This document shows, piece after piece, positions 1 through 37,548 of a stretch of DNA of 37,548 bases (the first letter of the stretch is position 1; each line of letters starts with the position of its first letter). The DNA comes from Promethearchaeota archaeon (GTDB taxonomy: Archaea; Asgardarchaeota; Lokiarchaeia; Sigyniarchaeales; SOKP01): contig JAGXOA010000017.1 in NCBI GenBank assembly GCA_019894715.1, positions 1 to 37,548 of the forward strand, written 5' to 3'. A program made the position numbers and the translations under genes. A model generated the notes under the pieces. It was not told the origin of the DNA. It ran no database searches and worked only from the letters and a program-made list of their open reading frames with translations.

Positions 1-387
1 TAGAATTAATTTCTCAGATCGAGAAAAAACATTGATATTTCCTATATGGGATATCAGGACTGTCAGTTACCAGTCAATAAAGAGGAGTTTATGGTTGTCC
101 ATAAATGTCCAGATTTTTAGTAACTGTTATTCTTTGTTTTTTTATTTATATAATTATTATTTCTCTAATTTTTTATTTATTAATATGATAAGTAATTGTA
201 CTTTTTATTTTCTATTTCTTTTTCTCCTATGAGATTACATTATGATTAGTTTCATACAAATAAATAAACTCAATATTGCTTTTTGAATATAACAAATTCA
301 TTTATATCCATATTATTCTTATTTTTCTTGATGCTAAGTATGATCAAAAAATATTAAACATTAGATCTATAATTAAAAATTAAATTG
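1..387. other. AT-rich stretch without a convincing gene
   Basis: A frame is open on the plus strand from the window edge to about 232, but its translation is almost wholly Phe/Tyr/Leu/Asn from T-rich DNA and lacks any recognisable motif, so I do not call it. A short inverted repeat (GACTG at 58-62, CAGTC at 71-75) lies near the left edge. Otherwise I see nothing until the ATG at 388 that probably begins the ThrRS editing-domain gene. Confidence 0.5.
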
Positions 388-415
388 ATGGCATATAAGA
401 TTTTTATCATTTCAT

Positions 416-817
416 GTGAACTATTTTAAGTATAAAGTAACTAAGAAGGGACGTTCTAAAGTTATTGAAGAAATTACCGAAGATAACAAGAAAAATCAAG
501 TTCAAGATGCTTTGGTACTTTTTGTCAGTATGGAAAAACAAGATGAAACAAGTTTAGAATTATTGAAAAGAGGAGTTATAGAAATAGAGAAAATAACAAA
601 TCTATTAAAAATTAAGAATATTGTCCTCATACCATTTGCTCATCTTTTTGGTAATCTAAGTACTTTAGAATTTGCTTTTGAGTCATTTAAAAAAATTGAA
701 TCAATCTTGAATTTAAAAGGTTATTCCGTACTAAGACTCCCTTTTGGATGGTTTAATGAATTAGAGATGAAAGCTAAAGGACATCCTCTTTCCAGAATCT
801 CAAGGATTATTGAATAA
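416..817 (+). CDS. Stand-alone archaeal threonyl-tRNA synthetase editing domain (5' end out of frame)
   Basis: The protein matches the N-terminal editing domain of archaeal ThrRS (tRNA-Thr_ED, a D-aminoacyl-tRNA deacylase-like fold), which hydrolyses Ser-tRNA(Thr). Visible family features are the strand and helix around PFAHL (residues 73-77), then LPFGWF and the terminal KGHPLS block. In full archaeal ThrRS a catalytic core follows; here a TAA ends the protein directly after the domain, so it is a free-standing editing factor, as in Crenarchaeota with split ThrRS. The GTG start at 416 omits the first beta strand. An ATG at 388 encodes exactly that strand (MAYKIFIISCE) one frame away, and skipping the C at 421 joins the two parts. 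So the real gene probably spans 388-817 with a one-base frameshift. The catalytic ThrRS is not in the window. Confidence 0.85.
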   Translation: MNYFKYKVTKKGRSKVIEEITEDNKKNQVQDALVLFVSMEKQDETSLELLKRGVIEIEKITNLLKIKNIVLIPFAHLFGNLSTLEFAFESFKKIESILNLKGYSVLRLPFGWFNELEMKAKGHPLSRISRIIE

Positions 818-934
818 TGGTTTAATATTTTATAAATAAATAATTTATCAGCAAAAAGGTGATAATACTATACTAAATATTTTTTAAGGTATTTAGTCCT
901 CATCTTCTATATATTTCTTCTTTTTATAAAATCA

Positions 935-2002
935 TTATTTTTGAATTCTCGAAGGAATATATCCGAAGTGTTTTTCTAATAAAGAAGGGGCATCAATAAA
1001 AGGGCTGAGATCACCAACCCAATTTTTTAGTATATGTTGGTATTTATTTTGAAAATCTATTGAGAATTCATTTAGGCATTTGTTTAGAAATTTTGAAGTT
1101 TTATTAACAATCAATCCAAATATAAGATGTTCTGTTCCTTTCATTAAAAAAACTCCTTTTTTATAAGCGACATGTTGTAATTCTCCTTGATTTATAAGCT
1201 CAGTCCCCATTTTATTCATAATACTCATCAATCCCGCGAGTAAATCATCACTGATATTTGAGGATTCCCATATATGAGAGAATATATCTACACCTGAATC
1301 TTTATAAATCACAATTAATCTATATGTTTTAAAAGGTAAAATAAAGAGAATTTTTGGTTCCTTTATTATTGTTATAATTATAACTATCATACCTAAAAAA
1401 GTAAAAAATATTGATATTGGAATAATAATTATCTCTTGTAAAAACAGAAAAATGGCTCCAATTAAACACAAAACAGAAGCGTATATCAATCGTTTTGAAT
1501 ATTTTTCTAATTCTTTTGGAGAATTTATTGATGTTTTAATTATCCAATAGTTAATTGAAATAACAAAGATAAAAATCAATAAGTAAAAAATTATTGAGAA
1601 ATATCCACTCCTTTTTAAAGAAGGAAATCCATAATCATAAAACAAAATAACTACATCTCCTTGAATTGAAGATATAACTAGTAATGTCCCAATTATACTA
1701 ATAGCAGCTAATTTTATTGCTGTGATCCTTTCTTGTAAAGTATAATCAATAAAGAATAGAAGAAAAAAAACACTACCATATAATACATATGCTCCTGAAA
1801 TAAATATAAGCTCATTCATTAACAATAAAGCGATGCTATTATTGAATAAATTCAGTGCAAAACACAAGATTGATATAGATAATAAAAATAATACTTTTTT
1901 ATTTTTCTTTAAAGCCGTATAGATTAAAATTATAAAGATAAGATAACAAATAACCGAACATATTAGATATATATAGAATTCTGGAGTAAAATTTAAACTC
2001 AT
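935..2002 (-). CDS. Seven-TM membrane protein with C-terminal longin/roadblock-like cytoplasmic domain
   Basis: About seven hydrophobic helices occupy residues 8-215, with positively charged loops (for example KKNKK near residue 32 and KELEKYSKR in the fifth loop). A soluble C-terminal domain of about 130 residues follows from FKTYRL. Its start (a strand ending in the sequence KDSGVDIFSH), a helix with many Met/Leu (LLAGLMSIMNKMGTEL), a central strand pair and a closing FxNKYxxxLxxWxGDLS segment look like the profilin-like alpha-beta folds of longin or roadblock domains, which are abundant in Asgard archaea. The fold assignment is inference from pattern; I recognise no named family. It is a single gene between convergent and co-oriented neighbours. 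A sensor or membrane scaffold that recruits small GTPases would fit, but this is not shown. Confidence 0.7.
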   Translation of the reverse strand: MSLNFTPEFYIYLICSVICYLIFIILIYTALKKNKKVLFLLSISILCFALNLFNNSIALLLMNELIFISGAYVLYGSVFFLLFFIDYTLQERITAIKLAAISIIGTLLVISSIQGDVVILFYDYGFPSLKRSGYFSIIFYLLIFIFVISINYWIIKTSINSPKELEKYSKRLIYASVLCLIGAIFLFLQEIIIIPISIFFTFLGMIVIIITIIKEPKILFILPFKTYRLIVIYKDSGVDIFSHIWESSNISDDLLAGLMSIMNKMGTELINQGELQHVAYKKGVFLMKGTEHLIFGLIVNKTSKFLNKCLNEFSIDFQNKYQHILKNWVGDLSPFIDAPSLLEKHFGYIPSRIQK

Positions 2003-2112
2003 AAATTATAACCCATAAAAAAGCTGTATTATTTAATTATTAGAACTAAAACGAATATATAAATCTGCTCTAAAGAAAAATTATATCTAATCAATATTTA
2101 AAGATAACAAGG

Positions 2113-2150
2113 TTTTGAACAATCACTACCTAAAGAAAGCGACTTTCTGC
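2113..2150 (-). mobile_element. Degraded IS200/IS605-type terminal hairpin (copy a)
   Basis: On the minus strand the arms are TCGCTTTC and GGTAGTGA around a TTTA loop (2123-2142), followed by TTGTTCAAAA. Five of eight arm positions still pair. The geometry, loop and downstream TTCAAA match copy b at 28170-28200, with which it shares the plus-strand stretch CACTACCTAAAG. No transposase or tnpB reading frame is attached. It is best read as a decayed transposon end or guide-RNA scaffold; with no second end visible this is tentative. Confidence 0.3.
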
Positions 2151-2195
2151 TTCGATATTGGTAAATAATTAATAAAAAAAAGGAAATGAAATTTA

Positions 2196-2903
2196 CTATC
2201 GTGATTTTGGTAAGAAGGGCCATATAAGTGAAGCTAAAGCTCTAATATCTCTATTTTGAGTATAAACTATTCCTGGGCCAGTATATCGTATTACAAATCC
2301 TTCGCCCCCAAGAATGAAACTTTTCTTACCTCCAACCTTACTAACCTTATGCTGGATATTTGCTGAATATGCCATCATAATACTTGTGTCAACTAAAAAC
2401 TCTTGATCCTGTTTAATCTCATGCTTTTCAACCATTCCATACCCTCCAAGCCAAATATCCCCCTCTTTTTCTGCTGTAACTGTAGTCTGAAATAATCCTT
2501 CCCCTCCAAAAAATTGCTTTCCTGAAGCCTTAGTAGAAATAGCAATACCCATGGTACTACAAATATAACCATCTCGACTTAGAACCCATTTTTCGCCTTG
2601 TTTCAAATGTAAGTGAATAATATCTCCAGGAACACCATGTGAAAAAACAACTGTTCCTTGATTAGATCCTTCTGGTAATGAGAAATAATTCTGAAACATA
2701 GATTCTCCACTTAATGTTCTTTTTAATCCTTTCATTATTCCTCCAGAGGATTTGGTTGTCATTTGGATATGACCATCCATATAAATCATAGCTCCTCCTT
2801 CAGCAATGATGTCCTGACCTGGTTTATCAAGAGTAATTGCTACATGAGCAAAAGATGGGCTTCCTTTAATTTCATATTTTAAAATTGATTCATCTTTCAA
2901 CAT
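2196..2903 (-). CDS. AIM24 / TIGR00266 family protein
   Basis: A 235-residue all-beta protein matching the AIM24 family (TIGR00266, DUF124), named for yeast altered inheritance of mitochondria 24. Family marks seen here are the early EGGAMIYMDG block (about residues 35-44), the MFQNYF segment after a glycine-rich turn, FFGGEGLF near the middle and a second GGEGFVIRYTGPG block close to the end. The family forms a trimeric beta-prism whose biochemical role is unknown; it is usually cytosolic, and no signal peptide or TM segment is seen here. Length is normal for the family. The gene is monocistronic in appearance, with AT-rich spacers of about 190-200 bases on either side. Confidence 0.9.
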   Translation of the reverse strand: MLKDESILKYEIKGSPSFAHVAITLDKPGQDIIAEGGAMIYMDGHIQMTTKSSGGIMKGLKRTLSGESMFQNYFSLPEGSNQGTVVFSHGVPGDIIHLHLKQGEKWVLSRDGYICSTMGIAISTKASGKQFFGGEGLFQTTVTAEKEGDIWLGGYGMVEKHEIKQDQEFLVDTSIMMAYSANIQHKVSKVGGKKSFILGGEGFVIRYTGPGIVYTQNRDIRALASLIWPFLPKSR

Positions 2904-3105
2904 TTTAATAATTCACATTTTAGATAATTTAGATTTTAATATTATATCTGATAAATTAAATAATAAAACTTGTTATAAAATTTATCAATTGAAATCAAAT
3001 AAGATCTAATAATTTAATTCCTTTCTTTTGATGAAATAACCCTAATTATCTATAATAAAATTCAAGAATTATTATAGGAAAAAAAAAGGAAAAAAATAAA
3101 CAAAC

Positions 3106-3474
3106 CTATTGTTCTGGTAGAATTTTAGTTAATTTACATTTTTTAAGTCTTGTTCGACCTTCTCCTTCATCAGTTAAATACATTTTTACTCTTGCTTTTA
3201 TAGCTCCCATTCTTACTTTCTGAAGAATAAAGTATGTTTTTCCTGCTTCCACCTCCAGTTCTATTTCATGTTTATTTTCTGCTTTTGAAAGTATTTTATA
3301 ATGGCCTGGATCTACTACTTTATATATAAACTTTTTTCCTCTTGTAGCACCAATATATTCATCATTGACAAATACTTTAAATTTAATAATTGATCCAGTA
3401 CTTTTTGATCTTATAAGATAAATCAAACCTTTACCTTCTGGAGGTTTCATATTTTTTAAATCGTCATCGCTCAT
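3106..3474 (-). CDS. DUF2846-like small beta protein
   Basis: The 122-residue protein resembles the DUF2846 family: a PPEGKGLIYLIR opening strand, then KFKVFVNDEYIG, a tight YKVVDPGHYKI turn, and a VEAGKTYFILQKVRMG strand. In bacteria such domains are often secreted or lipid-anchored, with a signal peptide. Here there is none; the protein starts directly with an acidic MSDDDLKNMK and ends with a basic tail, suggesting a cytoplasmic protein. Function is unknown. It lies head-to-head with ABCE1, sharing a 228-base intergenic region that must hold both promoters. Confidence 0.7.
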   Translation of the reverse strand: MSDDDLKNMKPPEGKGLIYLIRSKSTGSIIKFKVFVNDEYIGATRGKKFIYKVVDPGHYKILSKAENKHEIELEVEAGKTYFILQKVRMGAIKARVKMYLTDEGEGRTRLKKCKLTKILPEQ

Positions 3475-3673
3475 TTTTTAGTGTCCTTTATTTTTTTATT
3501 ATTAAATGAAATAAATTTGTATAATATACTTTTGTTAATTCAATATATAAAATTTTTCAATATAATTCGTACTAAACCACATAAAAGTATTAATTCCAAT
3601 TCTTTAAAGACCAATATTTAATAATATAGAATTAGAGTACGTAAATTTGCTAAAAATCTTAAAATTATATAGA

Positions 3674-3693
3674 AACAATTCATTAGAATTGTT
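3674..3693. promoter_or_regulatory. Perfect 8-bp inverted repeat just upstream of the ABCE1 start
   Basis: Arms AACAATTC (3674-3681) and GAATTGTT (3686-3693) are exactly complementary around the spacer ATTA and end nine bases before the ABCE1 ATG at 3703. The position would suit an operator overlapping the transcription start or a 5'-leader hairpin. In DNA this AT-rich, a few such repeats are expected by chance across the window, so the call rests mainly on its location. Confidence 0.3.
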
Positions 3694-3702
3694 ATAAGAA
3701 TA

Positions 3703-5571
3703 ATGAAAAAAACCTATTTAGTAGATTATGATTCTTGTAATCTACGTTTTTGCGGTCGTCAATGCATAAAAAAATGCCCTATTAAAATTAGTAATGAAAA
3801 AAATAAATCTCATATTAAAAAACAAGATGTCCCAATTTGGCTTCAAAAATCAACAAATCAAATTAAAATAAAGGAAGATCGGTGTTTAAAATGTGGTATT
3901 TGTCTAAATGTATGTCCTGCAAATGCAATTTATGTAAAAAATATTTTAGAAGAGCCTAGTAATTTAATTCCTACTCATAAATATCCTGTGGTTGATGGAA
4001 AAGAAGGATTTCGATTATACAATCTCCCTAACCTAATCTCTGGTAAAGTTACAGGATTATGTGGTCCAAATGGAATAGGAAAAACAACAGTATTGAATAT
4101 TGTTTCAGGTAATTTAAAACCCAATTTTGGTGAGTATGAACTTGGTCAGGATCAAACACCTTGGCAAAAACTTATTCCAAAATTCAAAGAAAGTGAAATG
4201 AGAAATCACTTTTTATTATTATCCCATAATGATAGAAAAATTGCCTATAAACAACAAGTTTTAAGAATATTATTTGAAAAATATAAAGATACATGTGTCT
4301 CAGATATTCTAAATTCAGAAAATGAAGTTTCTCAAAACTTTTTTAAAAAAATTCAAAAATATTTGGATATAGATGCAATTTCTGATAGATTTTTAGAGGA
4401 ATGTTCAGGAGGAGAATTACAAAGATTTAGTATCGGATCTGTGCTTATTAAAGAAGCAGATATTTATATTATTGATGAACCATGCACTTTTTTAGACGTC
4501 CAAAAACGTATAAAACTTGCTCAATTATTTCATTATCGGTGTAGAGGATTTGATAAAGAAAGACCATGCCCAATTTTAGTAGTTGAGCATGATTTAGCTA
4601 TTTTAGACTATATTTCCGATATAATCCAACTATTTTATGGAATTCCATATCAATTTGGAATTATTTCAAATCCTATGACAACAAAGAAAGGCATTAATGC
4701 TTATTTGGATGGTTTTTTAAAATCAGAAAATATAGAATTTAGAAACACAAAATATGGATTTAGACGATCTACAAGTGGTAGAACTTGGAGTAATGCAAAA
4801 ATATTTGCTGAATATGGAAAAATTTCAAAAACTTTTGATTCATTTCATCTAGATGTATATCCTGGAAAAATTTACGCTTCGGAAATTCTTGGAATTGTCG
4901 GAGAAAATGGATGTGGTAAGTCAACATTTGCAAAGATCTTAGCTGGAAAACTTAAACCTGATGATAGTTCAAAATTTCAAGGAATAAACGCAATAGTTTC
5001 ATATAAACCTCAATATATTACTCAAAATACATCTAAATCCGTTAGAGATTTTATAATTGAGCAATCACAAAATTATAATTTTTCAGAAGAACGCATGAGG
5101 ATATTATATAAACCATTAGGAGTCAAAAAATTATTAAATGAGTCATTATCAAAATTATCTGGTGGTGAATTACAACGAGTATATATTTGCGCTTGTTTAG
5201 CTAAAAAAGCTGATCTTTATATTTTAGATGAACCATCTGCTTATTTGGATATAGAAGAGCGAATCCATATTGGACAAATCATCAGAACAGTAACAAAAAG
5301 AAATAATGCAGTTTCTATTTGTATTGAACATGATATTCAAATAGCTGATGCTCTAATAGATCGATTGCTTTTATTTGCTGGAAAACCCGGAGTTTATGGA
5401 AAAACAATAGGACCTCTATTAAAAAAAGAAGGTATGAATAAGTTTTTAAAATCTATTGATGTTTCTTTTCGCCGAGATCCAAAAACCGGAAGAGCGAGAT
5501 TAAATAAAAAAGGTTCTCAACTCGATAGAAATCAACAAGCTAGCGGACAACCCTGGGGAATTAATAATTGA
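3703..5571 (+). CDS. abcE1: ABCE1 / Rli1 ribosome-recycling ATPase
   Basis: ABCE1 splits post-termination ribosomes with aRF1/Pelota and is near-universal in archaea and eukaryotes. The N-terminal iron-sulphur domain has both clusters with canonical spacing: C12, C17, C21, C25-P and C61, C64, C67, C71-P. NBD1 has Walker A GPNGIGKTT, signature SGGELQRF, Walker B ADIYIIDEP and the VVEHDLAILDY switch. NBD2 has GENGCGKST, LSGGELQRVY, LDEPSAYLD and CIEHD. The C-terminal hinge FRRDPKTGRARLNKKGS is present. At 622 residues it is slightly longer than usual. Oddities in NBD1 are Cys in place of the usual Leu before SGGELQR and DEPCTFLD in place of the usual DEPSSYLD; NBD2 is normal. It is transcribed alone, with a palindrome just upstream of its ATG. 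Confidence 0.97.
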   Translation: MKKTYLVDYDSCNLRFCGRQCIKKCPIKISNEKNKSHIKKQDVPIWLQKSTNQIKIKEDRCLKCGICLNVCPANAIYVKNILEEPSNLIPTHKYPVVDGKEGFRLYNLPNLISGKVTGLCGPNGIGKTTVLNIVSGNLKPNFGEYELGQDQTPWQKLIPKFKESEMRNHFLLLSHNDRKIAYKQQVLRILFEKYKDTCVSDILNSENEVSQNFFKKIQKYLDIDAISDRFLEECSGGELQRFSIGSVLIKEADIYIIDEPCTFLDVQKRIKLAQLFHYRCRGFDKERPCPILVVEHDLAILDYISDIIQLFYGIPYQFGIISNPMTTKKGINAYLDGFLKSENIEFRNTKYGFRRSTSGRTWSNAKIFAEYGKISKTFDSFHLDVYPGKIYASEILGIVGENGCGKSTFAKILAGKLKPDDSSKFQGINAIVSYKPQYITQNTSKSVRDFIIEQSQNYNFSEERMRILYKPLGVKKLLNESLSKLSGGELQRVYICACLAKKADLYILDEPSAYLDIEERIHIGQIIRTVTKRNNAVSICIEHDIQIADALIDRLLLFAGKPGVYGKTIGPLLKKEGMNKFLKSIDVSFRRDPKTGRARLNKKGSQLDRNQQASGQPWGINN

Positions 5572-5582
5572 AGTTAATTAAA

Positions 5583-5628
5583 AATGATAATATAATATGA
5601 TTTTATTCCTAAATTGGGAATTATCATT
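5583..5628. terminator. Long-loop inverted repeat between convergent genes
   Basis: Nine-base complementary arms AATGATAAT (5583-5591) and ATTATCATT (5620-5628) lie 11 bases beyond the ABCE1 stop and before the 3' end of the minus-strand helix-turn-helix remnant. The 28-base loop makes a stable hairpin doubtful, but the position between convergent genes suits a transcription end. Confidence 0.25.
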
Positions 5629-5685
5629 ATTTATATAACTCAACTAAAAAAACTATTATAAATAGGAATGATAAAACAAACAAAC

Positions 5686-5955
5686 CTATTTTAATCCTTG
5701 AAATAAACAATAACCTAATTTTCCTTCTAAAATTGAATCTAATTCTTTAATAATTTCAAATGGTAATAAATTAGGATCTATCTTTCCAAAATAAGCTCTT
5801 AATTTAGAAAATTGATTTATTAAATTTAAATAATTTATAATATAAGTACCAAAAGTAGAGATATGATATTTATTATCATTGAGATATACTAAATTTGCTT
5901 TTAACATTCTTTTAAGATTATCTTTAATCGTTGATTTTGGAAAGTTTATTTGATT
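5686..5955 (-). pseudogene. Remnant of a winged-helix transcriptional regulator (FilR1/DUF1724-like)
   Basis: Reading leftwards from 5955, the frame encodes the end of a winged helix-turn-helix: FPKSTIKDNLKRM, LKANLVYLNDNKYHISTFG and then a hydrophobic helix followed by DPNLLPFEIIKELD. This recalls archaeal two-domain regulators in which a winged helix precedes a DUF1724/FilR1-type domain; only about 90 residues remain. The only ATG in frame (5907) lies inside the recognition-helix region, and a TGA precedes residue 1 of the homologous stretch. Upstream, another frame could encode ISDILCEIK, which would fit the missing helix after a small indel. The C-terminal domain is also missing. I infer a truncated, frameshifted relic; a short functional protein from 5907 cannot be excluded. 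Confidence 0.45.
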
Positions 5956-6072
5956 TCACATAAAATATCAGAAATTTTACAAATCTTTATATAAAACAAT
6001 AAAATATCTATAATATTTTCATAAATTTAGTCTGATAATATCTATTTAAATAAAAAATAGGTTTAAAATCAA

Positions 6073-7674
6073 ATGGTTAATAAAAAAATTTTAGCGATAT
6101 TCTTAGCATCTATCATTGCTATAAGTTCTATTATTATTGGTATAGTATTACTTTTACCTTCTCAAAAGAATGGTCCACTAGTCACTGAATCAACATTTTT
6201 ATCAGTATGGGATACATATAGGACAAGCACAGGTTCTAGTAATGAAAATCAAGTTGAATTACCCTTGGAATCCAGTGGAACCTACGATTTCACAGTTATT
6301 TGGGGTGATGGAAATAGCAATACAATTATGAGCTATAATCAACCAGAAGTAACTCATACTTATGCTTCAGTGGGAGTTTATACGATTAGAATAGATGGTA
6401 CATTGATTGGTTGGCGATTTAATGATCAGGGAGATATACGAAAGTTACTTGAAATTCAACAATGGGGCGACTTAAGATTAGGAAATTCTGGTAGCTATTT
6501 CTATGGATGTTATAATTTAAATATTACTGCTACTGATGAATTAAACTTAATAGGAACTACTACACTCCATCAAACTTTTAGAAATTGTAATTTTCTTGGT
6601 GATTCAGGAAGTATGAATAGTTGGGATGTTTCCAATGTTTCGGATATGAGTTCTATGTTCTATTCTACTAATAACTTCAACGCAGATATAGGAAATTGGG
6701 ATGTATCTAATGTTTTAGACATGAATTATATGTTCTATTTAGCTCTTCCTTTCAACGCAGATATAGGAAATTGGGATGTATCTAATGTTTTAGACATGAG
6801 TTCTATGTTCGAAAGGGCTTTTGATTTCAACCAAGATATAGGAAATTGGGACGTTTCCAGCGTTACAGACATGAGTTCTATGTTTTTGAATGCTGTTGAT
6901 TTTAATCAAAATATCGGTAATTGGAGTGTTTCCAGCGTTACAGACATGAGCTATATGTTCGCAGGAGCTTCTGATTTCAACCAATCTATTGGTAATTGGG
7001 ATGTTTCCAATGTTATAAATATGAATGTTTTATTTTCTAGTACTCTTTCTTTCAACCAAGATATAGGAAATTGGAGTGTTTCCAGTGTAACAACCATGGC
7101 ATATATGTTCCAGTATGCTTACTCATTTAACCAAGATATAGGAAATTGGGACGTTTCCAGTGTTACAGACATGAGATTTATGTTCCAGTTTGCTTCCTCA
7201 TTTAACCAAGATATTAGTAACTGGACTGTTTCTAATGTATTATTAATGAACGATATGTTCTTTGAAGCTTCTTCCTTCAACCAATCTATTGGTAACTGGA
7301 ATGTTTCCAGTGTAACAACCATGAGATCCATGTTCTATTATGCTTCTTCCTTCAATCAATCTATTGGTAACTGGAATGTTTCCAGCGTTACAAACATGGG
7401 AGCTATGTTCTATGGAGCGTCTTCCTTCAACCAAGATATAGGTAACTGGAATGTTTCCAGCGTTACAAACATGAGATTTATGTTCACAAGTGTTACATTA
7501 TCGACAATAAATTATGGTAGCTTGTTAATCGGATGGGCGAGTTTGACTTTGCAACAAAATGTAATCTTTGATGGTGGTAATTCAAATTACTACGTGGGTA
7601 CCGCTGAAGATGCAAAAACGTATATCATTAATACTTATAATTGGACCATTACTGATAATGGATCAATAATTTAA
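6073..7674 (+). CDS. BspA-like (DUF285) repeat surface protein with PKD-like domain
   Basis: An N-terminal hydrophobic segment (residues 5-28, after a KK pair) works as signal anchor or signal peptide. Residues about 60-110 resemble a PKD-type beta sandwich ([11 protein letters not shown], then [15 protein letters not shown]). Residues 182-473 are 11 full and one partial copies of a 25-residue DUF285/BspA-like repeat with core [15 protein letters not shown]...FNQDI, a leucine-rich-repeat relative known from bacterial surface lipoproteins and mycoplasmas and used for adhesion. The C-terminal 60 residues lack a second TM helix. The protein is therefore probably tethered by its N-terminus and faces outwards. 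It opens the surface-protein island that runs to 15.6 kb. A T16 tract follows its stop. Confidence 0.88.
6616..7491 (+). repeat. Twelve 75-bp in-frame tandem repeats (DUF285 units)
   Basis: Eleven complete 75-base units and one partial unit encode the 25-residue repeats. Many units share long near-identical stretches such as the codons for GNW(D/N)VSSVT, indicating repeated duplication or gene conversion. The period is coding and in frame with no unique spacers, so it is not a CRISPR array. Confidence 0.9.
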
Positions 7675-7680
7675 TTATAA

Positions 7681-7696
7681 TTTTTTTTTTTTTTTT
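7681..7696 (+). terminator. T16 tract after the BspA-like gene
   Basis: Sixteen uninterrupted T residues begin seven bases after the TAA. Archaeal transcription ends at oligo-T tracts, so this is a strong intrinsic terminator. It is also a homopolymer that may vary in length between assemblies. Confidence 0.65.
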
Positions 7697-7698
7697 AA

Positions 7699-8028
7699 AA
7701 GGGGGATAATACCTTTTTTAAGATCTCTTACTATACTTTTAAGATAAGAGGTACTTATATTGTAAAAGATATTTCCACAGATACTTTAGGTTCTTATCCC
7801 CATAATTTTATTGAGGTTAATGAAATTCTATATTTTGTAGCTACTGATGGTAATAGTGGATTTGAGTTATTTAGAACAGATGGAACTGAGTTAGGTACAT
7901 ATATAGTAAGAGATATATGGCCAGCGGGATCATATAGTTCATTACCCGAATTTTTAACAGAATTAAATAGTCTTCTATTTTTTGTGGCTGAAGATGGTGT
8001 TAATGGTGTTGAATTATGGATGTTCTAA
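7699..8028 (+). pseudogene. Remnant of an ELWxxDGT-repeat protein
   Basis: A frame open from 7699 to the TAA at 8026-8028 encodes, from 7750, GTYIVKDISTDTLGS, LYFVATDGNSGFELFRTDGT, ELGTYIVRDIWPAGS and LFFVAEDGVNGVELW. This is the ELWxxDGT repeat (TIGR04534 type) found in large secreted beta-propeller-like proteins; about one and a half repeats are left. There is no plausible start codon before the homology, and the last repeat is cut directly after ELW by a stop, so the gene is broken at both ends. It sits straight after the T16 tract within the surface island and may mark a deletion that removed a larger surface gene. Confidence 0.7.
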
Positions 8029-8204
8029 TTTTATTATTTTCTTCTTTTTTTATCTTTATAAGGTTATAGTTCTTGAATTAGAGTAAATTGAATTAAATAG
8101 ATTTATACTAAAAAAATATTATCTTAATCTCAATTTTATACTGAATTTATAAATCTTGTATTGATATTTTACTTAATTTCAATGTTAAAAAATTAAAAAT
8201 AAAA

Positions 8205-9434
8205 ATGAAATCTAAAGTTATAACTTCCTTTTTCTTAGGGGGTATTATTTTAATAGGATGTATTGTAATTTTCGTATCAGTACAGCCTAATTATAAAAGA
8301 CCAGGATCATTAGAATTATCTACCAATGCAGGAAATCCAGATAATGATGGATATTTTTTATTAGATTGGACTGTATCTGAAGGAGCACAAAGTTATAGTA
8401 TTTATGAATCCTCTACAAATATAACATCAATAGATGGTGATACTGACCTAGTACAAGAAGAACTAACAATAAATTCTGTTTCCTTGTATGGATATGGTAA
8501 TGGTACCTATTATTTTGTTATAGTTGCTGTAAATCATGATGTATATACTTTATCGAATTGCATTAATGTTAATATAATTCTTCCTCCTCCTTTAGATCCA
8601 AATTCAGAAGCAATAATAATTAATCATAATTCCATAAAACTTGGCCAAATTCCTGAATATTGGATTAATACCACAAAAAATATGTTAAAAGTACATTATG
8701 CTCATACATCACATGGTGGTCAAATTACTACTGGACTAAATAGGATTTACAGTTCAAATTCTACTTTTAATATCAATAGAGAACTAAGAAGCTTACCGAC
8801 AGATCCAGATACTTTATGTATTTTTGATGGACAAGAAGGTGAAGATTATATTACCCCTGAATTGTATTGGGCAACTTCAGAAGGAATTAATGATACCTAT
8901 GATGTTATAGATCATAATCCTACAATAAATGTTTCAATATTTGCCTTTTGTACACAAATGGGATATTACTCTGAGGTAGAAGTCTTAGAATATCTACAAC
9001 AAATGGATGAATTTGAAGAATATTATAGAAATCATAGTCGATATGTTAGATTTGTTTATCTTACTGGTAATGCAGATAGAGGGGATTACGCACCACTTGA
9101 AGGGACACTCGCTGATGAAAATGATCAAAATCCCGATGAAGGATACCAAAGATATCTCAACAATCAAATAGTAAGAAATTACTGTATTGAGAATAATAAG
9201 ACATTATTTGATTTTGCTGATATTGAATGTTATACTTATGACGTTGATGGAAATCCTTTACAACATAGCACATATAATTATAATAATGGATCTGCGATTG
9301 TTAATGTCCCTATGAGACATTTATCATATAGTAATAATTCTCAAGCAGCACACACCTCTTATGAAAACTGTGAAAACAAAGGAAAAGCTTTTTGGTGGTT
9401 ACTTACTCGAATAGCAGGATGGGCAGGTATTTAA
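8205..9434 (+). CDS. Secreted FN3-like plus SGNH-hydrolase-like protein
   Basis: A signal anchor lies at residues 8-28. Residues about 34-125 look like a fibronectin type III or similar beta sandwich (DGYFLLDWTVSEGAQSYSIY, then YYFVIVAV). From about 135 to the end the sequence matches, as I recall it, a family of secreted bacterial proteins of SGNH-like character: HYAHTSHGGQI near 165, FAFCTQMGYY, FVYLTGNADRGDY, then NNKTLFDFADIE and the closing KGKAFWWLLTRIAGW. Several N-glycosylation sequons (NxS/T) are present. Substrate is unknown; a carbohydrate or ester target outside the cell is an inference. It has its own leader and probably its own promoter in the 180-base AT-rich stretch upstream. 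Confidence 0.65.
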   Translation: MKSKVITSFFLGGIILIGCIVIFVSVQPNYKRPGSLELSTNAGNPDNDGYFLLDWTVSEGAQSYSIYESSTNITSIDGDTDLVQEELTINSVSLYGYGNGTYYFVIVAVNHDVYTLSNCINVNIILPPPLDPNSEAIIINHNSIKLGQIPEYWINTTKNMLKVHYAHTSHGGQITTGLNRIYSSNSTFNINRELRSLPTDPDTLCIFDGQEGEDYITPELYWATSEGINDTYDVIDHNPTINVSIFAFCTQMGYYSEVEVLEYLQQMDEFEEYYRNHSRYVRFVYLTGNADRGDYAPLEGTLADENDQNPDEGYQRYLNNQIVRNYCIENNKTLFDFADIECYTYDVDGNPLQHSTYNYNNGSAIVNVPMRHLSYSNNSQAAHTSYENCENKGKAFWWLLTRIAGWAGI

Positions 9435-9485
9435 TTTTAACAATTTCTCTTTTTTGATATTTTTTCATCTTCAGATTTTAATAGA

Positions 9486-10067
9486 ATGCAAGGACATAAT
9501 CTTTTTACAGTATATTTTTTTATATCATTTATGAATTTGAATGACTTATTAAACTATAGTTTCCCTCAAGAAGCAATATCTTATTTTAAAAATCAAAAAG
9601 AGAGTTTAGAAATAGACAATAAGAAGAAAACCTTTATTTCTGATGGATTTGAAAACGAAATTGATTATGTAAAATTCTATAATCTCGAAGAAATTAAAAT
9701 TTATAATGTTTTATTATCAACATGGGAATATAGAGTAAATTATAATGAAACTCGTGATCCTAATATAGAAAAAAACGGAAGTTATAAAATAAATTCACTT
9801 GATTTAATTAAGGATGTTGATGGGTATTCTCCAGAAGGAATATTGGTATGGTTTCCTGATCTTAATCAATTTGGAACGAGTGATTGTGATCATGGTGTAA
9901 TTTATATTTTTAAAGATAAAAGTTGGAATGAGATATTATCTGATCTTTTTACATATATAAATGTCCAATGGGATTTTTATAATGAAGAAAGGAAAAAAAT
10001 AACAAATACCAATAGTATTTATGATTATTGTAAACCATGGGAATTATGGGATTTTATAGAAGATTAA
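9486..10067 (+). CDS. Conserved hypothetical cytosolic protein
   Basis: I cannot name the family. The 193-residue product is acidic and soluble, with recognisable blocks GYSPEGILVWFPDLNQFGTSDCDHGVIYIF and a Trp-rich end (NVQWDFYNE, PWELWDFIED). These blocks resemble uncharacterised bacterial proteins of about the same size. The first 15 residues (from the ATG at 9486) are hydrophobic and unlike the rest; the ATG at 9531, giving MNLNDLLNYSF, is an equally likely start and would make the protein cytosolic. It lies 51 bases behind the SGNH-like gene and may be cotranscribed with it. Its presence in a surface island looks accidental, or it may have arrived by transfer. Confidence 0.6.
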   Translation: MQGHNLFTVYFFISFMNLNDLLNYSFPQEAISYFKNQKESLEIDNKKKTFISDGFENEIDYVKFYNLEEIKIYNVLLSTWEYRVNYNETRDPNIEKNGSYKINSLDLIKDVDGYSPEGILVWFPDLNQFGTSDCDHGVIYIFKDKSWNEILSDLFTYINVQWDFYNEERKKITNTNSIYDYCKPWELWDFIED

Positions 10068-10105
10068 AAAAAGAAAAGAAAAAAAAAGGTTGAATAAAAA
10101 ACTTT

Positions 10106-10261
10106 TTATTGATAAAGTTCAGACAGATAAAATCTATAACAATCAATTCCCAGATAGTGTGCTTTTTGAATATGATAGTTTACATAGCGAATTGTATTGT
10201 CCAAAGAGAATTCCAGTATTTCTTTAAGATTTTCATTTTGATTCATTAGTATATTTAGCAT
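10106..10261 (-). pseudogene. Duplicated 3' remnant of the adjacent 924-residue secreted protein gene
   Basis: The minus strand encodes 51 residues ending in YLGIDCYRFYLSELYQ, homologous to the last residues of the neighbouring large protein (YLGIDCYRFFLSELD). The similarity continues past both stop codons into the 3' flank: GGTT(G/A)AATAAAAAA occurs at about 10088 and 10434. So a tandem copy existed and all but its 3' end was lost. Between the two copies (10262-10454) I see no intact gene. No start codon or signal peptide fits the remnant. Confidence 0.65.
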
Positions 10262-10454
10262 TATGGGAATAGCAATATATATCAAGAAAAAGATATAATT
10301 CTTTTTTTCTTTTTTATTAAATCTTCTTCGTGAAACCTCTATTTCACGTTCTATTATATATACATTATTATTATATCTGTGATACTTTAGTCTTTATTTA
10401 TTAATTTTACCTAGAATAGAAATAAAAAAAAAAGGTTAAATAAAAAATTTATTT

Positions 10455-13229
10455 TTAATCAAGTTCAGAGAGAAAAAATCTATAACAATCAATTCCAAGA
10501 TAAGTTGTACTTTGAACCTGATAATCTACAAATTTACAATCTCGATTATTATAATAAAGTAGTTCTAGCATTAATTTCCACTCACTAGTAGTCTCAATGA
10601 TATATTCATAATTAATACTTAACTCAAATATTTCACCAATTTCAAATCCAACACCCCATCCCCATCCTAATGTAAATGATTCTGATACTCCAAAAGTAAT
10701 TTCAGGACCACTGGGTTTTGGTTCTGTAGTACTATTAATCTTTTGGACTGGTTTATGGTGAATTTTATCCCAATAATCCTCATTAATTAGAGGGATATTA
10801 GGTAAAAAGCCCCAATATTCAGAAAACTGTGTTGTTGGAAGAATACTTAATCCTAGAGCTTGACCATATACAATATTTCCTGCCAAAGTTAAATGTTGTT
10901 TAGAGGCCCCATTTATGTATAAAACTTTTCGAGAAACTGCTATCTCTTTAATAAGATACATAATAGAATCTTCTCCATTATAATCAGGATTTCCATGGCC
11001 TAGATCAGCAGGTTCTACTTTTCCCATTGTTTTTTCACCCTCTTCTTTATATTGTCCTGTAAACTCGAGATTTAATGATAAACCCTCCAATATCTCTGGG
11101 GAAAGCTTGGTAGTAGTCGAATAACTAAAAGTCACCATCTCAATATATTCCTCTGTAAACTCTGCATGTAGATCAATCATATATGATTCAGGAGGTGCTT
11201 GAAAATAAGCTAAAACTATTGGTCTTTCTTCCATATGTTGTACGGTCTGCATTCCAGGTGATGAGGCTGGAACAAAATCAAAGTTATCTATCCACATTTC
11301 TACATCATCATTACCACTTGTTCTAAATTCAATACAATCAATTTTTGATTTTGAATAATAGTTGATCATTTCTTTATGAAGCATATCATTAATATATACT
11401 TGAATCAAATTTTCTCCATCAATTGTTTCAGAAAAGACTATATCAAATTTTACAAATTCATTATTAATCCAATTGTTATCAATTATTTCATAACGATCTA
11501 CAAAATCAATTAGATCACTAAAATAATAAGAATAAAATCCATGATAACGGATGCTAAGATCTGCTTTGATACATATCTCAAAAAGTTCATTCGTTCCATC
11601 TTTGAATTGTATCCAAATATCCTCTTGAGAACCACTACTTCCAAAATCTGTTGCGATATCAAAAGTACATAGTAGATATTCTGGATCTAATTCTGCAATT
11701 TCATCTATATCTCTTTCAAGCACTGATTGTTGGGTAGCTGAATTATCAAAAAGATGAACAACTTGATTTCTTGAAGTATCTGGAGATGGATGGCTCTCAA
11801 CTTTTATGTAACAATTATCTGTTTTATGGTTTACTACATTCCATCCCAGTTCTTCAGATTCCATACTTGATTCTCCATAATCCTCCTCTAGAACAACATT
11901 CTCAAAATGACCTGCTACAGGATAACATGGATCATTAGGATCTGCATATTCAAATGGATGTGCTTCCCTTATCTCATAATAATCATCGAAATCATCTCCA
12001 TCCGTGTTAGAATTAGATCTATTAGTATTATAAATTTCTAATTCTTCATAATCTGTAAGACTATCTTCATCTAAATCAATTAATGAATCAAAATAATGGT
12101 TAACCTGAATTCTTTCACTTGTTATTGTATTCTCGCTTAAGAAGTACCACTGACTATTAGAATAATAATATTGAATGAATCTAAATTGGGTACTAAATGT
12201 GTCTGTTCCTGGGCCAGGTATCTCCTTGGTTAATGATTTTGCTCCAAATCCATAAATAGTGTCTATAGGATCTCCCCAATTATTATATCCATAACGCATA
12301 TAAACTTTTGATTGTATATTTGATCCTTGATTATACAATTGATTCCATGTTAGTGTTACTTCTATAGGATTAGTTCTATCTGTGCAGTCAAAATACAATT
12401 GATTTGAAGAGATTAATGGTATTGATTCAATATGAACAGAATTACTGATACCTATCCCTATCCCATAGCCTCCGCTTTCATAATGTCCTCCAGCACTATA
12501 TGAGGTTGCATATTCTAATATACGAAACTTATAATTAATATTATCGTCTGTTGGAGTAAAATGACATGATTTTGAACCTGTACCATATATTACATTTCCA
12601 CCGAAAGATCTCCAACTAGCACCATTATTAATACTATATTCTGTAATAGAATATTGTCCATAATAAGTACATCCTGATGAAGAACCTGTTACTGCATTCC
12701 AAGAAATAATAATATCACCATAAGGTACAGGAAGATTAGAAGATGCTTGAACACTAAGTGTTATTGGATTAATTATTGGAGGAACATATATATCTATATT
12801 ACCCCATTCTTGACTTGTTACAAATGTATTGCAAGAACTTGGATAACCATTCCATGTACATTTAGTTACATATTCCTCGACTTTATATCTTGTTATACCT
12901 CCTTTATTCGGTGAGTATACTAATGATTTTGAACCTGTACCTTTTTTAGATCCAATATGTTCCCACTCAGTCCAAATGTTATTGATAGATCGTTTAAAAT
13001 ATACTCTTGAAGTATATTCTGTATATGATAATGCTCCAGGTGCACTTTTTGATATTGCTGTCCATCTTATTGTAACTGACTCTCCAATTTGTGGTGTAGA
13101 ATCTTGTGTAGATACTGACAGATTTAATGTGCCTGCTGCCTTAACTAAATTTGGTAATAAAAGAAAGCTAAAAAAAATCGTTATTAATACCAAAAATACT
13201 TTAATTTTATATTTTTTTGTAAATTTCAT
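10455..13229 (-). CDS. Large secreted multidomain surface protein
   Basis: A classical signal peptide (KK, hydrophobic 10-25, cleavage near VKA-A at 31) begins a 924-residue protein. Residues 33-150, 155-270 and 272-378 look like three Ig/FN3-like beta sandwiches, each with a TGSKS- or GAKS-type turn. Residues 385-420 are a thrombospondin-type-3-like calcium-binding segment (DLDEDSLTDYEE, DGDDFDDYYE). Residues 440-655 resemble a LamG/concanavalin-like sandwich ending WIDNFDF. The C-terminal 270 residues are unrecognised and include an aromatic-glycine stretch (FTLGWGWGVGFEIG). No C-terminal TM segment or sorting signal is visible. It is probably a secreted or S-layer-associated adhesin or binding protein. 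It is divergent from the propeller-wHTH gene, 136 bases away, which may regulate it. Confidence 0.75.
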   Translation of the reverse strand: MKFTKKYKIKVFLVLITIFFSFLLLPNLVKAAGTLNLSVSTQDSTPQIGESVTIRWTAISKSAPGALSYTEYTSRVYFKRSINNIWTEWEHIGSKKGTGSKSLVYSPNKGGITRYKVEEYVTKCTWNGYPSSCNTFVTSQEWGNIDIYVPPIINPITLSVQASSNLPVPYGDIIISWNAVTGSSSGCTYYGQYSITEYSINNGASWRSFGGNVIYGTGSKSCHFTPTDDNINYKFRILEYATSYSAGGHYESGGYGIGIGISNSVHIESIPLISSNQLYFDCTDRTNPIEVTLTWNQLYNQGSNIQSKVYMRYGYNNWGDPIDTIYGFGAKSLTKEIPGPGTDTFSTQFRFIQYYYSNSQWYFLSENTITSERIQVNHYFDSLIDLDEDSLTDYEELEIYNTNRSNSNTDGDDFDDYYEIREAHPFEYADPNDPCYPVAGHFENVVLEEDYGESSMESEELGWNVVNHKTDNCYIKVESHPSPDTSRNQVVHLFDNSATQQSVLERDIDEIAELDPEYLLCTFDIATDFGSSGSQEDIWIQFKDGTNELFEICIKADLSIRYHGFYSYYFSDLIDFVDRYEIIDNNWINNEFVKFDIVFSETIDGENLIQVYINDMLHKEMINYYSKSKIDCIEFRTSGNDDVEMWIDNFDFVPASSPGMQTVQHMEERPIVLAYFQAPPESYMIDLHAEFTEEYIEMVTFSYSTTTKLSPEILEGLSLNLEFTGQYKEEGEKTMGKVEPADLGHGNPDYNGEDSIMYLIKEIAVSRKVLYINGASKQHLTLAGNIVYGQALGLSILPTTQFSEYWGFLPNIPLINEDYWDKIHHKPVQKINSTTEPKPSGPEITFGVSESFTLGWGWGVGFEIGEIFELSINYEYIIETTSEWKLMLELLYYNNRDCKFVDYQVQSTTYLGIDCYRFFLSELD

Positions 13230-13237
13230 AATACTTC

Positions 13238-13257
13238 TCTTAAGTTTATTTTTAAGA
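13238..13257. promoter_or_regulatory. Inverted repeat in the divergent intergenic region
   Basis: TCTTAA (13238-13243) and TTAAGA (13252-13257) are complementary arms with an eight-base spacer, located in the leader of the minus-strand secreted-protein gene, between its likely TATA region (about 13276-13291) and its ATG at 13229. This is where a dimeric repressor would block transcription. The arms are short and AT-rich, so chance occurrence is likely. Confidence 0.2.
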
Positions 13258-13365
13258 TTGTTTTACGAAATCATAATTATATTTAAAGCTTTGAGGTACA
13301 CTTTTCCAATAAATAAATATATATTAAATTATTATACAACTTAATTATTAATATCCAATAATAAA

Positions 13366-15630
13366 ATGAAGAAATATCTACTGTATATCATCTTTATATT
13401 TTCATTTTTATATATGATAATTCCTTTAAATCTAAATATTTATCATACAAATACTCATATAGATGAATCTCAAGTTTTAAAGACTAATTCTATTTTTACA
13501 TCAAATATAACATTAATTTCAGATGGTTATAATAATATTTATTGGAATGAGGGTTATAATGAAGTACCAGATATGGCTTTAGATCCTTCTGGAAATATTC
13601 ATGTTGTTTGGAAAGATAACACAGTTGGGATATGGGGAGGTGGATTAGATGAGGAGATTATGCATGCTTTTTATGATGAAAGTAATGGATGGTCGAATGC
13701 AACAGTTATTTCTGACGGTTATAGCGGAGTTTATTGGAATAATGGATCAAGTGATAATCCTGAAATTGCTATTGATAACTTAGGAAAAGTTCATGCTGTA
13801 TGGCAAGATAATACTGATGGAATATGGGGAACAAGCATCCAAATTATGTATGCTTCTTATAATCAATCAATGGGATGGTCGAATGCAACAGTTATTTCTG
13901 ACGGTTATAGCGGAGTTTATTGGAATAATGATTCTAATACTTATCCTTCTATTGCAATAGATTCTTCTGATAATTTTCACATAGTTTGGCAAGGTCAAAA
14001 AGATGGATCATGGGGTACTGATATAGAGATTATGTATGTTTCTTATAATCAATCAATAGGATGGTCAAATGTAACAGTAATTTCTGATGATGTAACTTTA
14101 TGGAATAATGGTAATAGCCTTTATCCAAAAATCAATATTGATCCCAATAATAATCTTCATGTTGTTTGGCAAGATCATACAGTTGGATTATGGGGCTCAG
14201 ATACAGAAATTATGTATGCTTCTTATAATCAATCAATAGGATGGTCAAATGTAACAGTAATTTCTGATGATGTAACTTTTTGGAATAATGGAAGTAGTGA
14301 TTTACCAGAGATTGCTATTGATTCAAATGATATAATTCATGTAATTTGGCAAGATTCCACAATCGGAACATGGGGTTCTGATATGGAAATTATGTATGCG
14401 TTCTATAGTCAATCAATAGGATGGTCGAATGCAACAGTTATTTCTGATGATATAAATCTTTGGAATGATGGTTTAAGTTATCGTTCTAGTATCTATGTAG
14501 ATAATCAAAATAATCTTCATGTAGTATGGCAAGATTCAACAGAGGGACCATGGGGATCTGATATAGAAATTATGTATAAATCTTTTTTTAATAACGTAGG
14601 TTGGTCAAATATAACTATTGTTTCTGATGGATATGAAAATTCTTATTGGAATACAGATGACAGTACAAATCCTTCTATTATAGTAGATAATTCTGGAATT
14701 ATACACATTGTTTGGGACGAATTTACTAGTGGACCTTGGACTGATGATATGTTTGATACTGAAATTATGCATGTATCTATTATATTTCAAACACAAACTT
14801 CTATAAATTCCATTTATTACTTCAATATATTAATCAGTATATTCTTCTTTGGTATAATCGCTCTCTTCTTATTTATAGAAGACAAAAAGAAGAAAAGGTC
14901 TATTGAATCCACATCACTTAAAAAGAAATCATTAATTCATGCTATCAAAATTTCATTAGCTCTAACGGTCTCTATCCTCCAAATATCTCAAATTGAATAT
15001 AATTCTAAAACTTTTACTCCTATTACACCACAAAATATCCTTATACATATCTTTCCAATTATACTTTTAGTTATATCATTACTAATTCTTATCCTACTAA
15101 TTATTTCTGTAATATCTACTTTAGAAGAATATAAAATACATCTTAGGTTAAAAAGTAATGAAATTATAATTGGCCATAGAATGAAATTTGAACAAATATT
15201 TGAAAATGAGAACAGAAAAAAGATTATTACAAAAGTATTAGAGAATCCTTCTATCCATTTTAATGAATTATTACGTGAGTGTAATATAACTAGAGGGCAA
15301 TTACAATGGCATTTAAGAATATTATTAGAGTTTGGAATTATTAAAAAAGAAAAAATAGGACAATTCATGACATTTAAACCTATTTTTGATAATTTAGATT
15401 TAAGCAGAATTATTAAAAAATTAACAAAATCAAAAATGTGTATGAAAATATGCGATATAATTACAAATTCCCCTGGAATAATACAATCTGATATTGCAAA
15501 AAAATTAAGCTTGGATCCTAGTACTGTAAACTATCATGTTAAAAAGCTCAAAAAAGCAGATTTAATAATTTGTGATAATCAAGGAAGAAATAGTCATATT
15601 TATCTAAAGAAAGATATAATCGATAATTAA
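13366..15630 (+). CDS. Membrane one-component regulator: extracellular seven-bladed propeller, three TM helices, two winged-helix domains
   Basis: A signal sequence (residues 4-24) precedes seven repeats of 60-64 residues (49-475), each with the order (T)VISD, WN(N/D)G, (I)AID, HVVWQD, WG and EIMYASYNQSIGWSN. This is the pattern of a sialidase/BNR-like beta-propeller. TM helices follow at about 483-504, 522-541 and 557-583. The KKKKR after TM1 puts that loop inside, so the C-terminus is cytoplasmic. Residues 615-672 are one winged helix (HFNELLRECNITRGQLQWHL, LLEFGIIKKE) and 692-750 a second (IIQSDIAKKLSLDPSTVNYH, VKKLKKADLI) of the ArsR/MarR-like class common in archaea. I infer that ligand binding outside the cell alters DNA binding inside. 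The divergent secreted protein is the obvious candidate target. A T9 tract follows the stop. Confidence 0.82.
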   Translation: MKKYLLYIIFIFSFLYMIIPLNLNIYHTNTHIDESQVLKTNSIFTSNITLISDGYNNIYWNEGYNEVPDMALDPSGNIHVVWKDNTVGIWGGGLDEEIMHAFYDESNGWSNATVISDGYSGVYWNNGSSDNPEIAIDNLGKVHAVWQDNTDGIWGTSIQIMYASYNQSMGWSNATVISDGYSGVYWNNDSNTYPSIAIDSSDNFHIVWQGQKDGSWGTDIEIMYVSYNQSIGWSNVTVISDDVTLWNNGNSLYPKINIDPNNNLHVVWQDHTVGLWGSDTEIMYASYNQSIGWSNVTVISDDVTFWNNGSSDLPEIAIDSNDIIHVIWQDSTIGTWGSDMEIMYAFYSQSIGWSNATVISDDINLWNDGLSYRSSIYVDNQNNLHVVWQDSTEGPWGSDIEIMYKSFFNNVGWSNITIVSDGYENSYWNTDDSTNPSIIVDNSGIIHIVWDEFTSGPWTDDMFDTEIMHVSIIFQTQTSINSIYYFNILISIFFFGIIALFLFIEDKKKKRSIESTSLKKKSLIHAIKISLALTVSILQISQIEYNSKTFTPITPQNILIHIFPIILLVISLLILILLIISVISTLEEYKIHLRLKSNEIIIGHRMKFEQIFENENRKKIITKVLENPSIHFNELLRECNITRGQLQWHLRILLEFGIIKKEKIGQFMTFKPIFDNLDLSRIIKKLTKSKMCMKICDIITNSPGIIQSDIAKKLSLDPSTVNYHVKKLKKADLIICDNQGRNSHIYLKKDIIDN
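13510..14790 (+). repeat. Seven propeller-blade repeats of about 180-192 bp
   Basis: The seven blades are coded by tandem units with strong DNA identity between neighbours. Blades 1-2 and 2-3 junctions share an identical stretch of nearly 60 bases (from 13687 and 13873), and units at 14041 and 14221 agree over about 70 bases with one difference. That level, far above protein-only constraint in an AT-rich genome, points to recent duplication or gene conversion. Confidence 0.85.
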
Positions 15631-15639
15631 TTTTTTTTT
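15631..15639 (+). terminator. T9 tract after the propeller-wHTH gene
   Basis: Nine T residues directly follow the TAA at 15628-15630. Oligo-T of this length is enough for archaeal termination. Confidence 0.4.
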
Positions 15640-15860
15640 GTAAGCTTGATGAAATCTAAATAGTATAATCATTCTATAGTTTTTGAAAAATTATATACAG
15701 AAATTCTCTTAAAAAAATAAAACGTAATTCTATATCTATCTTTAACCTTCAAATTATTTATAAAAATTATTGAATTTTATGAATATAATTAGATCTTTTA
15801 TAAAGAAAAGATTAAAAATATCAAACCGATTAGATTCTTAAAAAAGATATTATTAATATA

Positions 15861-16472
15861 TTGACTTCTGAAGATATAAAACTTCCTGAATTTTTAAAAG
15901 ATGGACTATACTTTTCATGTGAAAAATGTGGTGCATGTTGTAAGGGATTTAATAATGGAGAAGTATATATTTATAAAGAAGATATTGAAATACTAGTAGA
16001 ACATCTCAATAAAAAAGGGAAGAACTATACTTTAGAATCTTTTGCAAAAAAACATCTAAAACTTATAAGAACAAGTTTTTATTGGAGAAAAGAAGGAACA
16101 ACGAAAGGGAAGAATTATTATTTTTTTTCTCTTGGATTTAAATTTATAGGAAATGATGAACATTGTGAATTTATTAATAATAATAATAATCTTTGCACAG
16201 TTCATAAAGCTCGTCCATTCCAATGTCGAGCCTATCCAATTGGGTGGAACATGTTGATAAAAAATATGCGAAATTTTAGAAAATATTCGAGGGAATGCTT
16301 AGCTTTAAGAAAATCTTTAGAAAAGATAGGTAAATTACATAGTCCAGAACAAATAATTGATTGGGCAAAAAGAGAATATGAATTGGAAAAAAACTTTTTT
16401 TTGGAAATAAAAAAAAATAATTTTAATATTTTTAAAACCTACAAGTTTCTACCCAAAGATATTTCAAAATAA
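15861..16472 (+). CDS. YkgJ/UPF0153-family cysteine-cluster protein
   Basis: The family signature C-x2-C-x2-CC is present at C20, C23, C26 and C27 (SCEKCGACCKGF), followed by the downstream cysteines of the family in CEF, LCTVH and RPFQCRAYP. The cluster probably binds zinc or iron-sulphur; function is unknown in archaea. Length of 203 residues is normal. TTG at 15861 is the best start: an in-frame TAG lies at 15831-15833 with no ATG or GTG between. The gene is 113 bases before HdrA, in the same direction, so a link to redox metabolism is possible though unproven. Confidence 0.85.
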   Translation: MTSEDIKLPEFLKDGLYFSCEKCGACCKGFNNGEVYIYKEDIEILVEHLNKKGKNYTLESFAKKHLKLIRTSFYWRKEGTTKGKNYYFFSLGFKFIGNDEHCEFINNNNNLCTVHKARPFQCRAYPIGWNMLIKNMRNFRKYSRECLALRKSLEKIGKLHSPEQIIDWAKREYELEKNFFLEIKKNNFNIFKTYKFLPKDISK

Positions 16473-16585
16473 ATGATTATTTTACTTAAGCATCAAAGTT
16501 ATCTTTTTAAAATAATATATTTTAAATGAATTAGTAATTAATCAATAGATTATTTTTAAAATTAAAAATATTTACGTGAATTTGC

Positions 16586-18976
16586 TTGAAAATTGGCCTT
16601 TTTATTTGTGGATGCGGAAGAAATATAAGTGGAACAATAGATATTGATAAAGTCTATGATCATTTTTCAAAATTGACTAATTACTATGTTTTTGAAGATC
16701 AATATTTATGTTCAGAATCAGGAGTAAAAAATATTATAAAAGAGATAAAGAAAAAAAAAATGGAACGGATTGTAATTGCTGCTTGTTCATTAAAATTGCA
16801 TGGATCATTATTTCAGAAGACCATTCAAAAAGCAGGAATCAATAAATTTTTATTATCTTTTGCAAATATTAGAGAACAAAATTCATGGGTACACTCAAAA
16901 AATCCAATTAAAGCAACAAAAAAAGCTATTGATCAAATAAATATGGCAGTAGAGAGAGCAAAATTATTAAATCCTTTAGAAGCCCAATATGCAGATATTA
17001 TTCCAAAAACAATGATTATTGGAGGAGGTATTGCAGGTATTAAAGCAGCATTAGCTATTGCCAATGCGGGCTATAATGTATGTATAATCGAAAAAAGACC
17101 GACAATTGGTGGATATATGGCTTTATTCGATAAAACTTTTCCAACACTTGATTGTTCAATCTGTGTTTTAGGGCCATTAATGTCTGAGATAGACGATCAT
17201 CCTAATATAAAACTTTATACACTTTCAAAAGTAAAAAAAGTTAAAGGAAATATTGGAAATTTCAAGGTAACTGTTCTAAAAAAACCTCGCTTTATTAATG
17301 AAGATGAATGTATTCATTGTTTCGATATTTGTAGAGAAGTATGTCCAATTGAGATAAATGATACATTCTTTCCTAGGAGGGCTATAGATGTACCATTTCC
17401 CCAGGCTGTTCCACTATTTCCAGACATTCAAAAAGATTATTGTATAGGATGTAAAGCCTGTGCTCAAGCATGTGAGAGAGAAGCAATAGATTTTAATCAG
17501 AAAGAAGAAATATTAGAGTTTAAAGTGGGTTCAATTATTGTTTCTACAGGTTTGGAACCATTTGATCCTTCAATATTATCAGAATTAAATTATAATAATT
17601 ATCAAGATATAATTACCACTCTTCAGTTGGAAAGGATGCTAAATGGAGATGGCCCCACTAATGGAAAAATTCTAAGACCCTCTACAGGAAAACCACCGAA
17701 AAGAGTTTCATTTGTATTATGTGTAGGATCAAGAAATAAAAAGATTCATCATGATTATTGTAGCCAAGTATGTTGTAATGCTGCTATTAAACAAGCAATA
17801 TTGGTAAAAAAGAATATACCCAACATTAATGTGAATGTCTACTATATTGATATTAGAGCTGTTGGTAAAAATTGTGAAGAATTTTATAACCGAGCAAGAG
17901 AAGATTTTGGAATAAGATTTATAAAAAGCAATATCTCAGCTATAGTAAAGAGTGACACTTCTGATGAATTAATAATAAGAGGAGAAAGTGTCAGTGAAGA
18001 TATGTTATTTGAAAATAAGACAGATTTGGTTGTATTAGCAGTAGGTATAGAACCTGCAAAAAATACAAATAAATTATGCCAAATCCTAAATATTTCACAG
18101 GATACTTATGGGTTCCTTTTGGAAAAACATTTAAAGTTACGATCTTCAGAATCTTCCATAAATGGAATATTTATAGCTGGGGCCATTCAAGGTCCTAAAG
18201 ATATCGCATCCAGTATTGCTCAAGCAGAAAGTGCTGCTGCTAAAGTAATCACTTTATTTATAAAAAGTAGAGTTGAATTAGATCCATATATTGTCTATTT
18301 ACGAAAAGAAAATTGTGATCTTTGTCGCTTATGTTTGAATATTTGTGAATATAATGCTTTAAATATTAAAAATAATGAACTAAATATAATTCAAGCAAAT
18401 TGTACTGGTTGTGGGGCATGTGCTGCAATGTGTCCAAATGAAGCACTTAATATACCTGGATTTACTAAAAAACAGATTTCAGAGCAGATCAAAGTTGTTT
18501 TGAAGAATAAAAATGAGTTTCCTCTAATAATTGGATTTTTATGCAATTGGTGTTCTTATGCTGGAGCAGATCTTGCAGGAACGAGCAAAATAGAATATCC
18601 AACTAATATTAGGGCAATCAGAGTAATGTGCACTGCAATGCTAGATCCTGCTTTAGTTTTTGAAAGTTTATTCTTTGGAGCAGATGGAGTAATTATTATG
18701 GGATGCTATGAAAATGATTGCCATTACGATTCAGGATTTATCAAAGCAAAAAAAAGATATAAAAGTGTTAGAGAAATATTAATCAAAGCGGGAATAAATG
18801 AGGATCGTGTACGAATCGAGAGTGTTGCTGCTGGTGAGGGTGAAAAGTTTGCTAAAGTTGTTTCAGATTTTACGAATAAAATAAAAGGATTAGGAACAAC
18901 TAAGATAAATGAATGTGGAGAGGATAATTCTATTAAAGGGTTAGTAAAATCAAAGCAAAAATTAGGGGAATTATAA
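16586..18976 (+). CDS. hdrA: HdrA-MvhD fusion: flavin and iron-sulphur electron-transfer subunit
   Basis: HdrA carries FAD and iron-sulphur clusters at the centre of flavin-based electron bifurcation or confurcation. Seen in order: the HdrA N-terminal domain (FICGCGRN, AACSLKLHG, ANIREQ), FAD-binding GGGIAG (146-151), the conserved TLDCSICVLGP pair (C190, C193), two ferredoxin motifs (C242-C253, C286-C296), a second flavoprotein half with AGAIQGPKD, two more ferredoxin motifs around 570-620 (NCDLCRLCLNIC, NCTGCGACAAMCP), and a C-terminal MvhD domain with CNWC, an MC and GCYENDCHY. TTG at 16586 is forced as start because an in-frame TGA lies at 16577. HdrB, HdrC and hydrogenase subunits are absent from the window, so partners must be encoded elsewhere. 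Confidence 0.95.
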   Translation: MKIGLFICGCGRNISGTIDIDKVYDHFSKLTNYYVFEDQYLCSESGVKNIIKEIKKKKMERIVIAACSLKLHGSLFQKTIQKAGINKFLLSFANIREQNSWVHSKNPIKATKKAIDQINMAVERAKLLNPLEAQYADIIPKTMIIGGGIAGIKAALAIANAGYNVCIIEKRPTIGGYMALFDKTFPTLDCSICVLGPLMSEIDDHPNIKLYTLSKVKKVKGNIGNFKVTVLKKPRFINEDECIHCFDICREVCPIEINDTFFPRRAIDVPFPQAVPLFPDIQKDYCIGCKACAQACEREAIDFNQKEEILEFKVGSIIVSTGLEPFDPSILSELNYNNYQDIITTLQLERMLNGDGPTNGKILRPSTGKPPKRVSFVLCVGSRNKKIHHDYCSQVCCNAAIKQAILVKKNIPNINVNVYYIDIRAVGKNCEEFYNRAREDFGIRFIKSNISAIVKSDTSDELIIRGESVSEDMLFENKTDLVVLAVGIEPAKNTNKLCQILNISQDTYGFLLEKHLKLRSSESSINGIFIAGAIQGPKDIASSIAQAESAAAKVITLFIKSRVELDPYIVYLRKENCDLCRLCLNICEYNALNIKNNELNIIQANCTGCGACAAMCPNEALNIPGFTKKQISEQIKVVLKNKNEFPLIIGFLCNWCSYAGADLAGTSKIEYPTNIRAIRVMCTAMLDPALVFESLFFGADGVIIMGCYENDCHYDSGFIKAKKRYKSVREILIKAGINEDRVRIESVAAGEGEKFAKVVSDFTNKIKGLGTTKINECGEDNSIKGLVKSKQKLGEL

Positions 18977-19182
18977 ATATAAAAACATATCATTTTTTAT
19001 TAAGACCTTTTTACTAGATAAATTAAAAAGATTAATTTGCTTTTAAGATAAATTAGGTATCATTATTTTTTTTATAAATTTATAATCAATTGAGAACTAC
19101 ATTTTTTTTATATTGATTCATTGATTTTTTTAACTAAAAATAGAAATGTAATATACAAAAAACAATTGGGCATATATTCTAA

Positions 19183-19650
19183 ATGAACGAAAAATCAGAA
19201 AATATTGAGAAGGATACTAAATTAAAATTTTTTAATGAAGCGGTTGAATATATTAATAAATTTGATATTCTTGGTTCTACAAATATAGATGATAGTATTA
19301 TTGCTAAATCTGGTACTTTAGTAAATACAGATTCCTTGAGAGATGAAATGCTAACTGAACTTGATTATCTGAAAGATTTAATTATAAATAATCCAGATAT
19401 CAAATTAAGTAAATTATCTAAAAAGGAAAAAGAATTATATAATAAATTTGTAAAATACTTTTCTTACTGTCCTGTTTGTGATAGCGATAACCATTATTAT
19501 AATCTAAAACATATGTATTTCGATGATAAACTGACATTTTTAAAAAAAAAGCTTATAGCCCTTATGCATAACAAGAATAAAAAAATATTAAAATACAATG
19601 TAATTTTTGGAATTCCTTGTTGTAATTGCTATAAAAAGTTTTTTGAGTAA
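19183..19650 (+). CDS. Hypothetical protein with a C-terminal zinc-binding site
   Basis: I do not recognise the family. The 155-residue protein is helical and charged over its first 95 residues, then has YCPVCDSDNHYYNLKHMYFD and a closing GIPCCNCYKK, giving C-x2-C and CC-x-C pairs 50 residues apart that could bind zinc. No TM segment is present. It converges on the gelsolin-domain gene with 74 bases between the stops. It may be Asgard-specific. Confidence 0.6.
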   Translation: MNEKSENIEKDTKLKFFNEAVEYINKFDILGSTNIDDSIIAKSGTLVNTDSLRDEMLTELDYLKDLIINNPDIKLSKLSKKEKELYNKFVKYFSYCPVCDSDNHYYNLKHMYFDDKLTFLKKKLIALMHNKNKKILKYNVIFGIPCCNCYKKFFE

Positions 19651-19724
19651 TTTATGAAATTTAAAAATCGTTTTAAATCATTAAAATTTAAAAAAGGGAA
19701 TTTTAAAATCTATTTTAACTGATA

Positions 19725-21053
19725 TTAATCATTGCTACTTGGAATTTTTGGTAAATTTCGTTTAGAGGAAGTTGTTTTAGAATTATTATTCCCTCTCCTT
19801 TTTAGAATCTCAACAGCATCTACATTATCTTTTTTATCATTAAAATAAATTCTAAATAAATGAGATGATAGGGAAATTATTTCTTTAGGAAACTTTTTTA
19901 CTAATGTCCATTCTTCTTCTTCTCTTTCTTCACCAAAAATCTCGATCTTTTTAGAGATGACACCATAAAGATTAAAACCAATTATTAAATTTTCTCTATG
20001 ATGATTTTCGGGAATATCTATATTAAGAATTTTTTTATCTATTGAAACATCATCAGTAGTTATTTTTAATGATGTTTTTTTCATCTCTGGTTTTCCTTTA
20101 CTGCTATTATCCGGCTTTAAAACCTCTAACGCATCAACAATTCCTTTTTTTGTGTTGAAATAAATTCTACATAGATAATTATCAAGACTATAGATACCTT
20201 TAGGAAGGTTTTTAACTTTTTCCCATTCTTTTTCCTCTACATCTTCTCCAAAAACATTTGTAATTTTAGAAACAGCACCATATAAAGATTCTCCAATAAT
20301 CAGGTTTTGTCTTTTGTATAGATTTGGTAATTCATTTGCAAGGATTTTTCTAATAACTTCTTTTTGATCTGATTTTGTTAACTTTTGAGTGGCAGATTTA
20401 TATTCTTTCATTGGTATAGACTTATGTGATGGACTTAATTGTTGACTAGTTTTATAGGATACGTCAATTCCCTTACTTTTCATCTCTTCCAATGCTGGTG
20501 AATAATATTCTTGATCTTCTTCTTTTTTAGTAGAGACATCATCGATTACTTGTCCTTTTATTACATTCATATCTTTTTCAATATTTCGAACATATCGCAT
20601 ATCCTCCAATTTTTCTTCTACTTCCATAGATTCTAATCTGAAAGTTTTAAGAAATTCTACAGGTTCATCACCTTGATCAACGGATACAATTTTACAGCGA
20701 TGAAATGCTGCATTTTTAATTAGTTCATCTTGAAGTTTGCTTGCTACTCTCGAACTAATAAATCTTTTTCGAACAGGAGATTTTGCACCTTTCCAAATAA
20801 ATATTCTTCTAACATCTTCTTTAACAATTACGAAGACTTGTTCAAGATGGAGGATTTCTTGCAAATTATTTTCATTGGCCTCTACCCTTTGCTCTTCTCC
20901 AGTCTCTAGAAGCTCATAAACCATGAAATTGTCATATTCAGTCATTTTTGGTATAGAAACAATTTTTTGTATAAAAATCTTCTTTAAACAAATATAAAAG
21001 TATGTAAATAAAAATTTTAGTAACTCAAAGAATTTATAATTCATTTTAATCAA
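19725..21053 (-). CDS. Gelsolin-domain protein with two tandem unrecognised domains
   Basis: Residues about 44-138 match a gelsolin/ADF-like domain: VYELLETGEE, the core strand FVIVKEDVRRIFIWKGAKS, the helix RKRFISSRVASKLQ, and KIVSVDQGDEPVEFLKTF. Gelsolins bind actin, and single-domain forms are known from Asgard archaea. A 90-residue charged linker leads to two copies of a 78-residue domain (236-313, 341-418) sharing ENLIIG-type, LYG(A/V)(V/I)SK, FGE, EEW and (C/F)RIYFN(D/T)KK...VDA(L/V)E(V/I)L(K). Start is uncertain: TTG 21053 or ATG 21044 adds a hydrophobic helix (FFELLKFLFTYFYICLKKIF) that could anchor the protein; ATG 20945 (MTEYDNFMVY) gives a soluble form. TATA-like elements exist for both. 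It is divergent from the phospholipid synthase gene. Confidence 0.82.
   Translation of the reverse strand: MIKMNYKFFELLKFLFTYFYICLKKIFIQKIVSIPKMTEYDNFMVYELLETGEEQRVEANENNLQEILHLEQVFVIVKEDVRRIFIWKGAKSPVRKRFISSRVASKLQDELIKNAAFHRCKIVSVDQGDEPVEFLKTFRLESMEVEEKLEDMRYVRNIEKDMNVIKGQVIDDVSTKKEEDQEYYSPALEEMKSKGIDVSYKTSQQLSPSHKSIPMKEYKSATQKLTKSDQKEVIRKILANELPNLYKRQNLIIGESLYGAVSKITNVFGEDVEEKEWEKVKNLPKGIYSLDNYLCRIYFNTKKGIVDALEVLKPDNSSKGKPEMKKTSLKITTDDVSIDKKILNIDIPENHHRENLIIGFNLYGVISKKIEIFGEEREEEEWTLVKKFPKEIISLSSHLFRIYFNDKKDNVDAVEILKRRGNNNSKTTSSKRNLPKIPSSND
19800..20348 (-). repeat. Two tandem copies of a 78-residue novel domain
   Basis: Copy A is coded by 20348-20115 and copy B by 20033-19800. They align without gaps over most of their length, with matching NLIIG, LYG, SK, FGE, EEW, FPK/LPK, LCRIYFN/LFRIYFN and VDA(L/V)E(V/I)LK. 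Divergence at DNA level shows the duplication is old. Confidence 0.75.
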
Positions 21054-21132
21054 ATTAATGAAAAAGAATATTCATATTTTATAATTGATTTAGGAGAAAT
21101 CTTTAATTATAATGTGATTTAATAAATATATA

Positions 21133-21921
21133 ATGTCAAAAATTGTTAATCTATTAAAATTAAAAGATTACATCACCCTTACAGGTACAACTCTTGGCTT
21201 AATTGCTGTTCTTTTGGTTACTATTGGTGGACGTGCTTTTGTCTCTTTAGGATTTTTCTTATTAGCCTTTACTGTGGGGACGGATTTATTAGATGGATAT
21301 ATTGCTCGGAAAACAGGGACTATTAATGAAATAGGAAAACAATTAGATTCTCTAAATGATTCTTTAACTTTTGGAATTGCACCCGCAGTCCTTATGTTTC
21401 AAGGATTTCGAAGAATTGTTGATTCTTTAGATCCTTATGATTATATTTTATTAATTGCTTGTGTTATATTTGCACTATGTGCAATAATAAGATTAGCCCG
21501 ATTTAACATTTCTAATGCTCCAGGATATACAGGAATTCCAACACCTTTAAGTGCCTTATTAATGATAAATTTTTTTTATGCAAATTATTTTTTTGCAATC
21601 GCAGAAGGAGGAGGAGGATATCAAGCATATGATATTGCTTTTCCTTTCTTTTCATATATTTTGATTCCAATAATAATGATCTTTTTGGGTTGGACAAATA
21701 TTACAACAAGTATAAACTTTGGGGAGAAAGATAAGAAAATCTACAGGTATTTCATAGTATTTGCACCGCTCTGTCCTATTTTTGGTATAATTGGAATAAT
21801 AAATCCATCATTTGTCATAGCTGTGATTGTGAGTTTAGTATTTTTTATTTTTGTAATTATTGAAATCATTTACATTGCTTTTGGACTTATAACAACAAAA
21901 TTGAATAGAAATTCTGAGTAA
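21133..21921 (+). CDS. pssA: CDP-alcohol phosphatidyltransferase, PssA type (archaetidylserine synthase)
   Basis: The CDP-alcohol phosphatidyltransferase signature is complete: D51, D54-G55, A58-R59, G68, D72 and D76 in the order DxxDGxxAR-x8-GxxxDxxxD. Six to eight TM helices span the 262 residues. The following FGIAPAVLMF and RLARFNIS...GYTGIPTP are typical of the PssA (phosphatidylserine synthase) branch rather than PgsA. In an archaeon the substrate is probably CDP-archaeol, giving archaetidylserine at the membrane; substrate choice cannot be read from sequence. Divergent from the gelsolin gene with 79 bases between starts. Confidence 0.9.
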   Translation: MSKIVNLLKLKDYITLTGTTLGLIAVLLVTIGGRAFVSLGFFLLAFTVGTDLLDGYIARKTGTINEIGKQLDSLNDSLTFGIAPAVLMFQGFRRIVDSLDPYDYILLIACVIFALCAIIRLARFNISNAPGYTGIPTPLSALLMINFFYANYFFAIAEGGGGYQAYDIAFPFFSYILIPIIMIFLGWTNITTSINFGEKDKKIYRYFIVFAPLCPIFGIIGIINPSFVIAVIVSLVFFIFVIIEIIYIAFGLITTKLNRNSE

Positions 21922-22009
21922 TATTGATTCTTGGAATTCTTTTTTTTTTATTAATAGAATAAATAAAAGAAGAGCTAAATTTTCTTAAATTTGCTAATTA
22001 AGAATAATA

Positions 22010-23986
22010 TTATGTGAATAATCTATTCTTCCATTCCTCGATAGTCTTAAAGATATTATTCTTTTGCTCAGTTGTTAGTAACATTTTTTGCTTTTTATAG
22101 TCATTTATAAATCTTCTGATATTATGTAGAGTTACTGAAAATCCTCTTTTTTCTAAAATTAATTCAGTAATTTTATCTAATTCTTGAGCTATAGTTTCAC
22201 CTGATTGAATATTTATATTTTGTATTAAAGCATTAAATGCATCATTTATCATCATACCTGAAGCGTCCCCTGCTTTTGGATTAACCATTGATAAAAATTT
22301 TACTTGTTTACTTAAGGAAGATTGCGTCTTTTCGTCTTGAATTTGAGAAGAATATAGATTATCTTTATTTTCCCCAGAATTATTTGATTGTATTGGAATA
22401 TTTGGAACTTTTGGGCTTTCTGGATCACTTAATGGTGGTTTAGGAATTTCAGAACCTTGTAAAATAATCTTTTTATTGTCAATTATTCCCATATTTTGAG
22501 AGAGAGGTACATTGTTCATCTCTGGATAATTATATTTTTCTTCCCTAATTAATGTTTGATCTGATTCATATTTTGCATTAGACCATATTTTATATAAGGA
22601 AGGCTTTAATAGGTTAACAAGAATATTATTTTTTGATAAAATACCAATAAAATTATTGAGTTGGTCTTTATTTTCTGTAATTATACCGAAAGCTATGAAG
22701 TTATCATCAGATTTAACTCCTATAAAATTTTGATTATCATATTTTCGATATTCAAGATCATTAATTTCTTTAAATTTTTTGACTTTACTATTAACATGAG
22801 GATCAGAGGATGCAATTTTGATTCTTGTTGTTTTAGGTATTGTTTTAAGGATTTCCAGTTCTAAATAATCTTCTATTTTGGGTACAATTATTAATAATTC
22901 TTCTTTTGAGCTATTAATAGCAAACGACAAGTATTTTTGAATCTTGGTAATACTATTGATAGCTTGTGTTTTTTGTTTGATGTTTTGACCAGAGGAAACT
23001 GCTTTTAATTTTGATTCTGAGATTAGTGTAATAATTGGATTATTTAATTTTTCTATTTGTTTTATCGATTTTTGAATTATAGCACTTAATTTACTTATTA
23101 TTAGAGATTTAAGTTCATCAATATTTTGATCTAGACTTTGCTTTTTATCATTAATTACATCTGAGATCTTATTTATATCTATTTCAAAACTACTAAGTAA
23201 ATTTAAGAGTAACATTTTAAAATCGTCTCGTGAATGTATAGCATTTTCAATGATTTCATTAAATGGTACTTTACTAAACTCCTCTTTTATCATGGAATTT
23301 AGAGTATTTACAAAATCTTTTACTATGTTACCTAATTTATCTTTAAAAGTTTCTTCAAGTATTTGAAATAATAATTCTTCTTTCTTGGCTTTAATCTCTA
23401 AACCTCCTATTTTTGATTTTAGTTCTTCTTTAAGCTTGATAAATGTTTTTATTAGACTTGAGAATTGTGTTTGAGAAATATTTTTTATCATATTTTGAAT
23501 TTCTAATATTATATCACCAACCTTATGAATAACATCCATTTGATTAGATATATCTTCAGCATCTTTTTTTTGCAAGAGGCTATCTTCAATAAAATTATTT
23601 TCAATTTCTTTATATTCTTTGAGAATAGTATTAAACTCAATTTTATTATTCTTATTAAATATCTCATTTGTGGTTTTCACAATTAAACTATCCAGAGCAG
23701 ATCTGATTTCAGAAAAACTTGCTTCAATATTTTTAAAATAATCTAATATTGGATTATAAGGAGGAATTGCTAAAAACTCAGTTAATGATATATCTTTAAC
23801 AATATTTGTCTGGATTAATAATCCAGCATTAAGGAGTTCATTTAAATTCACAATTATGTCCTTTTCATTTATTTCTGGTAAAATTGAATTTAATTCTTGA
23901 AAAGATAAAACATCCTTCCCAAAAGATTCCAAATAGATTTTAATAGATTCCTCTGACAATTTTAATTGACTAAGTATTTTTTCCAT
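22010..23986 (-). CDS. TrmB-like winged-helix protein with long coiled coil and PLD/TrmB-like domain
   Basis: Residues 1-75 look like a TrmB-type winged helix (LKLSEESIKIYL, FQELNSILPEIN, LNELLNAGLLIQ). Residues about 80-335 are predicted to be almost all helix, with heptad-like Leu/Ile spacing and many Lys/Glu, giving a long coiled coil. Residues about 340-470 resemble the alpha-beta module after the TrmB winged helix (related to phospholipase-D-like folds): SSKEELLIIVPKIEDYLE, RIKIASSD, FIGVKSDDNFIAFG. A Pro-rich linker and a charged helical domain (about 570-658) finish the protein. I know no named family of this order. It may bind DNA or act as a scaffold. Divergent from the vWA genes over a 550-base gap. 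Confidence 0.65.
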   Translation of the reverse strand: MEKILSQLKLSEESIKIYLESFGKDVLSFQELNSILPEINEKDIIVNLNELLNAGLLIQTNIVKDISLTEFLAIPPYNPILDYFKNIEASFSEIRSALDSLIVKTTNEIFNKNNKIEFNTILKEYKEIENNFIEDSLLQKKDAEDISNQMDVIHKVGDIILEIQNMIKNISQTQFSSLIKTFIKLKEELKSKIGGLEIKAKKEELLFQILEETFKDKLGNIVKDFVNTLNSMIKEEFSKVPFNEIIENAIHSRDDFKMLLLNLLSSFEIDINKISDVINDKKQSLDQNIDELKSLIISKLSAIIQKSIKQIEKLNNPIITLISESKLKAVSSGQNIKQKTQAINSITKIQKYLSFAINSSKEELLIIVPKIEDYLELEILKTIPKTTRIKIASSDPHVNSKVKKFKEINDLEYRKYDNQNFIGVKSDDNFIAFGIITENKDQLNNFIGILSKNNILVNLLKPSLYKIWSNAKYESDQTLIREEKYNYPEMNNVPLSQNMGIIDNKKIILQGSEIPKPPLSDPESPKVPNIPIQSNNSGENKDNLYSSQIQDEKTQSSLSKQVKFLSMVNPKAGDASGMMINDAFNALIQNINIQSGETIAQELDKITELILEKRGFSVTLHNIRRFINDYKKQKMLLTTEQKNNIFKTIEEWKNRLFT

Positions 23987-24536
23987 TTTTACATTCTACA
24001 AATATTTGTTTATACTTAATTTTTAAAATTAAAATATTATATGAACAATTCAGTTTTATTAAAAATATTATAATCTTATAAACTTTACAGTAAGATTTAT
24101 AGTTGCAAAAAATCTAGAAATTCATAGACTTTTATGAATTGTCTCACAAATAATCGATGAAGGACAATTATTAAATTTTTTTTATTCTATTCCATTTTTT
24201 TAGTTTTTTTATACAAATACCAAAAAGAGACATGTTAAATTCAATTGAATATATACACCCTAAATAATAATAATAATCCCTTATACTTCTTGAAAAACTA
24301 GTAATAATTAATGATGTCTATAATTTTCATGATTTTAGTAAATAAAGAACTGCCCCTAAAGATATTCGGAAATTAAAATAAAGTACCTTTTATTATGAAA
24401 AAAGAAAATCTTATTTTAATTCATTAATCATAATAAATATAAATTAAAATATGACATTCTGAATTTTATTATATAGAAAGAAATTTAAGAAAATTCTATT
24501 ATTTCTATTTTAAGAAACTGGAGATATTTTAATATA
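23987..24536. other. 550-base intergenic region between divergent genes
   Basis: No coding signal in six frames beyond a chance 22-codon frame at 24311. It contains a perfect 8-bp inverted repeat, AATTCATA (24119-24126) and TATGAATT (24133-24140) with a six-base loop, possibly an operator. T- and A-rich tracts near 24176-24210 and 24440 could hold promoters for the flanking genes. The length is unusual for this compact segment. Confidence 0.4.
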
Positions 24537-25736
24537 TTGTCATCAGAAAAATATGAAGATGTATTTTTTTATTTAGATTTAGCAAAAGATTATATAAAAA
24601 AAAAATCATTATTAAGTTTAATAGAAGAATACATCGAAAAGAAAAGGAAATATAATTTAAAAGGTCAATTTGCTCTTTTATTTTTTAGTAATGATGATTT
24701 TCCAATTTTTAATAGTGATCAAAGTGACTCTGTCAAATTTTCTGAAACACTTGATTTAAATTGGAAGAATCGAACAACAATTAAATCTAATTTTGAAAAA
24801 GGATTATTTTATATCTTATCTTATGTAGCAGAGTCTATTAGAAAGAAATCAAAATCAAATAGAATTATAATTCTAACTGATACTCCAAGCGAACTTTCTG
24901 AAGGATATCAAGAAGCATTGTATGATCTTATTTCGAAAGTTAAATATTTTCCAACATTTATTGATGTTATTCGTGTGGTTGGAGAAGGTAAAAGATTTTT
25001 CAAAGATGATGTTAAATTAAATATCATTGCATCAGATACAAGAGGAGGAATCTTTTATACCCACGACAAGAAAGAATTAAAACTTGTTTTTAATCAACTT
25101 GTTAAGGTTAAAGAATTAGTGAATCTTTATTCTGATAGACCAGAACATATTGAGATAACTCAAGAAGATCTAATGTTTTATAGAAATTTATCAAAAAATT
25201 TAATAGAATCTGAAAGTAAAGAAGATTTAATGTGTAATTTGTGTAATAAAGAAATTTGTCCTATCTGCTCAGATGTTTATGATATACCCAAAAGCTGTGA
25301 GGAATGTGGCACATCATTTCATAACTGTTGTATTTTAGAGTATTCCGTAGAATTTAATATAGGAATACCATTTATTTTTAGATGCCCTAAATGTGGTATC
25401 TTATTAAAACTTAAAAAAGAGCAATTAGACAAAGAGGGAGAAGAAATAAAAAAAAAACTTTTTACAGAATCAAGAAAATTAGACAACTCTCGACCAACTA
25501 TTAATATTAAGGATAAGGAAAAACAGAGCTTTTATCAAGATAAAAAAGATACTAATTTGAATTTAGATGTTAAAGTAGAATTACCTCTGAAAATAATGAT
25601 TCCTGAACATAAATCTCAAAATCTACATATTGAAGATGATGATATAAAAATTATACGAGTTGGGGGATATTTTGGAAAATTATACAAAGTACGGAAAAAA
25701 GAAGGAAAATTATCTTATGAGAAATTTGCTCCATGA
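24537..25736 (+). CDS. vWA-domain protein with RING/PHD-like zinc finger (paralogue 1)
   Basis: Residues 7-190 form a von Willebrand A-like alpha-beta domain: FFYLDLAKDY at the first strand, NRIIILTDTPSE at the fourth, FIDVIRV at the fifth. The MIDAS motif DxSxS is degenerate (D-L-A-K-D at 14-18). A treble-clef finger follows: C233-x2-C236 then C241-x2-C244-x9-C254-x2-C257-x4-H262, C264/C265 and C283-x2-C286. This is the C4HC3 order of PHD or RING-like fingers. A charged linker leads to the VGGYFGK motif (375-381). TTG at 24537 is the start. Role unknown; vWA plus RING occurs in eukaryotic ubiquitin ligases (RGLG type), but no E2-binding evidence exists here. The paralogue lies 184 bases downstream. 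Confidence 0.75.
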   Translation: MSSEKYEDVFFYLDLAKDYIKKKSLLSLIEEYIEKKRKYNLKGQFALLFFSNDDFPIFNSDQSDSVKFSETLDLNWKNRTTIKSNFEKGLFYILSYVAESIRKKSKSNRIIILTDTPSELSEGYQEALYDLISKVKYFPTFIDVIRVVGEGKRFFKDDVKLNIIASDTRGGIFYTHDKKELKLVFNQLVKVKELVNLYSDRPEHIEITQEDLMFYRNLSKNLIESESKEDLMCNLCNKEICPICSDVYDIPKSCEECGTSFHNCCILEYSVEFNIGIPFIFRCPKCGILLKLKKEQLDKEGEEIKKKLFTESRKLDNSRPTINIKDKEKQSFYQDKKDTNLNLDVKVELPLKIMIPEHKSQNLHIEDDDIKIIRVGGYFGKLYKVRKKEGKLSYEKFAP

Positions 25737-25920
25737 TTTGAAAATATTTTTTATATGAATGTAATAGGATTATTATGAATTAAAATAAATTTTTAAATAA
25801 AAATAAATAAGAATTCTTTTTTATTGTTCCTAAATGAAAATTTATTATTTTTTCATTGATGAAAAAGAAAGATTTTATGGTTAAATTATAATCAATATCA
25901 AACCAAGGATATAACATAAT

Positions 25921-27153
25921 ATGATAGTTGGTAATAAAAAAACTTTAGATTCAAAAGAAATTATATTCTACTTAGATTTATCAACAGATTTCCTAAAAAA
26001 AAAAATATTGATAAAAAGTATTAAATCATTTATTGATGGGAATGATAAATCAAATAAGTGTACCTATGGATTTGTTATCTTTAAGAAGGGAAAGGAGGTT
26101 TTTAGTGTTTATGATAAAGAACCTTCATTTATATTTGAAAGAATTGAAGATATTTGGGAGGAAAAAGAAGAAGGTATAAGTTATTTTGAAAATGGCCTTT
26201 ATGAAACATTAGCTCATATTTTTAAGAGAAGTAGAACATATCCTAAGATTTATAGAATTATTGTAATTTCTGATACTCCAAGTACACAATCAGAAGATTA
26301 TCATACTGCCCTTTATAATTTAGTATTAAAAGCTAAGAATTTTCATACATTTATTGATATAATCCGTATTGGAGAAGATAAATTCTATGAAGATGATGTA
26401 AAGCTAAAAGTAATAACAAGTGAGACTTTTGGTGGAACTCTTTATTGTAATGATAGTAAACAATTTCCTAATTACTTAAATTCACTAATAAGGAGCAAAA
26501 GTGAATTTAATTTAATTCAATCAGAATCTAGCAAGATATTAGAGAATGAACATACTTTTTATGATAAATTAGCAACTGATCTTATCACTCTTTCTCCTGA
26601 TGATAAAAACGAGTGTATCTTATGTGAACAAAAAGTGTGTCCAATATGTGAAGCATATAGTGATGAAGTTCATAAATGTTATAATTGTAATAGTCCTTAT
26701 CACAGCTGTTGTGCAACAGAATATTCAATAGTTAATAATATAGGTTTACCATATATCTTTCGATGTCCTAAATGTAGTGCTATTTTAAAGTTAGATAAAG
26801 ATTTTGTAGATATGGTTTTAGAAGAAAAATCAGAGACAGATAAGGAAGAAATTGAAGAGGATCAAATTTTAGAAGGGCTAATTATAAAAGAATCTGAAGA
26901 AGATTCTGAACAAGATATTCCTAAGATAGTACAGAAAAAAGTTAAAGTTGGAGGTTTTTTTGGTAAAGAAATTACAATAAATGCAAATTCTACAAAAAAT
27001 AGAAATAATAAACCTAGTGAGAATAAAAATAGTGTTTCAATTACCGCTTTAAAGCCTCCAAGATCAAGGAAATCAATAATATTATGCTCTATTTGTGGCG
27101 CTACAGTAAAGGATTCACTTATATGTCCTGTATGTGGATCAACGATTAATTAA
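25921..27153 (+). CDS. vWA-domain protein with RING/PHD-like finger and zinc ribbon (paralogue 2)
   Basis: Same design as the gene before it: vWA residues 12-190 (IIFYLDLSTDF, YRIIVISDTPST, FIDIIRIG, ITSETFGGTLY), with D-L-S-T-D at 19-23 closer to a MIDAS but still lacking the second Ser. The finger is C232-x2-C235, C240-x2-C243-x9-C253-x2-C256-x4-H261, C263/C264, C282-x2-C285. The acidic linker holds VGGFFGK (343-349), shared with paralogue 1 although the surrounding sequence is not. Unlike paralogue 1 it ends in an extra zinc ribbon, C389-x2-C392-x9-C402-x2-C405. The pair arose by tandem duplication and has diverged strongly. Clear ATG start at 25921. Confidence 0.75.
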   Translation: MIVGNKKTLDSKEIIFYLDLSTDFLKKKILIKSIKSFIDGNDKSNKCTYGFVIFKKGKEVFSVYDKEPSFIFERIEDIWEEKEEGISYFENGLYETLAHIFKRSRTYPKIYRIIVISDTPSTQSEDYHTALYNLVLKAKNFHTFIDIIRIGEDKFYEDDVKLKVITSETFGGTLYCNDSKQFPNYLNSLIRSKSEFNLIQSESSKILENEHTFYDKLATDLITLSPDDKNECILCEQKVCPICEAYSDEVHKCYNCNSPYHSCCATEYSIVNNIGLPYIFRCPKCSAILKLDKDFVDMVLEEKSETDKEEIEEDQILEGLIIKESEEDSEQDIPKIVQKKVKVGGFFGKEITINANSTKNRNNKPSENKNSVSITALKPPRSRKSIILCSICGATVKDSLICPVCGSTIN

Positions 27154-27322
27154 AACGCTTTTTCTTTAAAAATACCAAATAAAAAAACTAACCTAATTAG
27201 ATTTGATTTCCTACTTTTTTTCAAAGGAGGGAATTTCTTTTCTAAATTATCAATTTTTTTTTTAAATTTTCTTTTCATATATCTATGAAAAAAAATAAAA
27301 TAATTTTCCCAAACGATTTTTT

Positions 27323-27430
27323 ATGAGGTGCTTGTCAATAAATAAAGAAGATCGAAAATCAGATCTATTAATCTCAATAATAAGCATGTTTTTTGGGGCT
27401 TTTTCATGGATTTTGTTGGGATTTTTGTAG
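27323..27430 (+). CDS. Candidate 35-residue single-TM microprotein
   Basis: ATG 27323 opens a frame with a polar, charged start (MRCLSINKEDRKSD) and a hydrophobic end (LLISIISMFFGAFSWILLGFL) that would span a membrane once with the N-terminus inside. The composition, including two Trp-free charged turns before a Gly/Phe/Trp helix, is unlike the surrounding A/T runs. It lies between the vWA pair and the membrane zinc-ribbon gene, in the same direction. Homology cannot be judged at this length; chance is a real alternative. Confidence 0.35.
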   Translation: MRCLSINKEDRKSDLLISIISMFFGAFSWILLGFL

Positions 27431-27626
27431 ACATATAATATTTTTATCTTAAAATTTTCATTGAATATCCATTCTATTAAAGTAAAGATTAAATAATCTA
27501 TAATTTGCGAAATAAGTGTTGTATTAGATTTTTAATAAAAATTGGACCCCGTTTTATTCTTATTATGTTTAGTCTATTTATTATTTAAGATAATAAAAAA
27601 AAATAATAATTTGGTGTTATAAAAAA

Positions 27627-28115
27627 ATGAGTTATGCGGCAACAGATGCGCTAGAATGGATTGAACATTATTGGACTCAATTTGCAGATTGGTTTTTAAC
27701 ACAACCATTATTTGCCCAAATATTAATAATTGTTGGAATCGTAGCAATTATTGTACTTGCTGCTATTTTAGTATATTATATTGTTAAAGGAGTAGCATAT
27801 CTTCTTTACTACTTAGCAAAGGGTCTTTATCATCTATTTAAAGCAATAATTCTTGCTTTTACGAAGTTATTTAAAGCAATATATAAATCTATTCAAGGAA
27901 GATCAGATCAACCAGTTCCATCTTATCAACAACCTCAAAACAATACTAAATCTACCGTTGTATCAGTAAAAACTCCTGAAGAAATTAGTTTTTGTTATGA
28001 ATGTGGGAAATTTTATTCTGATAATGTAAAGAATCTTTTACATTCAAAAGGATCTGCTTTCTGTGAACAATGTGGGAAAAATCTAACTACAAACCCAATA
28101 AAAGTTAAAATATAA
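27627..28115 (+). CDS. Membrane-anchored zinc-ribbon protein
   Basis: A TM helix at about 31-53 (ILIIVGIVAIIVLAAILVYY) continues into a long amphipathic, aromatic- and Lys-rich helix (to about 90) that may lie along the membrane. After a Pro/Gln linker comes a zinc ribbon with CYECG (near 129) and CEQCG (near 151), C-x2-C on both sides. I recognise no family. Such single-helix proteins with a cytosolic zinc ribbon are frequent in Asgard genomes and may be adaptors. It closes the run of co-oriented vWA genes; a T-rich tract follows. Confidence 0.65.
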   Translation: MSYAATDALEWIEHYWTQFADWFLTQPLFAQILIIVGIVAIIVLAAILVYYIVKGVAYLLYYLAKGLYHLFKAIILAFTKLFKAIYKSIQGRSDQPVPSYQQPQNNTKSTVVSVKTPEEISFCYECGKFYSDNVKNLLHSKGSAFCEQCGKNLTTNPIKVKI

Positions 28116-28116
28116 T

Positions 28117-28147
28117 TTTTTTCTTATTCTTTTTTTATCTTTTTAAG
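28117..28147 (+). terminator. T-rich tract after the membrane zinc-ribbon gene
   Basis: Several T5-T7 runs separated by single bases follow the TAA directly, as expected for archaeal oligo-T termination. Confidence 0.45.
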
Positions 28148-28169
28148 AACTCTTAAATTTAGATCAATA

Positions 28170-28200
28170 TTTGAACTACCACTACCTAAAGGAAGTGGCC
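28170..28200 (-). mobile_element. IS200/IS605-type terminal hairpin (copy b)
   Basis: On the minus strand CCACTTCC-TTTA-GGTAGTGG (28179-28198) pairs at seven of eight positions and is followed by TAGTTCAAAT. A TTTA-capped stem followed closely by a TCAA-type end is what I recall of IS605-group right ends and the 3' part of TnpB guide RNAs. Shares CACTACCTAAAG and TTTGAAC with copy a. No tnpA or tnpB gene is next to it. Confidence 0.4.
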
Positions 28201-28371
28201 TTCTCGTAAATAAATAGTAAATTTATTTCTTAATTATATTTATTTAAATAAAATTCATTATAGTATCATAAAGAAATATTATTAGATATTAGATGAATTT
28301 AAATAATGTCCAGATTTGTCTAAACTATTGTTAACTAAGATTTACACATATAGAAATAATATGAAATCATT

Positions 28372-29343
28372 ATGATAATATATGCAATTCTCCTAAATCC
28401 TTCAATTGATCAAATTTATGAGATAAATAATTTCAGTGTTGGAGGAACATTTAAAGTAAGTAAAAATATAATCTACCCTGTTGGAAAAGCTATTTCATTT
28501 GCTTTAGCAGTTAGAGCACTTGATAAAAAAATGAAATTGAAAGTTATTGCATTTATAGGTAATAAAGATATTCAACTATATTCTACCTTTTTAACATCTA
28601 AGTATATTGATTATGATTTTATCCAAATAAAAGGAGATACACGTTCAAATAAAACGATAAATGATCCCATTAACAATACAACAACTCATATAAGAGAAAA
28701 AGGATTTACTCTATCTCAAGATAATGTTAGAGAATTTAAAAAGATATTAACAAACAATATTAAAAAAGACGACATATATGTGTTTTCAGGTTCTATACCA
28801 CCAAATACAGAAGTGACGATTTATAAGGAATTAATAAATTTGTGTAAAGAAAAGGGAGGTATTTGTGTCTTAGATACTAATGATTCTCCTTTAATTCGTG
28901 GTCTTGAGTCATTTCCTTTTATTATAAAACCAAATCTTATTGAACTTTCATTTATTTTAAATGATGTTGGATTATTGAAACTTGATTTTTCAGATCCTAT
29001 TCCTAATTGTATGAAAATAATAGAGAAATCTAAGAATTTGCTTAACAATAACACAGAAATAGTTCTAATAACATTAGGTGAGTTTGGAGCTATTTTACTT
29101 ACTAAAGATGTTGCTAAATACGGATACATTAAACTAGAAAAAATGATAGATACCGTTGGATCAGGAGATTCATTTTTGGCGGGATTTATATTATTGTATT
29201 CTAGAAATAAGAATCTACATGAGTCATTTAAATATGCGCTAGCAACTAGCGCTGCAAATATTCAAAAATCCGGACCAGGTATTTTGGATTATAAAGATGT
29301 GGAAATTTTTTTAAAAAAGGTAAATATTATTGATATTTATTAA
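28372..29343 (+). CDS. PfkB-family sugar kinase, 1-phosphofructokinase/LacC-like
   Basis: The PfkB second signature is clear at DTVGSGDSFLAGF (anion hole and catalytic Asp), with GSIPP after the middle and KPNLIEL typical of the FruK/LacC branch. Opening IYAILLNPSIDQIYEI also fits that branch. The first signature is altered: where GGKGxNVA is expected there is YPVGKAISFA, so substrate binding may differ. Likely phosphorylates a sugar phosphate such as fructose-1-P or tagatose-6-P in the cytosol. Its stop overlaps that of purA on the other strand by four bases. Confidence 0.85.
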   Translation: MIIYAILLNPSIDQIYEINNFSVGGTFKVSKNIIYPVGKAISFALAVRALDKKMKLKVIAFIGNKDIQLYSTFLTSKYIDYDFIQIKGDTRSNKTINDPINNTTTHIREKGFTLSQDNVREFKKILTNNIKKDDIYVFSGSIPPNTEVTIYKELINLCKEKGGICVLDTNDSPLIRGLESFPFIIKPNLIELSFILNDVGLLKLDFSDPIPNCMKIIEKSKNLLNNNTEIVLITLGEFGAILLTKDVAKYGYIKLEKMIDTVGSGDSFLAGFILLYSRNKNLHESFKYALATSAANIQKSGPGILDYKDVEIFLKKVNIIDIY

Positions 29344-30641
29344 AAAAAATCTTTTAGAACAATTGTATCTTCTCTACTTGGACCAATAGAGATTATTGCG
29401 ATATTTACTTTTAATTCATCTCTTATAACCTCAATATAAGTTTTCATTTCTTCTGGTAGAGCATTATAACCTTTCTTAGCAACTTCAGACCATTCTTCTC
29501 TTGATAATCTTTTCCATCCTTTATAGGTCTTATAAATAGGACTACATTTCTCTAATAATTCAGATTGAATTGGCCAACTTTCTAATACTTTTCCTTCGAT
29601 TTCATAACCAAAACATATCTTTAATGAATCAATATCCTCTAGAGCATCAAGTAATGTAATTACAATATCTTTAACACCATTTATCATAATAGTGTATTTA
29701 ATATTGAAAAGATCTAACCATCCAATTCTTCTTGGACGCCCAGTCACAGTTCCAAATTCTTTACCTTGAGTTCTTATTTTTTCACTAATTTCATTATCTA
29801 ATTCTGTCACTAATGGCCCCCCTCCAACTCTAGAAGTATATGCCTTTATAATTCCTACTATAGGTCCAATTTTCTTTGGAGGAACACCAGTTCCAGCAGA
29901 AATTCCTAAAGCATTTGAATTTGAGGAGGTTCCAAATGGATACATTCCATGATCTAGACCCAATAGAGTACCTTGAGCACCTTCAAAAATTACTTTTTTT
30001 CCTTTATCAATTTCTTGATTTAGATAATAAGCAGTATCAATTATATAAGGTTTTAATTTTTTACCATAATCATTATATTCCTCATAGATCTCATCGATAT
30101 TCATCGTCCAATTTGAATCAAAATTCTTAATTATATCCTTTTTTATTTCTGAAAATTTATTTAATTTTTGTTTTAATATCTCGGGATGTATAAGATCAAA
30201 AATTCTTAAACCCCATCGAGCAGCTTTATCAGAATAAGTTGGACCAATTCCTCTTTTTGTTGTTCCTGCGGCATAATCTTTCTTACTTTTTTCCTCTAAT
30301 TCATCAAGTATTCTATGAAAAGGAAATATTACATGAGCAGTAGAACTTATTTTTAGATTGATCTTTTTATTAAGTTTTAAAAGATCTTCTAATTCTGAGA
30401 GCAAGACTTTAGGATCAATAACACATCCATTTCCAATAATAATTTCTTTCTCTAAAGGAGCTCCTGAAGGAACTAATTTAAATTTATATTTAACACCATT
30501 ACAGACCACTGTATGACCTGCATTATTACCCCCTTGATATCTAACAACTGTATCTGCTTTTTGTGCAAGGAAATCTGTTATTTTTCCTTTTCCTTCATCT
30601 CCCCAAGATAATCCGATAACTGCAATTGTATTATATTTCAT
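29340..30641 (-). CDS. purA: Adenylosuccinate synthetase, full-length type
   Basis: Catalyses IMP + Asp + GTP to adenylosuccinate, the first committed step to AMP. The N-terminal WGDEGKGK with catalytic D15, then GGNNAGHT with H43, the TTKRGIGPTYSDKAAR block, EGAQGTLLGLDHG, FGTVTGRPRRIGWLD and the C-terminal ISIGPSREDTI are all present. At 433 residues it has the length of bacterial and eukaryotic enzymes; many euryarchaeal enzymes are about 340. Convergent with and overlapping the kinase gene by four bases. No other purine genes are in the window. Confidence 0.97.
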   Translation of the reverse strand: MKYNTIAVIGLSWGDEGKGKITDFLAQKADTVVRYQGGNNAGHTVVCNGVKYKFKLVPSGAPLEKEIIIGNGCVIDPKVLLSELEDLLKLNKKINLKISSTAHVIFPFHRILDELEEKSKKDYAAGTTKRGIGPTYSDKAARWGLRIFDLIHPEILKQKLNKFSEIKKDIIKNFDSNWTMNIDEIYEEYNDYGKKLKPYIIDTAYYLNQEIDKGKKVIFEGAQGTLLGLDHGMYPFGTSSNSNALGISAGTGVPPKKIGPIVGIIKAYTSRVGGGPLVTELDNEISEKIRTQGKEFGTVTGRPRRIGWLDLFNIKYTIMINGVKDIVITLLDALEDIDSLKICFGYEIEGKVLESWPIQSELLEKCSPIYKTYKGWKRLSREEWSEVAKKGYNALPEEMKTYIEVIRDELKVNIAIISIGPSREDTIVLKDFF

Positions 30642-30876
30642 ATTTTCTGCTCTTTATCTATTTGTTTTAATCCAAATTGAATTATTTTATAAATTTTAAA
30701 AATCTTCTTATTAATATATTTCGTTTTATGAAATGTTTGATAATTAGCCAGAAAAAATATTTCTTTTTTATTAGAGTTTAGATTTCTAATAAGAAGCTTT
30801 AATTAATGATATTCATGTGATTTTCACAAATACTGTACTATGAAATATAAAATGAAAATTCATTGGTTAAATATTT

Positions 30877-31749
30877 ATGGATCATATTGAAATATTAAAT
30901 AATATTAATTCAAATATGAGTTCTGATAATATTCAATGTATTTTAAATAAAAAATTAGTATATTTTTTTATTATTGTTCTCATTATAGTCTTTTTTTTTG
31001 GTATCTTATCAAGTGCTTTAGAATTATTTAGTGTTTTTGAATTTGGTCATGATTTTCGCTATTTTTTCGAAGCAGTTAATAATTTCTGGAGAGGAAATGA
31101 TACTTATATTCAAGATGAAAATGGTGGTTTTTTTTATCTTAATTATTTTTGTATTTTATGTTTCTGGATGTTATTCCCCTTTTATATTAGTTTAATAATT
31201 CATCTATCACTAACCTCTATTATGTTTTATCTAATTCTAAGAAATATAAAAACCAAATACCATGAATGGTGGCTTTATGGAAATCTTATTATGGTTTATT
31301 GGTGGGCTATGCTTTTTAATACTAATATTTGGATAACATTTGCCTATATTATGTTTTTAAAATATAGAGAAAAATGGTACAGTCCTATATTCCTCTTTCT
31401 TGCTTTCTATAAAATTACTACAATTATAGCTTTTATTATCTTATATTGCATGATAATATTATTTGAAAAAAAAATTAAGAAAAAACAATTCATTACATTG
31501 CTAGGTGTTATTGGTATATCATTTATTTCACTACTAACTAGTTATGGAATTAGTGGTAATGTTCTAACCTTTGAAGATTCACTTCTTTTTATTCAAATAC
31601 CTCATTACTTCTGGTGGTCCATTCTTATATTTGAGTATACTCGATATCAAAAATTTTCAGTTAAAACCTTAAAGATTTTTTGGGTATCTTTTGTTATTTT
31701 TGAATTCCTATTTGGTTTAATATTTCTTCAAATAATCGTAGAGTTGTAA
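30877..31749 (+). CDS. Polytopic membrane protein, possibly GT-C/GT87-like
   Basis: Seven or eight TM helices fill 290 residues. The first outside loop after TM1 has GHDFRYFFEAVNNFWRGNDTYI, which recalls the DF-x-(Y)-x-AG...G-x-DPY loop of DUF2029/GT87 polyprenyl-phosphate mannosyltransferases. The rest, rich in Phe/Tyr/Trp, shows no further motif and the protein is shorter than the 350-450 residues usual for GT87. Assignment is weak. It stands alone, divergent from purA. Confidence 0.5.
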   Translation: MDHIEILNNINSNMSSDNIQCILNKKLVYFFIIVLIIVFFFGILSSALELFSVFEFGHDFRYFFEAVNNFWRGNDTYIQDENGGFFYLNYFCILCFWMLFPFYISLIIHLSLTSIMFYLILRNIKTKYHEWWLYGNLIMVYWWAMLFNTNIWITFAYIMFLKYREKWYSPIFLFLAFYKITTIIAFIILYCMIILFEKKIKKKQFITLLGVIGISFISLLTSYGISGNVLTFEDSLLFIQIPHYFWWSILIFEYTRYQKFSVKTLKIFWVSFVIFEFLFGLIFLQIIVEL

Positions 31750-31812
31750 TCTTTTTCATTATATAATTGTTTATTTTCTAAAAATCTATAAATTGAATGG
31801 AATTATTTTTAT

Positions 31813-32754
31813 ATGTGTTTTTTCTTTATGGAAATAAAGTTTAAACTATTATCTAAAAAAATGCCCTTTTCCGATAAAATAACAATATTATTTGATTTAT
31901 CTCATAATGAAATGCTAAATCTTTGTGAAAAAGAGTTTTCTGATTTTTTAAGTCTATTAGAAATGCTTAATCTAAAAATAATTAAGAATGAAAGCAATGA
32001 AATAAGTAAAGGTATATTAAAAAATATTGATATCCTTGTTATTGGTAATCCAATTAATGATTTCTTTTCAAATATAGAAATTGAAAATATATTAAATTAT
32101 GTAAGAACTGGAGGATCCCTTTTTTTAATTAGTGAATATGGAGGAGATTATCTTCAAAAGACAAATTTAAATGATATATCTGGAAATTTTTTTAATATTC
32201 TTTTTGAAGATAATATTGTTAAAGATGAAAATCAGAGAAATATAAACTGTTCAAGTATTTTATCAGTCAATTCTTTTCCAAATCATAAAATAACATCTCA
32301 ATTACGAGAGATTATAATTGGTGGCTCATGCTCATTATTATTGAGGGATAATGCAACAACATTACTTAAATTAAATGATTCCGCTTGGGCTGAGAAATAT
32401 GATGATAATACTAATGAATGGGAAAAAAAAACCGAGAAAAATAAATTTATAATAAGTGCGTGTTCTAAATTTGGACAAGGAAAAATAATAACTTTAGGAG
32501 ATATTGATATATTCACTAACGATCCAAATATTGGTATTAATAAGAAGGATAATAAGAAATTCATAACAAACATTATAAATTGGTTAATGAAACCAAGTGA
32601 TGAGTCTGATGTGATTTACTGGACGTTAAAAAGATTATCATCAATGGAAAAACAAATTAAAACTATGGGGCTTAAAATTAGCAATATAATTGAAACAATA
32701 ACAATTTTAGAGAAAAGAATTTCTAAAATAGAAAATGGAGTTATTACTAAATAA
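31813..32754 (+). CDS. GIFT/GldG-like (IFT52-like, DUF4350-type) protein with C-terminal coiled coil
   Basis: From residue 17 the protein reads as a GIFT/GldG-type flavodoxin-like domain: KITILFDLSHNEML, a DILVIGNP strand, NYVRTGGSLFLISEYGGD, then FSPxH-like HKITSQLREI and FGQGKIITLGDIDIF. That domain occurs in IFT52 of eukaryotic intraflagellar transport and in bacterial gliding/ABC-type proteins. Residues 275-313 form a short coiled coil. The start given includes 16 hydrophobic and basic residues; the ATG at 31861 (MPFSDKIT) is more likely. Next gene is tldD, 68 bases on. Confidence 0.65.
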   Translation: MCFFFMEIKFKLLSKKMPFSDKITILFDLSHNEMLNLCEKEFSDFLSLLEMLNLKIIKNESNEISKGILKNIDILVIGNPINDFFSNIEIENILNYVRTGGSLFLISEYGGDYLQKTNLNDISGNFFNILFEDNIVKDENQRNINCSSILSVNSFPNHKITSQLREIIIGGSCSLLLRDNATTLLKLNDSAWAEKYDDNTNEWEKKTEKNKFIISACSKFGQGKIITLGDIDIFTNDPNIGINKKDNKKFITNIINWLMKPSDESDVIYWTLKRLSSMEKQIKTMGLKISNIIETITILEKRISKIENGVITK

Positions 32755-32822
32755 CAAATTCCAGTTGAGTAAATATATATATCTTTAGCTATTTTTCTTT
32801 ATAAATAATTTATTTTTGGTAA

Positions 32823-34199
32823 TTGAAAATGCATTCATATGAAGAAATATTATTATTTTTGGAGGAGACATCAAATGACTACAAGAGGGAAAATCAATAT
32901 TTTGATATTTTACACGATGAAACATCCTCATTAAGAATTAAAAAAACCCGATCAGATGAAATTATAATAAATAATAATCAATCTGGATTTGTAGGAAGAA
33001 CATTTATAGGAAAATGGAAAGAAATTGCATTTAATGATATATCAGATTTAGAATTAATTAAGACTAAATTGCCTAAATCCTCTGAACACGATTCAATAAT
33101 GAAGAAAAATGGAGGATGGAAATTAAATAAAGAAGTTATCCCCCAAATAGATCCACAAAATATCAATATTGAAGATAAAATTGAAAAGGTTAGAGAAATT
33201 TACCAATATTTAAAAAATTATGATGAAAGAATAGTAAATCCCATAATAGTATATACAGAAGATTTATCTTCACGCATATTTGTTAATAATGAAGGATGTA
33301 ATTTAAGACAAATCATTCCCAGAACTAGAGTATTCATCCAACCTATTGCTAAAGAAGGGAGTATCATAGACTTTGATTATTACTCTGCTGGGGGGGAAAT
33401 AGGATTTGAAATATTTGATAATATTGAAAATAAGTTGGAGAAAATTGCCCAGAATTCTTTAGATATGCTTAAAGCAAAACATTCTCTTTCTGGAAAATTT
33501 CCAATCATTCTTGATCCTGATATGACTGGTCTAATTGCTCATGAATCATTTGGTCATGGATTGGAAGCAGATCAAGTGCTTAGAGACAGAAGTTATCTAA
33601 AAAATCTTATAAATAAAAAGGTCGCTTCAGATCTTTGTAATATCTATGATGCTCCAAATATTGAAAATGAACTTGGTTCCTATTTTTTTGATGATGAAGG
33701 AATAAAATCAGGGAAAAATTTTCTTGTTAAAAATGGAATATTACAAGATTTTATACATAATCGTATAACTGCATCAATTCTTGGTTCAGAAGCAAAAGGA
33801 AATGGTAGAAGAGAAAGTTATGCACATTCTCTAAATGTAAGGATGAGTAATACCTATTTTGAGCCAGGAGATAATACATTAGAAGAAATGATTTCTGAAA
33901 TCAAGAATGGTGTTTTACTTTGTCGAGGATATTTTGGAATGGAAGATCCACTTGGAGGAGGATTACAAGTTACATCAAAAAAAGGATACCAAATTGAAAA
34001 TGGTGAAAAGACAAAATTATTAAAATCAATAACACTTAGTGGTTCTGTCTTAGAACTATTAAAATCTATCAATGCTATTAGTAAAGATAATCTAAGTTTA
34101 AAACCAGGTATGTGTGGAAAGGGATATGAGGATTTTGTCCCAGTTACTAGTGGAGGAAGTTTTATACGAGTAGAAAAAGCTTTAATAAGCCCAGGATGA
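32823..34199 (+). CDS. tldD: TldD metalloprotease subunit
   Basis: TldD is the catalytic half of the TldD/TldE peptidase, which cleaves unfolded or modified peptides in a channel between subunits. The zinc motif HExxxH is seen as HESFGHGLEAD (H240, E241, H245), and the third ligand region as MCGKGYEDFVPVTSGG near the C-terminus, close to the canonical MCGKxGQxVPVGxG. Length of 458 residues is normal. TTG 32823 or ATG 32829 may be the start; a TATA-like TTTATAAAT near 32800 fits a leaderless transcript from the ATG. The tldE gene is 55 bases downstream in the same direction and clearly forms an operon. Confidence 0.95.
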   Translation: MKMHSYEEILLFLEETSNDYKRENQYFDILHDETSSLRIKKTRSDEIIINNNQSGFVGRTFIGKWKEIAFNDISDLELIKTKLPKSSEHDSIMKKNGGWKLNKEVIPQIDPQNINIEDKIEKVREIYQYLKNYDERIVNPIIVYTEDLSSRIFVNNEGCNLRQIIPRTRVFIQPIAKEGSIIDFDYYSAGGEIGFEIFDNIENKLEKIAQNSLDMLKAKHSLSGKFPIILDPDMTGLIAHESFGHGLEADQVLRDRSYLKNLINKKVASDLCNIYDAPNIENELGSYFFDDEGIKSGKNFLVKNGILQDFIHNRITASILGSEAKGNGRRESYAHSLNVRMSNTYFEPGDNTLEEMISEIKNGVLLCRGYFGMEDPLGGGLQVTSKKGYQIENGEKTKLLKSITLSGSVLELLKSINAISKDNLSLKPGMCGKGYEDFVPVTSGGSFIRVEKALISPG

Positions 34200-34254
34200 A
34201 CAAATTAATGTTTTTTTATCAAAATTCATAATTTAGAGAAATAGAAAAAGTGAA

Positions 34255-35592
34255 TTGGATATTATGTCAAATGATAATTTAGATTTATTAGAAAAGAAAA
34301 TAATAAGTAATAAAATAGAAGAATATGATATTTACTACTTAGAATCAAATATTTATGAAACTCAATTCATCCAAGAAAAAATAGAATCTGAAAGAGAAGT
34401 AAATAAAATCAATTATTTTATTAGAATACTTGAGCAAAAAGGAAATAATACAGGAATTGGATTAGTCAAAGGTGATTCTTTAAAAGATAAACAAATTAAT
34501 AGAGATATAGAAAAATGCAAAACGCTTTCAAAGATAAATAATACTACTAAATACTACTTTCCTGGGAAAAATCCGTATAATCAAATCATACTTGCTGAAG
34601 AAAATATTTTAAAGAATCCATTGGATATTAAAAACAAATATTGTGATATCTTATTATCTTCTATCAACAATTTAGAGAAAACTAAACCCAGCTTTGGCAA
34701 ATTTAGAGTACATATACAGAATAAGTTTTTAAAAAACAATAATAAATTGAATTTAAATTCAACAAAGACATATTTTTTCTTTGAATTCGCTCTTAAAGCA
34801 GAAAGTAATGATAAACTAGCAGAATATTGGGATATTGAATATGTGAAAAATTCTAAGGATTTAGAATTAGAGGAGAGAATGAAAAAATGGGCAAATAACG
34901 CTAAGGACGCTTTAGAAGCAAAACTACCTCATCCAAAAAAAGATGCAACAGTGATTTTTTCACCAAATTTACTGAAAGATGCATTAAATCCTGTACTAAG
35001 CTTTCATGCATCAGGGGAAGCTTTTTATGACAAAACAAGTTCTTTTAAATTAGAGGAAAAAATAGCTGATGAAAATTTCACTATTATTGATGATGGGCTA
35101 TTTGAAGGAGGATTAAATTCAAATCCTTGGGATGGCGAAGGAAATCCACATCAAAAAACCAAATTAATAGAAAAAGGAATTTTTAAAAATCGAATATTTG
35201 ACCAAAAATATTCTATATTGGAGAATATTATTTCAACCGGTAATGGAATCAGAACTTCCGAAGGATCAATAACAAATACAATCTCCAATTTAATTATTCC
35301 TTCAGGGAATATATCGTTGGAAGAAATAATCTCAACTATTAAAGAAGGTTATTTTATAGAAAAATGTTCATGGTTAAATCCTGATCAATTCACTGGTTCC
35401 TTTGGCACAGAAATTAGAAATGGATACTATATCAAAAATGGAAACCTTGAAAATCCAATTAAAGGGGGGAATCTTAGTGGAAATGTATTAGATATGCTTA
35501 AGAATTGTAAATATATTTCAAAAGAACGTGAATACTCTGAAAATTCATATTTTCCATATATAGCATTCTCTAACCTAAATATTTCTATTTAA
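34255..35592 (+). CDS. tldE: TldE/PmbA subunit
   Basis: The partner of TldD. It has the same two-domain layout but no HExxxH, as expected for TldE. Visible family segments are the C-terminal domain start ATVIFSPNLLKDAL, LNPVLSFHASGEAFYDKTSSF, the FTIIDDGL and GLNSNPWDGEG block, and the GNxSGNVLDML end segment. Length 445. Either TTG 34255 or ATG 34264 (MSNDN) may be the start. The heterodimer matures ribosomally made peptides or degrades modified ones in bacteria; a substrate gene is not evident next door. Confidence 0.93.
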   Translation: MDIMSNDNLDLLEKKIISNKIEEYDIYYLESNIYETQFIQEKIESEREVNKINYFIRILEQKGNNTGIGLVKGDSLKDKQINRDIEKCKTLSKINNTTKYYFPGKNPYNQIILAEENILKNPLDIKNKYCDILLSSINNLEKTKPSFGKFRVHIQNKFLKNNNKLNLNSTKTYFFFEFALKAESNDKLAEYWDIEYVKNSKDLELEERMKKWANNAKDALEAKLPHPKKDATVIFSPNLLKDALNPVLSFHASGEAFYDKTSSFKLEEKIADENFTIIDDGLFEGGLNSNPWDGEGNPHQKTKLIEKGIFKNRIFDQKYSILENIISTGNGIRTSEGSITNTISNLIIPSGNISLEEIISTIKEGYFIEKCSWLNPDQFTGSFGTEIRNGYYIKNGNLENPIKGGNLSGNVLDMLKNCKYISKEREYSENSYFPYIAFSNLNISI

Positions 35593-35714
35593 TAGCATGA
35601 TTTGAGTTTTATTCACTTTTTGGTTTTTATTTTAATTTTATAAAGAACTAACGATTATTCATAAATTATATTAATTTTAAATAATATTAGCTATCTAAAA
35701 GGATATTTTTTAAA

Positions 35715-35948
35715 ATGGCTTCACGTTGTCCAGAATGTGCAGGGAAAATGACTTATAATCCAGATTTAAAATGTATGGTTTGTAATTCATGTGGTCTTTC
35801 ATTAACTCGTTTCGAATTAGATAATTATTGGCAAAAGATCAGAAATCAAAACTTAAATAATCTTGATGAATCAGAAGCAAAGAGAAAGCGAAAAAAAGAT
35901 TGGTTAGAGTGGTACGCCAAATCTAGGAACGATAAGGAAAAATACTAA
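35715..35948 (+). CDS. Small zinc-ribbon protein
   Basis: A 77-residue protein opening with a zinc ribbon like that of TFIIB or TFS: RCPECAGKM, then MVCNSCGL, with C-x2-C at 5-8 and 23-26. The remainder is one charged helix with a basic patch KRKRKKDWLEWY. It may bind nucleic acid. Small zinc ribbons of this type are common in archaea and named function is lacking. Confidence 0.75.
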   Translation: MASRCPECAGKMTYNPDLKCMVCNSCGLSLTRFELDNYWQKIRNQNLNNLDESEAKRKRKKDWLEWYAKSRNDKEKY

Positions 35949-36090
35949 ATAAAAATAAAAAGAAATAATCAAACATAATAAGTGTAAATCATAGTTGCTG
36001 CTTATCTTTACAATTCTGTACACTCTTTAAATCTTTCTATCTATAGAAATCCCATATTATTTTTTTAAGGTATTGTAAAGATCAGAAAGT

Positions 36091-36222
36091 ATGTATTCCA
36101 TTGGGATTACGACAACTCTTTTAGGTGTGTGTATTAAGACATTAAGAAGATGGGATAAAAAGAATTTGATTACATATTTTAGAACTCTTGGAGGGCATAG
36201 AAGATATCTTAGAACATATTGA
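36091..36222 (+). pseudogene. IS607-family TnpA (serine recombinase) N-terminal remnant
   Basis: The 43-residue frame encodes the MerR-like helix-turn-helix of IS607 OrfA: MYSIGITTTLLGVCIKTLRR, then WDKKN and the hallmark RTLGGHRRYL, after which a TGA cuts it. The resolvase catalytic domain that should follow (about 140 residues) is missing, and I find no tnpB in the next 1 kb. The 340-base gap between 35949 and 36288 is therefore the wreck of an insertion element. Confidence 0.8.
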
Positions 36223-36288
36223 TCCGCGTGAAACAATTAGAATATAAAAATGAGGAATAAAAAAAATTTAGAATAAAATTTTCTTGAT

Positions 36289-36549
36289 TCATTTTAATTC
36301 TCTTACTAATTCATAGTCAATGGTAATTGTACTTTTAGTCTCAATAATTTCTCCAAGGATCAACACTTCTTGATCAATAAATTTATGTAGTACTGGATCA
36401 TTCTCCCATAAATGGGCTTTTTTCCTTACAAGAATTTTCGACCATCTATTAGCGTAAGCATCTAAGAGTTTAATATAATATTTAGGTCCTTCCGATCTGG
36501 ATCCCTTTCCTACGATTTCAACGAAAAGTATTCCACTAATTTCATCCAT
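36289..36549 (-). CDS. Small conserved protein, probably OB-fold-like
   Basis: 86 residues, mostly beta strands with charged turns: GILFVEIVGKGSRSEGPKYY, then KILVRKKAHLWE, a short helix HKFID and ITIDYELVREL. The pattern of five strands with one helix suggests an OB or similar barrel; the repeated Lys/Arg suits nucleic acid or ribosome binding. No named family recognised. It faces the TIGR04076 gene across 92 bases, both likely with own promoters. Confidence 0.6.
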   Translation of the reverse strand: MDEISGILFVEIVGKGSRSEGPKYYIKLLDAYANRWSKILVRKKAHLWENDPVLHKFIDQEVLILGEIIETKSTITIDYELVRELK

Positions 36550-36641
36550 ATAATAAATACACTTAATATACTTTTATAATTAATATTTTTATATATTTAT
36601 TTTTTCTAAAATTTTTTTAAAAATATAATCTAAATACACAT

Positions 36642-36953
36642 ATGCAAAAGATAAAGATTTCTGTTATTAGACGATTTAGTCCAGAAGATGTTTTTGGTGA
36701 ATCAATGTATGAACCAAATGGTAAGATGGTTCCTCCTTGTGATCTCTTAAAGGAAGGACAAGAATTTTTAATGGATAATGAAAATTTAACCAAACCTGAA
36801 GGATTTTGCGAATGGGCTTGGAAGGATATAATACCATTAGTAACTACTTTAGCCTGTGGTGGAAATTTTCAATGGTATCCTAAAGGGACTGCATATGGTG
36901 CTTGTAGTGATGGAATGAGACCTGTTTGCTTTAAACTAGAAGTGAGTGAATAA
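36642..36953 (+). CDS. TIGR04076 family protein
   Basis: A 103-residue protein with the TIGR04076 pattern: KISVIRRFSPEDVFG, CDLLKEGQEFLM, the PEGFCEWAWKDIIP segment, LACGGNFQWY and CSDGMRPVCFKLEV at the end. Conserved cysteines suggest metal or redox work, but function is unknown. Cytosolic, single gene. Confidence 0.8.
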   Translation: MQKIKISVIRRFSPEDVFGESMYEPNGKMVPPCDLLKEGQEFLMDNENLTKPEGFCEWAWKDIIPLVTTLACGGNFQWYPKGTAYGACSDGMRPVCFKLEVSE

Positions 36954-37159
36954 TAATTGATCTAAATCAAAGTATCCGATATAAAAGTACAGAAATAAGA
37001 AGATATTACCATAATAGTATATTATATATACACAAATTTCTTTACGTGAAACAGTTATCCTAGGGGATAGATCAATATGTTTAGAAATAGTTTCGATCTC
37101 ATTTAAATAGACAGAAATATAATTAATAATAAAGTAAAATCATTTAGAAAATAAATATT

Positions 37160-37327
37160 ATGTCAGAAAAATGTAAAATATGTGGTGTGGATCTCTTAGA
37201 AAAAAATCCTAAAAGCGAAAAAGGAATATGTCCCGATTGTAGAAGATTCCGATATCTTTTTTCCGAAATATTGTTTGGATTTATATTTATCGCTGTTTTA
37301 TTATTATGGATGAATTTATATCTTTAA
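37160..37327 (+). CDS. Small zinc-ribbon plus TM protein
   Basis: This 55-residue protein, ATG 37160, starts with a zinc ribbon (C5-x2-C8, then C24-x2-C27 after MSEKCKICGV and KGICPDC) followed by a single TM helix near 36-51 (ILFGFIFIAVLLLW). A basic RRFRYLF stretch before the helix places the ribbon inside the cell. It reverses the helix-then-ribbon order of the protein coded at 27627. Good composition and a clear ATG support it as real. Confidence 0.7.
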   Translation: MSEKCKICGVDLLEKNPKSEKGICPDCRRFRYLFSEILFGFIFIAVLLLWMNLYL

Positions 37328-37444
37328 CGCATAAATTTATGATGTTACTGTGATTCTATTGAAGGATTTAAAAATATTTCAAAAAATAATAGACAATAAC
37401 AAATTATTTTTATCTTTTTCTTTTATCATGATTGCTCAAGAAAA

Positions 37445-37480
37445 CACCTCCCTTTAGGGAGGTGATGAATTGAGTTTGAA
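37445..37480 (+). mobile_element. Perfect TTTA-loop hairpin, IS605/TnpB-end-like (copy c)
   Basis: CACCTCCC-TTTA-GGGAGGTG (37445-37464) is a fully paired, GC-rich 8-bp stem in otherwise AT-rich DNA, followed by ATGAATTGAG and TTTGAAA. Same stem length and loop as copies a and b, but on the plus strand. It could also act as a transcription terminator for the small zinc-ribbon gene, but no T tract follows it. A tnpB gene might lie just outside the window. Confidence 0.4.
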
Positions 37481-37548
37481 AATAAATAAATAAATCATTA
37501 GACTCTCACCTTTCTTATGTAATTCTATACTACTATTTTAGTAAGGAA

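Follow-up and report, generated by a model that had tools for sequence, protein, structure and literature searches.

The window analysed here, a stretch of 37,548 nucleotides of contig JAGXOA010000017.1 from a Promethearchaeota archaeon of the class Lokiarchaeia, contains two neighbouring genes whose products, A and B, are best read as members, specific to their lineage and without a MIDAS, of a Lokiarchaeial family whose intracellular proteins combine a vWA domain with a PHD/RING-like cross-brace finger. The two proteins belong to the vWA fold family, carry invariant zinc ligands, have lost the MIDAS, represent a duplication that has become fixed and is held under purifying selection, and keep conserved neighbours. 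As to their function, we infer paired scaffold subunits that would work independently of metal in the manner of p44 and p34 of TFIIH, a reading to which we give a probability of about one in two.

The tandem gene pair

Protein A (399 aa, TTG start; 24537..25736, plus strand) consists of a vWA domain, a C4HC3 finger and a linker with the motif VGGYFG, while protein B (410 aa, ATG start; 25921..27153, plus strand) has the same order with VGGFFG in the linker and adds a C-terminal C4 ribbon. Both open reading frames had been placed exactly in the first-pass annotation. The genes lie in tandem on the same strand, separated by 184 bp, and sequence comparison identified the products as paralogues with 39% identity over 298 aa (E=1e-58). 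The linker motif is conserved in A and B as VGG[FY]FG. The ribbon of B (CxxC...CPxCG; 27082..27138, plus strand) matched Pfam Zn_ribbon_3 with E=0.0016, which is below the cut-off, and is kept in the B orthologues; a ribbon of this kind, found at the C-terminus of other A orthologues, is missing from the A of the window and of the sister genome.

The family was assembled by iterated profile searching from about 40 loci and then aligned. The resulting tree, with 78 members, places A orthologues (n=14) and B orthologues (n=16) in separate clades, each with 100% SH-aLRT support, and also resolves alpha, beta and C60-like groups. A third, more distant paralogue of A and B lies on contig C60 of the window's genome. 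At all 14 loci that have both genes, A and B stand in tandem on one strand. Measured against a genome of the same genus, dN/dS is about 0.18-0.22 for both genes, which indicates that both are under purifying selection and that both copies are kept. An A:B pair is plausible, because two diverged copies have been fixed in separate, fully supported clades.

In the model scan, A and B reached no Pfam or NCBIfam family and no vWA model, and the vWA-finger family as a whole has no entry in Pfam, NCBIfam or PADLOC. A role in anti-phage defence was rejected, as A, B, the neighbouring protein c2 and the paralogues have no PADLOC match. A viral origin was likewise rejected, the best BFVD matches of the A model being generic vWA and RING proteins only.

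The vWA domain and the loss of the MIDAS

The vWA domain of A (about aa 7-192; 24555..25112, plus strand) was delimited from an AlphaFold2 model, Foldseek searches and the motif table. The model, computed from a six-sequence alignment with no templates, is of moderate quality, with a mean pLDDT of 61.7 and about 50-67 in the finger. Residues 5-190 follow the alternating beta/alpha order of a vWA domain, mostly at pLDDT 65-90, and vWA proteins are the best Foldseek matches, in agreement with the vWA fold first assigned to both proteins. The MIDAS had been called degenerate, and so it is: in the A and B clades the motif DxSxS is replaced by D14-x-T/A/S-x-D/E/N, with D-L-T/A-K-D/E/N in the A clade and mostly D-L-S/T-T-D/N in the B clade, whereas older relatives of A and B have an intact site, DxSRS. 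In A itself the site reads D14-L-A-K-D18, and D115 is retained. Judged by the model, A and B belong to the vWA superfamily, with a predicted Rossmann-like alternating beta/alpha fold from which the MIDAS residues have been lost.

The C4HC3 finger

The finger of A (25233..25394, plus strand) has the ligands C233, C236, C254, C257, H262, C265, C283 and C286, with an accessory CPxC at 241/244, and that of B (aa 232-285; 26614..26775, plus strand) was placed with the motif table and the finger alignment. When 31 diverse fingers were aligned, the only columns without variation were those of the eight ligands C,C,C,C,H,C,C,C, and the finger is therefore not a product of chance. A generic zinc ribbon, with two CxxC knuckles only, is excluded by these eight invariant ligands in C4HC3 order. 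The first-pass annotation was thus right about the C4HC3 finger but not about its first ligand pair, for which it took C241-x2-C244, with nine residues to C254, instead of C233-x2-C236; the spacing in the family is C-x2-C-x17-C-x2-C-x4-H-x2-C-x17-C-x2-C. C241/C244 is regarded here as an accessory pair, since all of the A and B clades and some other members have it, but the C60-like and alpha clades and part of the beta clades mostly lack it.

A profile search of the finger, a check that had been named beforehand, returned among solved structures PHD fingers (MTF2 5.6e-5, KMT2D, DPF3), the RING-like domain of Nse1 (2e-4), Doa10 and FANCL, and not zinc ribbons. These best matches are eukaryotic, and the combination of a vWA domain with a RING/PHD-type finger is, as proposed, a eukaryote-like pairing. 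With its spacing C-x2-C-x4-H-x2-C, the finger follows the PHD/Nse1 pattern of ligands and not that of a RING.

Distribution of the family and the canonical members alpha and beta

The vWA-finger family is present in 49 of 58 sampled relatives. Its canonical members, of which there are two per genome (alpha on contig C65 and beta on contig C127 in the genome of the window), are about 395 aa long and share the motif DxSRSMxRxDxxPxR, a C4HC3 finger and a second, C-terminal C4HC3 finger. PF04056 (Ssl1, the vWA domain of TFIIH p44) was found above its cut-off in 51 of the 58 relatives, usually in a pair of proteins each about 400 aa long. Ssl1 is matched by every one of the 19 canonical members, eight of which match Tfb4/p34 as well. 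Across 196 Asgard genomes Ssl1 exceeds the cut-off in 54, every one in the class of the window, as opposed to none of 14 control genomes, although 12 of these carry VWA_2 proteins. The genome of the window encodes seven VWA_2 proteins, and Ssl1 is matched by alpha and beta only.

Within the Asgard classes sampled, the family was not found outside the class of the window. An apparent out-of-class match (G105/G062) was discarded, since G105, the one that was read, is a generic vWA protein without fingers. That the family is missing from the other sampled Asgard classes argues against a simple vertical descent to eukaryotes.

The second finger of alpha, C-x2-C-x12-C-x2-C-x4-H-x2-C-x10-C-x2-C, differs in spacing from the RING of human p44, as aligned, by one residue and by one ligand type. 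The best matches of the second finger of alpha and beta are RING-H2 E3 ligases (Arkadia, 1.6e-6), and the C4C4 RING of p44 is not among them. At nine loci (e.g., L084:767-1966) a Gtr1/RagA-type GTPase with an N-terminal extension adjoins the beta-type gene in divergent orientation. Longer members of 608-619 aa also occur (L070:8860-10683, L101:8719-10578), and the C-terminal end of the former matches a PCI domain (5e-5), an unusual vWA-finger-PCI fusion.

Resemblance to TFIIH p44/Ssl1, p34 and Rpn10

The comparison with p44, a core subunit of the eukaryotic transcription and DNA-repair factor TFIIH, was well chosen in the first-pass annotation: profile searches, a search with p44 as the query and Foldseek of A all connect the family with this protein. 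A profile led by A and B (A1) gave Rpn10 (2e-5) and p44 (6e-5) as top matches in the PDB, and the canonical profile (A4) gave Rpn10 at 1.2e-18 and p44 at 3.7e-16, with MERIT40 and p34 lower in some of the searches. In the reverse direction, the vWA domain of human p44, used as a single query against the 196 Asgard genomes, retrieved almost only the vWA-finger family (best match 1.9e-10, 33% identity), and the vWA domain of human Rpn10 had much the same outcome, with essentially this family only. A vWA model of alpha and beta scored p44 at 67 bits and Rpn10 at 65-72 bits, whereas unrelated vWA proteins encoded in the genome of the window reached no more than 29 bits. The bacterial vWA protein 4rck is nearly level with p44 in the A4 search (3.3e-15) and BatB is also close, so that the vWA domain does not single out p44.

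A vWA model built from A and B only did not detect p44, and both proteins remain below the curated cut-off of Ssl1 (PF04056). Profile A4 recovers both, B scoring 1.2e-22 and A 3.1e-11, and the link of A and B to p44 runs through their family. In the Foldseek search of the A model against the PDB, ranks 1-16 are all p44/Ssl1 structures, with E-values down to 2.9e-9 and alignments of mostly about 320-360 columns that cover both domains; the rmsd over the full length is about 23 A, and because it is this large the relative placement of the domains is unmatched to p44. Structures containing only the vWA domain of p44 rank only slightly above integrin I domains in the search with the A model.

A C-terminal C4C4 RING of the p44 type was seen neither in A, which has no C-terminal finger, nor in B, which has a C4 ribbon, nor in alpha and beta, whose finger there is of the C4HC3 type with a spacing like that of p44. 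The Tfb4 (p34) model found no match in the genome of the window, but the controls gave none either, which leaves this search uninformative. The genome does encode helicases of the XPD type. A literature search, with preprints and supplements outside its range, found no paper that links Asgard archaea with TFIIH p44 or with vWA-RING proteins.

Gene neighbourhood

The pair belongs to a block of genes that stays together at 15-18 loci in nine genera of the GTDB family of the window. The divergent neighbour c2 (22010..23986, minus strand), a protein of 658 aa with a TrmB-like winged helix and a long coiled coil, is found at 18 of 18 sampled loci of this family, in which it is concentrated; its structure model, with a mean pLDDT of 48, is too poor for a fold comparison. 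Further upstream are c1 (21133..21921, plus strand; 18 loci), a PssA-like CDP-alcohol phosphatidyltransferase (PF01066 8e-15, pssA 1e-26), and c3 (19725..21053, minus strand; 17 loci), a gelsolin-repeat protein with a C-terminal extension (PF00626 0.0067, orthologue 8e-4). A fourth gene, c4, which encodes a zinc ribbon and a scramblase/tubby-like LOR domain (5e-9), occurs at L036:4519-5208 and 14 other loci and is missing from the window. The genes past B are shuffled between loci, and the block is absent from relatives outside the GTDB family. A functional linkage is only suggested and the synteny may be passive, because it extends at 6-9 loci to unrelated upstream metabolic genes (aldolase and others) and because the genes of the block point in different directions and do not form one operon.

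The neighbourhood check was divided in its outcome: the block is conserved, but the neighbours scanned, which were not every neighbour of each locus, included no gene for ubiquitin, E1, E2 or ESCRT proteins close to A and B. Two E2-like (UQ_con) proteins above the Pfam cut-off are encoded elsewhere in the genome (G000:C216:926-1336, G000:C7:11727-12203), on contigs unlinked to those of the vWA family, and a direct ubiquitin or ESCRT link is not supported. The membrane-remodelling role proposed in the first-pass annotation draws no more than circumstantial support from the gelsolin-like, LOR-scramblase-like and PssA-like neighbours.

Three other genes of the window were recorded. An IFT52 GIFT domain, an intraflagellar-transport fold associated with eukaryotes, exceeds its Pfam cut-off at 31813-32754 (plus strand, 1.4e-12); a protein of the AIM24 (mitochondrial biogenesis) family is encoded at 2196-2903 (minus strand, 4e-56); and a 133-aa stretch of open reading frame at 416-817 (plus strand) matches the editing domain of archaeal threonyl-tRNA synthetase (3.7e-31).

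Proposed role and alternative explanations

In TFIIH, the vWA domain of p34, which is without a complete MIDAS, binds the C-terminal C4C4 RING of p44; the two subunits interlock via their zinc fingers, and the vWA domain of p44 contacts XPD (PMC4094531, PMC6422496). By analogy, the vWA domains of A and B would have lost metal-dependent ligand binding and would act as rigid docking faces, while the finger and the C-terminal ribbon would provide further protein-protein contacts. A and B would then associate with each other, much as vWA-RING and zinc-finger contacts join p44 to p34, and would together build the scaffold of a complex whose role may be tied to the neighbouring lipid and actin genes.

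The likeness to p44 could also be convergent, if in Lokiarchaeia a generic prokaryotic vWA domain had acquired its treble-clef fingers independently, without any history shared with TFIIH. This is quite possible, if short of even odds, and is compatible with a scaffold function. The near-equal scores of 4rck and BatB, the restriction of the family to one Asgard class and a second finger that resembles RING-H2 and not the C4C4 RING of p44 are in its favour, whereas the 54 genomes with Ssl1 matches against 0/14 controls, 12 of them with vWA proteins, the domain order of p44 at nearly equal length and the small difference in spacing between the second finger of alpha and that of p44 argue against it. 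The furthest-reaching reading would be that the p44/p34 core of TFIIH has its archaeal counterpart in Lokiarchaeia. This scaffold of vWA domains and cross-brace fingers, anciently duplicated and represented by alpha/beta and by A/B as a derived pair, would have been the source or sister of the eukaryotic p44/p34 and Rpn10 vWA subunits and would have been partly recruited to a lipid/actin-linked complex; we consider this unlikely.

Two further explanations assign A and B a more specific task. As cytoplasmic adaptors of a membrane-lipid and actin module, they would join the phospholipid metabolism of the PssA-like and LOR/scramblase-like proteins to a gelsolin-like actin regulator. The gelsolin-like (17 loci), LOR (15), PssA-like (18) and c2 (18) genes stay beside the pair across nine genera while those past B are shuffled, the LOR and pssA models are matched at 5e-9 and 1e-26, and Loki gelsolins act on actin (PMC9433394). 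The differing gene directions, the inclusion of plainly unrelated genes in the synteny, the absence of the block outside the GTDB family and the missing LOR gene in the window speak against such a module, which is unlikely overall. Alternatively, A and B, or alpha and beta, could be E3-type adaptors of a Lokiarchaeal ubiquitin-like system, with an E2 recruited by the finger and the substrate or ubiquitin held by the vWA domain, after the manner of RGLG ligases or Rpn10. The matches of the first finger to the RING variants of Nse1, Doa10 and FANCL, those of the second finger of alpha and beta to Arkadia and other RING-H2 E3 ligases, the two E2-like proteins and the position of Rpn10 as best PDB match of the vWA profile are consistent with this. 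It nevertheless appears improbable, given that the neighbours examined include no gene for an E2, E1, ubiquitin-like or ESCRT protein, that the ligand spacing is PHD/Nse1-like and not that of a RING, and that A and B are without the second, RING-H2-like finger.

Archaeal NER-type helicases (XPD, XPB-like) are known, and the non-catalytic subunits of TFIIH are generally regarded as specific to eukaryotes. A widespread Lokiarchaeial family with an Ssl1-type vWA domain and paired PHD/RING-like fingers offers a testable candidate ancestry for the scaffold subunits of TFIIH and for Rpn10, and indicates that scaffolds of the vWA-finger type had diversified in Asgard archaea earlier than eukaryotes or in parallel with them.

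Comparison with known systems

The RGLG/copine E3 ligases resemble A and B in combining a vWA domain with a RING-type finger, but the spacing of their finger differs, and a relationship to them is not indicated; no similarity signal was found, and these ligases are not among the best PDB matches. The PHD (PF00628) and the RING-like domain of Nse1 (PF08746) have the same ligand order as the finger of A and B, C-x2-C-x(n)-C-x2-C-x4-H-x2-C-x(n)-C-x2-C; the latter scores below both Pfam cut-offs, and no chromatin context is known for A and B. Rpn10/S5a of the 26S proteasome is the closest vWA protein by profile score, but it has no fingers, unlike the A/B family, in which no UIM was seen by eye.

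Like p44/Ssl1 (GTF2H2), the canonical members are cytoplasmic proteins of about 395 aa with a vWA domain followed by zinc fingers and a match to the Ssl1 model, and the layout of p44, with a middle zinc finger and a C-terminal RING-like finger, is close to that of alpha and beta. A and B share the degenerate MIDAS with p34/Tfb4, and with p44/p34 the presence of two paralogous vWA-zinc proteins per system. They differ from p44 in having a C4HC3 PHD-like finger and a C4 ribbon instead of the eZnF and the C4C4 RING, in lacking the N-terminal XPB-binding extension, and in having no TFIIH gene neighbours. Because A and B fall below the Ssl1 cut-off, 4rck is nearly level with p44, the second finger is RING-H2-like, the family is confined to one class and the rmsd is large, they are not assigned as orthologues of p44. 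By their vWA domain alpha and beta are most similar to p44/Ssl1 and Rpn10, and by their overall layout to p44; A and B look, and probably work, like a scaffold of the p44 kind.
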